DNA of 64,000 nucleotides. Origin: Roseivirga misakiensis. GTDB lineage: Bacteria > Bacteroidota > Bacteroidia > Cytophagales > Cyclobacteriaceae. Position 1 is the stretch's first letter, and every line of letters starts with the position of its first letter. The stretch covers positions 62,001-126,000 of the forward strand of contig NZ_MDGQ01000005.1 of assembly GCF_001747105.1 (NCBI RefSeq), in the 5' to 3' direction. A program made the translations under genes and the position numbers. Of this stretch, positions 1 through 64,000 are shown in pieces. The notes under the pieces were generated by a model. It ran no database searches. It saw only the letters and a program-made list of their open reading frames with translations, and was not told the DNA's origin.

Positions 1-3000
1 ACAAGCTCTGGTGAGGCTGTTGGCCCCGAAAGATTATTCACTTGGGCCACTATACCACTGCTGGCACCAGTAACCGTGTAAGAATAGCTTCCTGTGGTGG
101 TAATAGAGAATTCAAAACTACCATCGGTATTGCCGCAAGCTGGATTTACGATAGTTCCTAGTGTCGCCTGTGCGATCGCATTAACAGTAACTAAAGTGGT
201 GTCATTCACGAAACAACCAGGAGTTACCGGATCTTCGATCGATACCACGTAGCTAAATATTCCTGGAATACTCGTATCGACCGTCGCCCTTCTTTGGTTT
301 GGTAGCGTGACGGTAGAATTATCGGGGTTAATCACTGTCCAGATGTAATTATCCGCGGTGACATTTGGGTCGAGTATTAGCTCTTCGTTTTGACAAATGT
401 TAGCAGCATCTGGCAACTCTATCTCAAATGGCGGTCCCGCAAAAATCTCACGACTATTACTACATCCTGCAATATTGGTTACTGTTACCGTATAGATTTC
501 AGGTTCAGTAATGGTGAAACTTCGGTCAGTGCTTACAACCACTCCTTGGCTATTTACCCATTCGAAAGACAGGTTTGGATCATCAGGTTGACCCTGAATC
601 GCATCTAACGGAAAGTCCTGTCCCTCACAGATTGAAATGGCCTGCGGCACTGTAGGCACTGCTGGTATATCCATTACCATGATTTCTTGTACCAGTGTTG
701 TGTCAAATCCACAACGGTTGGAGATGTTCACTGAGATGTTGAACAAACCAGATTGCCCTTGTGGGAAAGTGTAAGCTGTATCCATTCCGGCCGCACTAAA
801 TACTGTGCTATTATCGGCTTGGTTGGTAATAGACCATAAGAATTCGTCTATGTCAGATGTGCCTGTACTTGTCATTTCAATTCGCTCCTCTGTACAAGTA
901 AGGTCAGGGGCAAACATGGTTGGCTCCATCTGAGGATTAGCGTTGTTTTGGACAATATTCGGCAAACCCAAACGCGAATTACCTGTGGTAAGAATTACGG
1001 CTTGAGGACTGAAACCAGAGTTTTGTAAGGTATCGTCTACCGCGGCGATCGAACTGACAAACCTGCTGCCTGCAGGATTACCAGGTGTTTCAACGGCTAC
1101 GTAAAGCTGTCCGTTTGGTCCTGTTTGTATTTGTCCGAAGTTTAACTGAAGGTTCAGACCATCGGTGATATCCATTCGCGAAGCTAGTCGTGAGGCTTCG
1201 GTTGAAAAGGTATCTATACGGTATTCGAGCACTCTACCGCCCGGGCTTCCCGTATTGCGATTGTTCATAGTGGCAAAGAGCTTTCCTCCACCAGGTGAGA
1301 AGTGGACATCGTACACCTCGTCATTGGCGCTGCCGCCTTCATTCAGATCGATTCCGTATTGGAACTCCACAATTTCACCCGTCATCAAATCAAATTCGAA
1401 GAGTTCAGCGTAGTCATCAGTTCCTTCTATCAGTGCCACCGCGACTCTACCGCCGTCGGCTGAAAACTTCATGCCGGCTTGTCCGCTTAATTCGTCATTA
1501 AAGGAGTGTATGGCGCCAGCTGATGAGATCACAGGTGCACCGATTCCCTCAACAGTTATTGGGTAGGCCCTAAAGGTATTATTGCCATATTCATGAGCGA
1601 GTAGCCAAGAGTCATTACCAGCTCCTCCGTAAGCCACTACTTTTTCGGTGCTTCGGGTAAACATAGTGACATCCTTGATGGTGACATCACCTCGCCCGTT
1701 ATCCTCCTTCATGTCCACCACACTATATTTCAGTTCAAAGGTATTTTCTCCGTACACCTTTTGGGTCGTAAACAAGTAGTAAAGCGTTTCGTCATCCACA
1801 AAAGGGACTATGATAACGGCTTGATTGGAAAGGCTATCTCCACCGATTTCGGTACCGTTCGGCATGACACCATTTTCTCTATTCCAAACACGCGATCCAT
1901 TGGTATAGAATAAGACATCGCCATTCGCGTCAGAAATTGTTGAAGTTCCTGCAGGCGCATCCATGGCATGTGGCGTTGTGATACTCCTTGGAGGAGGGTC
2001 CAATCCATCTATTTCATTGAAGTCAAGTCCTGCACCATCTCCAAAATACCAAATGTTAGCAGTGGTGCGATCGTCGGCATAAACTTGCACGCGTGCAGTG
2101 GCGTAAATCGGGCAACCATTGGAAGGTGTAATTACTACCCAATAATCACCGGCATCGCTTACTGTGATGGTGGAGGTGGTTTCTCCAGTGCTCCATAGGT
2201 ATTCGAAAGGTCCGCCCGTGGCACCTCCTTGCTGACCTTGCCCGCCTTGTTCTGGTTCGGCATCTAACTCTAGAGTTTCGCCTTCACAGATCGTGGTATC
2301 GGGCAGCGAAACTTGTAAATCGTTCTCTAAAATCTCCCGCATGATCACATTGGAAGTGACCACTTCTCCATTAATAATAACCGAAAGTGTTGCGGACAGA
2401 AATCCAGCTTGTTCAAACGTCATCACAGGAGCTTGTTGATTGGAAGTCAATCCAAAAGGCTGAAAATCCCAGAAATAGTCCGTTGGTACAGCCGTTGAAG
2501 GCTCAATCATAGGGAAAAACTGAATCGGGTTGTTCATACAGAACTCTCCATCTTGCGCCACTGCCGTAACGACAGGTTCCACATTAGCCTCTGGGCTAAA
2601 CTGACTGAAATAGTTTGAATTGACATCCACTCCATCGAACAAACCACTTTCGTAATTGACAATGGTTATCGCACTATCGGGCTGATTGATTTTACCCATA
2701 AACCGACTGCCTCCCGGCGCATCTCGATAAATGTGGTAGATCGTGCTGTCTGGCGCCAACTGTAAACTTAGACTTTCTTCGACCGGGGTCGTCAAGACCG
2801 ATTCTAGTGGAGCATCGTCTCGAATATCGAGCATATTGAATCGGTAAATATTACCCGAAGTCCCATCATTTCTACTGAAGAATAGATGGTTTCCAGATAC
2901 CGACCAGCCGGCAGAACCTCCAAAGGTTTCGCCTAAAACGAAAGTGTTCAAAATAGTTCTGCGGAAGGTTAATTCTGGAACTGCTTCATTGAAATGTAAT

Positions 3001-3737
3001 ATCTGAATATTAGAATTATTGGACGGAATGACTGCTATCTGACTTGTAGCGGTATTATACGCCATGTGGAGGGCTTCTATTGGCGTGGTTAAATTCAAGT
3101 TTCCAACCGCGTTGAACGAACCTCCAGGTTCAGGAATACTATGTATTTCGAATAATCCGTTGGTCGCGTTTTGCGTGATAAGCCAAAATTCCGTCATGTC
3201 TCTTGACCCTATGGTAATCATACCATTACCGCGATCTGTAATGCCTGATAACAAGTTTTTTCCAATTGCGGTCACCTCTCCAGCAGGAGGGCCATCGGCT
3301 CTATTTCCCTGCACACTACGATCTACTACTGTGTATAGAATTTCTCCTGCTGCATTTCTATGGAATAGATAAAAAAGGTCTTCATTTCCTGCCCCAGGCA
3401 CAGGACTCGTACTCATGGCCTGAATACCAGTGGCATCGGTAATAATCCCGTTACCGTTCTGCATTATCTCATTTGTACCATCGTAAATATTAATCCCGTC
3501 TGAGTAGAAGATGAGATCGCCACTCGTGGGATCGGTGGAGGTAATTTTTTCACCAATGTTCAATTGTGGCCTTTTTCCTTGATCCAAAAAGGCTTCACTT
3601 GTAATACTTTTACCGAAAATCAGGGCTTCATCATTACCTGTGAAATACCAGTTGTGCCTGGTAAAATCTTGGCCTAGAGCGGTTAAGGACAAAACCAGGC
3701 CAAAAAATAAAAAAACAAGTCGTAGTTTTCTGTTCAC
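1..3737 (-). CDS. Large secreted PKD/Ig-like adhesin-type protein, 3' end outside window
   Basis: About 1245 codons are visible, open to the left edge, so the C-terminus is missing. The start is read as GTG at 3737, because it gives a clean signal peptide (hydrophobic FLFFGLVLSL, then ALG|QD) after an AGAAAGAGAA-like purine stretch; no nearer ATG exists. Two related modules follow each other, each opening with an xxWYF motif and containing GDLIFYSDG or GDVLFYTNG (roughly residues 25-390 and 610-930). Ig/PKD-like stretches follow both (ICEGE, ICEGQD, ICQNE with YxWS or F/WVN). Proteins of this build in Bacteroidota usually end in a gliding-motility-type C-terminal domain and leave by the type IX system. 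That domain would lie outside the window, so export by T9SS is inference, supported by the divergent PorP/SprF gene. Confidence 0.85.
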   Translation of the reverse strand, partial: MNRKLRLVFLFFGLVLSLTALGQDFTRHNWYFTGNDEALIFGKSITSEAFLDQGKRPQLNIGEKITSTDPTSGDLIFYSDGINIYDGTNEIMQNGNGIITDATGIQAMSTSPVPGAGNEDLFYLFHRNAAGEILYTVVDRSVQGNRADGPPAGEVTAIGKNLLSGITDRGNGMITIGSRDMTEFWLITQNATNGLFEIHSIPEPGGSFNAVGNLNLTTPIEALHMAYNTATSQIAVIPSNNSNIQILHFNEAVPELTFRRTILNTFVLGETFGGSAGWSVSGNHLFFSRNDGTSGNIYRFNMLDIRDDAPLESVLTTPVEESLSLQLAPDSTIYHIYRDAPGGSRFMGKINQPDSAITIVNYESGLFDGVDVNSNYFSQFSPEANVEPVVTAVAQDGEFCMNNPIQFFPMIEPSTAVPTDYFWDFQPFGLTSNQQAPVMTFEQAGFLSATLSVIINGEVVTSNVIMREILENDLQVSLPDTTICEGETLELDAEPEQGGQGQQGGATGGPFEYLWSTGETTSTITVSDAGDYWVVITPSNGCPIYATARVQVYADDRTTANIWYFGDGAGLDFNEIDGLDPPPRSITTPHAMDAPAGTSTISDANGDVLFYTNGSRVWNRENGVMPNGTEIGGDSLSNQAVIIVPFVDDETLYYLFTTQKVYGENTFELKYSVVDMKEDNGRGDVTIKDVTMFTRSTEKVVAYGGAGNDSWLLAHEYGNNTFRAYPITVEGIGAPVISSAGAIHSFNDELSGQAGMKFSADGGRVAVALIEGTDDYAELFEFDLMTGEIVEFQYGIDLNEGGSANDEVYDVHFSPGGGKLFATMNNRNTGSPGGRVLEYRIDTFSTEASRLASRMDITDGLNLQLNFGQIQTGPNGQLYVAVETPGNPAGSRFVSSIAAVDDTLQNSGFSPQAVILTTGNSRLGLPNIVQNNANPQMEPTMFAPDLTCTEERIEMTSTGTSDIDEFLWSITNQADNSTVFSAAGMDTAYTFPQGQSGLFNISVNISNRCGFDTTLVQEIMVMDIPAVPTVPQAISICEGQDFPLDAIQGQPDDPNLSFEWVNSQGVVVSTDRSFTITEPEIYTVTVTNIAGCSNSREIFAGPPFEIELPDAANICQNEELILDPNVTADNYIWTVINPDNSTVTLPNQRRATVDTSIPGIFSYVVSIEDPVTPGCFVNDTTLVTVNAIAQATLGTIVNPACGNTDGSFEFSITTTGSYSYTVTGASSGIVAQVNNLSGPTASPEL

Positions 3738-3954
3738 AGTGAAATTCTCTTTCTGGTAAACACCAAGGTAAATTGATACCCTTATTACGCGGTTAATGGA
3801 CTTTTTATTATATTCAACGCCTCATTAAACACGCCCTAAGATAACGGAAAAGTTTATTGAGGAAACGTTGTTTTGGTAATTTGATTCTTCAAATCCATTG
3901 AAGAAAATATAATTGTATCAGGGTCGTTAGGAGTTAAATTGTTTAAGACATTAC

Positions 3955-5001
3955 ATGAGAAAGGCATTTGTTTTATTAGTAGGCTTTTTGGCCATTTGTA
4001 CTTCTAGAGAGGCAAAGGCTCAAGATGCCCAATTTTCTCAGTTTTATGCAGCTCCCTTGTATATCAACCCGGCCTTTACTGGGGCTTCTCAGTTTACTCG
4101 TTTTGGAGTGAACTATCGAAGTCAATGGCCTAACCTTCAGGCTTCGTTTGAAACGTTTTCATTTTATGCCGATCACTATATCGATCGGTACAATAGCGGT
4201 ATTGGTTTAATCGTCACCACCGATCGAGAAGGACAAGAGGGTTTAACTTCTACCAACATTGGTTTTAGTTATGCTTATCAATTGCAACTGACAGAAAACT
4301 TAGTTTTTAGACCAGGAGTTCAATACAGTCTTTTTTCAAGGAATGCAGCATTTCAGAATCTAGTTTTCACCAATCAAATCAATACAATTACTGGTGAAAT
4401 TGACAGAACGATTACCGATCCAGCGATCATTGCAGGACAAGATTTACAGTCCAATTTCGGTGATATAAGCGTTGGTGGGGTACTTTATTCTAGAAGACTG
4501 TTTTTAGGGGTAGCGCTTCAGCACATTACAGAGCCGAATCAGTCATTATTAGACGGTGATGAATTTAGTGTTTTGCCAGCCAGGCTGACCATTCACGGCG
4601 GTTATAAAATTGACTTAAGATCGGGTGGATTAAGAAACGATTTAACTTACACATTAAAGGAGAGAAGTATTACGCCAGTTTTCCAGTACAAGGAGCAAGG
4701 GCCGTTTTCTCAGTTAGATATCGGTGCTTTTTTGCACTTAGAACCAATCAATTTTGGTTTGCAGTACAGAGGGTTGCCGTATAAACAGTTCGAAGATTTT
4801 CCTAACCACGAATCTTTAATCTTTTCATTGGGAGTAACTACCAATAACTTCAATATTGGCTATAGCTTTGACTATACACTGTCTAAGTTGACCATAAACG
4901 CCGGTGGTGCGCATGAATTCTCGCTATCCTATATTATAGATTTCAGCAAGCCGCAAATCACACCAAGGAGCCGCTGGAGAATTCCATGTCCTAAAAACTA
5001 A
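3955..5001 (+). CDS. PorP/SprF family type IX secretion system membrane protein
   Basis: 348 residues with an N-terminal signal peptide (cleavage near REAKA|QDAQF) followed by the family's opening QFSQFYAAPLYINPAFTG, which is highly diagnostic. The rest alternates short hydrophobic and polar strands, as in an outer-membrane beta barrel. Family members sit in the outer membrane; SprF is required for secretion of the partner adhesin SprB, and PorP for gingipain export. Divergent from the large secreted protein at 1-3737, so the two probably form a SprB/SprF-like substrate-helper pair. The protease gene starts 8 bases after the stop. Confidence 0.93.
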   Translation: MRKAFVLLVGFLAICTSREAKAQDAQFSQFYAAPLYINPAFTGASQFTRFGVNYRSQWPNLQASFETFSFYADHYIDRYNSGIGLIVTTDREGQEGLTSTNIGFSYAYQLQLTENLVFRPGVQYSLFSRNAAFQNLVFTNQINTITGEIDRTITDPAIIAGQDLQSNFGDISVGGVLYSRRLFLGVALQHITEPNQSLLDGDEFSVLPARLTIHGGYKIDLRSGGLRNDLTYTLKERSITPVFQYKEQGPFSQLDIGAFLHLEPINFGLQYRGLPYKQFEDFPNHESLIFSLGVTTNNFNIGYSFDYTLSKLTINAGGAHEFSLSYIIDFSKPQITPRSRWRIPCPKN

Positions 5002-5009
5002 GTCGTCCT

Positions 5010-6245
5010 ATGTCTGCTGACCAACTGCTGTACCTCATTCTGGGTATCGTCATACTAGACTTTTGTTTGGATCAGTTTCTAGATGCCTTAAACCGAAGGC
5101 ATTCCAAAGGGACTATTCCAGAAAAATTAAAGGGAATTTATGAAGAGGAAGAGTATGCAAAGTCACAAGCCTATCAGAAACAACTTGGTAGCTTCGGGCT
5201 TTTGTCATCTGCCTTTAGCATTGTAACCACGCTTCTAGTGCTGTTTTTGGGTGGTTTTGGCTATTTAGATGCTCAGTTGAGTCCCTATATCAGCGACCCT
5301 ATTCTTAAATCGTTAGCATTTTTCGGAGTACTTTTTATCCTGTCAGATTTAATCAATATTCCATTCAGTTACTATGCCACATTTGTCATAGAGGAACGGT
5401 TTGGTTTCAATAAAATGACACCAAAACTCTTTATCGTCGATAAGCTCAAGGGTTATCTACTAACAGTATTAATAGGAGGTGTTTTAGGGTATGCGCTTTT
5501 GTGGATCGTTAATGAACTGGGATCAAACTTCTGGATATACGCACTTTTGTTAGTGGCAGGCTTCATGCTTGTTATGAATGTATTCTATACCACTCTTTTT
5601 CTGCCACTTTTTAATAAACTGGTGCCTTTAGAAGATGGTGCTTTAAAAGATCGTATCAACGAATACGCTGCTGGCGTCTCTTTCCCGCTAGATAATATTT
5701 TTGTAATTGATGGATCTAAACGATCGACGAAGGCCAACGCTTTCTTTTCAGGCCTCGGTAAAAAGAAGAAAATAGTCTTGTATGATACGCTAATTTCAGA
5801 TCATACCACAGAAGAAGTAGTCGCCGTGTTGGCACATGAAGTTGGGCATTTCAAGAAAAAGCATATTGTAACAGGCCTAATCTTAAGCCTAGTGCAAATG
5901 GCTATCACTTTTTACATTCTATCCCTATTGATCTTTAATGAGCGGCTATCGATGGCATTAGGAGGGGATGAGTTAGCGATTCATCTAAACTTTATAGCCT
6001 TCGGGCTCCTTTATACACCTATTTCAAGGCTTACTGGTTTGCTCATGAACATGCTAAGTCGTAAAAATGAGTATGAGGCGGACGCTTATGCTGCAAAAAC
6101 CTATGACGCAAAGCCACTCATGTCAGCTTTGAAGAGACTATCCGTGAAATCGTTGAGTAATTTGACGCCTCATCCATGGTATGTCAAAGCGCATTATTCG
6201 CACCCGACTTTGCTTCAGCGACTTGAGGCAATGGAAAAATTATAG
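5010..6245 (+). CDS. M48 family metallopeptidase, Ste24/CAAX-protease-like
   Basis: 411 residues. The N-terminal half carries several membrane helices and the conserved lead-in of the CAAX prenyl protease 1 family. The zinc site is visible as HEVGH (H276, E277, H280), with the third ligand in NEYEADAYA near residue 350. In eukaryotes Ste24 trims prenylated proteins; bacterial homologues are inner-membrane proteases thought to act in quality control. The substrate here is unknown. It may be co-transcribed with the PorP/SprF gene (8-base gap). Its stop overlaps the end of convergent gpsA by 6 bases. Confidence 0.93.
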   Translation: MSADQLLYLILGIVILDFCLDQFLDALNRRHSKGTIPEKLKGIYEEEEYAKSQAYQKQLGSFGLLSSAFSIVTTLLVLFLGGFGYLDAQLSPYISDPILKSLAFFGVLFILSDLINIPFSYYATFVIEERFGFNKMTPKLFIVDKLKGYLLTVLIGGVLGYALLWIVNELGSNFWIYALLLVAGFMLVMNVFYTTLFLPLFNKLVPLEDGALKDRINEYAAGVSFPLDNIFVIDGSKRSTKANAFFSGLGKKKKIVLYDTLISDHTTEEVVAVLAHEVGHFKKKHIVTGLILSLVQMAITFYILSLLIFNERLSMALGGDELAIHLNFIAFGLLYTPISRLTGLLMNMLSRKNEYEADAYAAKTYDAKPLMSALKRLSVKSLSNLTPHPWYVKAHYSHPTLLQRLEAMEKL

Positions 6246-7274
6246 GAAGTCTATATCGATGTTTCCTTGATATCTCATAAGGAAGTTTACGCCATTTTCG
6301 GCAGACATGCCTTCGAAAAGAATCTTATAGAGCGTCTCGGTAATTAAAGGTTTTAATTGCTGACTATCGGCTAGTTGTTTAATGATTTTGATAGTATTCA
6401 TACCCTCGGCCACTTCGTCCATTTCCTGAATAGCCTCTTCCAATGGTTTGCCTTGAGCAATTTTATAACCTAGCGTAAAATTGCGGCTATTGGTACTGGT
6501 CGTCGTGGCTACTAAATCACCAATCCCTGCTAGACCGATGAAAGACGATATTTCACCTCCGAGTGCTCGGCCTAAGTAGATCATTTCCACCAAACCGCGA
6601 CTCACCAAAAGTCCACGAGAGTTTTCGCCCATGCCTAAGCCGGATAGAATTCCGGAGGCTATCGCAATAATGTTCTTCAGTACACCACATAATTCTACGC
6701 CTCTCAGGTCAGAATTACTGTAAACTTGAAAGTTCTCTGAACTTAAAAGCGACTTGCCAGCTTGTATTACTTCGTTAAATGGAGAAGCAATAACAGTGGC
6801 TGCTGGATGCCCCATAGAAAGTTCGCTTGCCAGATTTGGACCGGCCATACAACCCACTCTCACCACCACAGTTTCTTGCCTTATGATTTCGCTCATGGTG
6901 AACACATGTTCTTTTGTGAGCGAAAAATCTGGCGATTGCTGCGTTGGTAGTTGTAAGTCTAAACCCTTCGTGGCATGAATCATCATATGATAAGGCCTGA
7001 GATAAGGTGCCAGCTGAAGTATTAATTCTCTAAAGTTTGAAGAAGGAACCACCGGGAAAATAACATTGCAGCGTTTAGGTACCTCTTCTAGTTCGTTGAC
7101 TACATGGACGTTATCTGCAAGCTGTTGCCCTGCAGATATCCGTGTTTTTTCTATTTCTGCGATAGTTTCTGGATTTCTTACATACAGAAAGACTTCCGCA
7201 TTTCTTGCCAAAATATTGGCAACGGCAGTTCCAAAACTGCCACCTCCTAATACGCCAACTGTTTTATTAGACAT
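6240..7274 (-). CDS. gpsA: Glycerol-3-phosphate dehydrogenase [NAD(P)+]
   Basis: 344 residues. It reduces dihydroxyacetone phosphate to sn-glycerol-3-phosphate, the backbone of membrane phospholipids. The N-terminal Rossmann motif GGGSFGTA (residues 10-17) binds the cofactor. Family blocks HATKGLD, AGPNLASELS and GVLKNIIAIASG with the catalytic lysine are present, and the C-terminal GLAGIGDLVATTTS is typical of GpsA. It overlaps the end of the upstream acyltransferase gene by 8 bases, so the enzyme making G3P and a likely consumer of it are translationally coupled. Confidence 0.96.
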   Translation of the reverse strand: MSNKTVGVLGGGSFGTAVANILARNAEVFLYVRNPETIAEIEKTRISAGQQLADNVHVVNELEEVPKRCNVIFPVVPSSNFRELILQLAPYLRPYHMMIHATKGLDLQLPTQQSPDFSLTKEHVFTMSEIIRQETVVVRVGCMAGPNLASELSMGHPAATVIASPFNEVIQAGKSLLSSENFQVYSNSDLRGVELCGVLKNIIAIASGILSGLGMGENSRGLLVSRGLVEMIYLGRALGGEISSFIGLAGIGDLVATTTSTNSRNFTLGYKIAQGKPLEEAIQEMDEVAEGMNTIKIIKQLADSQQLKPLITETLYKILFEGMSAENGVNFLMRYQGNIDIDFL

Positions 7275-8970
7275 ACTTTTCTAGGTTATAACCCGTCAGT
7301 CTGTTGTGGTAATAGAACAGTACATTCAGGTCCTGTGTAGTTATATCTCCAGCTCTATTCCGAATTAAAGGGCGTTTGGCGTGATACATGCCAACATTTT
7401 TTAATCCGTGTTTTATAATACCGTCGGTATCTCCTGCCAAGTGAGGCGAAACGCTCAGTTTACCTTCACCGTACATTTTGTGCACTTTTGCGAGCACGCT
7501 TTTAAAAGACGCCTTAAACTCCTCGTAAGGAATGATCAGGTCTTCTTCTGGCAGTCGCAAAAGGTTATATAAATCTAGTTTTTTAAATCTCTTTTTAAGA
7601 ATAATGAATGCCGTGTATGCTACTAAGTGACTGGCAAAGACTTTGTTGATTTTTAGATATTCCTCAACAATCCGTTCGCTGAGCATTCTTGTATACTCTA
7701 CTTCGCGTTGATCGTTTTGCGATATAATTCTTCCATCTGCCGTAAAGTATTCTTGGGTATCGATAGTTCGTCCCTTCTGGTCGTAACTCTGACCATTTTC
7801 ATCAACATAATTACCGAGCACATCCATGGCCTTGCCGATAGAAACAGAAATATCCGATCCTTTGGTAAAGAATTTTAATAAGAAGGCCGTGATTTTATAA
7901 GACGTAGAATACTCGTCATTTTCAACATAGTATCGTTCCTGGCCTTGTAACCTCAGGTATTGTTTTATCAGGCTGGGAGCCTCCAAAACAAAGTTATAGT
8001 TCAGTGTAACTGGTACTACGAATATTTTTTCTCGAGCGTCTCGCTTTCCTTTCTGGTAGTTAACGCGCTGCGCCTCAATAGCCGTGCTCAAGAGACCAAG
8101 TTTAAGGCGGCTTTCGATTTTTCCTGACCTAGATCGCGTACCTCCGGGGAAAAACAAGCTATGGCAGCCTCTTTGAATGGCTAGGCTTGAGTAAGATTTC
8201 AGCGTCTCTAAATAGAGCATGTTCTTTTTTCTTCGATCCACCTTGTAAGCACCAAGGCTATTCAAGAAATAAGAGATGATTTTAATGTTGAAAAGGTTTA
8301 GACCAGCGCCATAGATAAAGGCTGGTAAGCCCAAAACATTAATCACCCAACCGATGAGAATGGAGTCGAGGTTACTGAAATGGGTTGGTACCATCACTAT
8401 GGTGCCCTTTTTAGCCAAAAGTCTCAGATTGTCAACCTCACCGGTGATATTGATTTTATCTTGTAAGGTGTATTGTGTACTAAATATTGACCAAAACCCT
8501 CTGGCCCTAGAAGCATTTAATAGTCTAGCAAAACCGAAGGTGACGATGGACCGAGCCATCCGATATCGAGATTTTTTAAAGTTACCCGCAATTTCGTCCG
8601 AATAGCGTAAAACCATGTCATTCAGAATAGAATCCAAACGCTCATCTTTTTCGGCATCGTTATCAGATAAAGAAATATCTAAAAGGCGATCTTTTACAGT
8701 ATTTAAAAATGCTTGATCATCTTCTGGATCAACCGCCCAAGGATTTCTTTTAATTCGTAGTTTCTCTCGAAAAACTGTGGTTTCAATTTCTTCGATAAGT
8801 GCTTCCCGGGTAGGTGCCTGAGCCTTAATCCGCTTGATGCTTTCCGTGGCTACTTCTTCAACAAACTCTTGTCTATTGCGACTGAGCGCCACTACTGGCC
8901 ATTCATTTATACCTCCTGGAACAACAGGATCGTACTTCTTCTTTACGTAGTCTTGAGATATTGATTCCAT
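7267..8970 (-). CDS. PlsB/PlsC-type glycerophosphate acyltransferase
   Basis: 567 residues. The acyltransferase signature HFSNLD (H197, D202: the HX4D motif) and the phosphate-binding block FPGGTRSRSG (near 280) place it in the PlsB/PlsC superfamily. The core is flanked by about 190 N-terminal and 200 C-terminal residues, much longer than PlsC (about 240) and shorter than E. coli PlsB (about 800). It should transfer an acyl chain to glycerol-3-phosphate or lyso-phosphatidate at the inner membrane. The direct overlap with gpsA favours G3P as substrate, but the sequence alone does not decide this. Confidence 0.88.
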   Translation of the reverse strand: MESISQDYVKKKYDPVVPGGINEWPVVALSRNRQEFVEEVATESIKRIKAQAPTREALIEEIETTVFREKLRIKRNPWAVDPEDDQAFLNTVKDRLLDISLSDNDAEKDERLDSILNDMVLRYSDEIAGNFKKSRYRMARSIVTFGFARLLNASRARGFWSIFSTQYTLQDKINITGEVDNLRLLAKKGTIVMVPTHFSNLDSILIGWVINVLGLPAFIYGAGLNLFNIKIISYFLNSLGAYKVDRRKKNMLYLETLKSYSSLAIQRGCHSLFFPGGTRSRSGKIESRLKLGLLSTAIEAQRVNYQKGKRDAREKIFVVPVTLNYNFVLEAPSLIKQYLRLQGQERYYVENDEYSTSYKITAFLLKFFTKGSDISVSIGKAMDVLGNYVDENGQSYDQKGRTIDTQEYFTADGRIISQNDQREVEYTRMLSERIVEEYLKINKVFASHLVAYTAFIILKKRFKKLDLYNLLRLPEEDLIIPYEEFKASFKSVLAKVHKMYGEGKLSVSPHLAGDTDGIIKHGLKNVGMYHAKRPLIRNRAGDITTQDLNVLFYYHNRLTGYNLEKYV

Positions 8971-9017
8971 CCAAATAGAGTCTCAAAGATAGGAGAATAA
9001 AAAAACCATCATTGAGA

Positions 9018-10121
9018 TCAGCCCTTAATCTGTTTACAAATTAAATCGATTTCTGATTCTGTGTTGAATGCATGAAGACAAATCCTTAGCCTTTCGGTTC
9101 CAGTTTTAACAGTTGGACTTAAAATTGGTCGAACGTCGAGCCCAATGTCTTTTAGTTTGTCGGCCAACTTCTTTGTCGGCCCGTTTCCTCCGATAATGAT
9201 TGATTTTATCGCAGATGGGCTTTGATGATCGGGCAACTGTTGGTTAAAGTATGCGATATTATCCTTGAGTTGTTGAATCAAAACACTGTTATCCTTGAGG
9301 AAATCATAGGATTGCATAATTGATGTGATTTCAAAAGCACTAGGAGCCGTGGTATAAATAAAGGGCCTCGAAAAGTTGATGATAAAATCCTTGAGTAATT
9401 GAGATCCTGAAATACAAGCTCCATGTATGCCCATAGCTTTTCCAAAAGTATAAATAACAGCGAATACGCCTTCCTGTACCCCCATTTGAGCGATGAGCCC
9501 TTCGCCATGGTTTCCAAAAATTCCAGTGCTGTGAGCCTCATCTACCACCACTTTAGCCTGATGAGATTTAGCCAAAGCAATAATATCTTGAATGGGTGCA
9601 AGGTCTCCGTCCATTGAATAGACAGACTCGCATGCGATAAAAATTTCGCCAGTGCTCTCCTTGATTTTTTTCTCTAGGTCGCCTAGGTCATTGTGTTTAA
9701 AGGATAATCTTTTGGCATGACTTAAACGGCAGCCATCTTTAATACAAGCGTGAGCATATTCGTCATAAATCACGGTGTCTCCGCGCTGTGGTACAGAAGA
9801 GAAGAAGGCTAAATTGGCCATGTAGCCAGAATTAAATACCGTGGAGGCTTCGAACCCAAAAAAGCGAGCGAGCTTTACCTCGCATTCTTCTGTTAATTGA
9901 CTATTTCCAGTTAACAACCGTGAACCAGTTGAGCCATTCTTGAAAGTCTGTTCATGGTAAGCTTCTTGGATGCGAACCTTTAGTGCTTCAGATCGGGCTA
10001 GTCCCAGGTAATCGTTCGAAGAAAAGTCCACAAGACTATCAGAAAATGGCTTAAGTTCTCTCAGAGCGTCGTCCTGCCTTCTTTTTTCTAATAAAAAACC
10101 GATGCGGCTTTCCTTATTCAT
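9018..10121 (-). CDS. bioF: PLP-dependent alpha-oxoamine synthase, BioF-type
   Basis: 367 residues of fold-type I. Family blocks are FSSNDYLGLA near the start, GSTGSRLLTGN, the PLP-ring motif DEAHSTG (D194, H197) and TFGKAMG with the Schiff-base lysine K228. These fit 8-amino-7-oxononanoate synthase, which condenses pimeloyl-ACP/CoA with alanine in biotin synthesis. Close relatives (2-amino-3-ketobutyrate CoA ligase, serine palmitoyltransferase) share the motifs, and no other bio gene lies nearby, so the substrate assignment is tentative. It is divergent from the LpxR-like gene. Confidence 0.8.
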   Translation of the reverse strand: MNKESRIGFLLEKRRQDDALRELKPFSDSLVDFSSNDYLGLARSEALKVRIQEAYHEQTFKNGSTGSRLLTGNSQLTEECEVKLARFFGFEASTVFNSGYMANLAFFSSVPQRGDTVIYDEYAHACIKDGCRLSHAKRLSFKHNDLGDLEKKIKESTGEIFIACESVYSMDGDLAPIQDIIALAKSHQAKVVVDEAHSTGIFGNHGEGLIAQMGVQEGVFAVIYTFGKAMGIHGACISGSQLLKDFIINFSRPFIYTTAPSAFEITSIMQSYDFLKDNSVLIQQLKDNIAYFNQQLPDHQSPSAIKSIIIGGNGPTKKLADKLKDIGLDVRPILSPTVKTGTERLRICLHAFNTESEIDLICKQIKG

Positions 10122-10177
10122 TTCTGATGCTGATTTTAAGATAAATTATACTGATTTTTGCGCCAATTCTAAGCAAT

Positions 10178-11125
10178 ATGTTCTCAAAAGGTATATGCCT
10201 TTTCTTAGTCTTGATTATCTCTTGCGGTCTTTATGCACAAGGTGGCTACAAGAATAGTGAGTTTTCGTTTACCAACGAAAATGATGTATACCTTTTAAAG
10301 GATCGGGATAAATACTACTCCAATGGATTGATTACTCATTTTAGATGGGTTCCCAAGGCTTTTAGAGCAGATACCATCAAGAAAATTGTTGATTTAGAGT
10401 TTTCTCAGAAATATTTCACACCACAAGACTTGCTGCTTGGTCGGGTCGAGAATTTCGATCGGCCTTACGCTGGGTTGCTTTATGGTGGTTACAGTGTCAG
10501 TACTTATAAAGAGGAATCAAAAAGGTCTATGATCGGGTTAGAGGTTGGCTTGGTTGGGCCCATTTCGGGTGCTGAAGGATTTCAAAAATGGTATCACGAA
10601 ACTTTTGGGTTTCCTCAGCCCAGAGGATGGGACTTCCAAATGCCCAATGAACTCGTTTTTAACATTAAAAGTGAGTTCAATAAACAGTATGTTTTAAGGC
10701 CAGGGAAGTTAGATGCAGTTTCAACTACGGCCTTTTCTTTAGGAACCGCTTTTACACATGCCTTCCAAAGATTAGATATTCGATTTGGGAAATTGCAGCC
10801 TTTAAGAAACTCCGCATTTACGAATGCATTAATTGGCTCAGGAAGTGAGAATATTCCTAAACACAATTATTTCTTTTTTGGTTATGGCCTTCAATACGTA
10901 GCACAGAATATCACTATCAACGGATCGGTTTGGAATGATAATGCGCCACATACAGAAACGATCAGACCTTGGGTAAGGCACTTAAGATTTGGTTGGGCGT
11001 CTAGTTCAGATCGAGCGACTTTTAAAGTCACCTATAATTGGTCAAGTCCAGAGATAAGAGGCAATGAGAACCATGCCTATATTGGTTTCGAACTTCAGCT
11101 TCGATTCCCAAGAAATCAAGACTAA
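10178..11125 (+). CDS. LpxR-like lipid A deacylase family outer-membrane protein (DUF2219)
   Basis: 315 residues with a signal peptide (cleavage near GLYA|QGGY). The family signature is visible: FTNENDVYLLKDRDKYYSNG, then RPYAGLLYGGY, GLVGPISGAEGFQ followed by WYHE, and FGYGLQY. The C-terminus ends in alternating beta strands. Salmonella LpxR is a 12-strand outer-membrane barrel that removes the 3'-acyloxyacyl group of lipid A. The conserved Asn-Asp pair and the His after GAEGFQ correspond to its active-site region. Whether this member is catalytic and what lipid it meets are inference. Confidence 0.85.
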   Translation: MFSKGICLFLVLIISCGLYAQGGYKNSEFSFTNENDVYLLKDRDKYYSNGLITHFRWVPKAFRADTIKKIVDLEFSQKYFTPQDLLLGRVENFDRPYAGLLYGGYSVSTYKEESKRSMIGLEVGLVGPISGAEGFQKWYHETFGFPQPRGWDFQMPNELVFNIKSEFNKQYVLRPGKLDAVSTTAFSLGTAFTHAFQRLDIRFGKLQPLRNSAFTNALIGSGSENIPKHNYFFFGYGLQYVAQNITINGSVWNDNAPHTETIRPWVRHLRFGWASSSDRATFKVTYNWSSPEIRGNENHAYIGFELQLRFPRNQD

Positions 11126-11201
11126 TCGCAACATTGAATTTCTATTCATTCGAGCGTTTTAGTGCTAGCGTTCGGGAATTGATGAATATGTCGAATATGT
11201 G

Positions 11202-11232
11202 TTTGGTGTTGGTGTATTACCTATTAATATTG
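11202..11232 (+). promoter_or_regulatory. Candidate Bacteroidota promoter (TTTG - N19 - TAATATTG) for the prenyl synthase
   Basis: TTTG at 11202-11205 and TAATATTG at 11225-11232 (one mismatch to TAnnTTTG) are separated by 19 bases, matching the Bacteroidota sigma-ABfr spacing of 19-21. It ends 14 bases before the ATG at 11247, which supports that start over the upstream ATG at 11199. Confidence 0.4.
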
Positions 11233-11246
11233 TAGCGGCTAGACTA

Positions 11247-12221
11247 ATGGCACTGAGACTTAAAGATATACAATCACCAGTGAAGACTGAGATGCTCGAA
11301 TTTGAGCATAAGTTCAGGTCATTCATGAAAAGCAAAGTCTTCCTTATCGATAAGGTGACCAACTACATCGTCAAGCGAAAAGGTAAGCAAATGCGCCCCA
11401 TGTTTGTGTTCCTTTCGGCAGGAGTAGTTGGCAATATTTCAGAAAGAAGTTATCGCGGTGCATCACTCATAGAATTATTGCATACTGCCTCATTAGTCCA
11501 TGACGATGTGGTAGACGATTCTAATATGCGCAGAGGGTACTTCTCCATTAATGCCCTCTGGAAGAATAAAATTGCAGTACTAGTTGGCGATTATCTTTTA
11601 TCGAGAGGTTTACTCTTATCCATCGATAACGGCGATTTCGATTTACTTAAAATTGTATCTGAGGCCGTTAGGGAAATGAGTGAGGGTGAGTTGCTCCAGA
11701 TGGCCAAAGCTCGGAGCCTGGATATCACCGAAGAATTATACTATGAAGTCATTCGTCAAAAAACGGCTTCATTGATCGCTTCCTGCTGTGCCGTAGGGGC
11801 TGCATCTGTACAAGATGACCCAGAGGTGATCGCTAAAATGAAGGAATTCGGGCTTAATGTGGGAATGGCTTTCCAAATCAAGGACGATCTTTTTGACTAT
11901 GGAACAGGTGAAATCGGGAAGCCATTAGGCATAGACATCAAGGAGAAGAAAATGACCCTTCCATTGATCCATGTACTGCAAAAATCTTCAAGTGCCGATA
12001 AAAGGCGGATCAAAAGAATTATCAAGAGTAATAAGCAGAACAATAAGAAAGTACAGGAAGTCATAGAGTATGTAAAGGCCAACGGTGGTATTGAGTACGC
12101 TAAAAACGTGATGCACGATTATTACAGAAAGTCGCAAGAAATACTGGATGAATTCCCAGATTCTGAGTTCAAAACTTCTCTAGGTCAGCTTGTTCAATTC
12201 ACTATAGAACGGTCCAAATAA
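11247..12221 (+). CDS. Polyprenyl diphosphate synthase
   Basis: 324 residues from the ATG at 11247; an in-frame ATG at 11199 would add 16 residues but lies inside the candidate promoter. Both aspartate-rich motifs of trans-prenyltransferases are present: LVHDDVVDD (first) and KDDLFDYG (second), with KGKQMRPM binding isopentenyl diphosphate. These enzymes elongate an allylic diphosphate to the side chain of menaquinone or a related lipid. The small residues before the first motif fit a medium-to-long product, probably octaprenyl-type. The gene stands alone, followed by a hairpin. Confidence 0.92.
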   Translation: MALRLKDIQSPVKTEMLEFEHKFRSFMKSKVFLIDKVTNYIVKRKGKQMRPMFVFLSAGVVGNISERSYRGASLIELLHTASLVHDDVVDDSNMRRGYFSINALWKNKIAVLVGDYLLSRGLLLSIDNGDFDLLKIVSEAVREMSEGELLQMAKARSLDITEELYYEVIRQKTASLIASCCAVGAASVQDDPEVIAKMKEFGLNVGMAFQIKDDLFDYGTGEIGKPLGIDIKEKKMTLPLIHVLQKSSSADKRRIKRIIKSNKQNNKKVQEVIEYVKANGGIEYAKNVMHDYYRKSQEILDEFPDSEFKTSLGQLVQFTIERSK

Positions 12222-12252
12222 AAAACACCCATTGCTTTCTGGCAATGGGCGC
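12222..12252 (-). terminator. Intrinsic terminator-like hairpin between convergent genes
   Basis: Perfect 8-bp arms CCCATTGC (12228-12235) and GCAATGGG (12242-12249) with a 6-base loop. Read on the minus strand the stem is followed by a T run (the A run at 12221-12225), so it best terminates the lipoprotein gene. On the plus strand, after the prenyl synthase stop, the downstream T run is weak. Confidence 0.7.
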
Positions 12253-12386
12253 TTCAGTTTAGCTTAGTAGTATATTTGTGTAGAAATATAAGATATAGTT
12301 AATATCCATATAGAAGACAATCCTCTATAGATCTAACCTTATTCGGATACTAGAAAAATTTTAAATCAGTCGATTTTGTCACTGGA

Positions 12387-12947
12387 TTATTGATTGTAGA
12401 TCATGATGATCCATTTCCAATTATCCGTAATAGTTTCTGATGGTTTGTAAAGATATCGTCCAAAAAGGGCATCGTTTTGCCTGTAAAGGTCTACAATATT
12501 TAGTTTGCTTATGGCATCCCAAGTTGTTTCAAAAGGTTCAGTGTAAGGCCCTTCAATATCATCTACAACTAATGCACTTGGGAAGGGTAATTCATCCACC
12601 AGCATAAAGAAATTACCAGCGCCAACAAAAGAAGGGGCAAAGACAATAGCATCTCCCGTTTCTGAGATTTCAGCATTGAAAATCTGCAAACTCGTTGGTG
12701 TCAGCGTCAAAGATACCGAGCCGTTTAAATCATTAGTTGGTTCTTGAATATCAGCAGTGACGGGCAGCTCGCTAAAGGTTAGGTCAACCTTTGGGGTGAA
12801 AAGTGTAGCGCCGGCTTGAAAGGTGTTGCTATTATAATCCACCATTAAAATAAGAACGCTGCTTTCCTCTGCCGTGGGCTCATCATTATTGTCACAACTC
12901 CACAAGAAGCAGGTGGCAAGCGTCAAAAATAAAATTGTTCTTTTCAT
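12387..12947 (-). CDS. Hypothetical lipoprotein
   Basis: 186 residues. The N-terminus is a lipoprotein signal: MKRT, a hydrophobic core, then FLWSC with C18 as lipidation site, followed by an Asp/Glu-rich tether (DNNDEP). The remainder is beta-rich with no motif I recognise. The DNND after the cysteine may favour surface display in Bacteroidota (lipoprotein export signal-like), an inference only. Single-gene unit on the minus strand with a hairpin 140 bases downstream. Confidence 0.8.
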   Translation of the reverse strand: MKRTILFLTLATCFLWSCDNNDEPTAEESSVLILMVDYNSNTFQAGATLFTPKVDLTFSELPVTADIQEPTNDLNGSVSLTLTPTSLQIFNAEISETGDAIVFAPSFVGAGNFFMLVDELPFPSALVVDDIEGPYTEPFETTWDAISKLNIVDLYRQNDALFGRYLYKPSETITDNWKWIIMIYNQ

Positions 12948-13247
12948 AGCTAATCGATTAATGCGAAACTAAAACATAAAACGCAATAGGTATTCAATTG
13001 GTCTGATTTAATCCGAATTACTGAATAATTCGACACAATAAAACTTGAAAAGGATGGAATTAAAGAAATAGCCCCCACGCAGGTCCACTTTTCTCCAAAA
13101 TCTAACCCTAGTCTTGCTTATAGAACTGGCTTTAGCATAAGTATTTGATTATAAGCCGATTATTCATTTTGGGTCAACAGCCACTAATGTCCCTTTTTTA
13201 AGGCTTGAGTTGTGTTTTTAAGAAAAAAACTTAACTTTTGTAGAGAA

Positions 13248-13282
13248 GTGGAAAAAAGTGCAAAATTGTGGGTGACTGTGGG
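13248..13282 (+). promoter_or_regulatory. MraZ operator: four direct repeats at 10-base spacing
   Basis: GTGGA (13248), GTGCA (13258), GTGGG (13268) and GTGGG (13278) repeat with an exact 10-base period, each separated by 5 bases. MraZ proteins bind tandem G-rich pentamers of this type spaced one helical turn apart in front of their own operon. The last repeat ends 9 bases before the -7 box, so bound MraZ would cover the -33 region. Confidence 0.85.
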
Positions 13283-13291
13283 AAGTTTTTC

Positions 13292-13299
13292 TATCTTTG
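13292..13299 (+). promoter_or_regulatory. -7 promoter box TATCTTTG of the division cluster
   Basis: Perfect match to the Bacteroidota -7 consensus TAnnTTTG, 18 bases before the mraZ ATG. No good TTTG is present at the proper distance; ATTG at 13265-13268 is 23 bases upstream and lies in the MraZ repeats. Transcription would start about 10 bases before the gene. Confidence 0.65.
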
Positions 13300-13317
13300 T
13301 ATTAGTTCAGGTGTGTA

Positions 13318-13764
13318 ATGTCTTTTTTTACCGGAGAATATGATTGCAAGCTAGATGCAAAAGGAAGGTTGGCTTTACCTGCTAAGGTGAAGGCGGCATT
13401 GCCTGATGTAGCTGTTCAGGAGCTCGTTTTAAGACGAGGTTTTGAGTCATGCTTGGTATTGTATCCGAAGGTGGAGTTTAAAAAGATTATTAATCGAGTT
13501 CGGTCATTGAGTGAGTTCAATGAAGATTATCGAAAGTTTCAGCGCAGTTTCTTTAGAGGGAATGCAGAAGTGGAGTTGGACAGTGCTGGAAGGATCAATA
13601 TTCAGAATCGTATGCTAGCGTATGCTGATTTGACGAAAGAGGTGGTTGTTGTAGGGTTGGGGAATAGAATCGAAATCTGGAATCCAGACCTGTATGAAGA
13701 AAACCTCATCAATGACGTGTCAGAGTATTCGAAATTGGCCGAAAAGTACTTGGCTGATGACTAA
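13318..13764 (+). CDS. mraZ: Transcriptional regulator MraZ
   Basis: 148 residues with two SpoVT/AbrB-like halves: FFTGEYDCKLDAKGRLALPAK near the start and the second repeat ending EVELDSAGRINIQ. MraZ binds DNA as a ring oligomer and represses its own division operon in E. coli. The four repeats just upstream fit autoregulation. First gene of the cluster, 5 bases before rsmH. Confidence 0.97.
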   Translation: MSFFTGEYDCKLDAKGRLALPAKVKAALPDVAVQELVLRRGFESCLVLYPKVEFKKIINRVRSLSEFNEDYRKFQRSFFRGNAEVELDSAGRINIQNRMLAYADLTKEVVVVGLGNRIEIWNPDLYEENLINDVSEYSKLAEKYLADD

Positions 13765-13769
13765 AAAGA

Positions 13770-14678
13770 ATGGTTGACTATCACGTGCCGGTAATGTTGC
13801 AGGAATGCATCGAAGGACTGGCGATTAAACCAGAAGGAATTTATGTAGATGTGACCTTTGGAGGCGGAGGTCATTCAATTGAAATACTGAAGCATATATC
13901 GGAATCGGGAAAGCTCTTGAGTTTTGACCAAGATGATGATGCTAAGGGAAATGCCTCAAAAATTGAAAATCGTTCTTTCACATTTATACAGGCCAATTTC
14001 AGGCACCTAAGGCGGTATTTAAAGCTCTATGGTGTTGGGAGAGTAGATGGTATTTTGGCTGATTTAGGAGTTTCTTCTCATCAGATAGATGAGGTGTCTC
14101 GCGGGTTTTCAATCCGAGGAGATGCTGAGTTAGACATGAGAATGGACCAAGGAGTAGACTTGACTGCGCAAGATGTGGTAAATGACTATTCTGAAAAAGA
14201 CCTTCACCGCATTCTGGGAATCTATGGTGAAGTAAAGAATGCCAAAACCTTGGCTGGAGCTATCGTTTCCGAACGATTCTCTAAGCCATTCAAGACTACT
14301 TTCGACCTGATTGCATTGCTTGAAAAGTATGCGCCACGAGGTAGGGAAAATAAATACTACGCTCAGGTGTTTCAGGCATTGAGAATTGAGGTCAACGATG
14401 AAATGGGAGCGCTAGAGGATTTTTTGAATCAAACTTCCGAATCTCTCAAGCCGGGCGGTAGACTCGTGATTATGAGTTATCACTCACTTGAAGATCGTAT
14501 GGTGAAGAATTTCATCAACAAAGGGAAGATTTTTGGCGATGTGGAGAAAGATTTTTTCGGAAACGAAATAAAGCCCTATAAGGCTATAAATAGAAAATTA
14601 ATACAACCGAATCAACAGGAACTAAAAGCTAACAGTAGATCCAGAAGTGCGAAACTTCGGATAGCTGAGCGAATTTAA
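13770..14678 (+). CDS. rsmH: 16S rRNA (cytosine1402-N4)-methyltransferase
   Basis: 302 residues. RsmH methylates N4 of C1402 in the ribosomal P site. Signature blocks: YHVPVMLQECIEGL at the N-terminus, the SAM loop DVTFGGGGHS, GILADLGVSSHQID, FSIRGDAELDMRMD and YHSLEDRMVKNF. Length is normal. It sits in its usual place between mraZ and ftsL, with a 2-base gap to ftsL. Confidence 0.97.
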   Translation: MVDYHVPVMLQECIEGLAIKPEGIYVDVTFGGGGHSIEILKHISESGKLLSFDQDDDAKGNASKIENRSFTFIQANFRHLRRYLKLYGVGRVDGILADLGVSSHQIDEVSRGFSIRGDAELDMRMDQGVDLTAQDVVNDYSEKDLHRILGIYGEVKNAKTLAGAIVSERFSKPFKTTFDLIALLEKYAPRGRENKYYAQVFQALRIEVNDEMGALEDFLNQTSESLKPGGRLVIMSYHSLEDRMVKNFINKGKIFGDVEKDFFGNEIKPYKAINRKLIQPNQQELKANSRSRSAKLRIAERI

Positions 14679-14680
14679 AA

Positions 14681-15058
14681 ATGGCTGAGAATAGATTTAG
14701 AGTCAAAGAAAACGAAAGGCCTCGCGGCAGGGGATTCTTCGGCTTTTTGTCTGCGAAGTTCAACATCGGTCAGGAATTGAATTCAGAGTTGCCTGTTAAG
14801 CATTTGCCCAAAGTAGTATTCACTGTTTTACTAGGTGTTTTCTACGTTTGGAATAATCACTACGCTGAAAAATCTATTCGAGAGATCGATCGCTTGGAAG
14901 ACGTAGTAGAGGATTTAAAAGCAGATGTGACTACGCTGGAAGCAAACTACATGTATGGTAGTAAGCAATCAGAAGTTGCCAAGAAGGTTAAGCCTCTTGG
15001 ATTGATTGAAAGTATGGAGCCACCCGCAAAAATCATTGTAGAAGACAATGAATATTAA
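14681..15058 (+). CDS. ftsL: FtsL-like cell division protein
   Basis: 125 residues with the FtsL layout: a basic cytoplasmic N-terminus (about 45 residues), one membrane helix (VVFTVLLGVFYVW), then a periplasmic coiled coil with Leu/Val heptads (REIDRLEDVVEDLKADV). FtsL forms the FtsQ-FtsL-FtsB division complex. Sequence conservation in this family is poor, so position between rsmH and the PBP gene carries much of the weight. It overlaps the next gene by 11 bases. Confidence 0.85.
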   Translation: MAENRFRVKENERPRGRGFFGFLSAKFNIGQELNSELPVKHLPKVVFTVLLGVFYVWNNHYAEKSIREIDRLEDVVEDLKADVTTLEANYMYGSKQSEVAKKVKPLGLIESMEPPAKIIVEDNEY

Positions 15059-17147
15059 GAAGGACATATTGCTTCGGGTGCGCATCGCTTTTTTAGGTGC
15101 TCTTGTCTTCGTCCTTGCGATCGTTTATCGTATGGTAGACATTCAGGTTATCGATGGTGAACAATGGAGAGAACAAGCCAGGGTTAATAGCCTTGATTTT
15201 AGAACCATAAAAGCAACAAGGGGAAGTATATATTCTGATGGGGAAGACCTATTAGCTACTTCATTACCCTTTTATAGATTGGCCTTTGATCCGTCAGTGG
15301 CCCATGACACAACATTTACGTCCAAATTAGACTCCCTTTCACACCTATTGTCAGCTTTTTTCCGAGATCATTCTTCCGACTACTATCAGAAGAAGATCTC
15401 GGAGGCTCGACAAGCCCAAAAGAGGTATCTAGTCCTCAACAATCGAGATTTAAATTATCAGGAGAAAGAACAAGTGGCCGAATGGCCTATTTTCCGTTTA
15501 GGCCAAATGAAAGGTGGCGTCATCTTTGAAAAAATTGATAAAAGACACAATCCATTCGAAAGCCTTGCGGAAAGAACCATTGGTGGTCTTAATGCTGAAA
15601 TGGAAGCAGCCTATGGCATCGAAAAAAGCTTTGACCATTTTCTAGCAGGAAAGGATGGAGAAGGTTTGTTCCAGAAAATGGCTGGTAAAGGCAATTGGAG
15701 ACCGATTAATGCTTCTTCAGACATAAGACCTGTCAACGGTTATGACGTTCATACGACGATCGACGTAAACCTTCAAGATGTAGCCCAGAGTGCATTATTA
15801 AGAAAGGTTTCCGAGCTAAATGCCAAATACGGGACTGTAGTCTTAATGGAAGTTAAGACTGGTGAAATCAAGGCGATTTCCAACTTAAAAAGAACTTCTA
15901 AAGGAACCTATGCGGAGAACTTCAACTACGCTGTGGCTGAAAATAATGACCCAGGTTCCACCTTCAAATTAGCTTCCATGTTGGCTTTGCTAGAGGCTGG
16001 TAAAGTGGAGTTGACGGATTCTGTAGATACGGAAAAAGGTGCTACAAAATTCAGTGACCGTACAATGAGAGACCACAAAAATGGAGGATACGGTATGCTT
16101 ACAGTGGAAGATGTATTTGTGAAATCGTCTAATGTTGGTACAGCCAAGTTAGTGGCAGAGCATTTTGGTGACAACCCTCAGGAATATGTAGACATAATAA
16201 AGCAAACAGGTTTAGGGAAGTCGCTTGATTTTCAATTGATCGGCGAAGGTACTCCTTATATAAAGGATGCAAATGACGAATCATGGTCTAATGTTACCCT
16301 GCCTTGGATGTCCATTGGCTACGAGATGCAGTTGACTCCATTGCAGACGCTAACGCTTTATAATGCTGTGGCTAATAATGGCAAAATGATCCAACCGATC
16401 CTTGTCAAAAGTATCAGACGAGCCGATAAGACTATTGAGACTTTTGAATCTAAAGTCCTGAATAAGAAAATTGCCTCAGATGAAACGCTCGCCGATCTAA
16501 GAAAAATGCTGGAAGGCGTGGTGGAGAGAGGAACCGCCAAGAATATTAAAAATGATATCTACAAGATTGCTGGTAAAACAGGAACAGCCCAAAAACTGAT
16601 CAATGGTCGGTACACCTGGCAAACGTACTACGCATCATTCGCTGGTTATTTTCCAGCCGAAGAACCGCTTTATAGCTGTATAGTGGTAATCGATAGTCCT
16701 AAAGGGATGGATAAGTTTGGCGGTGATGTATCTGCTCCTGTCTTCAAAGAGATCGCTGATATGATCTATGCAAAGAATTTGGAAATCCACGATTCATTTG
16801 AATCTGATCTAATGGCCAGCCAAGGCAAGTTTCCAGTGATTAGAGCAGGCAAATTCGATGAGCTAAACGAGTTATGTAATCAACTAGGGATTTCAAACTA
16901 TTTCGAAGGCCAGTCAGAATGGGTAAGGTCTACGGTGAGTAATAACGCCATTATTTGGAAAGAAAATCATGATGGAGAAAATCTAGTGCCGAATGTGAAA
17001 GGAATGTCACTACGGGATGCGATTTATATCCTCGAAAATATAGGGTTAAAAGTATCGGTTACCGGTTCGGGCAGAGTTGAAAAACAATCTGTTCCGGCCG
17101 GTAGGCGAATTACACAAGGAGCCCGAATTAAAATAGAACTTGGATAA
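15048..17147 (+). CDS. ftsI: Septal penicillin-binding protein with C-terminal PASTA domain
   Basis: 699 residues: one N-terminal membrane helix (10-28), a PBP dimerisation domain, then a transpeptidase domain with all active-site motifs: S304-TFK (SxxK), S360-SN (SxN) and K510-TGT. It cross-links septal peptidoglycan together with FtsW. The last 60 residues (VPNVKGMSLRDAIYILE..., G at the end) form one PASTA domain, absent from E. coli FtsI but typical of Bacteroidota and Gram-positive homologues. Its stop codon overlaps the murE start (TAATG). Confidence 0.95.
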   Translation: MNIKKDILLRVRIAFLGALVFVLAIVYRMVDIQVIDGEQWREQARVNSLDFRTIKATRGSIYSDGEDLLATSLPFYRLAFDPSVAHDTTFTSKLDSLSHLLSAFFRDHSSDYYQKKISEARQAQKRYLVLNNRDLNYQEKEQVAEWPIFRLGQMKGGVIFEKIDKRHNPFESLAERTIGGLNAEMEAAYGIEKSFDHFLAGKDGEGLFQKMAGKGNWRPINASSDIRPVNGYDVHTTIDVNLQDVAQSALLRKVSELNAKYGTVVLMEVKTGEIKAISNLKRTSKGTYAENFNYAVAENNDPGSTFKLASMLALLEAGKVELTDSVDTEKGATKFSDRTMRDHKNGGYGMLTVEDVFVKSSNVGTAKLVAEHFGDNPQEYVDIIKQTGLGKSLDFQLIGEGTPYIKDANDESWSNVTLPWMSIGYEMQLTPLQTLTLYNAVANNGKMIQPILVKSIRRADKTIETFESKVLNKKIASDETLADLRKMLEGVVERGTAKNIKNDIYKIAGKTGTAQKLINGRYTWQTYYASFAGYFPAEEPLYSCIVVIDSPKGMDKFGGDVSAPVFKEIADMIYAKNLEIHDSFESDLMASQGKFPVIRAGKFDELNELCNQLGISNYFEGQSEWVRSTVSNNAIIWKENHDGENLVPNVKGMSLRDAIYILENIGLKVSVTGSGRVEKQSVPAGRRITQGARIKIELG

Positions 17148-18616
17148 TGCCTCAGTTAAAGGACATATTATATAAAGTGTCGTTGACTTCTGTTTCTGGA
17201 GATATGGAAACTGAAGTGACCACGCTTGCCTTTGACTCAAGAAAGGTAGAAGTAGGAAGTGTATTCGTTGCCGTAACTGGAACACAGGTAAACGGTCATG
17301 ACTACATCGAGCAGGCCATTGCACAAGGAGCGGTGGCGATCGTATGCGAAGAGCTTCCAAGAACGACAATTGATGATATCGCGATCATCCAAGTGAAAAA
17401 CTCGGCACAAGCTCTGGGTTTTATGGCTTCCAATTACTACGGAAATCCATCTCAAAAATTAAAACTAGTTGGCGTAACAGGTACAAATGGAAAGACTACC
17501 TGCGTCACCTTATTGTATCACCTCTTTAGAGACTTAGGCTATAATACGGGGTTATTATCGACTGTTGACAACAAGATTAACGATGAAGTAATACCAGCAA
17601 CTCATACGACACCAGACGCTATCACTATTAATAGAATGTTGGCGAAAATGGTGGCCAAAGGCTGCACACACTGCTTTATGGAGTCTAGTTCACATGCTAT
17701 AGTTCAGCATCGAATTGCCGGACTATCTTACGCAGGGGCGGTTTTTACTAACCTGTCGCATGAGCATTTAGATTATCACAAGACTTTCGACGAGTATATA
17801 AAGGCAAAGAAATTATTATTCGATGGTTTACCATCAACTGCATTTGCATTGACGAATAGTGATGACAAACGTGGCATGGTCATGCTCCAGAATACCAAAG
17901 CCAGCAAGCATAAATATGCTTTAAAAAGCATGGCTGAATTCAAGGCTAGAATTATTTCGAACACCCTACAGGGTTTAGAACTTGATTTGGCTAATCAAAA
18001 TGTTTGGTTCCGATTAATAGGTGATTTTAATGCCTACAACTTGTTAGCAGTTTTCGGTACGGCGGTTTTGCTGGAAGAAGACCCAGAAGAAGTGCTTCGA
18101 GTACTCTCAACCGTTAATTCAGCGCCGGGTCGTTTTGAGCAAGTACTAACCGAAACGGATATCACTGCTATTGTTGATTATGCGCATACGCCAGATGCTT
18201 TGGAAAATGTGCTGCTGACGATCAAGGAATTTAGGACAGGAAACGAAAAGGTGATTACGGTAGTCGGTTGTGGAGGAAATCGCGATGCGGAAAAGCGACC
18301 AATCATGGCCAAAATTGCCTGTGCATTGAGCGACAAAGTCATTTTGACTTCAGATAATCCAAGGTTCGAAGAGCCGATGGAAATCATCAAAGAAATGCAG
18401 ACGGGGGTCACTCCTTCTAACTATAAAAAGACGCTTGTGATTGAGGATCGTAAAGAAGCGATCAAAACGGCAAGCGCCTTGGCTGAACCAAGCGATATCA
18501 TATTGGTGGCTGGTAAGGGGCACGAAACCTATCAAGAAATCAAAGGAGAAAGAACGCCATTTGACGATAGAGCCATTTTAAAAGAGATGTTGAACCTAAT
18601 CCACAAACAGAATTAA
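17147..18616 (+). CDS. murE: UDP-MurNAc-L-Ala-D-Glu:meso-diaminopimelate ligase
   Basis: 489 residues of the Mur ligase family. The ATP loop is GVTGTNGKTTC (near 107), with the expected central and C-terminal domains. The substrate-selecting motif DNPR (in TSDNPRFEEP) specifies meso-diaminopimelate rather than lysine, so the peptidoglycan is predicted to be mDAP type. Cytoplasmic, third amino-acid addition. It shares one base with the PBP stop and lies 3 bases before mraY. Confidence 0.97.
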   Translation: MPQLKDILYKVSLTSVSGDMETEVTTLAFDSRKVEVGSVFVAVTGTQVNGHDYIEQAIAQGAVAIVCEELPRTTIDDIAIIQVKNSAQALGFMASNYYGNPSQKLKLVGVTGTNGKTTCVTLLYHLFRDLGYNTGLLSTVDNKINDEVIPATHTTPDAITINRMLAKMVAKGCTHCFMESSSHAIVQHRIAGLSYAGAVFTNLSHEHLDYHKTFDEYIKAKKLLFDGLPSTAFALTNSDDKRGMVMLQNTKASKHKYALKSMAEFKARIISNTLQGLELDLANQNVWFRLIGDFNAYNLLAVFGTAVLLEEDPEEVLRVLSTVNSAPGRFEQVLTETDITAIVDYAHTPDALENVLLTIKEFRTGNEKVITVVGCGGNRDAEKRPIMAKIACALSDKVILTSDNPRFEEPMEIIKEMQTGVTPSNYKKTLVIEDRKEAIKTASALAEPSDIILVAGKGHETYQEIKGERTPFDDRAILKEMLNLIHKQN

Positions 18617-18619
18617 GAA

Positions 18620-19837
18620 ATGCTATACTATCTGTTTGATTATTTGGACAAAGAATTCGACCTGATTGGGGCTGGGGTATTCCAGTACATTTCATTCAGG
18701 GCGGGTATGGCTACGCTCTTTTCGTTGTTGATTACAATCGTTTTCGGCAAGAAATTGATTCAAATTCTGCAAAAGAAGCAAGTGGGCGAATCTATTCGCG
18801 ACCTTGGTCTTGCAGGGCAGATGGAGAAGAAAGGTACGCCAACTATGGGTGGACTAATCATCATCGCTGCCATAGTCATACCCACGCTGCTTTTCGCTCG
18901 ACTAGAAAACATCTATGTTATACTGCTCCTAGTGACTACGCTAGCATTAGGGTCAATTGGTTTCCTAGATGACTACATCAAGGTATTTAGAAAGAACAAA
19001 GCTGGATTAGCTGGCAAATTCAAGGTTTTTGGTCAAATATTCGTAGGCCTAATTGTAGGGGCTACCCTCTACTTTAGTGACAACGTGGTGGTCAGGGAAT
19101 TTGAAGAGCCACAGAGCACCGAAATCACTGAAGGTACAGATCAAGCCATTAGATACAATGATGTAAAGTCAACCACTACCACCATCCCTTTTGTAAAGGA
19201 TAATGAACTGGATTATAGCAAGCTAAATCCAACAGATAAGGAGTGGATTACGGCTGCCATTTACATTTTGATCGTCATCTTCTTCATTACAGCAATCTCG
19301 AATGGCGCTAACCTAACAGATGGAATTGATGGCCTTGCGGCAGGGACCTCGGCAATTATAGGGCTGGCACTGGCTATTTTGGCGTACATATCAGGTAACG
19401 CAATTTTCTCCGATTACTTGAACGTGATGTTCATACCAAATTCGGGTGAGTTAGTAATTTTTTGTACAGCCTTTGTAGGAGCATGCGTAGGTTTCCTATG
19501 GTACAACTCTTACCCAGCTCAGGTTTTTATGGGTGATACAGGTAGTCTCTCTTTAGGAGGCGTGATCACTGTTTTGGCACTAGTACTCAGAAAAGAACTC
19601 TTGATTCCGGTCTTATGCGGAATCTTCATAATTGAAAATTTATCGGTAGTCATACAGGTAAGCTATTTCAAGTACACTAGAAAAAAATACGGTGAAGGCA
19701 GGAGAGTCTTTAAAATGTCTCCGCTGCATCATCATTACCAGAAATTAGATATACCAGAAGCCAAAATTGTCACAAGATTCTGGATCATCGGTATTCTACT
19801 GGCCATTATAGCATTAGCCACATTGAAATTAAGATAG
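18620..19837 (+). CDS. mraY: Phospho-MurNAc-pentapeptide transferase
   Basis: 405 residues, about ten membrane helices. It transfers phospho-MurNAc-pentapeptide to undecaprenyl phosphate, giving lipid I. Signature blocks are present: [17 protein letters not shown]-like GFLDDYIKV with the catalytic aspartates, [15 protein letters not shown], and the C-terminal SPLHHHYQ. It is longer than E. coli MraY (360) because of an extra soluble stretch of about 50 residues after FSDN (near 155-205), common in Bacteroidota. Confidence 0.97.
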
Positions 19838-19847
19838 AAGTAAAGCA

Positions 19848-21185
19848 TTGAATAGAATACTAACCATACTAGGAGCCGGAGAAAGCGGTGTTGGTGCTGC
19901 CCTTTTGGGAAAGGCGCAGGGGTATGATGTGTTCGTTTCAGACTTCGGAATAATTGCCGAAGATTTCAAAAATGAGTTACGATCAGCAGGTATAGAATTC
20001 GAAGAAAATGGGCATAGTGAGGCCAGAATTCTAAAGAGCAATTTAGTGGTGAAAAGTCCGGGCATTCCTGATACGGCACCCATCGTTCAAGCCCTGAGAA
20101 ATAGTGGCAACCTGATTATATCCGAGATCGAGTTTGCTGGAAAGTTTACCAAGGCCAAACTCATAGGAATCACAGGAACCAATGGCAAAACCACCACCAC
20201 CATGCTGACCTACCATATTTTAAAAGGTGCAGGATATAATGTTGGGATGGCCGGAAATGTAGGAAAAAGCTTTGCAAGGCAAGTACTGACAGAAAACTAC
20301 GATTGGTATGTCTTGGAGCTAAGCAGCTTTCAGTTAGACGATACTTACGAATTAAAATTAGAAATAGGAGTCCTATTGAATATCACGCCAGATCACTTGG
20401 ATCGATACGATTACGACTTCAAAAAATATATCGCATCTAAGATGCGCATATTTCACCTTGTACACCTGGGATGTCATGCTGTCTATTGGCAAGATGACGC
20501 CCATATCGGGGAAGGCATTGCCAGCGCCACTAGTGGCCTGAATGTACGTCCCTTTTCGCTTAGTGGAGACGCCGCTGAGATAACACATATACAATTTGAT
20601 AGGTTGTTTTATGTTCCCTTTGATTTTGAGATATCTGCCCCCAGAGCAGATATCTCAATCAAGGGACTACACAATGTTCAAAATGCCATGGCAGCGGGTA
20701 ACGCGGCCCTATTGGCGGGAGTAAATAAAGAAGATCTACTCAAAGGATTAAAGACCTTTAAAAATGCCGAGCATCGACTAGAATTAGTCAAACGGCTAGA
20801 AGAGGTCGACTATATCAATGACTCCAAAGCAACCAATCTTGATTCTGTGAAATATGCCCTCGATGCATTCGATACACCGATTGTATGGATTGCAGGAGGA
20901 ATAGATAAAGGAAATAATTATAGCCTAGTAGAGGCGATAGTCAGTGAAAAAGTAAAGGCTTTGATCTGTCTAGGAAAAGATAACACCAAGCTCGTCACCT
21001 CTTTCGAAAACATTGTGCCGACCGTTAAGTCGACCGATGATTTGATCAAAGCTATTCGATGGGCAAAGGAAATAGCAAAGCCGGGGGATACGGTGCTTCT
21101 CTCTCCAGCATGCTCAAGTTTCGACTTGTTTGACAATTATGAAGACCGAGGAAATAAGTTTAAAGAGGCAGTACTGAATCTATGA
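19848..21185 (+). CDS. murD: UDP-MurNAc-L-alanine:D-glutamate ligase
   Basis: 445 residues. The start is TTG at 19848, giving MNRILTILGAGESGVGAA with the N-terminal nucleotide-fold motif; no ATG lies nearby in frame. The ATP loop is GITGTNGKTTT and NAMAAGNAALLAG precedes the C-terminal domain. The C-terminal SPACSSFDLFDNYEDRG is a MurD hallmark. It adds D-Glu to UDP-MurNAc-L-Ala. Overlaps ftsW by 4 bases (ATGA), suggesting translational coupling. A strong hairpin lies inside the gene at 20626-20658. Confidence 0.96.
   Translation: MNRILTILGAGESGVGAALLGKAQGYDVFVSDFGIIAEDFKNELRSAGIEFEENGHSEARILKSNLVVKSPGIPDTAPIVQALRNSGNLIISEIEFAGKFTKAKLIGITGTNGKTTTTMLTYHILKGAGYNVGMAGNVGKSFARQVLTENYDWYVLELSSFQLDDTYELKLEIGVLLNITPDHLDRYDYDFKKYIASKMRIFHLVHLGCHAVYWQDDAHIGEGIASATSGLNVRPFSLSGDAAEITHIQFDRLFYVPFDFEISAPRADISIKGLHNVQNAMAAGNAALLAGVNKEDLLKGLKTFKNAEHRLELVKRLEEVDYINDSKATNLDSVKYALDAFDTPIVWIAGGIDKGNNYSLVEAIVSEKVKALICLGKDNTKLVTSFENIVPTVKSTDDLIKAIRWAKEIAKPGDTVLLSPACSSFDLFDNYEDRGNKFKEAVLNL
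20626..20658 (+). repeat. Perfect 13-bp inverted repeat inside murD
   Basis: TTGAGATATCTGC (20626-20638) and GCAGATATCTCAA (20646-20658) are exactly complementary around a 7-base loop. It codes for a polar stretch of MurD and has no T run after it, so it is not a simple terminator. Confidence 0.8.
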
Positions 21186-22345
21186 TGGACAAGATAAAGG
21201 CGTGGACTGATAAGAATATTCAAGGGGATCCGGTGATATGGATCGTCGTGATATGTCTATCCGTGTTTGGGATCCTTGTGATCTACAGCGCTACTGGCTC
21301 ATTGGCATACCGATCGGCCGGCGGAAATACCGAAAAGTACCTCATTAGGCACTCATTTATGGTAGTTCTAGCCCTTGGCGTCATGTGGTTGGCCCATAAA
21401 GTTGATTATCGATATTACTCTAAATTGACCCGTTACGCCCTCATCGCATCAGTACCATTATTACTCTACGCTTGGCTTTACGGTGCAAGTCACAATGATG
21501 CTTCGAGATGGATTGTCCTTCCTTTTGTAGGCATTCAATTCCAGCCTTCGGATTTAGCTAAATTGGCCCTAATAGCTGCTTTGGCAACAATGCTGGCTAA
21601 ACGCCAACAAAACATAAAAGATTTCAAAGAATCATTGATACCAATGCTCGCATGGTGCGGAGGCATCTGCGGTCTAATTGCAATGACCAATATTTCTACC
21701 GCGGTTTTACTTTTCGCTACCTGTATGTTACTTCTTTTTATAGGGCGAGTACCGATGAAATATTTAGCCATGCTAGCCGTGGTCGGAGTCTTTGCAGGGC
21801 TCATCGCTATCAAAGTAGGTCAGCGTGGAACAACGGCTGAAAGTAGAATAAAGAGCTTTGTTCAAGGAACAGAAATCCCATATCAAGTAGAGCAATCCTA
21901 TATCGCGATCGCTACGGGTGGGGTGATGGGCAAAGGCCCGGGAAATAGTGTGCAAAGAAACTTTTTGCCAGAAGCCTACGCAGATTTTGTCTACGCCATC
22001 ATCATAGAAGAATATGGAATTGTGGGAGGAGCCATCGTGCTACTGCTTTACCTGGTATTGCTTTATAGAGGAATGCGGGTAGTAGCAAATAGCGACCGTG
22101 CTTTTGGAGGGCTATTATCGGCAGGGCTCAGTTTTGCCATTGTCATCCAAGCGCTGGTAAATATTGGAGTAGTTGTGGGTTTAGGCCCAGTTACAGGGCA
22201 AACCTTACCATTAATAAGTATGGGAGGTACCTCACTAATCTTTACAGGGTTGGCGCTAGGCATCATATTAAGTATTAGTAGAGGAGAAAGAGAAGATTTT
22301 TCTGCCATCAATGGCGAATCAAGAAATACGGCAAAGGCTATTTAG
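21182..22345 (+). CDS. ftsW: SEDS-family glycosyltransferase FtsW
   Basis: 387 residues with about ten membrane helices. SEDS landmarks: WIVLPFVGIQFQPSDLAKLA with the conserved QPSEL-type motif, the large periplasmic loop IPYQVEQSYIAIATGGVMGKGPGNS and FLPEAYADFVYAIIIEE. FtsW polymerises glycan strands at the septum from lipid II, working with the PBP encoded 4 kb upstream. Overlaps murD by 4 bases and murG by 1 base. Confidence 0.96.
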   Translation: MMDKIKAWTDKNIQGDPVIWIVVICLSVFGILVIYSATGSLAYRSAGGNTEKYLIRHSFMVVLALGVMWLAHKVDYRYYSKLTRYALIASVPLLLYAWLYGASHNDASRWIVLPFVGIQFQPSDLAKLALIAALATMLAKRQQNIKDFKESLIPMLAWCGGICGLIAMTNISTAVLLFATCMLLLFIGRVPMKYLAMLAVVGVFAGLIAIKVGQRGTTAESRIKSFVQGTEIPYQVEQSYIAIATGGVMGKGPGNSVQRNFLPEAYADFVYAIIIEEYGIVGGAIVLLLYLVLLYRGMRVVANSDRAFGGLLSAGLSFAIVIQALVNIGVVVGLGPVTGQTLPLISMGGTSLIFTGLALGIILSISRGEREDFSAINGESRNTAKAI

Positions 22346-23460
22346 TGAAAGTAAGAAATACACCATATCGACTCATTATAAGCGGTGGAGGCACAGGAGG
22401 CCACGTGTATCCTGCCATAGCTATTGCCAATGCTTTTATGGCCAGATTCGAAGATGCTGAAATCCTCTTTGTTGGGGCTAAAGGGAAAATGGAAATGCAG
22501 AAAGTGCCTGAGGCTGGTTATCCAATTGAAGGACTCTGGATTAGTGGGTTACAAAGGAAATTGACACTTGATAACCTGTCATTTCCGCTCAAGCTGATCG
22601 ATAGCATTTTAAAAAGCCGCAAAATTATAAAGCGTTTCAAGCCCGATGCCGTAGTTGGCGTGGGTGGTTACGCGTCGGGACCTTTGTTAAGAGTTGCTAC
22701 TAAAAAGCGTATACCATCCGTAATTCAAGAGCAAAACTCATATGCTGGTCTGACGAATAAAGTACTAGCTGGCCGAGTGAGTAAAATATGTGTGGCTTAC
22801 CCAGGGATGGAGAAATTCTTTCCAGCTAACAAAATAGTAATGACGGGTAACCCTGTCAGAAGCGATATCAGTAATCTGACGAATAAAAGAGCTACTGGAC
22901 TAAAGCACTTTGGGCTAAGCGAAGACAAACCAGTTTTAATGATTTTGGGTGGTAGCCTTGGTGCTCGAACCCTCAACGATAGCATGGTTGACGGTATCGA
23001 AGCCTTAGTTGGAGCCAATGTTCAAGTGATTTGGCAATGCGGTAAGTTTTACTATAAAGAAATGAGCGCCAAACTTGAAGCATCAGCACATGGTGGTTTG
23101 ATTCATCTATTCGAATTCTTAAAAGAAATGGATTTGGCTTATGCCGCAGCAGATGTGGTGATCAGTCGAGCAGGGGCGCTGTCGGTGTCAGAATTAAGCA
23201 TAGCTGGAAAACCTACGCTTTTTGTGCCTTCACCAAATGTAGCGGAAGATCACCAGTCGAAAAATGCGAAGGCAATGGTCGACAATGAAGCGGCACTTTT
23301 AGTCAAAGATTCAGAGGCGAAGGAGAATTTGATCAAAAGGGCGATTGAACTGATCAACGATCAGGCGGAACAAGAAAAATTAGCAAAGAATATAAAGACA
23401 ATGGCCCGACCGGCTGCTGCAGAAGAAATAGTAAACGAAATAGTCAATTTAATCGAGTGA
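22345..23460 (+). CDS. murG: UDP-GlcNAc:lipid I N-acetylglucosaminyltransferase
   Basis: 371 residues, start GTG at 22345 (TAGTG overlap with the ftsW stop). G-loops are visible: ISGGGTGGHVYPAIAIA at the N-terminus and MILGGSLGARTLND in the middle; RAGALSVSEL and PNVAEDHQSKNA form the nucleotide-sugar site. It converts lipid I to lipid II on the inner face of the membrane. It overlaps murC by 4 bases (GTGA). Confidence 0.97.
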   Translation: MKVRNTPYRLIISGGGTGGHVYPAIAIANAFMARFEDAEILFVGAKGKMEMQKVPEAGYPIEGLWISGLQRKLTLDNLSFPLKLIDSILKSRKIIKRFKPDAVVGVGGYASGPLLRVATKKRIPSVIQEQNSYAGLTNKVLAGRVSKICVAYPGMEKFFPANKIVMTGNPVRSDISNLTNKRATGLKHFGLSEDKPVLMILGGSLGARTLNDSMVDGIEALVGANVQVIWQCGKFYYKEMSAKLEASAHGGLIHLFEFLKEMDLAYAAADVVISRAGALSVSELSIAGKPTLFVPSPNVAEDHQSKNAKAMVDNEAALLVKDSEAKENLIKRAIELINDQAEQEKLAKNIKTMARPAAAEEIVNEIVNLIE

Positions 23461-24827
23461 ATTTAGATAGCCTACATAGCGTCTATTTTATAGGAATCGG
23501 AGGGATCGGAATGAGTGCTTTAGCCCGTTGGTTTAAGCATAACGGCAAAGCCGTGTCTGGGTACGATCGGACCGAAACAGATTTGACTAGAAGTTTGCAG
23601 TCAGAAGGTATAGCAATTCATTTCCAAGACGACTTGGAGCATATTGCCGAGGCGGTGAAACTGTCAACCGAAGGTGTATTGGTGGTTTACACACCTGCTA
23701 TTCCAAGTAATCATAAAGGCCTAAACTGGTTTAGAGCCAATCAATACCCACTAATGAAACGATCAGAGGTATTGGGCCTGATTACGCAAAACATGAAAAA
23801 TGTTGCGGTAGCAGGAACCCACGGTAAAACCACTACCTCGTCTATGATTGTGCACTTGCTTAAAACAGCAGGGATTGATTGCACGGGATTCTTGGGTGGG
23901 ATTTCAGCCAACTACAATACCAACATGATTCTGAATGATAGCGAAGATAGTATCGCCGTCATTGAAGCTGATGAGTTTGACAGATCATTCTTGACGCTTC
24001 ACCCAGATATAGCAGTGGTAACAGCCACCGATGCAGATCACTTGGATATTTATGGTGATAAAGAAGCCTTAAAGGATTCATTCAGACAGTTTGTAGATCA
24101 GATTAATGATGGTGGGCATCTATTTGTAAAGCATGACCTGAAAGAGGACTTTACGCCGTCAGATAAGATTAGAAAAACAGGGTATGGATTGGCCCAAGGT
24201 GCCATTAAATCCACGAATCTAAGAATTGAGGATGCAGCCTTTGTATTTGACTATAGTGGATCACAAACAATTGAAGGAGTTCGACTCAATGTTCCCGGCT
24301 ACCACAATGTTGAAAATATGCTGGCCGCCATGTCGGTATGTAGCCAGTTAGGTGCAGATGCAGAAAGTTTAAAGACCGGCGTAAGTACTTATAAGGGTGT
24401 AAAACGCCGATTTGAATTTATTCATAAGTCGGCTGATGTGGTTTACATCGATGACTATGCACACCATCCAGTAGAAATAGAAATGTTCTTGAAATCGGTG
24501 AGGGATTTGTTCCCAACGAAAAAAGTGACGGCAGTTTTTCAACCGCATCTTTTTACAAGAACAAGAGATTTTGCGGAAGGCTTTTCAGAAAGTCTATCGC
24601 TTGCCGATGAAGTAATACTATTGGACATATATCCGGCGAGAGAGCTGCCGATAGAAGGTGTTAGTTCAGCATTATTATTAAAAGATATTCGAACAGAGAA
24701 AAAAACAATAAGCACGAAAGAAAACCTCATAAGTCAAATCAACAATTGGAAGCCAGAAGTCCTTGTGACGATCGGTGCAGGTGATATTGACAAGTTAGTT
24801 GAACCTATTAAAAACTCTTTATTATGA
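23457..24827 (+). CDS. murC: UDP-MurNAc:L-alanine ligase
   Basis: 456 residues, start GTG at 23457 overlapping the murG stop. N-terminal HSVYFIGIGGIGMSALA, ATP loop VAGTHGKTTTSSM, VIEADEFDRSF and DDYAHHPVEI are MurC signatures. It commits UDP-MurNAc to stem-peptide synthesis. Overlaps ftsQ by 4 bases (ATGA). The run of one- to four-base overlaps from murD to ftsQ suggests tight coupling of lipid II enzymes with divisome proteins. Confidence 0.97.
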   Translation: MNLDSLHSVYFIGIGGIGMSALARWFKHNGKAVSGYDRTETDLTRSLQSEGIAIHFQDDLEHIAEAVKLSTEGVLVVYTPAIPSNHKGLNWFRANQYPLMKRSEVLGLITQNMKNVAVAGTHGKTTTSSMIVHLLKTAGIDCTGFLGGISANYNTNMILNDSEDSIAVIEADEFDRSFLTLHPDIAVVTATDADHLDIYGDKEALKDSFRQFVDQINDGGHLFVKHDLKEDFTPSDKIRKTGYGLAQGAIKSTNLRIEDAAFVFDYSGSQTIEGVRLNVPGYHNVENMLAAMSVCSQLGADAESLKTGVSTYKGVKRRFEFIHKSADVVYIDDYAHHPVEIEMFLKSVRDLFPTKKVTAVFQPHLFTRTRDFAEGFSESLSLADEVILLDIYPARELPIEGVSSALLLKDIRTEKKTISTKENLISQINNWKPEVLVTIGAGDIDKLVEPIKNSLL

Positions 24828-25597
24828 AAACAAGAGAAACAATATTGAGGGTAGCGGGGATCATTGGAGGCAGTGTAATCATTTTTCTAATGATCAGTTT
24901 TGTAGAGAAACGAGAGTTGGGCTACAGGATCGAAGACATTGATGTAGAAATCGAAAATGCTTTTGAAAACTTCTTCATAGACGAAGCTGATGTGATGTCT
25001 TTGATCATGGAAAATGAAGGAGACTCGATTTTAGGAGACCAATACGGAAGAGTAAGCCTAAGGGCTATTGAAAGTAGAATTGAGTCGCACAGTTTTGTGA
25101 AAGATGCCGAGGTATTTAGAGACCTGAAAGGCCATTTAGTGGTAAAAGCACGGCAAAATAAGCCAGTGGCTAGGCTGATCAGTAACCGAGGGGAAAGCGC
25201 TTATTTAGGTGAAGACGGTGACGTTTTGCCAGTTTCTCCAAAATATACAGCACGTGTCCCTGTGATTACAGGCAAATACGTTTCGGATATGCTTGAACTC
25301 AGCAATGTGAATGAGCGGGAAGATGACGCCAACATATTTGCCATGGTTAACTTTATTAATGAAGATAAATTTTGGGCCAAGCAAGTCGGTCAAATCATCA
25401 TAAATGCTAGCGACGATATAGTCATGTATCCGCAAGTCGGAAATCAAATGCTAGAGTTTGGAGATGCGAATAACATCGAGAGGAAATTCAAAAACTTGAA
25501 AATATTTTTCAAAGAAATAATGCCAACCAAAGGTTGGAACACCTATAAAAGGGTAAATGTAGCTTTCAAAGACCAGATCATCTGTGATACCAAATAA
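24824..25597 (+). CDS. ftsQ: FtsQ/DivIB-type cell division protein
   Basis: 257 residues: a short cytoplasmic tail, one membrane helix (IIGGSVIIFLMISFV) and a periplasmic domain. Residues 35-110 resemble a POTRA domain (SLRAIESRIESHSFVKDAEVFRDLKGHLVVKA, shown here only by its ends), followed by the beta-domain beginning ARLISNRG. FtsQ bridges early and late divisome parts. Identification rests on architecture plus position between murC and ftsA. Confidence 0.9.
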   Translation: MKTRETILRVAGIIGGSVIIFLMISFVEKRELGYRIEDIDVEIENAFENFFIDEADVMSLIMENEGDSILGDQYGRVSLRAIESRIESHSFVKDAEVFRDLKGHLVVKARQNKPVARLISNRGESAYLGEDGDVLPVSPKYTARVPVITGKYVSDMLELSNVNEREDDANIFAMVNFINEDKFWAKQVGQIIINASDDIVMYPQVGNQMLEFGDANNIERKFKNLKIFFKEIMPTKGWNTYKRVNVAFKDQIICDTK

Positions 25598-25601
25598 TGC
25601 C

Positions 25602-26909
25602 ATGCAAAACGATAAAATTGTAGTAGGATTAGACATCGGCACAACAAAAATTTGTGCTATAGTGGGTACTAAAAACGAGTATGGAAAACTCGAAGTACTC
25701 GGTATGGGTAAAGCCGTTTCAGACGGGGTTATCCGAGGAATTGTAACGAATATTGACAAAACGGTACTTGCCATTGAAAAGGCAATCGCTGAGGCCAGTG
25801 AGCAATCAGGGATTGAAATTAATGTGGTAAATGTGGGTATAGCCGGCCAGCATATCAAAAGCTCTGTGCATCACGGGAGTATTACGCGTGACAGAGTGGA
25901 TGATGAAATAACTGTTGAGGATATCAACAGGCTCACCAACGACATTCATAAAATCGTAATGCCTCCAGGTTGCGAGATTATCCATGTAATGCCGCAAGAC
26001 TACATTGTCGATTACGAAGATGGTATTAAAGATCCGGTAGGCATGTCGGGTGTTAAATTAGAGGCAGATTTCCACGTGATTACGGCCCAAACCAATGCCA
26101 TAAGAAATATCAATAAATGTGTTAAACGCGCTGGACTTGAAATCGATGATCTCATTTTGGAACCACTGGCATCGAGTATGTCGGTGCTTTCAGATGAAGA
26201 GAAGGAAGCTGGTGTTTGTTTGGTAGACATTGGCGGCGGTACTACAGACGTTGCGATTTTCCACGACAGCATTATTAGGCATACCGCAGTAATACCTTTC
26301 GGTGGCAATATCATTACTACAGATATTAAGGAAGGGCTAAAAGTAATGCAAAACCAAGCCGAGCTATTGAAAACGAAGTTTGGTAAGGCTATCGCAGAGG
26401 AGGCAAATCCTAATGAAATAGTGTCCATTCCAGGGCTTAGAAATAGACCGCCAAAAGAAATCTCTATTCGAAACCTCGCACATATCGTGGAGGCAAGAAT
26501 GGAAGAGATTATCGAGTTGGTGCATGCTGAAATTATCACATCAGGTTATGGAAGCAAACTCGCAGGAGGTATTGTCATTACAGGAGGTGGGTCTCAGTTG
26601 GCTTATATCAAGCAGTTATTCGAATACATGACAGGTATGGATGCCAGAATTGGTTATCCGAACGAGCATTTAGGGAAATCTAAAGTGGAAGCTATAAAGA
26701 GTCCGATGTATGCGACCACTGTAGGATTGGTGCTTTCAGGTTTCAGAGCAATTGACGAAAGAGAAAATAGATACATGGAAAGTAAACCGGGTGCAAACGG
26801 CAGAAGAGATGAAAAGGGCAATAAGAAAGGCTCTGAATTCTTTAGCAAGTTGATCGATCGTACCAAGGGTTTATTAATGGACGATTTTCACGATAAAAAC
26901 GAATACTAA
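25602..26909 (+). CDS. ftsA: Cell division protein FtsA
   Basis: 435 residues from the ATG at 25602; a GTG at 25584 would overlap ftsQ and adds nothing conserved. Actin-fold phosphate loops are VVGLDIGTTKICAIVG and VCLVDIGGGTTDVAIF; GIVITGGGSQL is the adenosine motif. An SHS2-type 1C domain lies between (about 85-165). FtsA anchors FtsZ to the membrane, normally by a C-terminal amphipathic helix; here the end is KLIDRTKGLLMDDFHDKN, whose first part can serve as that helix. Confidence 0.96.
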   Translation: MQNDKIVVGLDIGTTKICAIVGTKNEYGKLEVLGMGKAVSDGVIRGIVTNIDKTVLAIEKAIAEASEQSGIEINVVNVGIAGQHIKSSVHHGSITRDRVDDEITVEDINRLTNDIHKIVMPPGCEIIHVMPQDYIVDYEDGIKDPVGMSGVKLEADFHVITAQTNAIRNINKCVKRAGLEIDDLILEPLASSMSVLSDEEKEAGVCLVDIGGGTTDVAIFHDSIIRHTAVIPFGGNIITTDIKEGLKVMQNQAELLKTKFGKAIAEEANPNEIVSIPGLRNRPPKEISIRNLAHIVEARMEEIIELVHAEIITSGYGSKLAGGIVITGGGSQLAYIKQLFEYMTGMDARIGYPNEHLGKSKVEAIKSPMYATTVGLVLSGFRAIDERENRYMESKPGANGRRDEKGNKKGSEFFSKLIDRTKGLLMDDFHDKNEY

Positions 26910-26970
26910 AAAAAATGGAAGCTTGGTTTCGGTATTCTGGAATCAAGCGTCAAACTAAAAAACAATAATC

Positions 26971-28539
26971 ATGGCAGATTCTTACATGTTTGAACTTCCA
27001 TCACACCATAAATCGATTATCAAAGTAATTGGTGTTGGTGGCGGCGGAAGCAACGCAGTAAACCACATGTTTAATCAAGGTATTAGAGATGTGGAATTCG
27101 TAGTGTGCAATACAGATGCACAAGCTTTAAAAAGTAGCCCCATTCCAAATAGGTTACAAATTGGAATTGGACTAACTGAAGGTCTCGGGGCAGGAGCAAA
27201 TCCTGAAACTGGGAAGAACGCAGCAATTGAAAGCAAAGAGCAAATTCGAGAAATGCTTGGCGATGACACCAAGATGGTATTCATTACTGCCGGCATGGGT
27301 GGAGGTACGGGTACCGGAGCCGCGCCCGTAATTGCTAAGATTGCGAAAGATATGGACCTTTTAACTGTTGGTATTGTCACAGCACCATTCAGTTTTGAAG
27401 GAAAGAAAAAGACAAACGCGGCTAATGCAGGAATTGCCGAGTTGAAAGAAAATTGCGATACAGTACTAGTTATCTTAAATGACAAGCTGCGCGAAATTCA
27501 TGGAAACTTGCCGATCAGTAGCGCCTTTGGTGAAGCTGATAATGTCTTAACCACTGCTGCTAAAGGAATAGCAGAAATTATTACAGTACCAGGTTATGTA
27601 AATGTCGATTTCATGGACGTTCAGACCGTTATGAAAGGTGCTGGAGCCGCAGTGATGGGATCTGCCATGGCAGAAGGTGAAGGAAGAGCACTACGTGCCG
27701 CAGAAATGGCCATTTCTTCTCCATTGCTTAATAGCAAGGACATTCACGGGGCAAAAAGAATATTATTATCCATTGTATCAGGCGAAGAGGCCGAACTACA
27801 AATGGATGAGCTGACAGAAATCACAGAATATATCCAAGAGAAAGCTGGTGATGATGCCGATGTCATCTTTGGTCATGGTATTGATCAAGAGCACGGTCAG
27901 AACATTAGCGTAACAGTAATTGCAACAGGTTTCGAGACTCCAGAGCTGGAAACAATTTCGGTAGAGAAGAAGAGGGTTATCGATCTAGAGAGTAATCTCG
28001 AGATTGAAACAAGAAGCGACGACTCTCTATCACCTAAACACAACTCGCAAGCACTCCTTTTTGACGATACAGAAGTTGCGAAAAGCGAGGAGGCTCAACC
28101 TGAGGCAAAAGAGGAAGAACAAGAAGAGGAAGATATGACTTCTGGATACTCGTTTCTCAGCCGATTGGCAGAAAAGTATGAGATAGAAGAGTATCCGCCT
28201 CAACAGCCGCAAGCTGCTCAAGACCCGGAAATCGAAAAGCGCAACCAATCTTTAGACAATGACTTTAGAGAGGAACGCAATAAGAATTTCTTGGAAATGA
28301 AGCGTATTAAGTTGCAAGAACAAGCTAGAATTCGGGAGGAAAGATTAAGAGGAACTAATCCTAACCAGATCGATAACCAAGACTTCAAAGAGAAGTTAGA
28401 AATTCCAGCTTATCAGAGAAAACAAGTAAGACTTACTGATAACCTTCCATCTTCAGAAAGAAGTGTATCTCGTTTCAACCTAAATGACGATGACGAGATT
28501 ATGGGAGACAATAAGTTCTTACATGATAATGTAGATTAG
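26971..28539 (+). CDS. ftsZ: Cell division GTPase FtsZ
   Basis: 522 residues, longer than E. coli FtsZ (383). The GTPase domain has GVGGGGSNAVNHM, the tubulin motif GGGTGTGAAPVIA (near 110) and the T7-loop segment NVDFMDVQTVM. From about residue 325 there is an acidic, Gln-rich linker of 140 residues. The FtsA-binding core IPAYQRKQV follows and, unusually compared with Proteobacteria, is not terminal: about 45 more residues end in NKFLHDNVD, a tail seen in Bacteroidota FtsZ. Last gene of the cluster. Confidence 0.97.
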   Translation: MADSYMFELPSHHKSIIKVIGVGGGGSNAVNHMFNQGIRDVEFVVCNTDAQALKSSPIPNRLQIGIGLTEGLGAGANPETGKNAAIESKEQIREMLGDDTKMVFITAGMGGGTGTGAAPVIAKIAKDMDLLTVGIVTAPFSFEGKKKTNAANAGIAELKENCDTVLVILNDKLREIHGNLPISSAFGEADNVLTTAAKGIAEIITVPGYVNVDFMDVQTVMKGAGAAVMGSAMAEGEGRALRAAEMAISSPLLNSKDIHGAKRILLSIVSGEEAELQMDELTEITEYIQEKAGDDADVIFGHGIDQEHGQNISVTVIATGFETPELETISVEKKRVIDLESNLEIETRSDDSLSPKHNSQALLFDDTEVAKSEEAQPEAKEEEQEEEDMTSGYSFLSRLAEKYEIEEYPPQQPQAAQDPEIEKRNQSLDNDFREERNKNFLEMKRIKLQEQARIREERLRGTNPNQIDNQDFKEKLEIPAYQRKQVRLTDNLPSSERSVSRFNLNDDDEIMGDNKFLHDNVD

Positions 28540-28577
28540 TCTACACGCTCGAAAGAGCATTATAACGTGACGTAAAC

Positions 28578-28610
28578 AAAAACAGCCTACTGCCATGGGC
28601 TGTTTTTTGT
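28578..28610. terminator. Intrinsic terminator after ftsZ
   Basis: Arms AAAAACAGCC (28578-28587) and GGCTGTTTTT (28598-28607) pair over 10 bp with a 10-base loop and run into T6. The flanking A and T runs make it usable from both sides; the convergent FMN reductase gene ends 53 bases further on. Confidence 0.88.
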
Positions 28611-28662
28611 GATTTCTACCAAAGGGCTTTAACTCAGTCTTTGCTGAAGAAATTGAAGCCCA

Positions 28663-29187
28663 CTAAAATTTAATGAACTTATCGATTTGATCGTTCAGCA
28701 ATTGATTATACAGATCGTTGGTTATTTTTCCGTCTTGGAAGTTTCTTTCTATGCCCGCTAACTTTGGCTTGAGTGCCAACACGTGCATGCCCAAATAATT
28801 GAAAATATCTGTCAAGTGGGACATGGCGAAAACACCACCTTGAACGCCAGATGACACACCAACAATCGCTGCCTTCTTGTCTCGAACACCTTCGGGGTAT
28901 TTTAACCCATCAATAAATGCTTTTAAAACTCCTGGGAAAGAACCGTTGTATTCCGGAACAATAAAGACAAGTTTATCAGCAGCTTGAACCGTTGTTCTCA
29001 AGCTATTAAAATCTTCATTGGAACCATTGTTCTCATAAAGAGCAGTATGTGTAAAGTCAGCAGGTAATGCTACTAAATCAACAATTTGGTTTTCCAAACC
29101 CTTGCTTGACAGTAAAGTCGAATAATAATCTGCAACCGCACGGCTAACTGAATTTTTGCGATTTGTACCTACAACTATGGTGATCAT
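28663..29187 (-). CDS. NADPH-dependent FMN reductase family protein
   Basis: 174 residues with a flavodoxin-like fold. The FMN phosphate loop is GTNRKNSVSRAVADYY; VPEYNGSFPGVLKAFIDGL and GVSSGVQGGVFA are the typical flavin-ring contacts of the NAD(P)H:FMN reductase / chromate-azoreductase-like group. The physiological electron acceptor cannot be read from sequence. Single gene, convergent with ftsZ. Confidence 0.9.
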   Translation of the reverse strand: MITIVVGTNRKNSVSRAVADYYSTLLSSKGLENQIVDLVALPADFTHTALYENNGSNEDFNSLRTTVQAADKLVFIVPEYNGSFPGVLKAFIDGLKYPEGVRDKKAAIVGVSSGVQGGVFAMSHLTDIFNYLGMHVLALKPKLAGIERNFQDGKITNDLYNQLLNDQIDKFIKF

Positions 29188-29343
29188 AAATTTATATTTT
29201 GCGCCAAAAATAATGGCATATTTTGAAATCGAAACCCCTTGGAACTATAAGTAAATTTCAAGTGTCTTTAAAACCTAATCTCTGAGAAATAGTTCAACAC
29301 AAATCAAAAACTTTGCATATTTGATCTGCCGAAAAATTACCCT

Positions 29344-30162
29344 ATGACATATTCTGAGAAAATTCACCAAACAACAGACTTTATAAAATCACAATTTGAT
29401 TTTACCCCAGAATTCGGGATTATTCTGGGTACTGGACTGGGCGCCTTGGTCAACGATATCAAGATTCATCACGAGCTTGCCTACGAGGATATTCCTGGTT
29501 TCCCTGTGTCCACTGTCGAGAGTCACAAAGGGAGGTTGATTTTCGGTGAGTTGTCAGGTAAAAAAGTGGTAGCCATGCAAGGCCGCTTTCATTACTACGA
29601 AGGGTACGATATGAAAGCCGTCACCTTCCCAGTGCGCGTCTTGAAACTATTGGGTATTCGAAAATTATTCGTTTCTAACGCCGCGGGAGGTGTAAACCTA
29701 AACTTCAAAGTAGCCGATTTAATGATCATCGAAGATCATATTGACCTGACTAAAGAAAATCCACTAACAGGAGCAAATCTCGATGAATTTGGCGGTCGTT
29801 TTCCAGATATGAGCGAGCCTTATGAAAGAAAAATGATTGACCAAGGACTTGAAGTAGCAAAAACTAATAATATTCCCTGTCACGAAGGAGTGTATGTTGG
29901 TGTTAGCGGTCCAAATCTAGAAACAAGAGCAGAATATAGATACATCGGGCGTATTGGAGGCGATGCTGTCGGTATGTCTACCATTCCTGAGGTAATCGTG
30001 GCTCGCCACATGGATTTGCCGGTTTTTGCCATTTCCGCGATTACCGATTTATGTGACCCAGATAACTTGGAAAAAGCCGAAATCAGTAAAATTCTTGAGG
30101 CGGCATTTAAAGCGGAAAAAGGGATGACTTTAATTATTAAAGAGTTGATAGCTAAAAACTAG
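29344..30162 (+). CDS. punA: Purine nucleoside phosphorylase (trimeric type)
   Basis: 272 residues. It splits purine nucleosides with phosphate into base and ribose-1-phosphate for salvage. Phosphate site GIILGTGLGALV, then VSNAAGGVNL, YVGVSGPNLETRAEYR and GGDAVGMSTIPEVIVARH are hallmarks of the PNP/MTAP class, with the purine-contacting Glu and Asn. Length fits PunA-type enzymes. Single gene convergent with the secreted protein that follows (7 bases between stops). Confidence 0.94.
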   Translation: MTYSEKIHQTTDFIKSQFDFTPEFGIILGTGLGALVNDIKIHHELAYEDIPGFPVSTVESHKGRLIFGELSGKKVVAMQGRFHYYEGYDMKAVTFPVRVLKLLGIRKLFVSNAAGGVNLNFKVADLMIIEDHIDLTKENPLTGANLDEFGGRFPDMSEPYERKMIDQGLEVAKTNNIPCHEGVYVGVSGPNLETRAEYRYIGRIGGDAVGMSTIPEVIVARHMDLPVFAISAITDLCDPDNLEKAEISKILEAAFKAEKGMTLIIKELIAKN

Positions 30163-30169
30163 TTCATCT

Positions 30170-30766
30170 TTAAAAATTCTTTCTACGCTTTATCAGAAGC
30201 GATTTTTTCCCCTCGTAAGCATCCATAGAAGCGCTAATACTGTATTTAACGGATCTAATATCCGTTGAAATGTGAATGCCTTCTAGCCAATACTTCATTT
30301 TATTACCTTCTACCTCAGCTTCAAACCCACCATCCTTTAAATCAAAAGTGGTCCAAGTGCCATCTGCTTTCTTGAACTCAAGCTTCAGTGCATCAAAGAA
30401 GAAACTACCCGAGCCTACCACGAGACCACCGAAGTATATATTGACGTCATCAGAAGTAATATCGCCTTGGATGATATATTTATTCCATTCTTTTGCAGTG
30501 ATCAGCCTATCGGCCATATTATCAAAAAAAGCTGGTGTCCCGTCAGCCTTTTCAACTCTCGCCCATAGTGCGGCGGCATCGTTTGCGTCTGGTTGGTCGC
30601 CATTAGCCTTAACCGCACCGGTTAATTTGAAACTAGTATAAGCTTCTGCTTCAATCGAAATTAATTGATAAAATGCTGCCCAATCATATGGAACTTCTTC
30701 TTGGGCGAGCATGGATTGGTTGAGTAAAAGAAGTATCGTAAGAGAAGCTAATAAAAGTCTTTTCAT
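30170..30766 (-). CDS. Small secreted protein, galactose-binding-like fold
   Basis: 198 residues with a signal peptide (cleavage near MLA|QEEV). The body, with LWARVEKADGTPAFFDNM, WNKYIIQGDI and IYFGGLVVGSGSFFFDALKLEF, resembles the N-terminal jelly-roll module found ahead of S41-type peptidase domains and in carbohydrate-binding proteins of Bacteroidota. No protease domain follows here. The similarity is from memory of motif pattern, so the function is open. Ends with a basic KRRKNF tail. Confidence 0.8.
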   Translation of the reverse strand: MKRLLLASLTILLLLNQSMLAQEEVPYDWAAFYQLISIEAEAYTSFKLTGAVKANGDQPDANDAAALWARVEKADGTPAFFDNMADRLITAKEWNKYIIQGDITSDDVNIYFGGLVVGSGSFFFDALKLEFKKADGTWTTFDLKDGGFEAEVEGNKMKYWLEGIHISTDIRSVKYSISASMDAYEGKKSLLIKRRKNF

Positions 30767-30888
30767 AATGCATTATATGTGTGTTATTTGAAGTCTGTCA
30801 TTTGAGATGATAGACTACAGACCTCTCAACGTATTCTTAGGAAGAGGTGAGATAAAGAAACAGAGTAGCGTAATTTTAATAAAGATTT

Positions 30889-31593
30889 ATGGAGTTAAGT
30901 GGTAAGCTGGCAATCGTAACAGGAGTAAGTAAAGGGATTGGTTTAGAAACCGTAAAAGTTTTATTAGACGCTGGTGTCGTAGTGGCAGGGTGGGGTAGGA
31001 CTAACCCTGAAATAGACCATGAAAATTACCATTTTTTCGGTACCGATGTCGCCGATTGGGAGAATGTTCAAGGCTCCTTCCAAAGAACAAAGGAGAAGCT
31101 AGGTAAAGCCTCCATACTCATCAATAACGCTGGTTTTGGATACCAAGGATTGATCCATGAAATGCCTGTTGACCAGTGGAAAGAAATGTTCGATGTAAAT
31201 GTTCACGGGCTGTTCTATTGTACTAAAATGGTAGTGCCAGATATGATCGAAATGGAAGAGGGCCACATCGTCAACATTGCTTCCATTGCGGGTACAAATG
31301 GTGTGGAAACCATGTCTGGTTATGTGGGGACAAAACATGCGGTGAGAGGTATTGGCCAGTCAATTTTCAAAGAACTGAGACAGCATGGCATTAAAGTGTC
31401 TACTATTTACCCAGGTTCCACGAATACCAATTTCTTCGATAGTATAGAATTTGCCAATGCCAATGAGAACATGATGCGGCCCGAAGACATTGCAATGACT
31501 ATATTGCAAAGCCTTCAGACGCATCCAAACTATCATGTGGTAGATGTAGAAGTGAGGCCGCTAATGCCAAAAGGCAGACCCAATAAAAAATAA
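30889..31593 (+). CDS. Short-chain dehydrogenase/reductase
   Basis: 234 residues of classical SDR type. Cofactor motif TGVSKGIG (residues 10-17), INNAGFG (NNAG), catalytic Ser in NIASIAG and YVGTKHA (YxxxK). The WGRTN stretch after the second strand suggests NADP(H) preference. The substrate cannot be told. It ends 20 bases before gldA and may share its transcript. Confidence 0.93.
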   Translation: MELSGKLAIVTGVSKGIGLETVKVLLDAGVVVAGWGRTNPEIDHENYHFFGTDVADWENVQGSFQRTKEKLGKASILINNAGFGYQGLIHEMPVDQWKEMFDVNVHGLFYCTKMVVPDMIEMEEGHIVNIASIAGTNGVETMSGYVGTKHAVRGIGQSIFKELRQHGIKVSTIYPGSTNTNFFDSIEFANANENMMRPEDIAMTILQSLQTHPNYHVVDVEVRPLMPKGRPNKK

Positions 31594-31613
31594 GTCAATA
31601 CGTTAGTTCTTCG

Positions 31614-32513
31614 ATGTCAATCAAAGTCAGTCAACTCACCAAAGTTTACGGAAATCAAAAAGCTGTCAATGAGATTTCTTTTGAAGTAAACAGAGGTGAT
31701 ATTTTGGGATTCTTAGGTCCAAATGGTGCTGGTAAATCCACTACTATGAAAATAGCGACTGGCTTTTTACCCCCTTCCGAAGGTGTTATAGAAATTGAAG
31801 GCCTAGATGTAACCAAAGAGCCGATCGACGCAAGGAAATGTATAGGCTATTTGCCTGAGCACAATCCACTTTATCTAGATATGTATGTGCACGAATACTT
31901 GTCTTTCATCGGAGAGCTTCATGGTTTGCGAGGTAGTCGGCTGAAAGAGCGTGTAAAAGAAATGATTGTGCTTTGCGGGTTGGTGGTGGAGCAAAATAAA
32001 AGAATATCTGCCTTGAGTAAAGGTTATCGGCAACGGGTAGGGCTTGCACAAGCTTTAATTCACGATCCAAGTGTGCTGATTTTGGACGAACCAACCACGG
32101 GTTTAGACCCTAATCAACTCGTTGAAATTCGGCATCTCATCAAAGAGATCAGTCAGAATAAAACCGTTATTCTGTCCACACATATCATGCAAGAGGTGAA
32201 GGCACTTTGTACGCGAGTGATAATTATCAATAAAGGAGAGATTGTAGCGGACGATACTGTTGAAAACTTGACGGGAGGACAGTATGTCTTAAGGATAGAA
32301 TTTCAGGGTGCGATTTCAACAGAGGCACTTGAATCATTTGGTGCTGTTCGATCCCTGGGTGATGGATTATACGAGATCAACCACGATGGAAAGCAAGAGC
32401 TAAGACCGCAACTCTTTGAGCTGGCTAAAGCCAATGATTGGGTGATTTTAAGCATGCAGCAGCAGGAGAAAGATTTGGAACAAGTATTCAGAAACTTAAC
32501 CCAAGAAACTTGA
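31614..32513 (+). CDS. gldA: Gliding motility ABC transporter ATPase GldA
   Basis: 299 residues. Walker A GPNGAGKST, Q-loop region GYLPEHNPLYLDM, signature LSKGYRQRVGLAQALIHDP and Walker B VLILDEPTTGLDP are intact, followed by a C-terminal regulatory part. The closest named family is GldA, which with GldF and GldG forms an ABC transporter needed for gliding in Flavobacterium johnsoniae. Coupling to the next gene by TGATG supports this name over a generic ABC ATPase. Confidence 0.92.
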   Translation: MSIKVSQLTKVYGNQKAVNEISFEVNRGDILGFLGPNGAGKSTTMKIATGFLPPSEGVIEIEGLDVTKEPIDARKCIGYLPEHNPLYLDMYVHEYLSFIGELHGLRGSRLKERVKEMIVLCGLVVEQNKRISALSKGYRQRVGLAQALIHDPSVLILDEPTTGLDPNQLVEIRHLIKEISQNKTVILSTHIMQEVKALCTRVIIINKGEIVADDTVENLTGGQYVLRIEFQGAISTEALESFGAVRSLGDGLYEINHDGKQELRPQLFELAKANDWVILSMQQQEKDLEQVFRNLTQET

Positions 32514-34939
32514 TGTGGGCCATTTATAAGAAAGAAGTCAGGCAATTTCTGGATTCTCTTATTGCCTATGTTGTAATCGGAGTGTTCCTGACGAGTATAG
32601 GGCTTTTGACTTGGGTATTTCCTGATTCTAGTGTGCTTGTTTATGGCTATGCTGACTTAGAAACCCTTTTCATTTTAGGGCCTTTTGTTTTTATGTTTCT
32701 AATTCCTGCCATCACGATGCGAATGCTGGCCGAGGAAAATAAGACAGGAACCATAGAACTTTTGCTGACAAGACCTTTAAGTGATTTTCAGATCATAATG
32801 GGCAAGTTTTTAGCGGCATTTACCTTAGTTGCCTTCGCCATTTTGCCAACGCTTGTTTATTGCTATTCAATTTCAGCCTTGGGTAATCCTGTTGGCAACC
32901 TTGATGTGCCAGGAATTGCAGGCTCATATGTAGGCCTGATATTATTGGGGGGCGTCTTTGCAGCTATCGGTATATTATCATCATCATTGAGCGAAAATCA
33001 GATCATCGCCTTTATCATCGCAGTTTTCACCTGTTTCTTTCTTTACTCAGGGATTAGTTCCATGGCCGGGCTTTTCTCAGGAGAGTTGACACTCTATATA
33101 GAAGAACTCAGCCTGACACATCATTATGAGGCGATGAGTCGGGGCCTAATTGATACCCGAAATGTGGCGTATTTCATCAGTACCGCAGTACTTGCGCTAC
33201 TTCTAGCACACTTAAAATTGGCTAGCCGATTTTTATCCTTTAAACCGAAACGAGTCAAGATTTGGCGGCAGTTTGCAATCAGTTTGGTGGTGGTTTTGGT
33301 GCTGAATATAGTGTCGGCCAACGCTTATCTAAGGCTTGACCTAACCGCTGATAAGCGTTTTACCTTGAAACCAGCGACTACCGAAATGTTAAACGCTTTA
33401 GATAAGCCTTTGACCATGGAGATTCTTTTGGCGGGTGACCTACCTCCAAAATACCAAAGGTTAAACAAAGCGCTTGTTCAAACCTTAAAAGAGTTTAATG
33501 AGAAAGCTGGAAGTAACATTAACTTCTTTCAAACGGATCCGAGTGAGGCCGCTAACGAACAAGAGCGACGCGAGAACTACGATTATTTGATGGAGCGACT
33601 TAGGCTTTCACCAACGCAAGCTATCTACAACGAAAATGGAAATCAGGTAAGGAGATATGTGTTTCCTTATGTGATTATGAATTATGATGGCCAGTCAGCG
33701 GCCGTAGAAATAGCTGGATCAGGAAAAGTTGGATTGACACCCGATGAAGTATTGAACCAAGCAGCCGAAAATCTAGAATTCAATCTTGCGGTTGGGATTC
33801 AACGGTTATCTAAATATGATAGAAAGAAGGTTGGTTTGATAACCGGCTACGGGGAATTAGATTCCTTAGATATAATCGGGTTTGGGGCTGAAATGGTCCA
33901 ATATTTCGACTTAGAACCAATAGATATCAGATCGGTTGAAAGTATTCAAGGTTTTGATGCAATAGTTGTGTCTAAGCCGATGGAAAAATATCAGACAGAT
34001 GATAAATTCAAGCTTGACCAATTTATCATGAACGGCGGAAAAGCCATCTTCCTGATTGATGGTTTAAGTGCCGAAATGAATCGAGCGGAAGGTGCCGGTA
34101 CGATCGCTTTTCCGATTGATCATGGGCTGGACGATCTGCTTTTCAAATACGGCGTTCGGATCAATAAAAACTACGTACAGGATATCCAGAACTTCGGTCG
34201 TTTTCCTGTTTTTATCGATGATCAAGATAATCTCATTAACCTACCATGGCCTTTCTATGCTTCTATTAATGAGTTTGCAGAACATCCCGTTACAAAAAAC
34301 TTAGACGCTGTTTATGCGAGAACTTTTGGTACCATTGATACGGTAAAAGCAGTGGGTATCCGGAAAACGCCTTTTATGTTTACCTCTGAAGCTACTCGCG
34401 TCATTGCTGCTGGTGGTAGAGTGGCTTTTGAAGACTATGCAAATCCCCCTGACCCTAGTCTATTTCAGCATGGCAAAGAAGCGGTGGCTTATTTACTAGA
34501 AGGTAAGTTCTCTTCGGTATTTAGAAACAGGGTGCTATCAAATGACAAAAAGGATGACTTTAAAGAGGAGAGTTTAGAGACCAAGATTATTGTAGCATCA
34601 GATGGAGACCTGATTAGGAACGAGCGAGACTTAAAGACCGGTGCTCCGATGGAATTAGGCATCAATCCGTTCGCCGATAGAGGCGAGAAAGTAATGTACG
34701 CCAATAAGGACTTTTTATTCAACGCACTGACTTATCTGACTGATGAGAATGGATTGATTACCGCGCGAGCCAAAGAGGTTACGCTCAGACCATTAAATAG
34801 ATTAAAAGTTCAGGAAGAACGTGCCTACTGGCAAGTTCTGAATTTAGTGGGGCCACTACTGATTATTATCCTTTTTGGTGTGACCCGAGGGATATTACGC
34901 AAGCGCAAATACGGTGCTTTTAGTACTTCTGAACGCTAG
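32513..34939 (+). CDS. gldFG: GldF-GldG fusion protein of the gliding ABC transporter
   Basis: 808 residues from the ATG at 32513, which overlaps the gldA stop by one base (an open frame upstream lies within gldA). Residues 1 to about 245 are the GldF permease: six helices with TRMLAEENKTGTIELLLTRPL-like signature (shown by ITMRMLAEE and GTIELLLTRP). From about 255 (WRQFAISLVVVLVLNIV) begins a complete GldG: anchor helix, NAYLRLDLTADKRFTL, periplasmic domain and a final helix near 775-795. In F. johnsoniae these are two genes. The frame is continuous, so this is a true fusion. The 3' end overlaps convergent rhodanese by 20 bases. Confidence 0.93.
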   Translation: MWAIYKKEVRQFLDSLIAYVVIGVFLTSIGLLTWVFPDSSVLVYGYADLETLFILGPFVFMFLIPAITMRMLAEENKTGTIELLLTRPLSDFQIIMGKFLAAFTLVAFAILPTLVYCYSISALGNPVGNLDVPGIAGSYVGLILLGGVFAAIGILSSSLSENQIIAFIIAVFTCFFLYSGISSMAGLFSGELTLYIEELSLTHHYEAMSRGLIDTRNVAYFISTAVLALLLAHLKLASRFLSFKPKRVKIWRQFAISLVVVLVLNIVSANAYLRLDLTADKRFTLKPATTEMLNALDKPLTMEILLAGDLPPKYQRLNKALVQTLKEFNEKAGSNINFFQTDPSEAANEQERRENYDYLMERLRLSPTQAIYNENGNQVRRYVFPYVIMNYDGQSAAVEIAGSGKVGLTPDEVLNQAAENLEFNLAVGIQRLSKYDRKKVGLITGYGELDSLDIIGFGAEMVQYFDLEPIDIRSVESIQGFDAIVVSKPMEKYQTDDKFKLDQFIMNGGKAIFLIDGLSAEMNRAEGAGTIAFPIDHGLDDLLFKYGVRINKNYVQDIQNFGRFPVFIDDQDNLINLPWPFYASINEFAEHPVTKNLDAVYARTFGTIDTVKAVGIRKTPFMFTSEATRVIAAGGRVAFEDYANPPDPSLFQHGKEAVAYLLEGKFSSVFRNRVLSNDKKDDFKEESLETKIIVASDGDLIRNERDLKTGAPMELGINPFADRGEKVMYANKDFLFNALTYLTDENGLITARAKEVTLRPLNRLKVQEERAYWQVLNLVGPLLIIILFGVTRGILRKRKYGAFSTSER

Positions 34940-35237
34940 TGTCAATTTCATCAGCCCAAGCAAGAATACCACCTTTCAAATTGTAAAGATTGTCAAAGCC
35001 ATGATTGGTTTCTAGCCATTGGATCACATCACCACTTCTTTTGCCGCTTCGGCAGTGTACGATCACCTGCTTCTCTCTGTCAAATTTATCAACGTTTTGA
35101 GGAACAGAGTTCATGGGAATTAAAACGCCACCGATTTCTGCAATCTCAAATTCGTTAGGTTCTCTAACATCAATTAATTGAAAATCTGCACCAGAATTTC
35201 TTAGTTCGTTTAGCTCTTTTACGCTTACTTCTTTCAT
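34920..35237 (-). CDS. Rhodanese-like domain protein
   Basis: 105 residues, a single rhodanese domain: FQLIDVREPNEFEIAEI near the start and the active loop HCRSGKRSG with the catalytic Cys. It could carry sulfane sulfur; as last gene of the sulfite reductase/siroheme operon it probably handles reduced sulfur, which is inference. It overlaps the preceding precorrin-2 dehydrogenase by 4 bases. Confidence 0.93.
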   Translation of the reverse strand: MKEVSVKELNELRNSGADFQLIDVREPNEFEIAEIGGVLIPMNSVPQNVDKFDREKQVIVHCRSGKRSGDVIQWLETNHGFDNLYNLKGGILAWADEIDTSVQKY

Positions 35238-35827
35238 TGGGATTGTGTCTTGTTCTTGGAAACTAGTGATTCTGTGATTTGGTTCAGCTTTTTTACTTTC
35301 TCTCCAAAATTACTCTTTAAACTATCTCTGATCAGGCGCATATTTTGAAGCAAATCGTCAATTTCTTCGGGTAAAACATTGTTTAAAACCTCCTTTAATC
35401 GCTTGGCGACTGTCGGAGACTTTCCATTGGTCGAAATGGCGATTTTCAAATCCCCTTTATTGACAATGCTTCCCATGTAAAAATCACAGAGTTCGGGAGT
35501 ATCGGCAACATTTACTAAAATGTCTCTGCGTTTTGCCTCCTTATAAATAGCATCGTTCGTTTCGTTATTTTCCGTTGCAGCGATCACAATCTGCATACCC
35601 GTTAGATCCTCATTAAAATAGCCTCTTTCAAAAAGCCTAACCGAACCATGCTGTGCGGCAAGTTTCTTTATCTCGTCTTTGATAGACTGACCAACTAGGG
35701 TGATTTTAGCCGATGGACTACTTTTCAATAAGAAAGTTAGCTTTTCTAAACCGACCTCACCACCACCGATAATCAACGTATCGAATTGGTGAACTTTTAG
35801 GAAAACGGGGTATAGTTCGTTAGCCAT
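35234..35827 (-). CDS. Precorrin-2 dehydrogenase / sirohydrochlorin ferrochelatase
   Basis: 197 residues, the size of Met8p/SirC or the N-terminal part of CysG. N-terminal NAD motif TLIIGGGEVGLEKL, then VNVADTPELCDFYMGSIVNKGDLKIAISTNGKSP (visible as NVADTPELCDF and ISTNGKSPT) are typical. It oxidises precorrin-2 and may insert iron to make siroheme, the cofactor of the sulfite reductase encoded two genes earlier. Gap of 1 base to the SUMT gene. Confidence 0.93.
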   Translation of the reverse strand: MANELYPVFLKVHQFDTLIIGGGEVGLEKLTFLLKSSPSAKITLVGQSIKDEIKKLAAQHGSVRLFERGYFNEDLTGMQIVIAATENNETNDAIYKEAKRRDILVNVADTPELCDFYMGSIVNKGDLKIAISTNGKSPTVAKRLKEVLNNVLPEEIDDLLQNMRLIRDSLKSNFGEKVKKLNQITESLVSKNKTQSQ

Positions 35828-35828
35828 A

Positions 35829-36599
35829 TCAATTGATTATATAATTCGAGGCTAAGTCAGCCAGTCGCGCTTTTTCAGATAAAGCAACGGTTTCACCAAT
35901 TACTATGACGGCAGGAGAAGAGACTTGCGCACCTTCTGCTAGTTGCTCAATGCTATTAATGGTTCCTCGCACGAATTTTTCATTCTTGAGTGAGCCATTT
36001 TGGATAATAGCCACAGGTGTTTCCCCTTTATTCAAGAGCTGGAAAATTTCACAGATGGCTCGAAGTTTTCGGGTGCCCATTAAAACGACTATGGTTGCTG
36101 AGGATTGCGCAGCCAATGAAATGTCATCGGTGAGCTCATTGGTCTGTGAAGTAGCAGTTACTACCCAATAACTTTGGCTAATACCCCGGCTGGTCAGCGG
36201 TATTCCGCGTAGGGCAGGGACAGCGTGAGCACTGCTAATACCCGGTACCATTTGGCAAGTTACATTGTGTGCTTGTGCGTAATGTATCTCCTCATAACCC
36301 CTTCCAAAAATAAAAGGGTCGCCACCTTTTAGCCGAACAACATGCCCTTTTTCCTTCGCAAAATGGACGATGAGTTCATTGATGGTGTCTTGGGTGTGGC
36401 TATGTTTCCCAACCCGTTTTCCAACATAAATATGCTCGGTTTTACTTTTAGAATATTGAAGCAAATCTTTGCAAGCCAAGTCGTCATACAAGATCACATC
36501 GGCATCAGCAATAGCTTTTATACCCTTAACAGTTATTAAATCAGGATCACCCGGCCCTGCACCGACCAATGTTAATTGTGGGTCAATCGTACTTTTCAT
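35829..36599 (-). CDS. cobA: Uroporphyrinogen-III C-methyltransferase
   Basis: 256 residues. SAM-binding and substrate blocks: LVGAGPGDPDLITVKG, DVILYDDLA, GKRVGKHSHTQ, VRLKGGDPFIFGRGYEE and GISSAHAVPALRGIPLTSR. It makes precorrin-2 from uroporphyrinogen III, the first siroheme step. Together with the next gene it replaces trifunctional CysG. Start shares one base with the sulfite reductase stop. Confidence 0.96.
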   Translation of the reverse strand: MKSTIDPQLTLVGAGPGDPDLITVKGIKAIADADVILYDDLACKDLLQYSKSKTEHIYVGKRVGKHSHTQDTINELIVHFAKEKGHVVRLKGGDPFIFGRGYEEIHYAQAHNVTCQMVPGISSAHAVPALRGIPLTSRGISQSYWVVTATSQTNELTDDISLAAQSSATIVVLMGTRKLRAICEIFQLLNKGETPVAIIQNGSLKNEKFVRGTINSIEQLAEGAQVSSPAVIVIGETVALSEKARLADLASNYIIN

Positions 36600-38743
36600 T
36601 AGGCTTTATAAAAATCGGTGATCACCTGTTTATCCAAACCACCCTTTTCCTTCAGTTGTAAGTCACGGAAAATGCGTACACGCTCCAGAAAAGACTGGGC
36701 ATCGTTGAAATAGGAAGTGGCAAATTCAAATGTTGGCACTTGCTTATTGATTTCAAGTACCAAGGCCTTAAAACCATTATTTAGAACGAATAGACTATAG
36801 TTGCCAAAGTGCTCTTCGAAGCTTTCTATAATTCCAATTTGAGTGTTGCACTTCACATCTTCACTTAGCAAAAGTGCTTTTGCACCTATCACCAGCGAAC
36901 TATAGCTGTTGTAAATAGAATCTGCATAAGCGTTATCATCGAGTCCATCTTTTGCCCAGTCGAGCCTCTCTTGCGATTCTTCGATGATCGTTCCGATGAC
37001 GTCTAGCATAACGCTCGCGCACTCACCGACTCCAATTTCGGGTACAAAACTCTCCGTCTTTCCCCAATCCATATAGTCGGATTGTTCTAGAGAAGATACA
37101 TTGGCCAATGGTTTTAAGAGGTGATAAAAATGCATTTTACCCAGCCTTTGGTAAAAATTGTTGAAATACTCGCCCTTTTCGTATTGTTCTTCGTAGGCAT
37201 TGAGAATGGTAGCCAAAGCCCTTGGAATCCTTTTCGTTGGAATCTTGATCACCTTTTCGGCAATAAAACCTTCGCCAGTCGGAGATACGCCACCCCCGAT
37301 TACAACCTGCATGGCAGGAATAATTAGTGCGCCATTTTTAATGGAGCTGCCGTGAAACCCAACATTAGCTGCCATATGTTGGCCACAGGCATTCATACAA
37401 CCACTGATTTTGACCTTAATGTGAGATTCGTCTAGCAGTTGTTTGAAGTCTGCATGGAGCATTTCTTCCAACTTCGTGGTAAGTGCAGTGCTATTCGTTA
37501 CGGCCAGATTACAAGTATCACTACCCGGACAAGCCGTAATATCATGCGTGGAATTAAACCCAGGTTTAGCAAGTTTCAGTTCTTTTAGCGACTGGTATAA
37601 AAATGGAAGGGCCCCAGCCCTTACAAATCTTAAAAGAAGCCCTTGGTTTACGGTTACGCGTATATCATCCGCAGCACATTGCCTCACTAATTCAGCTAGC
37701 GATCGGGCAGTTTGAGCTTGAATGTCACCCAAAGGAACTCTAATCCAAACGCCGTAAAAACCTTGTTGCTTTTGTTCGAATACATTGGTGCGCTTCCAAT
37801 CTTCAAACTCACTAGAATCTAGAACTTCTACTTTTGGTAAAATTTTCTGTTCTGGAATAAGCGTTTGCGTTAGCTTTTCATCGACAATAAAAGTTTGATT
37901 TTTGATCGCCTTGCGCTCGGCTTCTACAAGCTTTAAGAGTTGGGCTAAGCCAATTTTTTTCATCAAGAACTTCATCCTGGCTTTGTTACGATTGGCACGC
38001 TCACCGTACCGATCGAATACCCGAATGAGGGCTTCAGTAAATGGGATAAACTGAGTTGTATCCAGAAATTGGTAGGCTGTTTGGGCAGGAATAGCCTGAG
38101 CGCCAAGACCACCACCAATGACCACTTTGAAACCTTTAATAGCTTGGCCATCGACTTCTTTGATTTTTGGAATAAAACCAAGATCGTGAAAGTAGGTCAT
38201 CGCTGAATCCTTATCATCGGCAGCAAAGGCAATTTTAAATTTTCGCCCCATATCCTGGCAAACAGGATTCCGAAGAAAATAATGCGTTAATGCATGTGCA
38301 TAAGGAGTAATATCGAAGAGCTCGGAGGAATTGATGCCTGCATCGGGTGATGCCGTCACATTTCGGACAGTGTTTCCGCAGGCTTCTCTTAGCGTAACGC
38401 CCTCTTCTTCCAGTTCCGACCAAAGCGCAGGAGATTCGGCCAATTTCACATAGTGCAATTGAATATCCTGACGCGTGGTAAGGTGAAGATTGCCAGTGGC
38501 GTACTTATCAGAAGTGTCGGCGATTTTTATCAGTTGCTTCGTTGTGACCTTACCATAAGGAAGTTTAATCCTAATCATCTGTACGCCAGGTTGGCGCTGG
38601 CCGTAAACACCACGGGTCAACCTAAAAAGCTTAAACTTATCCTCTTCAATACCTCCTGCATTGAATTTGTTGATTCTGTTTTCAAGTTCAATAATGTCCT
38701 TTTTAGCTTCTGGGCTAACTTTATCGGATAGTTCTAGGGCCAT
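36599..38743 (-). CDS. Ferredoxin-type sulfite/nitrite reductase with C-terminal HEPN-like extension
   Basis: 714 residues. Two ferredoxin-like half-repeats and siroheme domains are recognisable; the [4Fe-4S]/siroheme cysteines are C405 and C411 (ACPGSDTC), C449 and C453 (SGCMNAC). Usual family length is about 550-580; residues from about 565 on form an extra helical domain resembling HEPN (WAKDGLDDNAYADSIYNSYS as its start). It reduces sulfite to sulfide by six electrons. Neighbouring siroheme genes and the cysHDN block indicate sulfite rather than nitrite. No CysJ flavoprotein is present, so ferredoxin is the likely donor. Confidence 0.93.
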   Translation of the reverse strand: MALELSDKVSPEAKKDIIELENRINKFNAGGIEEDKFKLFRLTRGVYGQRQPGVQMIRIKLPYGKVTTKQLIKIADTSDKYATGNLHLTTRQDIQLHYVKLAESPALWSELEEEGVTLREACGNTVRNVTASPDAGINSSELFDITPYAHALTHYFLRNPVCQDMGRKFKIAFAADDKDSAMTYFHDLGFIPKIKEVDGQAIKGFKVVIGGGLGAQAIPAQTAYQFLDTTQFIPFTEALIRVFDRYGERANRNKARMKFLMKKIGLAQLLKLVEAERKAIKNQTFIVDEKLTQTLIPEQKILPKVEVLDSSEFEDWKRTNVFEQKQQGFYGVWIRVPLGDIQAQTARSLAELVRQCAADDIRVTVNQGLLLRFVRAGALPFLYQSLKELKLAKPGFNSTHDITACPGSDTCNLAVTNSTALTTKLEEMLHADFKQLLDESHIKVKISGCMNACGQHMAANVGFHGSSIKNGALIIPAMQVVIGGGVSPTGEGFIAEKVIKIPTKRIPRALATILNAYEEQYEKGEYFNNFYQRLGKMHFYHLLKPLANVSSLEQSDYMDWGKTESFVPEIGVGECASVMLDVIGTIIEESQERLDWAKDGLDDNAYADSIYNSYSSLVIGAKALLLSEDVKCNTQIGIIESFEEHFGNYSLFVLNNGFKALVLEINKQVPTFEFATSYFNDAQSFLERVRIFRDLQLKEKGGLDKQVITDFYKA

Positions 38744-38808
38744 GATTTCTACTTTTTTTACTCGTTTATTTGGAACTGGTACGCAAATAAAATTAAAAGG
38801 ATATAAAA

Positions 38809-38826
38809 TCTACCAATTAAGTAGGG
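38809..38826. promoter_or_regulatory. Candidate sulfur-operon operator, copy 1 (TCTAC-N7-GTAGGG)
   Basis: TCTACCAATTAAGTAGGG lies 65 bases before the sulfite reductase start. The palindromic core CTAC-N7-GTAG and the trailing GG match the copy before DUF2061-cysHDN. The Rrf2 regulator encoded at 40214 is the obvious candidate to bind both. Confidence 0.5.
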
Positions 38827-39007
38827 TAATATTGAAGAAATAATTTTTGATTGGTCAGAAGCCTTGCCATTATCGCAGGATTGGAAGTAATATTTTCTTT
38901 GAAAAAAGGCCTTTTGTACCGCTCAAAAAGCCAGCCTGAAGTATGGTGTATTGATTTTATTGTTAATTTTATCCGTTTAATAAAACCACCGCAAAAATCG
39001 ACATTAT

Positions 39008-40129
39008 ATGAAGTTTATTGTTTCTTCAGCTGAACTCCTGAAACGCCTTTCGAATATCAATGGAGTGATCACTACAAATCCTGTGGTGCCGATCTTAGAG
39101 AACTTTTTATTCGAAATCAGTGACGGCCTTTTGACCATTACCGCATCTGATTTACAAACCTCCATGATTACCGAAATTGACGTTGAGGCGAAAGAAGATG
39201 GAAGTATTGCTGTTCCAGCGAGAATACTAATGGATACGCTGAAAAACTTACCTGAGCAGCCAGTGACTTTCAGTATAGACAAGGAAACTTACAGCGTTGA
39301 GATTAATTCGGATAACGGTCGATATAAATTAGCGGGAGAAAACGCAACCGATTTTCCAAAAGTACCAGACGTTACTGATGCTTACTCTGTAGATCTTTCT
39401 ACCGATGTATTGAGTAGCGCGATTAACAATACAATTTTTGCGACAAGTAATGACGAATTAAGGCCTGCCATGACTGGTGTTTTCGTTAAACTTGATGATA
39501 CAAATACAACTTTTGTAGCTACTGACGGTCACCGATTAGTAAGATATAGAAGAGTAGATGTAGCTACTGATTCTGGTATGTCGATCATTATACCAAGAAA
39601 AGCGCTCAACTTATTAAAATCTACATTGCCTTCGGAAAATTCGAATGTGATTATGGAGTACAATGCTTCTAACGCATATTTCCATTTCAATAATATTAAA
39701 ATGATCTGCCGTCTCATCGACGAGCGTTTCCCTGATTACGAAAATGTAATCCCGACTGAGAATCCGATAGAAATGTCGATTGACAGAAATGAATTCTTGG
39801 GTTCGTTAAAGAGGATTTCAATTTATGCCAATAAAACCACGCACCAGATTAGATTAAAAATCACTGGTAGCGAGCTCACTATTTCAGCGGAAGATTTAGA
39901 CTTCTCAAACGAGGCGAAAGAAACTTTAGCTTGTGAACATGAGGGAGAAGATCTAGAGATAGGGTTCAATGCAAAGTTCTTAGTAGAAATGTTGACGAAC
40001 CTACATTCAAAGAGTATCACACTCCAAATGTCTGCTCCAAACCGTGCTGGTTTGATAGTGCCGGCTGAGAAAGATGAAAGTGAAGATATTTTAATGCTTG
40101 TGATGCCAGTGATGCTGAACAACTACTAA
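39008..40129 (+). CDS. dnaN: DNA polymerase III sliding clamp (beta subunit)
   Basis: 373 residues, three repeated clamp domains. MKFIVSSAELLKRLSNINGVI at the N-terminus, FVATDGHRLVRYR in the middle and the C-terminal VMPVMLNNY (normally MPMR-type end) fit the family. The ring dimer tethers polymerase to DNA. dnaA and other origin genes are not in the window, so no origin is inferred here. It sits between the two sulfur operons and has its own terminator. Confidence 0.97.
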   Translation: MKFIVSSAELLKRLSNINGVITTNPVVPILENFLFEISDGLLTITASDLQTSMITEIDVEAKEDGSIAVPARILMDTLKNLPEQPVTFSIDKETYSVEINSDNGRYKLAGENATDFPKVPDVTDAYSVDLSTDVLSSAINNTIFATSNDELRPAMTGVFVKLDDTNTTFVATDGHRLVRYRRVDVATDSGMSIIIPRKALNLLKSTLPSENSNVIMEYNASNAYFHFNNIKMICRLIDERFPDYENVIPTENPIEMSIDRNEFLGSLKRISIYANKTTHQIRLKITGSELTISAEDLDFSNEAKETLACEHEGEDLEIGFNAKFLVEMLTNLHSKSITLQMSAPNRAGLIVPAEKDESEDILMLVMPVMLNNY

Positions 40130-40150
40130 AAGAATCACAAACAAATGTGT

Positions 40151-40175
40151 AAAGGAGCTTCGGCTCCTTTTTTGT
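40151..40175 (+). terminator. Intrinsic terminator after dnaN
   Basis: AAAGGAGC (40151-40158), TTCG tetraloop, GCTCCTTT (40163-40170), followed by a T run to 40173. A textbook terminator isolating dnaN from the Rrf2 gene. Confidence 0.92.
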
Positions 40176-40213
40176 TTAAATTTTGAATAACTTGTCTTCT
40201 CAATTGTACGCCA

Positions 40214-40627
40214 TTGTTATCTAAGAAAACACAATACGCTTTTCACGCTTTAACCTATTTAGCTGATAATTACAGTAAAGGCCCCGTATTGATTTCGGAA
40301 ATTTCCCAAGAGAGACAGATTTCCTTGAAGTTTTTAGAAAACATCTTACTCGAACTTAAAAAGGCCGGAGTCTTAGGAAGTAAGAAGGGTAAAGGTGGTG
40401 GTTATTACCTCATTAAGCCAGCCGATGAAATTGCGCTTGCCAAAATAATCAGGGTTTTGGATGGTCCGATCGCTCTTTTGCCTTGCGTAAGTCTCAACTA
40501 TTACGAACGATGTGAAAACTGCCAAGAAGAGGTGTGTGGCCTTAATCGAGTAATGGCCGACGTAAGGGATAACACATTAAAAGTTCTAGAGAATAAGACA
40601 TTAAAAGACATTTTGCGGAACCGTTAG
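40214..40627 (+). CDS. Rrf2 family transcriptional regulator, probable sulfur-assimilation regulator
   Basis: 137 residues from a TTG start (MLSKKTQYAFHALTYLA, the canonical Rrf2 opening). Winged-helix DNA-binding part with RQISLKFLENILLELKKAG and GKGGGYYL. Four cysteines (C91, C100, C103, C108) lie where IscR and NsrR carry Fe-S ligands, so it may sense an Fe-S cluster or thiol state. In Firmicutes the Rrf2 protein CymR controls cysteine metabolism. Position directly before the cysHDN block suggests the same kind of role here (inference). Confidence 0.92.
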   Translation: MLSKKTQYAFHALTYLADNYSKGPVLISEISQERQISLKFLENILLELKKAGVLGSKKGKGGGYYLIKPADEIALAKIIRVLDGPIALLPCVSLNYYERCENCQEEVCGLNRVMADVRDNTLKVLENKTLKDILRNR

Positions 40628-40646
40628 ATTTTTTTTGCGTTGTTAG

Positions 40647-40664
40647 TCTACAAAAATGGTAGGG
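40647..40664. promoter_or_regulatory. Candidate sulfur-operon operator, copy 2 (TCTAC-N7-GTAGGG)
   Basis: TCTACAAAAATGGTAGGG has the same flanks, the same 7-base spacer and the same trailing GG as the copy at 38809. It ends 6 bases before a perfect -7 box, a good place for a repressor. Confidence 0.55.
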
Positions 40665-40670
40665 ATTATA

Positions 40671-40678
40671 TAGATTTG
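40671..40678 (+). promoter_or_regulatory. -7 promoter box TAGATTTG before the cysHDN block
   Basis: Perfect TAnnTTTG match, 28 bases before the ATG at 40707. No clear TTTG is seen 19-21 bases upstream; the candidate operator occupies that place. Confidence 0.5.
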
Positions 40679-40706
40679 TAATTCGAAAAATTTTAAATGA
40701 CTAAAA

Positions 40707-40955
40707 ATGCTACTGGATACTGTCATAAATAGAAAGGTTGAAGCCAATGCATCTGGTGCCGATAGCAACTTAAGAAGCTTGCTAAAAACAATCAGTTGGC
40801 GGATTTTAGGGACACTTGATACCATAATCATTTCCTACTTCGTAACAGGTGAAGTGGCCATGGCCCTGTCAATCGGTTCAGTAGAAGTAGTGTCAAAAAT
40901 GATTCTTTATTACCTGCATGAGCGGGCTTGGGCTAACGTCAAATCGAATAAATAA
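40707..40955 (+). CDS. DUF2061 small membrane protein
   Basis: 82 residues. LRSLLKTISWRILGTLDTI followed by two hydrophobic segments (IIISYFVTG and ALSIGSVEVVSKMILYY) and HERAWANV match DUF2061. The biochemical role of the family is unknown to me; members often lie next to sulfate-assimilation genes, as here. Gap of 8 bases to cysH. Confidence 0.88.
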   Translation: MLLDTVINRKVEANASGADSNLRSLLKTISWRILGTLDTIIISYFVTGEVAMALSIGSVEVVSKMILYYLHERAWANVKSNK

Positions 40956-40963
40956 TCAAAAAG

Positions 40964-41662
40964 ATGATCGAAGAACTTAAGAGTAGCCTAAAAGAAAAAT
41001 CTTTTGAGGAAGGGTTAAGGTTTGTAGCAAATCAGTACCCTGGTAAAGTCGTTTTCTCATCAGCCTTTGGTCAGGAAGATCAAGCAATAGCACATGCGAT
41101 TTTCAAAAATGATATCGATGTTAAGGTTTTTACCTTGGATACAGGTAGGCTTTTCAAAGAGACCTATGAATTGATCGATCAGACTCGATCTAGATATAAA
41201 AAACCAATTTCGGTTTACTACCCCAATACGGCGAATGTTGAGCAGTTAGTGACAGAAAAAGGGATGCACAGTTTCTACAATTCGGTAGCATCGAGGAAGG
41301 AATGTTGCTTCGTAAGAAAAGTAGAGCCGCTAAAACGTGCCTTGGAAGGGGCTTCTGTTTGGATTACAGGACTACGCTCTGGTCAATCTGTGAATAGAGA
41401 AGAATTTGAGCAAGTTGAATGGGATGAGCAAAATAAGGTTATCAAGTACAACCCTATTTTGGATTGGACATATGATCAACTTCTTGATTATCTAAAGGAG
41501 AATAATGTGCCCTACAATAAGTTGCACGACCAAGGATTTATAAGCATCGGTTGTGCACCTTGTACAAGAGCTATCACAGCAGGAGAGGATTCTAGAGCCG
41601 GACGTTGGTGGTGGGAAACATCACAGAAGGAATGCGGACTGCATCAATTAAAAACAGCCTAA
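40964..41662 (+). CDS. cysH: Fe-S adenylylsulfate (APS/PAPS) reductase
   Basis: 232 residues. It reduces activated sulfate to sulfite. Cysteine pairs C114-C115 and C197/C200 (GCAPC) mark the [4Fe-4S] type that uses APS; the catalytic Cys is C224 in ECGLH. E. coli CysH lacks the two pairs. No APS kinase gene is visible and CysN carries no kinase fusion, which agrees with APS as direct substrate. FSSAFGQEDQ and TLDTGRLFKETY form the nucleotide site. Confidence 0.95.
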   Translation: MIEELKSSLKEKSFEEGLRFVANQYPGKVVFSSAFGQEDQAIAHAIFKNDIDVKVFTLDTGRLFKETYELIDQTRSRYKKPISVYYPNTANVEQLVTEKGMHSFYNSVASRKECCFVRKVEPLKRALEGASVWITGLRSGQSVNREEFEQVEWDEQNKVIKYNPILDWTYDQLLDYLKENNVPYNKLHDQGFISIGCAPCTRAITAGEDSRAGRWWWETSQKECGLHQLKTA

Positions 41663-41664
41663 TC

Positions 41665-42570
41665 ATGAGTATCAATAATGGACAGTTCCCTCGAGAACTT
41701 GAAGACGAGGCCATTTATATTTTTAGGGAAGTTGTTTCCCAGTTCGAACGACCTGTACTCCTTTTTTCAGGAGGCAAGGACTCTATTACCTTGGTTAGAC
41801 TTGCCCAAAAGGCTTTTCACCCAGGCAAAATACCCTTTCCGCTCCTACACGTCGATACTGGGCATAACTTTCCAGAGACCATCGCTTTTCGAGACGCCCT
41901 TGTTCAAGAGTTAGGTCTTGAGTTGATTGTACACTATGTACAAGATGCTATTGACCAGAAAATAGTTAGCGAGGAGACAGGCAAATATGCCAGTAGAAAT
42001 GCCCTACAGACCGTCACTTTATTATCGGCTATCGAAGCGCATAAATTCGATGCTTGTATCGGAGGTGCTCGACGCGACGAGGAAAAGGCAAGAGCAAAAG
42101 AAAGGATATTCTCGGTCCGAGACGATTTTGGTCAGTGGGATGCGAAACGCCAACGGCCCGAACTGTTTGACATGCTAAATGGGCGGATTAATGTCGGCGA
42201 AAATGTGCGGGTTTTTCCGATTTCTAACTGGACAGAAATTGACGTTTGGAATTATATCAAAGAAGAGGAGTTGGCCATTCCTTCGATTTATTATGCTCAT
42301 GATCGAGAAATCTTTGAAAGAGATGGCATGATTTGGCCTGACTCACAATTCATCAATAAGACTTCCGATGAACAGGTGCTAACAAAGAAAGTGAGGTTTA
42401 GAACGGTTGGCGATATGACCTGTACAGCGGCAGTTGAATCTGAGGCGGATCATATTGACGATGTAATCAAGGAAATTTTAAGTGCAACAATTTCGGAAAG
42501 GGGTGCCCGAATGGACGATCGCCGATCTGAAGCTGCAATGGAAAAAAGAAAGAACGATGGCTATTTCTAG
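41665..42570 (+). CDS. cysD: Sulfate adenylyltransferase small subunit
   Basis: 301 residues from ATG 41665, 2 bases after cysH (E. coli CysD is 302). An upstream in-frame start would lie in cysH. The PP-loop is LLFSGGKDSITLVRLA; HVDTGHNFPET and CIGGARRDEEKARAKER are signatures. Forms ATP sulfurylase with CysN, making APS from sulfate and ATP. The 3' end overlaps cysN by 14 bases. Confidence 0.97.
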   Translation: MSINNGQFPRELEDEAIYIFREVVSQFERPVLLFSGGKDSITLVRLAQKAFHPGKIPFPLLHVDTGHNFPETIAFRDALVQELGLELIVHYVQDAIDQKIVSEETGKYASRNALQTVTLLSAIEAHKFDACIGGARRDEEKARAKERIFSVRDDFGQWDAKRQRPELFDMLNGRINVGENVRVFPISNWTEIDVWNYIKEEELAIPSIYYAHDREIFERDGMIWPDSQFINKTSDEQVLTKKVRFRTVGDMTCTAAVESEADHIDDVIKEILSATISERGARMDDRRSEAAMEKRKNDGYF

Positions 42571-43819
42571 AAACAAATCGGTATTACGGATCGCTACGGC
42601 AGGTAGCGTAGACGATGGCAAGAGTACTTTAATTGGTCGGCTTTTGTATGATACTAATTCAATCGAGACTGATAAACTTTTAGCGATTGAGGAAAGTAGT
42701 AGGCGAAAAGGGCTTGATTATACAGACTTATCTTTACTAACCGACGGTTTGGTGGCCGAAAGAGAACAAGGGATAACTATAGATGTTGCTCATATTTATT
42801 TTTCTACCCCGAGCCGAAAGTTCATCATTGCAGATACTCCCGGACATATTGAGTATACTCGAAATATGGTTACTGGTGCTTCCAATGCCGATCTGTCGAT
42901 CGTGTTAGTGGATGCCCGAAATGGCATGGTGGAGCAAACCTATCGACACCTTTATATTGCCAAACTTTTGAAGGTGCCTAAGATTGTCGTTTGTGTTAAT
43001 AAAATGGATTTAGTGGCTTATAGCCAAGAAAGATTCAATGAGATCGTCAAGGATTTTCATACTGTTTTGGATCATGAGGAATTTGAGAATGTTTCTGTAG
43101 ACTTTATTCCAGTAAGCTCTTTATATGGCGAAAATATCGCGTCAAGATCGAACCAAATGGAGTGGTACCTTGGAGATGTCCTACTAACAACTTTAGAAGC
43201 TGTCGATGCACAACAATCCACTGATGATCTCCCTGCTCGTTTTCCAGTTCAGCATGTTATTAGGCCCAAATCTGACGAATTTCATGATTACAGAGGCTAC
43301 GCTGGGAGGGTAGCGAGTGGTGATTTTCGTGTTGGAGATGAAGTCAGTGTTTTACCTTCAGGCTTAAGGTCTAAAATCAAAAGCTTGGAAAAGTTTGATG
43401 GGAAATTAAATGCCGTTTCCGCAAGTGAATCAGTGGTTTTAAGACTTGAAGATGATATCGATGTTAGTCGGGGTGATATGATTGTGAAAGACGATTTACC
43501 CACGGGTATTAAGCAGTTAAGTGCCGATGTTTGTTGGATGGATAGTGAGCCTTTATTTGCTGGTAAAGGCTACAGACTGCAACATGGTATCAATCAAACC
43601 AGGGTTAAAGTGTCCGCGATAAGTCACAAACTCAATACATCTACTTTTGACAAAGAGATCGGTGTATCTGCACTTGAATTGAACGATATAGGAAAAGTTT
43701 CACTCAAATTAGCAAAACCTATTTTCGCCGATTCTTATGCAAAGAATCGAGATAATGGTGCTTTTATTTTAATTGATGAGGCAACTAATAATACGGTAGG
43801 GGTCGGTTTTGTAGACTAA
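42557..43819 (+). CDS. cysN: Sulfate adenylyltransferase GTPase subunit
   Basis: 420 residues from ATG 42557, which follows a purine-rich GAAAAAAGAAAG. GTPase motifs: G1 GSVDDGKSTLIG, G2 EREQGITID, G3 DTPGHIEYTRNM, G4 NKMD. It drives CysD by GTP hydrolysis. No C-terminal APS kinase (CysC) domain is attached; two beta-barrel domains follow the G domain. Ends flush with the convergent gene. Confidence 0.97.
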   Translation: MAISRNKSVLRIATAGSVDDGKSTLIGRLLYDTNSIETDKLLAIEESSRRKGLDYTDLSLLTDGLVAEREQGITIDVAHIYFSTPSRKFIIADTPGHIEYTRNMVTGASNADLSIVLVDARNGMVEQTYRHLYIAKLLKVPKIVVCVNKMDLVAYSQERFNEIVKDFHTVLDHEEFENVSVDFIPVSSLYGENIASRSNQMEWYLGDVLLTTLEAVDAQQSTDDLPARFPVQHVIRPKSDEFHDYRGYAGRVASGDFRVGDEVSVLPSGLRSKIKSLEKFDGKLNAVSASESVVLRLEDDIDVSRGDMIVKDDLPTGIKQLSADVCWMDSEPLFAGKGYRLQHGINQTRVKVSAISHKLNTSTFDKEIGVSALELNDIGKVSLKLAKPIFADSYAKNRDNGAFILIDEATNNTVGVGFVD

Positions 43820-44497
43820 TTAGCGGATTCTATCCTCTAATTTTTCTTGAACCGGCATAGACTCACCAAAAACTTTGTCTAGCAAAGCGTTTAGTTCAAG
43901 TTCGTTGGAAAGCAAATTCACGACAAGGTTCTTGAACTCAACGCTTTTGATTTTCTCCAGTGATACGATTCTTTCTTCCCCAAAATCTACATCTGAAACA
44001 AGAAAATCACCATAGTATTTTTCTTTCATTCGGACATAGTATTCTACCACATCACGAAGTTCAAGGTAAAGACCTTTGAGAATAAGTAAGTCACTTTTCA
44101 GGTCGGAATTTTTATTAGTGTAATTGGTGTTTAGATAGAAGTTTAGCGCTTCCATCTGCATAATTGGTTTGTAGGTCTTATTGATGTCAAATAGATAGTG
44201 ACTGATACTATCTTCTGAAAGAGCATCGCCCGCGAATAAAAATCTAGCCAATTGACGGGTGTCGTTCTGTAATTTCAATCTATTTTGGATAAGGTTCCCA
44301 AAGGCACCTTGGTTGGCCTCAATTTCACTCAAAACCCTTTCTATGGCGGATTCTTCAAGCTTTAAGTCTTTTTTGTCTTCATAGTAAACATTGAGCTGAT
44401 AGGCCACCGTGATACCAAAAATCACTATGAAAATCTCCATCAAATAAGTGTAGATGTCGTTTTTCTTGAGTCTTCTGGAAGTGCCAAATTTAACCAT
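43820..44497 (-). CDS. Membrane-anchored hypothetical protein, DUF6090-like
   Basis: 225 residues. A basic start (KFGTSRRLKKNDIY) is followed by one hydrophobic helix (LMEIFIVIFGITVAYQLNVYYED), then an alpha-helical, charged body. The EI-IVIFGI-A-QLN pattern followed by a helical domain is reminiscent of DUF6090 proteins of Bacteroidota. Function unknown. Convergent with cysN with no gap. Confidence 0.75.
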   Translation of the reverse strand: MVKFGTSRRLKKNDIYTYLMEIFIVIFGITVAYQLNVYYEDKKDLKLEESAIERVLSEIEANQGAFGNLIQNRLKLQNDTRQLARFLFAGDALSEDSISHYLFDINKTYKPIMQMEALNFYLNTNYTNKNSDLKSDLLILKGLYLELRDVVEYYVRMKEKYYGDFLVSDVDFGEERIVSLEKIKSVEFKNLVVNLLSNELELNALLDKVFGESMPVQEKLEDRIR

Positions 44498-44682
44498 GAA
44501 CTAAGAGCTTTTGCCTAATCTAGAATTCAGTTGTATAAAGATGATTAAACACCTTGTATACACAAATTCGAATTTAATGATAAGTATCGATTATATCATT
44601 GAACAAGCTTTCGACCTTTAATTTGACCTATGGCTTAACGGTACAGCAGATTCAACGCAATTAATTCAGTACTTTGAAAATA

Positions 44683-45990
44683 TTATTCGATACGCTCGAT
44701 TTTAGCACCAAGTGCATTTAGCCTAGTATCTATATGCTGATAACCCCGATCGATTTGTTCCACGTTATCAATTACACTAGTACCTTCCGCGGATAATGCA
44801 GCGATTAATAGTGCCTGACCCGCCCTAATATCAGGGGAAGTCATTCGAATTCCTTTTAACTTTTGCTGCCTATTAAGACCAATAACAGTCGCTCTGTGTG
44901 GGTCACAAAGGATAATTTGAGCACCCATGTCAATGAGCTTATCTACAAAAAATAGGCGACTTTCAAACATCTTTTGATGCACTAAAACGGTGCCTTTTGC
45001 CTGCGCAGCAACGACTAATACAATGCTCAGTAAGTCTGGCGTTAAACCAGGCCATATGGCATCGGCAATTGTCATGATAGAACCATCGATGAAAGTTTCT
45101 ATCTCATAGTTCTCTTGTGCAGGTACATAAATATCATCGCCTCGAAACTCCATTTTAATCCCAAGTCTTCTAAAAGTTTCTGGAATAAGACCAAGCTCTG
45201 GAATTTGGCAATCTTTGATCGTGATTTCTGATTGTGTCATGGCAGCCATACCAATGAAAGACCCAATTTCAATCATATCAGGTAGCATGGTGTGGTCTGT
45301 TCCGGCTAGGGCCTCAACACCTTCAATATGTAGTAGATTTGAACCAACGCCTGTGATTTTGGCGCCCATTCTGTTCAACATCTTAGATAACTGCTGTAAA
45401 TAAGGCTCACAGGCTGCATTATAAATGGTGGTTTTGCCTTTGGCTAAGACAGCTGCCATAAGAATATTGGCCGTACCTGTAACAGAAGCTTCATCCAAAA
45501 GCATGTAAGTGCCTTTTAAGTCTGAAGCATCGATATGGTACATGCCCGTTTCAGCTTCGTATAAAAATCTTGCCCCAAGTTTTTGAAACCCAATAAAATG
45601 AGTGTCTAGTCTTCTTCGGCCTATCTTATCTCCACCAGGTTTAGAGATTTTACCCTTTCCAAATCGAGCCAACAGAGGCCCTAAGATCATAATCGACCCA
45701 CGTAGAGAAGAAGCTTTTTTTCTAAACTCGTCAGTTTCGAGATAGTCTATATCAACATCTTTAGCACAAAAAGAGTAGCTCTCGCCAGAGAGGTGTTTCA
45801 CTTCCACACCCATATCAGCCAGCAGCTCTATGAGTTTATTGACATCACGGATGTCCGGTACTTTATGGATAGTAACGGTTTCCGGAGTTAGGAGAACCGC
45901 ACATAGGATTTGTAATGCTTCATTTTTTGCACCTTGAGGAATAATTTCCCCTGAAAGTCTGGTGCCACCTTCAATGACAAATGAGGACAT
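44683..45990 (-). CDS. murA: UDP-GlcNAc 1-carboxyvinyltransferase, Asp at catalytic position
   Basis: 435 residues. MurA adds enolpyruvate to UDP-GlcNAc, the first committed step of peptidoglycan synthesis. AKNEALQI (K22), SLRGSIMILGPLLARFG and the repeated EPSP-synthase-like fold identify it. In the active loop, E. coli has PGGC(T)IGARP; here PGGDKIGRRRLDTHF, so the catalytic Cys115 is replaced by D121. Cys-to-Asp MurA keeps activity in other bacteria and resists fosfomycin. It follows DUF4290 with adjacent stop and start. Confidence 0.96.
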   Translation of the reverse strand: MSSFVIEGGTRLSGEIIPQGAKNEALQILCAVLLTPETVTIHKVPDIRDVNKLIELLADMGVEVKHLSGESYSFCAKDVDIDYLETDEFRKKASSLRGSIMILGPLLARFGKGKISKPGGDKIGRRRLDTHFIGFQKLGARFLYEAETGMYHIDASDLKGTYMLLDEASVTGTANILMAAVLAKGKTTIYNAACEPYLQQLSKMLNRMGAKITGVGSNLLHIEGVEALAGTDHTMLPDMIEIGSFIGMAAMTQSEITIKDCQIPELGLIPETFRRLGIKMEFRGDDIYVPAQENYEIETFIDGSIMTIADAIWPGLTPDLLSIVLVVAAQAKGTVLVHQKMFESRLFFVDKLIDMGAQIILCDPHRATVIGLNRQQKLKGIRMTSPDIRAGQALLIAALSAEGTSVIDNVEQIDRGYQHIDTRLNALGAKIERIE

Positions 45991-46647
45991 TTAGTTTCTG
46001 CGTCTATTGTTATTACCTCTTCTTCGGTTGTGATGTTTTTTATCGCGATCGCCTCTATTGTCGCGGTTATGATGTCTTTTCTCTTTGATGTTATTGTTGA
46101 AAAGACCGAATTCTTTCACTTCTTCGATTGGGATATCGAGTTGATTGTTCGAAAGTTGTTTGATCTGCTTGAGGATGATTTCATCATCGATATTATCCTT
46201 ATTCCAAGTATTGTAGAAGCCTTTCATTAGCCTACCGATATGGATAACCGCCGACTTTTTTGATTCAGGATCTTCCATTTGGATAGCCTGCTCAATCATG
46301 ATCTCAACACTTCTTCCATAGTGCATATATCTGATTTTTGAGCTCTTGTAAGCTACTCTTTGTGGTTTTTTACCAATAGCCGACTTTTCTGGCATTGGGA
46401 AAGGAGCATCTATGGCTAAGTCGAAATTGGAAATGATATATAGATCATCCCATACTTTCTGATCGCTATCGACATTTGCCTTTAGATTAGGGTTGATCTG
46501 TTTCATAAGGTCCGTGAGCGTTTGTGCATAAGCACTTCTTTTCTCGTCGTCCTCGATGGTTCTTATGTGGTTAACTAACTTTTGAATATTGCGGCCATAT
46601 TCTTTTAGCCTTACGTCAGTTCGTTCTGTATTGTATTCTAATCCCAT
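45991..46647 (-). CDS. DUF4290 protein
   Basis: 218 residues. MGLEYNTERTDVRLKEYGRNIQKLV at the start (seen as MGLEYNTERTDVRLKEYG) and ISNFDLAIDAPFPMPE match DUF4290, a family confined to Bacteroidota. The last 30 residues are very basic (HHNRDNRGDRDKKHHNRRRG), suggesting nucleic-acid or anionic surface contact. Almost always next to murA; function not known to me. Confidence 0.88.
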   Translation of the reverse strand: MGLEYNTERTDVRLKEYGRNIQKLVNHIRTIEDDEKRSAYAQTLTDLMKQINPNLKANVDSDQKVWDDLYIISNFDLAIDAPFPMPEKSAIGKKPQRVAYKSSKIRYMHYGRSVEIMIEQAIQMEDPESKKSAVIHIGRLMKGFYNTWNKDNIDDEIILKQIKQLSNNQLDIPIEEVKEFGLFNNNIKEKRHHNRDNRGDRDKKHHNRRRGNNNRRRN

Positions 46648-46709
46648 TAATTTTTAAGTATACACCAAATTAACAATAAATATCTTAAAGCGCGGCTATG
46701 GCACTTGGC

Positions 46710-48974
46710 CTATTCCACTATCCTTAGTTTGGCGAATGTGAGTAATAATGTCTTTTCGCCGAAGTCTTCGAAAATAACTTTGGCTTTTTTATTGGCTCCA
46801 GAAGTATCCATTTTGGATACTTTTCCAAAACCAAATTTCGGATGCTCCACTTTCATGCCTTCTTGAAGACCAGAAGTATCACTAGGTCTGAAGTCGGCCG
46901 ATGGCTTATGATACTGCAGTGGCTTCTTAGGTGCTGATTTTTTATTGGCCATCAAGTTCCTTGCAAAATTTGCATTAAAACCCGGAGGCCCATCATTTCT
47001 TCCAAGTTTTGGCTCTCTGCTGCCGTACCGAGTATTGACAAAAATGAAACTAGGGTCTACTTCTTCAATAAATCTACTAGGTTCACAATTGATCAACCTT
47101 CCATAGCGATAACGTGATAGAGCATAGGAGAAGTATAAATTTTCCTTGGCTCTTGTAATTGCCACATAAAAAAGTCTTCTCTCTTCCTCTAAGTCGTCGC
47201 GACTGCTCATCATCATTTGCGATGGAAAAAGGTCTTCTTCCAATCCAACGATAAACACGTTCTTGAATTCTAACCCTTTGGAAGAATGGATTGTCATTAG
47301 CGACACAAAATCCTTATTATCTGGATCTTCGTTATCCTGATCGGTCAATAGGGCTACATCCTGTAAGAAGGCACCGAGACTTTTATCTTCAACCTCGGGC
47401 GTTTCAACAAATTCCTTGATTGCGTTCAAAAGCTCTTGAACGTTTTCATATCGGTTAAGCCCTTCAACAGTCTTATCATCATAAAGCTCTTTGAGTAGGC
47501 CGGAGTTTTTGGCAATATGACTAGCAGTTTCGTAAGCATCTTTCGATTGAACGTAAATCTGGAAACTCTTAATGAGCGTTACGAAATCGTTGACAGCATT
47601 AGCAGCCCTTCCCGGCAGAAATGCATTTACATTGTTCAACACTTCCCATAGCGGAATGTCATGCTCGAAAGCTGCGACAACTATCTTTTCAACAGAAGTT
47701 GGGCCGATTCCACGTTTTGGAAGGTTAATGATTCTACGAAATGACTGTTCGTCAGCAGTATTCATGGCAAACCTCAGGTAAGCCATTAAATCTTTGATTT
47801 CTTTCCGCTGATAGAAAGACAAACCGCCATAAATCTTATAATGAATACCAGATTTCCTTAAAGATTCTTCAATTGCCCTAGATTGGCTATTCGTTCGATA
47901 GAGAATGGCGAAATCTTCGTTTTTATAGTTGTTTTGACTTTTCTGCTCAAAGATGGCAGAGGCCACGAACCGACCTTCTTCGTTATCAGAGATTGATTTG
48001 ATAAGGTCAATCCTATTCCCATCATTATTTGTTGTCCAAACCTTCTTTTTGATCTGACCTTTATTTCTGGCAATAACCGAGTTGGCAGCATTGACGATAT
48101 TCTGAGTCGATCTATAATTCTGCTCCAATTTGATCACTTTCAAATCTGGAAAGTCTTTCTCGAAATTCAGGATATTCTCAATATTGGCACCTCGGAAGGC
48201 ATAAATAGATTGCGCATCGTCACCAACCACCGCGATATTTTGGCTTACCGCTGAAAGCTTTTTAGTGATTAAGTATTGAGAAACGTTGGTGTCCTGAAAC
48301 TCGTCTACCAATACATATTTAAACCGATGTTGGTATTTGTTCAAGATATCTACATGATCTCTGAATAAGACGTTTGTTTGGAAGAGCAGGTCATCAAAGT
48401 CCATGGCATTAGCTTTGAAGCACCTTTGGGCATAAGTCTTATAAATACGCCCCATTTCTGGTTTCTGCGCCGTTTCGTCATCTGCAGCGTAGATTGGATT
48501 GTTTACATATTCTTGCCATGAAACTAACCTGTTTTTAGCGCTTGAAATACGGCTAAAAACTACATTCGGTTTGTAAACCTTATCATCTAGACCGAACTCT
48601 TTTACAATAGTCTTGATCAAAGACTTCGAGTCGTCGGCATCGTAAATTGTAAAATTGCTGGGGTAACCCAATCTGTCAGCTTCTGCTCGAAGAATTCTAG
48701 CAAAAACAGAGTGAAAAGTGCCCATCCATAAATTACGAGCATTACTTCCTACAACGGTGGCAATTCTCTCACGCATTTCTTTTGCCGCCTTATTGGTAAA
48801 GGTCAGCGCTAGAATGCTAAATGGATCGACACCTTTTTCCTTGATCAAATAAGCGATGCGATAAGTCAGCACACGCGTTTTACCAGACCCAGCACCGGCA
48901 ATAATCATTGCAGGTCCTTCGGTGTTGACTACACCTTCGTATTGGGGCTCGTTGAGTGATGCTAAGTAATCCAT
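46710..48974 (-). CDS. UvrD/PcrA-type superfamily 1 DNA helicase
   Basis: 754 residues. Motif I IIAGAGSGKTR, Ia FTNKAAKEMR, II VLVDEFQDTN, III GDDAQSIYAFRGA, IV LEQNYRST, V MTIHSSKGLEF and VI VAITRAKE are all present and in order. The C-terminus has a small basic Tudor-like part (EGMKVEHPKFGFGKV), as in PcrA. 3'-5' unwinding in repair and replication restart. Not coupled to its neighbours. Confidence 0.96.
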   Translation of the reverse strand: MDYLASLNEPQYEGVVNTEGPAMIIAGAGSGKTRVLTYRIAYLIKEKGVDPFSILALTFTNKAAKEMRERIATVVGSNARNLWMGTFHSVFARILRAEADRLGYPSNFTIYDADDSKSLIKTIVKEFGLDDKVYKPNVVFSRISSAKNRLVSWQEYVNNPIYAADDETAQKPEMGRIYKTYAQRCFKANAMDFDDLLFQTNVLFRDHVDILNKYQHRFKYVLVDEFQDTNVSQYLITKKLSAVSQNIAVVGDDAQSIYAFRGANIENILNFEKDFPDLKVIKLEQNYRSTQNIVNAANSVIARNKGQIKKKVWTTNNDGNRIDLIKSISDNEEGRFVASAIFEQKSQNNYKNEDFAILYRTNSQSRAIEESLRKSGIHYKIYGGLSFYQRKEIKDLMAYLRFAMNTADEQSFRRIINLPKRGIGPTSVEKIVVAAFEHDIPLWEVLNNVNAFLPGRAANAVNDFVTLIKSFQIYVQSKDAYETASHIAKNSGLLKELYDDKTVEGLNRYENVQELLNAIKEFVETPEVEDKSLGAFLQDVALLTDQDNEDPDNKDFVSLMTIHSSKGLEFKNVFIVGLEEDLFPSQMMMSSRDDLEEERRLFYVAITRAKENLYFSYALSRYRYGRLINCEPSRFIEEVDPSFIFVNTRYGSREPKLGRNDGPPGFNANFARNLMANKKSAPKKPLQYHKPSADFRPSDTSGLQEGMKVEHPKFGFGKVSKMDTSGANKKAKVIFEDFGEKTLLLTFAKLRIVE

Positions 48975-49160
48975 GAAAAAGGGTGATTTCTATCTAAAGT
49001 CGATCTGTTTGCAAGATAAGACTTTCGACTCGGGAAACACTTAAAGTTACTGGGTCAGTTGAAAATAAAAGGTGCTTTTCAATTATTTCTTTCTTAGCTA
49101 CTTTCTCCAAGAAGTGTTCTAACTAATTAGAAATATCCCGTTATCCATACAGCGGACAAA

Positions 49161-49346
49161 CTACTTCTGTCTCTTCTTTCTGTTTTGATAATCATACCAT
49201 CCTGTAATGATGAATGTACCAAACAAGAATGCCATTAGATAATGTGCCCACCCTTGACTGTCAAATACAAACCATTCAGGGAAGAAGTAAAGCAAAATAT
49301 ATGTGAGAACCAAGAGCACCTGAATAATACGAAGAGGCTTGATCAC
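49161..49346 (-). CDS. Two-helix small membrane protein of the peptide operon
   Basis: 61 residues. Two hydrophobic segments (about 8-23 and 34-50) separated by a short loop with Trp residues, basic tail NRKKRQK. No homologue recognised. It starts 5 bases after the stop of the C39 exporter, so it is the last gene of that operon. Could be an accessory to export or immunity, or a bystander. Confidence 0.65.
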   Translation of the reverse strand: MIKPLRIIQVLLVLTYILLYFFPEWFVFDSQGWAHYLMAFLFGTFIITGWYDYQNRKKRQK

Positions 49347-49351
49347 AAATG

Positions 49352-51526
49352 TTAGTTTATTATAAGTTTAAGATTGTTTTCCCTATAAAAATCACTAAAA
49401 AAGTTTCCGTTTTTTAGTAATTCCGATGGAGAACCCGACTGACTTATGGTGTTATTTTCCAAAATGTAAATCTTGTCTGACTTAGCTGCCGTGGTTATTC
49501 TATGAGTTACCAAAAGAATAAGTTTTGACTCTTTCAGCTTTTTGAGAATTGTTAAAACAAACTGCTCAGTCTTTCGGTCCAAGGCAGATGTAGCCTCGTC
49601 GAGTAAAAGAATTTCAGGGTTTGACCACAAAGCTCTCGCAAGACCAACTAGCTGCTTTTGTCCTCCAGAAATATTTACACCTTCTTCACCTAAAATCGTC
49701 CCATAACTTTGTGGGAATTGATTGAAATATTCATCAAAACCATATTTCAACATAAATGCTTCTATTTTTTTGGGTTCAGCGTCAGACACCCCCAAAAGGA
49801 TATTATCAAGGAGGCTGCCATTGAATATCTTAATTTCTTGCGGGACGACTCCGATTTTGGATCGAATGGCCGTTGTATTAATTTCTGAATATTCTTGATT
49901 ATCAAGTTTTATGCAACCTCCCTCTTGCGTATAGAATTTTTGAAGAATCTGTATAAAAGTACTCTTGCCTCCTCCGCTCTCACCCAAAAGACAAACCGTT
50001 TTACCTTTTCTAAGTTCTAGATTGAACTCCTTTAATAATTGTTTTCTTCCTGGAAAACGGAAGCTTAAATTTTCAACCGTCAATGATTGAACTTCCTTGA
50101 TTTCTTGAAAGGTTATAGTAGGATTAAATTCTGGTTCGATTGATGTGAATTCATACATTCTGTCGAAAGCAATTTTAGCTTCTCTAATTTGGATATGTGC
50201 ATTCGTCATTCCTTCGATTGCGGGGAAAATCCCTCCCGCCATTGATGTTAGGGCTACCAATTCGCCAATTTGAAGTTTATTTCTTAGGACAAGGAACGAC
50301 GCAAAGGCCAAAATAGAAGTCATAGCCAGAACGCCCACTACTTGAGTAATAATTCCATATTTGAGGCCAATATATCCCAAGTGATAAACTTTGTTCTGAA
50401 AACGGCCATAAATAGATTCAGTTATTTTACTGAAAACAGACTCTTTTGTCTGGTTTTTGATGACCTCAATCCCTTGAATCGTATCTACATAATTACTTTC
50501 ATTCAAGGCATAAGACTGCATGACCTCTCTTTGCCCTGCTGTGATTGGGTTAATAAACTTCCAAATGACAAAGAGGTAAATGGGAATAAAGGACAAGAGC
50601 AACACACCTATTTCCCAAGAGTAAGTAAAGACAAAAACTATGGACGTTAAACCCAAAAGTAACTGAATCAAAGTATCTCCAAGTACAAAGCTGATGGTAC
50701 GTTGAATTCTGTTGGTATCATTCATTCGAGCAATTAACTCACCAGTCTTACGTGTATCAAAAAAGCGTTTAGGTAAATAAAGTAATGCGCTATAAAATTT
50801 TTTTATAATTCGATTATTAAAATCTTTTGACTGCCTAAGAATTATTAGTGTTCTTAAATAGAGCACACCAGACTTCGCAAGTAATAAAGTGGTAAGGAGT
50901 GTTAAGCCCAAAATAAGCCGCTCAGAATCTTGACTTGGTAGAATATCATCAATTAGCCGTTGTGAAAAAATAGCAGTACTTATGCCTAAAACTGATATAA
51001 TAATCCCCAAAAATGTGGCTATACCAAGGATGCCGTAGTCTTCTTTGACCAAGGAAAGGAGCCAATTCTTCTTTTTGCTTTTTTGTTCTTTTGAGCGTTT
51101 GAGCTTATTTGTAGGCTTAAGTAAGAGAAGTGCTTTTGATTTCCATATCTCTGTAAGATCTTGCTCAGTTAAATATTTAATCTTTTCTGCTGGATCACTG
51201 ATAAGAAATTTGCCATTTCGATATCCAAATAAGCAAATATAGTGTTGTAGTTCTTGATTAATAATTACATGTAATATGGCAGGGTTTTTAAGAGATTTTA
51301 GATCTTTTAACCTACCCTGAAAACCATCTGCCTTCAGTCCAATTTCATTTGCTGCTTGAAAAAGTCCTAACAGCGTCGTTCCTTCCTTGGTTGTACCACT
51401 GATTTCTCGAAGTCTTTCCAAACTAATCTCGGAATCAAAATATCGAAGAATGGTAGCAAGGCAAGCGACTCCGCAGTCCGATTGATCTCTTTGCTTTACA
51501 TGTTTAATTCGTATTTGGCTTATCAT
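49352..51526 (-). CDS. Peptidase C39-containing ABC exporter (PCAT type)
   Basis: 724 residues in three parts. C39 peptidase (1-135): Q12, catalytic C18 in QSDCGVAC, H95 and D111, all present. Six-helix membrane domain about 160-440. ATPase: Walker A GESGGGKS (515-522), signature NISGGQKQ (618-625), Walker B LLLDEATS (D643, E644), H675. Such exporters cut leaders after a double-glycine site and translocate the peptide. Two GG-type precursors lie upstream in the same operon. No HlyD-type adaptor gene is nearby. Starts 7 bases after the preceding stop. Confidence 0.95.
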   Translation of the reverse strand: MISQIRIKHVKQRDQSDCGVACLATILRYFDSEISLERLREISGTTKEGTTLLGLFQAANEIGLKADGFQGRLKDLKSLKNPAILHVIINQELQHYICLFGYRNGKFLISDPAEKIKYLTEQDLTEIWKSKALLLLKPTNKLKRSKEQKSKKKNWLLSLVKEDYGILGIATFLGIIISVLGISTAIFSQRLIDDILPSQDSERLILGLTLLTTLLLAKSGVLYLRTLIILRQSKDFNNRIIKKFYSALLYLPKRFFDTRKTGELIARMNDTNRIQRTISFVLGDTLIQLLLGLTSIVFVFTYSWEIGVLLLSFIPIYLFVIWKFINPITAGQREVMQSYALNESNYVDTIQGIEVIKNQTKESVFSKITESIYGRFQNKVYHLGYIGLKYGIITQVVGVLAMTSILAFASFLVLRNKLQIGELVALTSMAGGIFPAIEGMTNAHIQIREAKIAFDRMYEFTSIEPEFNPTITFQEIKEVQSLTVENLSFRFPGRKQLLKEFNLELRKGKTVCLLGESGGGKSTFIQILQKFYTQEGGCIKLDNQEYSEINTTAIRSKIGVVPQEIKIFNGSLLDNILLGVSDAEPKKIEAFMLKYGFDEYFNQFPQSYGTILGEEGVNISGGQKQLVGLARALWSNPEILLLDEATSALDRKTEQFVLTILKKLKESKLILLVTHRITTAAKSDKIYILENNTISQSGSPSELLKNGNFFSDFYRENNLKLIIN

Positions 51527-51533
51527 GAATTAC

Positions 51534-52433
51534 TCATTTCGAGACAATTAAACCTAATGACAGATTCACATTCCAGGTTTTTTTACCGATAAACAATTCG
51601 TTAAAATGGGCAAGGTGCCATTTGGCGTCATTTGTTTTCGTGAATGTTTTGTATTTCGATACTTTTTTATCGACCTTCCCTCGGAGGCCAATAGTATTCA
51701 TATCAACGTTGCCTTGCACCAATCTTCCCTTGGAATCAACAAATCCAATCAACTCAATACCTACATAAAAACCATTATCGGGTAACCTGAGTCCGTATTC
51801 ACTTACATCAATTGAATAATATTTTTGATTACTATCTGAAACAAAAAAGGTCTCTTTTACCTTACCAAATTCTTTGTCTGGAAACTCATTACCATGAGTG
51901 TATGTATAAAATTTTGGTCTAAGTATTAGATCATTATATTCGACCTTTTTTAGATTGAATAGCGGTATTTTTATCGATAAGACTCGACTGTTCTTAGGGT
52001 ACTCATCGTTAGGGATGAATAACACAATCTCCATTTTAGTGTTTATGTTGATAGTGAAATTTTTCTTCTTTGTGAGATTACCAATAGTCTCTTGTTTTTC
52101 GGCATTAGCGTTGACAACGAACGACCCTAAATTGACCTCTAGAGGTTCTAAGAGTAATGTGTCAGATATAATAGACTTTGCAAAAAAAATTGTACTGCTA
52201 TATGCGACGTGTTGAATTTTTATACTTTCAACAAATTCCACAGTAAAAATACCTGTTTCATTTGAGTAGGTAAAGTTCCCGTTATTGGCTTTGACTGTAG
52301 CATAAGATATTGGCTCTGAGTTTGTTTTATCTAGGAGTATGAAAGTTCTGCCTTGGGCAAACGTATCATTAGCCACAGATGACACAACCAGTAGAGCCAA
52401 TAAATTAAATTGTTTAAAAAAACATGCTGTCAT
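51534..52433 (-). CDS. Secreted protein with carboxypeptidase regulatory-like domain, in peptide operon
   Basis: 299 residues. The start at 52433 overlaps the upstream precursor stop as ATGA; an ATG at 52445 would add four residues. Signal peptide FNLLALLVVSSVANDTFA|QG. Residues 30-105 (FILLDKTNSEPISYATVKA, YSNETGIFTV, AYSSTIF) resemble a CarboxypepD-regulatory-like fold, common as extracellular beta-sandwich in Bacteroidota. The rest is beta-rich and ends LSLGLIVSK, without TonB-receptor barrel features. Role unknown; coupling to the precursor gene argues for a role in peptide export, presentation or immunity. Confidence 0.8.
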   Translation of the reverse strand: MTACFFKQFNLLALLVVSSVANDTFAQGRTFILLDKTNSEPISYATVKANNGNFTYSNETGIFTVEFVESIKIQHVAYSSTIFFAKSIISDTLLLEPLEVNLGSFVVNANAEKQETIGNLTKKKNFTININTKMEIVLFIPNDEYPKNSRVLSIKIPLFNLKKVEYNDLILRPKFYTYTHGNEFPDKEFGKVKETFFVSDSNQKYYSIDVSEYGLRLPDNGFYVGIELIGFVDSKGRLVQGNVDMNTIGLRGKVDKKVSKYKTFTKTNDAKWHLAHFNELFIGKKTWNVNLSLGLIVSK

Positions 52434-52627
52434 ACACGGATACATAATCCAATATCACTTTTGACCTCTGTTTTGGTACGAATGAAGAAAGCGTGATATG
52501 TTCTTGTGCAGGTTTTACCACATTGAAAAGGGCTGTACCAAACTACCTCTCCACATTCCCAATCAGTCCAGCCAAAAAACTTAGATCCACTGATGTTCTC
52601 CATAGATTTTAGACTTAATTCTTTCAT
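52430..52627 (-). CDS. Double-glycine-type precursor peptide A (GWTDW family)
   Basis: 65 residues. The 15-residue leader MKELSLKSMENISGS has the spacing of GG leaders (hydrophobic at -4, -7, -12; Gly-Ser at -2/-1). The predicted mature peptide of 50 residues starts KFFGWTDWEC and has Cys at positions 10, 21, 25 and 47, plus FFIR. It is homologous to peptide B encoded 1 base upstream. Leader cleavage by the C39 exporter is inference. No modification enzyme is nearby, so disulfides are the simplest crosslinks. Family not recognised. Confidence 0.82.
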   Translation of the reverse strand: MKELSLKSMENISGSKFFGWTDWECGEVVWYSPFQCGKTCTRTYHAFFIRTKTEVKSDIGLCIRV

Positions 52628-52628
52628 C

Positions 52629-52835
52629 TTAATTAACAGTTAATTCGTTCGCAATTTGTTCACAAGTTCCAGAATTGTATTCGTAGGAATCTCGGATAAA
52701 AAATGTAAAGTGTTTTCGGACGCAATTTGTCCAACACAGTCCATTGTTTGTAGTGCTCGTACACTTCCAATCAGTCCAGCCCCAAAATTTGCCACCTGTT
52801 AGATTCGATAACTGTTCACTCTTTAATTTTTGCAT
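52629..52835 (-). CDS. Double-glycine-type precursor peptide B (GWTDW family)
   Basis: 68 residues from the ATG at 52835; a longer frame to 52934 would overlap the preceding gene and hide the leader. Leader MQKLKSEQLSNLTGG is a canonical double-glycine leader (L at -4, L at -7, L at -12). The mature part, about 53 residues, begins KFWGWTDWKC with Cys at 10, 19, 23 and 43. Shared with peptide A: GWTDWxC, Cx3C, FFIR and a final Cys. Sits 11 bases after the membrane protein gene. Confidence 0.85.
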   Translation of the reverse strand: MQKLKSEQLSNLTGGKFWGWTDWKCTSTTNNGLCWTNCVRKHFTFFIRDSYEYNSGTCEQIANELTVN

Positions 52836-52846
52836 AATTATATAGT

Positions 52847-53476
52847 TTAATTGAAAATAAAATTTGATAAACTTAATATTGACACAATAAGTAATAGTAT
52901 GCCATAATAAGATAAGGCGATTGTTTTGAAGCATTGAAAAAATGAATGTTTCCCATTTTTATGAAGCCTAACTGCAAAGAGAATAATATATACTGCTTGA
53001 GTAATTGTAATGAACTTTAAGATGTCTCGTAGAGTAGGATTGATGGTTTTTTCTTTAAAAAACCATAGTAGTGATTGGAAATCATTGTTCTCAATCTCTG
53101 AGATATTCGGGTTAATGAATAAGATTTTTGTTGCAACAAGAACCATGTAGCTAAGAGGAAAGATAAAGTGAGATTCAAATGATGATTTGAGTACGTAGGC
53201 ACCTTTTAATTCTCGAAAGTATATAAAGTTACCGAGCCAAACTGATACGAATGAAAAGAGTATTATGGCCATCATGTAAGGAATCACCAGTAAATAGTTT
53301 ACCCATTCAGAATCTCTATCTTCTTTGATAAGATTCTCGATATTTTCTGGACTAAGAGAACTTGAAAACGACCGGAAATACATTTCATCTGAATACAGAT
53401 AGTTTAATTCAACATATATAGCTAAAGCATATATTGATAAATTGATTAGTAATAGAGTAACTAGGTGTTTCTTCAC
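52847..53476 (-). CDS. Five-helix membrane protein, candidate immunity protein
   Basis: 209 residues with about five membrane helices: near 4-24, 60-82, 105-123, 150-170 and 185-207. A soluble loop with EDRDSEW lies after the first helix. No family recognised. Located directly before the precursor genes and co-directional. In bacteriocin operons, small polytopic membrane proteins often confer immunity, but here that is only positional inference; a role in export is equally possible. AT-rich compared with flanking housekeeping genes. Confidence 0.75.
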   Translation of the reverse strand: MKKHLVTLLLINLSIYALAIYVELNYLYSDEMYFRSFSSSLSPENIENLIKEDRDSEWVNYLLVIPYMMAIILFSFVSVWLGNFIYFRELKGAYVLKSSFESHFIFPLSYMVLVATKILFINPNISEIENNDFQSLLWFFKEKTINPTLRDILKFITITQAVYIILFAVRLHKNGKHSFFQCFKTIALSYYGILLLIVSILSLSNFIFN

Positions 53477-53558
53477 TTGTGTCTCGTTGATTAACGAATG
53501 TATGAGCGGTGACTGAAATAAAATTGCAGTGACAAAAAAATGTTTAAAAAATTATAAA

Positions 53559-53792
53559 TTATACTTTCGTAAAGCCGTGATTCCATACTACAAGGTACTC
53601 GTAGCAGTAAGATCTAATAGAGTTATCGAAATAGATGGGAGCTCCCATTTCTTTCATTAAATCGATGGTATTATAGAATTGGCGTTCGCTTATATCGAGC
53701 TTTTCTGCGCACTCTCTTGCATTGCCTGTTGCTCCTAGTCTTATGAGTTGATCGAGCCTTTCTATTCTTTGTGTCTGTTTTAACATATGCAT
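53559..53792 (-). CDS. Small HTH regulator of the peptide operon
   Basis: 77 residues, with the start at 53792 (ATG at 53786 also possible). RIERLDQLIRLGATGNARECAEKLDISERQFYNTIDLMKEMGAPI reads as an HTH_11/DeoR-like winged helix (recognition helix ERQFYNTIDLM); the end SYCYEYLVVW replaces a longer effector domain. Similar small HTH proteins head double-glycine peptide loci in Bacteroidota (from memory). It is first in the direction of transcription, 82 bases before the membrane protein gene. Confidence 0.78.
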   Translation of the reverse strand: MHMLKQTQRIERLDQLIRLGATGNARECAEKLDISERQFYNTIDLMKEMGAPIYFDNSIRSYCYEYLVVWNHGFTKV

Positions 53793-53915
53793 CCAATATT
53801 AAATACAGCTCAGGATTTATAAAGGTAGGATTAAATAATTAATAAGTAATAGAATAAATGTTAAAAGTTATGTTTTGTAATTTACCTGAGGACAGGTATA
53901 ATGACTTTGTCACTG

Positions 53916-55010
53916 CTAAGGATGAATTACGTTCTTAAAGTACTCCTCATAATTCGAGATGGTATTTTCGATGTTAAAGGTCACTAGCGCAGTTTCTTTT
54001 CCATTAGTTTTAAGCATTTCCCGTAGTGCTTGATTATGCTTTAACTCAAGTACGTTTTCGGCTATTTTTTCAATGTCACCATCTTCAAAAAGGAGACCAT
54101 TGACACCATCTTCTATTAGGTCTAAATTACCAGCAAAAGCTGTGGCCGTAACGGGTACTTCTAGGGCCATGGACTCTAACAGCGCCTGAGAGAGGCCTTC
54201 CATAGTAGAAGCCAAAATATTAGCATCAAATAGTTTGTAGTAGTTCAATATTTCGGGAGAGTCGACATGGGCTTCAAAGTGGAGTTTATGATCTGTGGAA
54301 TATTGGCTGATAATCTCCTTCATTTCGGCTGTAGGTTCAATGCCACAGAAAATAACGGTGATGGGCTCTTTTATCAGCTTGAGAGCTTTAATAATCTGGA
54401 TTTGATTCTTAATCCTTGAAACACAACCTAAAACGAAGTCTTCATGCTGAAGCTTAAATTTCTTCTGTAAAGCAGATACGCGATCAATATCGATTTGATC
54501 ATATTTTTCGGTTGGAGTGCCATTATAAATAACGGCTATATTTTTCTCCTTGATACCAACCTTTATAAGACCCTCTTTTACTTGTTTGCCAACGGCCACG
54601 ATACCATCTGTATACCTATTATATAGTAGTAACTGCAATGGCCCGCCCATGCTCTTTGGCATTTGCCTTCTAGTATGTATGATTTTAACATCTAATCCAT
54701 AACGCCATTTGGCAAAAACACTCGTGTACCTGTCGTGGCTGGATTGAGGATTTATTAACTGAATACCATGATTCTGGACAGCATCTCTTATTTGGCGCCA
54801 GTTTTTAAGGTCAAACTTTCCTTTGAAAGTCATCGGGATTCTATTGACAGCGGACCCCTCCAGCAAGCTCCAAAGTAAGCTTTCTCGGCGTATACCAATA
54901 TGGATTTCATGTCCTCTTTCGGCCAAACCCTTCGCTAGGTAAGCGATCGAATTGGTAGACCCAGCAACATCACCTTGATAGGTGAGAAATAATATTTTGA
55001 GTGGATTCAA
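53916..55010 (-). CDS. GT4-family glycosyltransferase
   Basis: 364 residues from a TTG at 55010, which gives MNPLKILFLTYQGDVAGSTNS, the normal GT-B opening. The frame stays open to ATGs at 55115 and 55178, but those add an unconserved stretch and the latter overlaps the divergent sigma gene. The C-terminal half has VLGCVSRIKNQ, ILASTMEGLSQALLESMALE (seen as STMEGLSQALLESMAL) and the E-x7-E site with DGVNGLLFEDGD. Retaining GT4 enzymes use nucleotide sugars for lipopolysaccharide or capsule; the acceptor is unknown. Confidence 0.88.
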   Translation of the reverse strand: MNPLKILFLTYQGDVAGSTNSIAYLAKGLAERGHEIHIGIRRESLLWSLLEGSAVNRIPMTFKGKFDLKNWRQIRDAVQNHGIQLINPQSSHDRYTSVFAKWRYGLDVKIIHTRRQMPKSMGGPLQLLLYNRYTDGIVAVGKQVKEGLIKVGIKEKNIAVIYNGTPTEKYDQIDIDRVSALQKKFKLQHEDFVLGCVSRIKNQIQIIKALKLIKEPITVIFCGIEPTAEMKEIISQYSTDHKLHFEAHVDSPEILNYYKLFDANILASTMEGLSQALLESMALEVPVTATAFAGNLDLIEDGVNGLLFEDGDIEKIAENVLELKHNQALREMLKTNGKETALVTFNIENTISNYEEYFKNVIHP

Positions 55011-55162
55011 ATTTTTGATGATACAAAAAAGAATAAACGTGGGTTGATATACAAACTTGAGTAGCTTTGGGAACGAATTTGCCTCTATAAGGGTATTTTT
55101 TTGATGTATAAACATCGCCCTACGATTAGGGACTAGCTTATTTTTTTGACTAATTTTAAAAC

Positions 55163-55768
55163 ATGTCTGAAGAAGCACTACAAGATGAACACGAAGTTCG
55201 ACGACAGAACTATTCCGAGATGGAAAAGACTGAAATCTTCGATAAGGAATTCATGCCTCATGTGGATTCTATGTACAACTTCGCTTATCGATTAACCTTT
55301 GATGAAGATGATGCCAAGGATTTGGTTCAAGACACTTATTTAAAGGCGTTTAGATTTATCAATTCCTTTGAAAGAGGAACTAATGCAAAAGCATGGTTGT
55401 TCCGCATATTGAAAAATAGCTTTATCAACGAATTCAGGAAAAAGAGTAAACAGCCTGCTAAAGTTGATTACAATGAAGTTGAGCAATTTTATAATTCTGA
55501 TGATGCTGGGGAACAAATCACCACGGATTTAAGGGTTGAAACGGTTCAACATATGATTGGCGATGAGATTTCTGGTGCATTAAATGGTATTCCAGTAGAT
55601 TTTAGAACGGTTATTATTCTTAGCGATTTGGAAGGGTTTACCTATGAGGAGATGTCTAAGATTTTGGACATTCCGATCGGTACGGTAAGGTCTAGGTTAC
55701 ACCGAGCCAGAAACATGCTGAAAGACAAGTTAGCGGCTTATGCGAAAGAAATGGGATTTAATAAATAG
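55163..55768 (+). CDS. ECF-type RNA polymerase sigma factor
   Basis: 201 residues. Region 2 is MYNFAYRLTFDEDDAKDLVQDTYLKAF, with the DAEDLVQ-type core, region 4 ends IPIGTVRSRLHRARNML. The link between them is longer than usual (about 60 residues). It should direct RNA polymerase to a stress or envelope regulon. The small gene 6 bases downstream is probably its partner. Divergent from the glycosyltransferase. Confidence 0.94.
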   Translation: MSEEALQDEHEVRRQNYSEMEKTEIFDKEFMPHVDSMYNFAYRLTFDEDDAKDLVQDTYLKAFRFINSFERGTNAKAWLFRILKNSFINEFRKKSKQPAKVDYNEVEQFYNSDDAGEQITTDLRVETVQHMIGDEISGALNGIPVDFRTVIILSDLEGFTYEEMSKILDIPIGTVRSRLHRARNMLKDKLAAYAKEMGFNK

Positions 55769-55774
55769 AATATA

Positions 55775-56068
55775 ATGGCAGAGTTTTCAGATTGGTTCAA
55801 AGAGACTTTTAAGAACTGTTATTGCGAGCAAGGGAATTTAATCGATGAAAAACGCTTCGCTGAAATCGTTCAACTCGTATTAGATAACGAGGCTGACGAG
55901 GAATCAAGAGCTATTTTCGAAGAAAAGATTAAATCATGTGTAAAGTCAAACTTTACATTTGAGAATGAAAAAAGTATGCGGGAAGAGATTCAGAAGAAAT
56001 TGAGCGCGCATACCGGTGAAATCCCGACTGATCTAGCCCAAACGATCAGAAACAGCGTGAACCTATAG
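55775..56068 (+). CDS. Small partner of the ECF sigma factor, putative anti-sigma factor
   Basis: 97 residues, mostly helical and soluble: no membrane helix and no standard ZAS zinc motif, but Cys at 15, 17 and 55. [26 protein letters not shown] resembles the helical N-terminal part of anti-sigma proteins. The call rests on the 6-base gap to the sigma gene. It could instead be a redox-sensing cytoplasmic regulator. Confidence 0.7.
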
Positions 56069-56073
56069 TAAGA

Positions 56074-56646
56074 ATGACAAAGGGCAAGGCATTTATTTTT
56101 ACTGCTCCTTCTGGTTCAGGAAAAACAACAATAGTAAAACACCTCCTTAGTACGCACCCAAAACTGGGTTTTTCTATATCTGCATCCACTAGAGATAAGC
56201 GAGGAAGAACGGAGGAAAATGGTAAAGACTACTATTTCTTAAGTAGAGACGAATTCACACAAAAGATTGACGAAGACGCTTTCATCGAATGGGAGGAAGT
56301 CTACACCGGAAACTATTATGGCACACTCAAAGCCGAAGTTCAACGCGTTTGGGATGAGGGTAAACATGTAGTTTTTGATGTTGAGGTCAAAGGGGCGCTA
56401 AAGCTCAAAGAGTATTTCGGCGATGACGCCTTGGCGATATTTGTTAAGGTACCCAGTATGGAGGAGCTCGAAAAAAGACTAACTGGCAGAGGAACAGAGT
56501 CGAGAGAGAGTCTTTCACAACGTCTCTACCGAGCGAAATTTGAGATGACATTCGAAAACAAGTTTGATGTAACTTTGCTTAATAAAGAGCTCGATGACTC
56601 TTTCCAAAAGGCAGAGGCACTCGTCAACAACTTTTTAAAGTCATAG
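56074..56646 (+). CDS. gmk: Guanylate kinase
   Basis: 190 residues. P-loop [36 protein letters not shown] holds the GMP site (Ser, Arg, Glu, Tyr), and [17 protein letters not shown] is the lid. It phosphorylates GMP to GDP. Located 5 bases after the small sigma partner and 3 bases before nadD, so it may share the sigma-gene transcript. Confidence 0.97.
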
Positions 56647-56649
56647 ATT

Positions 56650-57225
56650 TTGAATATTGGCCTATTCTTCGGCTCTTTTAATCCAATTCATATTGGACAT
56701 CTTGTTATAGCAGATGTTATGGCGAGCCAGACTGATATAGATGAGGTTTGGTTTGTGGTTAGTCCTCAAAACCCATTCAAAAATAGTCGTACGCTTTTAC
56801 ATGAGTTCGACAGATTAAAAATGGTAGAATTGGCGGTCGCAGATAATTATAAGTTTCGTGCGAGTGATGTTGAATTCAATATGCCAAGGCCGAGTTACAC
56901 GGCAGATACCCTTGCTTATTTATCCGACAAGAACCCTCAACACAGTTTTAAGCTGATTATAGGAGAAGATAATCTACTACATTTTCACAAGTGGAAGAAT
57001 CATCAGGCTATTCTGGATAATTTTGGACTCTATGTTTACCCCAGGCCACAAGTAGATAAAGATAAAATCAAAGTGAGTCACCAAAATATCAGATATGTGG
57101 ATTCACCTATGCTTGATATTTCTGCTACCTTTATTCGCAATGCGATCCAAAACGAGCATTCCGTACAATATCTTTTGCCGCCGACAGTAGTAGAGTACAT
57201 CAACTTGAAGAAGTTCTACCAATAA
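56650..57225 (+). CDS. nadD: Nicotinate-nucleotide adenylyltransferase
   Basis: 191 residues, start TTG at 56650 giving MNIGLFFGSFNPIHIGHLVIAD with the HxGH nucleotidyl-transfer motif. VSPQNPFKNSRTLLHEFDRLKMVELA and the C-terminal ISATFIRNAI (SSTxIR-type) motif agree with NadD. It makes nicotinic acid adenine dinucleotide in NAD synthesis. Confidence 0.96.
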   Translation: MNIGLFFGSFNPIHIGHLVIADVMASQTDIDEVWFVVSPQNPFKNSRTLLHEFDRLKMVELAVADNYKFRASDVEFNMPRPSYTADTLAYLSDKNPQHSFKLIIGEDNLLHFHKWKNHQAILDNFGLYVYPRPQVDKDKIKVSHQNIRYVDSPMLDISATFIRNAIQNEHSVQYLLPPTVVEYINLKKFYQ

Positions 57226-57418
57226 TTCTCTTTACACTTTTTTATCAGTATTAACAATTCTTAGCACTCGCTTGTCTATAGAATTATAGAGCTTTAAAAA
57301 ATTGTAAATCTTCAGCGGACATTTTATCCGTTTGTCACGTCTATGAACTGTCAACTCAAAATTTAAAAGCAAGAATTTTTTGGCGCGTAAATTGTGCCTG
57401 GTTCTGAAACTTCAACAT

Positions 57419-60025
57419 ATGCAACGATTATTAACACTCACACTATTACTAATTCTCCCAGCCGGACTTTTTGCACAAGGAATTAAAGGTACCATCAAGG
57501 ACAATGAAGGAAAAGCTATGCCTTTTGCTTCGATTTATGTTCAAGAGGTAGGCACTGGTACATCTTCAAACCTTGAAGGTGATTACGAAATCCCACTGAA
57601 ATCTGGTAAATACACAGTCACGTTTCAATTTATGGGCTTCACTACCCAGGTCAAACAAGTTCAGGTGACCAATGGATATGCCGAACTTAATGTTGTTTTG
57701 GTGCCACAAGTCATTGAATTACAAACCGTAGTCGTCACAGGTAAAGCAGAAGACCCTTCTTACACCATTATGCGTAAGGCGATCGCCAAAGCCCAGTATC
57801 ATTTAATGCAGAATGATAGCTATTCCGCAGAGGTCTATATGAAAGGGACGGGCAGGGTGACTAAAGTACCGTGGTTACTCAAAAGAACTTTTGAAAAGGA
57901 AGGAATAGACACAAGCCAGGTTTTTACATCGGAATCGGTTAGTGAAATATCTTATGAAAGGCCCAATAGGTTTTCGGAGAAGGTAATCTCTGTACGTGCT
58001 TCAGGTCAGGATATGGATAATGCCAATCCAAACTCATACATAAACAGTAGTTTCTATCTACCACGAGTAGTTAACGCCATTTCTCCGCTAAGTCCTAGAG
58101 CTTTTGCTTATTACAAGTTTGAATACCAAGGTAGTTTTAGAGAAAGAGGCTACGAGATTAACAAGATTAAAGTGACGCCTAGATCGAAGGGAGATGATGT
58201 TTTCGAAGGAGAGATATACATTAGAGAAGACTTCTGGAACATCCATTCGCTAAACCTATCGACCAGTTTATTGGGTTTTAGCATTAAAATTGAGCAAATC
58301 TACGCGCCGATCGAAGGCGAAACTTGGATGCCGGTGACACAGCAATTTGAGTTCGGAGGGTCCATTTTCGGTCTGGCAGGGACTTATTCATATTTGGCAT
58401 CAGTGAGCAACTATAAGGTTACTCCAAATACCGATTTAGACGCTTCAGTAGTTTTAGTAGACGAGAAGATTGCGCCAGCGCCCGAAGAAATTGAGGCGAT
58501 TAAATCTGGAGATCTAGATATCGGAGTAAAAGAAGTTTTTAAAGAAGATAAAGAGGTCTCGAGAAGACAGTTTAAAAAACTGATGAAGGCCTATGAAAAA
58601 GAGGAAAGAGAAGAAGAAAAGGAACCGGATGTAATTCGAGACTACCGATACGAAATCGATTCACTAGCTGCCAAAAAAGACTCATTATACTGGGCCAGGT
58701 TAAGACCAGTTCCCCTAACCAAAAAAGAAATACAAGGTTACAAACGCGAGGATAGCACCTATGTGGCGGACAAGGAAAAAGCTGAGGCTGATTCTATGGT
58801 TGTAAGAAACGGAACCAAATTCCGACCCAAGGATATTCTCTTTGGAGGCTACTACAAATTGGGAGAGAGATTAAGATTCAATTTCCCGGGAATGCTTTTC
58901 AAGACAAGGTTTAATACCGTCGAGGGTTTAAATCTGAATTTTACGGGTAGGTTTATTTGGCGAAATGACACGACCACTCGATTAAGGATTGAACCGTTTT
59001 TAAGATATGGTTTTGGCAGCGATAGGCTCTATGGAAAAGTAGAATCGAGGTTCGGTATCGGCCAGAGAGAACAGAGGAGCACCTTTAGGGTATCGGCAGG
59101 TAGTTATGTAGAGCAATTCAACCCTGGAATTGTGGATCCTTTCATTAATACACTCTACACGCTTCTAAGGGAGCAGAATTTCATGAAGCTCTATCAAAAA
59201 GACTTTGCCAAAGTTTCTTGGGCAAAAAGGTTTAGATATAAATATACTGTAGGAGCATCATTAGAGTATGCTTCCAGATCTAGCTTGTTCAACAATGACG
59301 ACTATTCAATAGTGGACAGAGACAACCGAACATTTACTTCGAATACACCTGTCAACGCTGAGTCTGCCATACTTCCGTTTACTAATAGTGGTGCCGTAAA
59401 GACTGCTTTTACTGTCGCGGCAAGGCCATGGCTCAAGTTTAGGAGATACAATGGAACACTAATTCCTTTAGAGACCACCTCTCCAGAATTAAGATTGACT
59501 TATAGAAAAGGTATTGATGGGATTTTGAACAGTGAGACTAGCTACGATAATTTGGAATTTGGTCTGAAAACCGAATTCAGTTTAGGTGTAAGGGCTAGAA
59601 TAGATTTAGACCTTGAAGCGGGTACCTTCTTTGGTACGCCACAGCTGCTATTCACTGATTTTAAACATTTCAGAGGAAATCGTTTAGGATTTTCTCCGCT
59701 AGCAGTTACAGGGGGCTTTCGACTTTTAGACTATTACCGACATAGCACTAGCCAGGAATATGTTTCTGCGCTAACGCATATCAGGTTTAGAAAGCTATTG
59801 TTGACTCATTTGCCAGTGTTAAGACTCAGTGGGATCAAAGAAAATCTATTTGTAAACTATCTGCATACGCCAACATCAGACAATTATATGGAAGTTGGGT
59901 ATACCATTGATAATGTGCTTAGAATTTTCAGAGTAGAGTTCGTTCAGTCGTTTCAAGGATGGCAAGCACGTGAATTTGCCGTTAGAATCGGCATTGCATC
60001 TATATTCAGAATCGAAGAAAACTAA
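57419..60025 (+). CDS. DUF5686 outer-membrane protein with N-terminal CarboxypepD_reg-like domain
   Basis: 868 residues from ATG 57419, which directly precedes the signal peptide (LLTLTLLLILPAGLFA|QG); a TTG further up adds 13 unlikely residues. Residues 22-105 are the regulatory-like beta sandwich (GTIKDNEGKAMPFASIYVQE, LVPQVIELQTVVVTG), followed by a DUF5686 body and C-terminal strands of a large barrel. A charged segment around 390-460 (KKLMKAYEKEEREEEKEPD) is unusual. Possible role in outer-membrane assembly or nutrient handling; unproven. Confidence 0.88.
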   Translation: MQRLLTLTLLLILPAGLFAQGIKGTIKDNEGKAMPFASIYVQEVGTGTSSNLEGDYEIPLKSGKYTVTFQFMGFTTQVKQVQVTNGYAELNVVLVPQVIELQTVVVTGKAEDPSYTIMRKAIAKAQYHLMQNDSYSAEVYMKGTGRVTKVPWLLKRTFEKEGIDTSQVFTSESVSEISYERPNRFSEKVISVRASGQDMDNANPNSYINSSFYLPRVVNAISPLSPRAFAYYKFEYQGSFRERGYEINKIKVTPRSKGDDVFEGEIYIREDFWNIHSLNLSTSLLGFSIKIEQIYAPIEGETWMPVTQQFEFGGSIFGLAGTYSYLASVSNYKVTPNTDLDASVVLVDEKIAPAPEEIEAIKSGDLDIGVKEVFKEDKEVSRRQFKKLMKAYEKEEREEEKEPDVIRDYRYEIDSLAAKKDSLYWARLRPVPLTKKEIQGYKREDSTYVADKEKAEADSMVVRNGTKFRPKDILFGGYYKLGERLRFNFPGMLFKTRFNTVEGLNLNFTGRFIWRNDTTTRLRIEPFLRYGFGSDRLYGKVESRFGIGQREQRSTFRVSAGSYVEQFNPGIVDPFINTLYTLLREQNFMKLYQKDFAKVSWAKRFRYKYTVGASLEYASRSSLFNNDDYSIVDRDNRTFTSNTPVNAESAILPFTNSGAVKTAFTVAARPWLKFRRYNGTLIPLETTSPELRLTYRKGIDGILNSETSYDNLEFGLKTEFSLGVRARIDLDLEAGTFFGTPQLLFTDFKHFRGNRLGFSPLAVTGGFRLLDYYRHSTSQEYVSALTHIRFRKLLLTHLPVLRLSGIKENLFVNYLHTPTSDNYMEVGYTIDNVLRIFRVEFVQSFQGWQAREFAVRIGIASIFRIEEN

Positions 60026-60059
60026 TCATATGCCAATCACAACGTAAGGGAATTGTTAA

Positions 60060-60098
60060 AACTATATCTTTAGTTGTATTTAAACTAAAGATATAGTT
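60060..60098. repeat. Perfect 16-bp inverted repeat before the ExbD gene
   Basis: AACTATATCTTTAGTT (60060-60075) and AACTAAAGATATAGTT (60083-60098) are exact complements around a 7-base loop, 28 bases before the ExbD start. No T run follows. It contains TATCTTTA, close to a -7 box. It may be an operator or an mRNA 5'/3' stabilising structure. Confidence 0.8.
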
Positions 60099-60126
60099 AA
60101 TTAGTCGAGGCTTTAAACCTTAGACT

Positions 60127-60783
60127 ATGATCAATCGAAAGAATAGACCTGCTCAAGAAGTAAATGCAGGTTCAATGGCAGACATTGCGTTCCTACTCTT
60201 AATCTTCTTTTTGGTAACAACTCAAATAGCCACCAACAAGGGCATTACTATGGTGTTACCACCCAAACTGGATAAAATTGACAACGTTCCACTCAATGAA
60301 CGAAACGTGCTAAAGATTCAAATCAATTCTTCAGATCAACTTTTGGTCGAAAATGATCCCTTAGACGATATTGATGAGATCAGTGAGATCGTCTATGATT
60401 TCGTGTTGAATTTTGGTAATCCGGATATCAAAAAGAAGGGGAAATCAAAAATTAGCGATCAAGAATTATTCGCATCCTTACCCGTTGATATGAAGAATTA
60501 TATTAGACGAAATTTGAGTTTGAAAACTTCTTCCGATGGACCAAGTGAAGCAGTTGTTTCCTTAAAAACAGATAGAGGAAGTGGTTATGACGTCTATATT
60601 AAGGTAATGGATGAAATTAGTGCTGCTTATTACAAAATCTATGGGCAGCGGGTAGGTCTAACTTCGGAAGAGTACAGAAAACTCAACCGAAATGATCCAA
60701 GGCAAAAACTCCTTTATGACAAAGGTAAGTTAGGCATAGGCCGAGCCATTTCATTGGCTGAACCTACAACAAACGGTGGATAG
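60127..60783 (+). CDS. ExbD/TolR-family transport protein
   Basis: 218 residues. A short cytoplasmic start (NRKNRPAQEVNAGSMADIAFLLLIFFLV) contains one helix with the essential Asp (MADIAF), then a periplasmic domain. ExbD/TolR couple the proton gradient to outer-membrane transport through ExbB/TolQ and TonB/TolA, but none of these genes is next to it. It is longer than E. coli ExbD (141). A stretch rich in Lys/Ser (KKKGKSKISDQE) splits the periplasmic part. Confidence 0.9.
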   Translation: MINRKNRPAQEVNAGSMADIAFLLLIFFLVTTQIATNKGITMVLPPKLDKIDNVPLNERNVLKIQINSSDQLLVENDPLDDIDEISEIVYDFVLNFGNPDIKKKGKSKISDQELFASLPVDMKNYIRRNLSLKTSSDGPSEAVVSLKTDRGSGYDVYIKVMDEISAAYYKIYGQRVGLTSEEYRKLNRNDPRQKLLYDKGKLGIGRAISLAEPTTNGG

Positions 60784-60881
60784 CTATTTTGGTATCGCTT
60801 TTGCCTGGTAGAAGAATAATACAATTTTGGGTTTTAGGAGAACCCCTTATACATTACTTTTACCAAGTGAAAAGACCAATT

Positions 60882-61493
60882 ATGAGAACCGTATCCTTAT
60901 TTATGCTATTCGCTATTTGTGCAATTCATTTAAAGGCACAAACGACTTTTGAAGAGGGAAAGCATTATGAAATCGTTTCAACTGAGAAATCAAATGAATC
61001 AATCGTAACAGAATTCTTTTCATTGTATTGTGGTCACTGTTTTCAATTTGAGCCACTTATCGATCAGCTAAAGGCAGGGCTGAAAGAGGGGACTAAATTT
61101 GAAAAATCTCATGTAAACTACTTGCCAAGAAACAATGAAGAGGCTCAGTTCGGCATTGTAAAGGCATTTGTGGCTATGCAAGATTTGGGCATGCAAAAAG
61201 ACCTTGTACCACAGTTCTTCGCAGCCATCCATATCAAAAATATAAACCTAGATTCTGAAGAAGATATTAAGCAAATCTTTTTAGCTAATGGCGTATCAGA
61301 AGACAAATTCAAGAAGGTTTATACTAACCCTGATTTGATCAAAAGAGCAACGGAAATGTCTACGCTATGGAGCAAGAAAAGCGTTGACAACGTACCTACT
61401 TTGGTCGTGAACGGTATGTACAAAATTGATATCAATAGTGTACGAAGTTTAGCCGAGCTAATATCGTTGACCAATTACTTGCTCGAGAAGTAA
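60882..61493 (+). CDS. dsbA: DsbA-like thiol:disulfide oxidoreductase
   Basis: 203 residues from ATG 60882; an upstream frame extension lacks a signal. Signal peptide LFMLFAICAIHLKA|QT, active site C50-GH-C53 (FSLYCGHCFQF), cis-proline in VDNVPTLVV. It introduces disulfides into exported proteins; the CGHC redox centre is oxidising like DsbA of gamma-proteobacteria. No DsbB is visible. Relevant as the only obvious oxidase here for Cys-rich secreted peptides, though 8 kb from the peptide operon. Confidence 0.93.
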   Translation: MRTVSLFMLFAICAIHLKAQTTFEEGKHYEIVSTEKSNESIVTEFFSLYCGHCFQFEPLIDQLKAGLKEGTKFEKSHVNYLPRNNEEAQFGIVKAFVAMQDLGMQKDLVPQFFAAIHIKNINLDSEEDIKQIFLANGVSEDKFKKVYTNPDLIKRATEMSTLWSKKSVDNVPTLVVNGMYKIDINSVRSLAELISLTNYLLEK

Positions 61494-61560
61494 TCCACTT
61501 AAAAAAAATCTGTTGATCCCTGCCAATTCTTGATTCAACTTAGGGACAAACCTTAAGCTG

Positions 61561-63729
61561 ATGAAGAATTTATACTTTTTACTCCTAGTCTTTGTAATCG
61601 CCTCTTGCCAGTCGGCAGGAGATAATGAAGTGGCGAAGTGGGAAAAGCAAGCAGAGCAAGTCACTATTATTCGTGATGATTTTGGTGTTCCTCATATCTA
61701 TGGAAAAACCGACGCTGACGCCGTATTCGGCATGCTTTACGCTCAATGTGAAGATGATTTTCCAAGAGTAGAAAGAAACTATTATTGGGCTATTGGTCGT
61801 TTAGCAGAAGCCGAAGGAGAGTCGGCACTGTACAGCGATTTACGCGCAAGGCTTTATATGACCATTGACGAGGCCAAAGAAGCCTATGCTTCTGCACCCG
61901 ATTGGTTGAAAGAGCTCTGCGAAGCGTATGCAGATGGCATTAATTATTACCTACATACCCATCCTGAAGTAAAACCAAAAGTGCTCACGAAATTCGAGCC
62001 ATGGTTCCCGATGTTCTTCTTTGAAGGTTCCACTGGAGGCGATATTGAAAGTGTTTCTACCAGACGTATTAGAAATTTCTATGGAGAAGGAAAAGCTACC
62101 GCAATGGCCGATTTCCTTCCACAAGATTTATTAAAGGAAGAGCCAAAAGGCTCGAATGGGTTTGCCATTTCAGGTGAACATACTGCATCAGGTAACGCTA
62201 TGTTGCTCATAAATCCGCATACTTCCTTCTATTTCCGTGGCGAGTCTCAAGTTGTGAGCGAAGAGGGACTGAATGCGTATGGAGCAGCTACTTGGGGGCA
62301 GTTTTTCATATATCAGGGCTTCAATGAAAAGAATGGTTGGATGCATACTTCTACTCGGGTAGATTTTATGGATGACTTCTTGGAAACTGTGGAAGAACGC
62401 GATGGTAAACTACAGTATAAATATGGCGAAGAGTGGCGCGATGTTGAGGTATCAGAAGTTACCTTGAAATACAAAGATGGAGAAGAGCTAAAAGAGAGAA
62501 CTTTCCCGACTTATAGAACTCATCACGGACCGATCACTGGTAAAATTGACGATAAGTGGGTGGCGACAAAATTGAACTGGGAACCAGTTGATGCACTCAT
62601 CCAATCATTCACCAGATCTAAAACTAAGAACCATGACGAGTTTTGGGAGATGATGAAGATTAGAAGAAATTCATCTAACAATACAGTGTATGCAGATGCA
62701 GATGGTACGATCGCTTACTACCATGGCGATTTTGTACCAAAAAGAGATCCACAATTTGATTATCAGCGACCAGTAGATGGTAGTAATCCAGCCACCGATT
62801 GGCAAGGAATGCATGAGCTGGATGAAATTATTACCATTGTGAATCCCGACAATGGATGGATTCAGAATTGTAATTCAACACCTTTTACAGCTGCCGCCGA
62901 ATTCAGTCCTAAACGTGAAGATTATCCTTTCTACATGGCACCAGATGCTGAAAATTTCCGAGGGGTTCATGCAGTGCAATTGTTGAAGGATGTAAAAGAT
63001 TTGACCATAGATGGTTTGATTGAACTCGCACACGATCCTTATCTACCAGCATTTGAAAAAGTGATCCCAGGCTTACTAAAAGCTATTGAAAGCAGTCCTG
63101 CCAAAATGAGAACTTTAAAAGGACCATATCAAGTATTAAAAAAATGGGACCTAAAGACCTCGAAAGAATCTGTAGCTATGACATTAGCGCATTTCTACGG
63201 CATTCGCTACATGTCTCAAGGGAAGAATCCTAAAGGACTAAGAGGAAACGAGAGATTTGATTTTTTCGGAACAGGATCACCCTATGCTGAGCGTATTTCC
63301 ATCTTCGAAGATGCAGTGGCTCAAATTGAAGAAGACTTTGGCACTTGGGAAGTACCTTGGGGAGACTACAATCGCTTTCAAAGGCTGTCGGGAGACATGG
63401 ATCTAAAATATGATGATAATGCGCCGAGTATCCCAGTTGGTATGACGACTAGTCGTTGGGGGGCCTTGGCAGCATATGGTGCTAGAAGTTTCAATGGCAC
63501 TAAGAAAATTTATGGCTACAGAGGAAACAGCTTCGTGGCGATGGTAGAGTTTGGGGACCGAGTGAAAGCCAAAAGTATGTTGGCTGGCGGCCAGAGTAAT
63601 GATCCCAACTCACCCCACTTCGATGATCAAGCCCAGCGATATGCCGATGCTCAGTTTAAAGATGTAGCCTATTACAAGGAAGATGTAGAAGCAAGAGCTA
63701 AAGAAACTTACAAACCGGGTAAGCGATAG
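61561..63729 (+). CDS. Penicillin acylase family lipoprotein
   Basis: 722 residues. Lipobox VIASC (C16). The Ntn-hydrolase family order alpha chain, spacer, beta chain is present; the nucleophile is probably S198 in GSNGFAISGEHTASG, which would become the first residue of the beta chain after self-cleavage. Also IIRDDFGVPHIYGKT, LLINPHT and the C-terminal GGQSNDPNSPHFDDQ. Substrates range from penicillins to N-acyl homoserine lactones and lipopeptides, so no specific one is claimed. Located in the envelope, single gene with a terminator. Confidence 0.93.
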   Translation: MKNLYFLLLVFVIASCQSAGDNEVAKWEKQAEQVTIIRDDFGVPHIYGKTDADAVFGMLYAQCEDDFPRVERNYYWAIGRLAEAEGESALYSDLRARLYMTIDEAKEAYASAPDWLKELCEAYADGINYYLHTHPEVKPKVLTKFEPWFPMFFFEGSTGGDIESVSTRRIRNFYGEGKATAMADFLPQDLLKEEPKGSNGFAISGEHTASGNAMLLINPHTSFYFRGESQVVSEEGLNAYGAATWGQFFIYQGFNEKNGWMHTSTRVDFMDDFLETVEERDGKLQYKYGEEWRDVEVSEVTLKYKDGEELKERTFPTYRTHHGPITGKIDDKWVATKLNWEPVDALIQSFTRSKTKNHDEFWEMMKIRRNSSNNTVYADADGTIAYYHGDFVPKRDPQFDYQRPVDGSNPATDWQGMHELDEIITIVNPDNGWIQNCNSTPFTAAAEFSPKREDYPFYMAPDAENFRGVHAVQLLKDVKDLTIDGLIELAHDPYLPAFEKVIPGLLKAIESSPAKMRTLKGPYQVLKKWDLKTSKESVAMTLAHFYGIRYMSQGKNPKGLRGNERFDFFGTGSPYAERISIFEDAVAQIEEDFGTWEVPWGDYNRFQRLSGDMDLKYDDNAPSIPVGMTTSRWGALAAYGARSFNGTKKIYGYRGNSFVAMVEFGDRVKAKSMLAGGQSNDPNSPHFDDQAQRYADAQFKDVAYYKEDVEARAKETYKPGKR

Positions 63730-63744
63730 TCTTAGTTATATACT

Positions 63745-63785
63745 AAAAAAGGAGGAATTCGATCAAGCGGATTCCTCCTTTTTTT
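63745..63785 (+). terminator. Intrinsic terminator after the acylase gene
   Basis: AAAAAAGGAGGAAT (63745-63758) pairs with ATTCCTCCTTTTTT (63771-63784) around a 12-base loop and runs into T7. The A run on the left makes it active in both directions, serving the convergent permease gene as well. Confidence 0.93.
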
Positions 63786-63793
63786 ATGGACTT

Positions 63794-64000
63794 CTATTCA
63801 GTCCTAAGGTTCTTCACAGGATTTGACATGGCAGCCTTAATAGAATGATAGCTTACAGTGAGCCAAGCGACGAGCAATGATACAATACCTCCGATGAAGA
63901 AAGATACCCATGTGTCCGTCAAATCAATTCGGTAAGCAAAACCAGCCAGCCACTTTTGCATTACCCAAATTGCGGCTGGTACTGCTAGCAAGACTGAGAT
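63794..64000 (-). CDS. MacB/FtsX-type ABC transporter permease, C-terminal end only
   Basis: The 5' part lies beyond the right edge; about 68 C-terminal codons are visible. Two hydrophobic helices (VLLAVPAAIWVM and VSFFIGGIVSLLVAWLTVSY) and the ending IKAAMSNPVKNLRTE, a close match to the AxxxNPvxaLR-E end of MacB/FtsX-type permeases, identify it. Its substrate cannot be told. Confidence 0.85.
   Translation of the reverse strand: MSVLLAVPAAIWVMQKWLAGFAYRIDLTDTWVSFFIGGIVSLLVAWLTVSYHSIKAAMSNPVKNLRTE

What the first reader, a model, noticed from the sequence alone, without database searches (positions are those of the whole stretch)
49161..53792. Undescribed double-glycine peptide operon with C39 exporter
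Seven minus-strand genes, six of them spaced by 11 bases or less or overlapping, form one unit: HTH regulator, five-helix membrane protein, two homologous GG-leader peptides, secreted CarboxypepD-like protein, intact C39 exporter, two-helix mini-protein. It lies between housekeeping genes (helicase and glycosyltransferase) and appears AT-richer than either flank. Peptide core, immunity candidate and secreted partner match no family I know, so this may be a new bacteriocin or signalling-peptide class.
Basis: partly seen in the sequence, partly recalled or inferred. Interest (0 to 1): 0.86.

Follow-up and report, generated by a model that had tools for sequence, protein, structure and literature searches.

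The report
Bacteroidetocin-like twin-peptide bacteriocin operon variant
A marine bacterium carries a small gene set that probably makes and exports two related antibacterial peptides; it resembles a kind already known from gut bacteria but has an unusual partner protein in place of the usual helper enzyme.

Summary
The operon is real and was read correctly, but it is probably not a new class. Its gene set (five-helix membrane protein, four-Cys peptides with 15-residue leaders, C39 exporter) matches the published bacteroidetocins (class IIf bacteriocins, Coyne 2019). The window's five-helix protein groups with L211's (100/99) while its exporter belongs to another lineage. The five-helix protein is probably not immunity: the published counterpart did not protect. 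Unusual here: two old paralogous peptides, no thiol oxidoreductase, and a secreted CarboxypepD-domain protein in its slot. The swap recurs in Roseivirga thermotolerans (same site) and in a genome of another family (L212: 5TM, GGKFWG peptide, CarboxypepD protein, exporter). The HTH belongs to a widespread family found at several kinds of peptide loci; a dyad element lies behind it in a few of them. The mini-protein is not conserved. Best reading: a bacteroidetocin-type twin-peptide bacteriocin (about 0.7), new variant of a known kind. Direct comparison with published peptide letters, activity, target and the CarboxypepD protein's role are untested.

The parts
53559..53792 (-). Small HTH regulator (77 aa, or 75 from the ATG at 53786)
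   Evidence: HTH_11 E 5.6e-4, below cut-off; 66% identical in R. thermotolerans at the same place; family in 84 of 196 family genomes
53510..53532 (-). Conserved dyad element behind the HTH gene, candidate operator
   Evidence: 22 of 23 bases kept in R. thermotolerans; 15-base core exact in L095, where both arms differ together, and in L150; no RNA fold signal
52847..53476 (-). Five-helix membrane protein (209 aa), probable counterpart of the bacteroidetocin 5TM protein
   Evidence: five hydrophobic segments; profile relatives beside C39 exporters in several families; groups with L211's
52629..52835 (-). Precursor peptide 1: 15-aa leader ending GG, 53-aa core, 4 Cys
52430..52627 (-). Precursor peptide 2: 15-aa leader ending GS, 50-aa core, 4 Cys
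51534..52445 (-). Secreted CarboxypepD-domain protein, start probably at 52433 (ATGA overlap); stands where L211 has its thiol oxidoreductase
   Evidence: hydrophobic N-terminus; 47% in R. thermotolerans; full-length homologue in the L212 operon (E 2e-12 by profile; 6e-10 by blastp)
49352..51526 (-). C39 peptidase/ABC exporter (724 aa)
   Evidence: Pfam; 75% in R. thermotolerans, 66% in a second peptide operon of the genus
49161..49346 (-). Mini-protein (61 aa), probably not part of the system
   Evidence: no match in the R. thermotolerans operon; 51% homologue in G209 at the same site, where no exporter or peptide of this kind was seen

Best explanation
It is a bacteroidetocin-type (class IIf-like) bacteriocin operon. 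Two precursor peptides with 15-residue leaders are cut after GG (or GS) by the C39 domain while the exporter passes them into the periplasm; the five-helix protein assists their production. The four-Cys cores leave the cell and kill related Bacteroidota, perhaps through the outer-membrane protein BamA, as bacteroidetocin A does. In this variant the thiol oxidoreductase is missing and a secreted CarboxypepD-domain protein stands in its slot; I think it handles the cores in the periplasm or shields the producer. Shown here: anatomy, homology, conserved gene order, the swap, the 5TM grouping. Inferred: leader cleavage, export, killing, target, role of the CarboxypepD protein, control by the HTH through the dyad.
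For: Leader length, core length (53, 50; published 42 to 53), four Cys, 5TM gene and C39 exporter match the published description. L211 has the canonical order 5TM, GGKFWG peptide, thiol oxidoreductase, C39. G[GS]KF[WF]G occurs in 7 of 11,546 distinct small ORFs of the fetched loci; the 7 are these six peptides and one cut copy. A full-length profile of the other five peptides finds the L211 peptide at E 2.6e-7; next best is L074 at 7.9e-5, a locus fetched as a noise hit; best reversed control 0.05. The 5TM protein groups with L211's at 100/99, also with two long rows left out. The L212 operon repeats 5TM, GGKFWG peptide, CarboxypepD protein, exporter, with no oxidoreductase gene seen. Both paralogues are kept as pairs in R. 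thermotolerans (75% and 66%) although only 37% alike to each other.
Against: The letters of bacteroidetocins A and B were not available, so direct homology is untested. Over the mature part alone the L211 peptide is not found at E 10 with the four-peptide profile and is not among the 17 best listed with the five-peptide one; the full-length score leans on leader and KFWG. With the full-length four-peptide profile it scores 0.0042, behind four loci that had been fetched as noise. Net charge of the cores is 0 and +2, published +6 and +2. The exporter does not track the peptides (AU p 0.0014 with L211, 0.0043 with L212; the L211 row is long and of odd make-up). No thiol oxidoreductase. Rare: in 390 family genomes 58 have some match at E 0.1, but only the window's genome and R. 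thermotolerans score better than 0.001; searches around L211 and L212 found 1 of 171 and 1 of 130 (G555 itself) and 2 of 169 (G717 itself and a fragment at 9e-4 in a 203-aa frame).
Confidence: 0.7

Rival explanations
1. The peptides are signals: cut and exported cores are sensed by kin, and the HTH and dyad element close a regulatory loop.
For: A regulator gene and a conserved dyad lie directly upstream; the HTH family sits beside several kinds of small-peptide loci.
Against: No sensor kinase or receptor gene among the seven; four-Cys cores of 50 and 53 residues fit published bacteroidetocins; the HTH family is not specific to these peptides.
Confidence: 0.12
2. The peptides form a bacteriocin class of their own that shares only the general 5TM and C39 export kit with bacteroidetocins; the KFWG start is convergence.
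For: Mature-only profiles do not recover the L211 peptide; 5TM relatives also stand beside unrelated glycine-rich GG peptides.
Against: GG/GS-KF-W/F-G and four aligned Cys in all six peptides; the motif is otherwise absent from 11,546 small ORFs; the 5TM protein groups with the peptide type.
Confidence: 0.13
3. The peptides are substrates of a radical-SAM enzyme (TIGR04149-type precursors) and the operon exports a modified peptide.
For: Peptide 1 matches TIGR04149 at E 0.0015.
Against: 18.4 bits against a cut-off of 25, and the match (residues 3-31) is half leader; no radical-SAM or other modification enzyme was recognised in the operon, in L034 or in L212.
Confidence: 0.02

Closest known systems
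Bacteroidetocins A-D, class IIf bacteriocins of Bacteroidales (Coyne 2019, PMC6671954; target BamA, PMC8546649)
   Same: 5TM gene, small peptide with 15-aa leader and four Cys, C39 exporter; core length in the published range
   Different: no thiol oxidoreductase (published as present in most regions); a secreted CarboxypepD-domain protein in its slot; two paralogous peptides; one leader ends GS; HTH gene and dyad upstream; exporter lineage differs from that of L211; sits between housekeeping genes
   Same: 5TM of the same group, GGKFWG peptide with four Cys
   Different: thiol oxidoreductase present; single peptide; no CarboxypepD protein. It may be the Prevotella oryzae bacteroidetocin D region: 91, 83 or 81 genes (at least 60, 80 or 100 aa) were called before it and the published tag is 0090; an inference, not an identification
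Sibling operon in the same genus (L095, G257)
   Same: exporter 66% identical, same HTH family and dyad, 5TM-size membrane protein, a CarboxypepD protein
   Different: unrelated 60-aa GG peptide, thioredoxin-like gene present, different CarboxypepD protein (439 aa)
Class IIa (pediocin-like) bacteriocins
   Same: leader cut at a double glycine by a C39 exporter, Cys pairs (recalled)
   Different: no YGNGV motif in either core (motif as given in PMC6671954), no class IIa profile match, no recognised immunity gene

Membership tests
bacteroidetocin (class IIf) | leader of 15-16 residues ending in a GG site | tested here: met
   15 residues in both; GG in peptide 1, GS in peptide 2; cleavage itself not testable
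bacteroidetocin (class IIf) | mature core of 42 to 53 residues | tested here: met
   53 and 50; range from a passage of PMC8546649
bacteroidetocin (class IIf) | at least two Cys, four in A and B | tested here: met
   four aligned Cys in all six peptides
bacteroidetocin (class IIf) | gene for a membrane protein with five TM segments | tested here: met
   five segments; groups with L211's; orthology to the published proteins not tested
bacteroidetocin (class IIf) | C39 peptidase/ABC exporter gene | tested here: met
bacteroidetocin (class IIf) | thiol oxidoreductase gene (present in most, not all, published regions) | tested here: not met
   none among the window's genes or in the parts read of L034 and L212
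bacteroidetocin (class IIf) | sequence similarity to bacteroidetocins A/B | not testable with these tools
   letters stand in figures and supplements that are not held; GGKFWG is in no held paper text
bacteroidetocin (class IIf) | kills Bacteroidota, dependent on BamA | not testable with these tools
   needs peptide and strains
TIGR04149 radical-SAM precursor | score above curated cut-off, radical-SAM gene nearby | tested here: not met
   18.4 of 25 bits; no such gene recognised in the operon

The most novel reading that the evidence does not exclude
This is a bacteroidetocin branch in which a secreted CarboxypepD-domain protein has replaced the thiol oxidoreductase and gives the producer the self-protection that known bacteroidetocin strains lack, while two paralogous cores act together.
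Probability: 0.2. Interest if true: 0.7.

Novelty: new variant of a known kind. Interest (0 to 1): 0.48.

Why it matters
The published bacteroidetocin producers that were tested are sensitive to their own peptide and showed no immunity gene (PMC6671954, PMC8546649 passages). A variant with a different secreted partner in the same slot, seen in three genomes of two families, gives a concrete candidate for self-protection or for another way to handle four-Cys peptides, and extends such operons to the marine genus Roseivirga with two peptides at once.

Tried and rejected
Family profiles: the peptides, the 5TM protein, the secreted protein and the mini-protein reach no curated cut-off; among relatives, the CarboxypepD domain passes in several. 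CarboxypepD protein across 295 family genomes: 85 have a match at E 0.01 (the window's own included), many over the N-terminal domain only; the one close full-length match is G057. Plasmids and phages: no useful match to the secreted protein, the L211 peptide or the L211 5TM protein (one Streptomyces plasmid at E 4). Viral contigs: none. Genome contigs: none for the secreted protein, R. thermotolerans alone for the peptides.

Structure: both AlphaFold models are poor (mean pLDDT 48.9 and 45.7). Foldseek for the first gave nothing at E 0.001; the second was not searched because it is too weak. The C-terminal half of the secreted protein is predicted as mostly strands, no more.

Rejected: the 5TM protein as peptide-specific immunity (relatives sit beside many unrelated peptides; published test negative). 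Rejected: the dyad as a genome-wide regulon (18 matches at up to 3 mismatches in 12 of 19 genomes against 13 for the reversed pattern; exact only at the two operon sites). Rejected: an RNA hairpin (z -1.04, -0.47, -0.37; no Rfam match in 45000-57000). Not shown: that the window's CarboxypepD protein and L212's form a clade of their own (tree unresolved). No chance control was computed for the HTH's closeness to exporters. Loci L056 to L083 were fetched because they scored, so they rank high by selection.

Papers: PMC11195462 (passages) and PMC5167729 (one passage) gave neither peptide letters nor a genome identification. Paper searches gave 2, 0 and 2 listings, none on this system.

Full report
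What was checked. The seven frames, their spacing and the low GC are as described. The exporter is a complete C39 peptidase/ABC protein. The start of the secreted protein is more likely 52433, overlapping the stop of peptide 2 by ATGA, than 52445. The window lies on contig 5 of a 4.45-Mb genome.

Conservation. In R. thermotolerans the same site between uvrD helicase and glycosyltransferase carries HTH (66%), 5TM (48%), peptide 1 (75%), peptide 2 (66%), CarboxypepD protein (47%) and exporter (75%) in the same order, without the mini-gene. Of 19 genomes of the genus, 15 have uvrD directly beside the glycosyltransferase, 2 have the operon, G222 has the HTH (68%) with other cargo, and G209 has other cargo including a 51% homologue of the mini-protein. 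The site is variable and the operon sporadic. The operon is AT-rich in both species (0.350 here; 0.387 in R. thermotolerans with neighbours 0.454 and 0.437). The two peptides are more alike between species (75% and 66%) than to each other (37%), so the duplication is probably older than the species split and both copies were kept.

What it resembles. Coyne et al. 2019 (PMC6671954; abstract and outline, passages, sections 14 and 27 read) describe regions with a five-TM protein, a small peptide, a thiol oxidoreductase and a C39-type exporter; leaders of 15-16 residues; four Cys in A and B; the oxidoreductase in most regions. Deleting the TM or the oxidoreductase gene weakened activity; neither protected a sensitive strain; the tested producers are sensitive to their own toxin. 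PMC8546649 (passages only) gives cores of 42 to 53 residues and BamA as target. The window fits these points except the oxidoreductase.

Independent loci. A profile of eight 5TM proteins found matches in 22 of 395 genomes of the class at E 0.001. Of the 20 5TM proteins put in the tree, 12 stand in loci with a thioredoxin-like gene. The other eight: the window, L034, L118 and L212 have an exporter without one (L212's in two frames); L208 and L210 have short exporter-like proteins; L117 and L198 show no exporter in the part read. L197, one of the 12, ends at a contig edge before any exporter. A more distant set (L202 to L207, L213) shows no exporter in the part read; five of these seven (L202 to L206, one of them this genome) lie beside a membrane protein of 980 to 998 residues and may be a housekeeping paralogue. 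L211 (another family) has 5TM, peptide MKKISDEKLSKFSGGKFWG..., oxidoreductase, exporter. L212 (a further family) has 5TM, peptide MKELSLEKLENLEGGKFWG..., CarboxypepD protein, exporter, and no oxidoreductase gene.

Peptide homology. Nine columns are invariant in the six peptides: M1, G14, K16, F17, G19, C25, C34, C38, C58. The four-peptide profile of the window and R. thermotolerans finds L212 at E 6e-13 (full) and 2e-4 (mature only) among 11,546 distinct small ORFs, and L211 only at 0.0042 (full) and not at all (mature only); four loci fetched as noise rank above L211. With L212 added, L211 rises to 2.6e-7 full length, ahead of the noise locus L074 at 7.9e-5, but is still not among the 17 best in the mature part. 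The motif G[GS]KF[WF]G is found in no other small ORF of the set.

Trees. In the 5TM tree the window, R. thermotolerans and L211 form a clade (100/99), unchanged with two long rows left out; adding L212 is weakly supported (79/88). The exporter tree puts the window with R. thermotolerans and G257 (100/100), and rejects joining window and R. thermotolerans with L211 (p 0.0014) or with L212's first piece (p 0.0043) (15 rows; L211's exporter is a long row of odd make-up, so take the first p with care). So the 5TM protein follows the peptide type while the exporter follows the genus: the modules seem to have been recombined.

Regulator. The HTH family is in 84 of 196 family genomes, 50 of 84 genera. 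Of 20 neighbourhoods read, 8 have a C39 exporter (7 by script, plus L158 seen). By my own reading, which no profile backs, five more (L152, L155, L161, L162, L169) look like RiPP-like or beta-propeller-lipoprotein peptide loci; in the other seven I saw no peptide locus. Behind the HTH gene lies ACTGCAAT-TTT-ATTTCAGT, an imperfect dyad kept in R. thermotolerans; in G257, at another site with another peptide, both arms differ together (AGTG, CACT) and the 15-base core is exact. L150, of another genus, has the same form about 110 bases behind its HTH (place of the HTH; one search did not find it again). In one search the core is exact in 3 of 31 loci scored. G222 has 3 mismatches in the core, which L137 (and L127 and L129 in the other orientation) also reach, as do upstream controls in L140 and L143, so that score alone is background; a 34-base stretch around it does align at 85%. 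The dyad is a candidate operator, not a demonstrated one.

Reading. Most likely this is a twin-peptide bacteroidetocin-type bacteriocin with a secreted CarboxypepD-domain protein where most others have an oxidoreductase. Export and cleavage follow from the exporter family; killing and BamA are carried over by analogy. Direct comparison with the published peptide letters could not be made. Paper searches for 'bacteroidetocin' (15 papers, 10 listed), 'Roseivirga' with 'bacteriocin' (4 listed, none opened) and a combined search (1 listed) showed no title or abstract describing this variant; Coyne's own list of 19 peptides is in figures and supplements that I could not see, so I cannot exclude that one of the loci used here is in it.

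Noticed in passing
window 53559-53792; L152, L155, L161, L162, L166, L169: The small HTH family sits beside several unrelated kinds of small secreted-peptide loci (GG/C39, and by eye RiPP-like and beta-propeller lipoprotein loci), as if it often marked peptide loci in this family.
   Followed up: partly
L095 8507-14166: Second type of peptide operon in the same genus with an unrelated 60-aa GG peptide, thioredoxin-like gene, 439-aa CarboxypepD protein and two small membrane proteins.
   Followed up: partly
L199 5403-6806: Array of six different GG-leader peptides before one 5TM, thioredoxin-like, C39 set.
   Followed up: no
L154 5099-10636: C39 exporter, HTH, two pairs of GG-leader peptides and a CarboxypepD-like protein (30.8 bits, just below cut-off) between the pairs, with a second partial HTH frame.
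   Followed up: no
L208, L209, L210: 5TM genes beside short (453-479 aa) C39-type proteins and glycine-rich GG peptides; the exporter seems reduced.
   Followed up: no
L204 7172-7816 (own genome); also L202, L203, L205, L206: 5TM paralogue beside a membrane protein of 980 to 998 residues, with no exporter in the part read.
   Followed up: no
L099 8211-10703 (own genome): Another C39 exporter of this genome lies beside a 46-aa Arg-rich GG peptide with close relatives in two other genomes of the genus (L097, L098).
   Followed up: no
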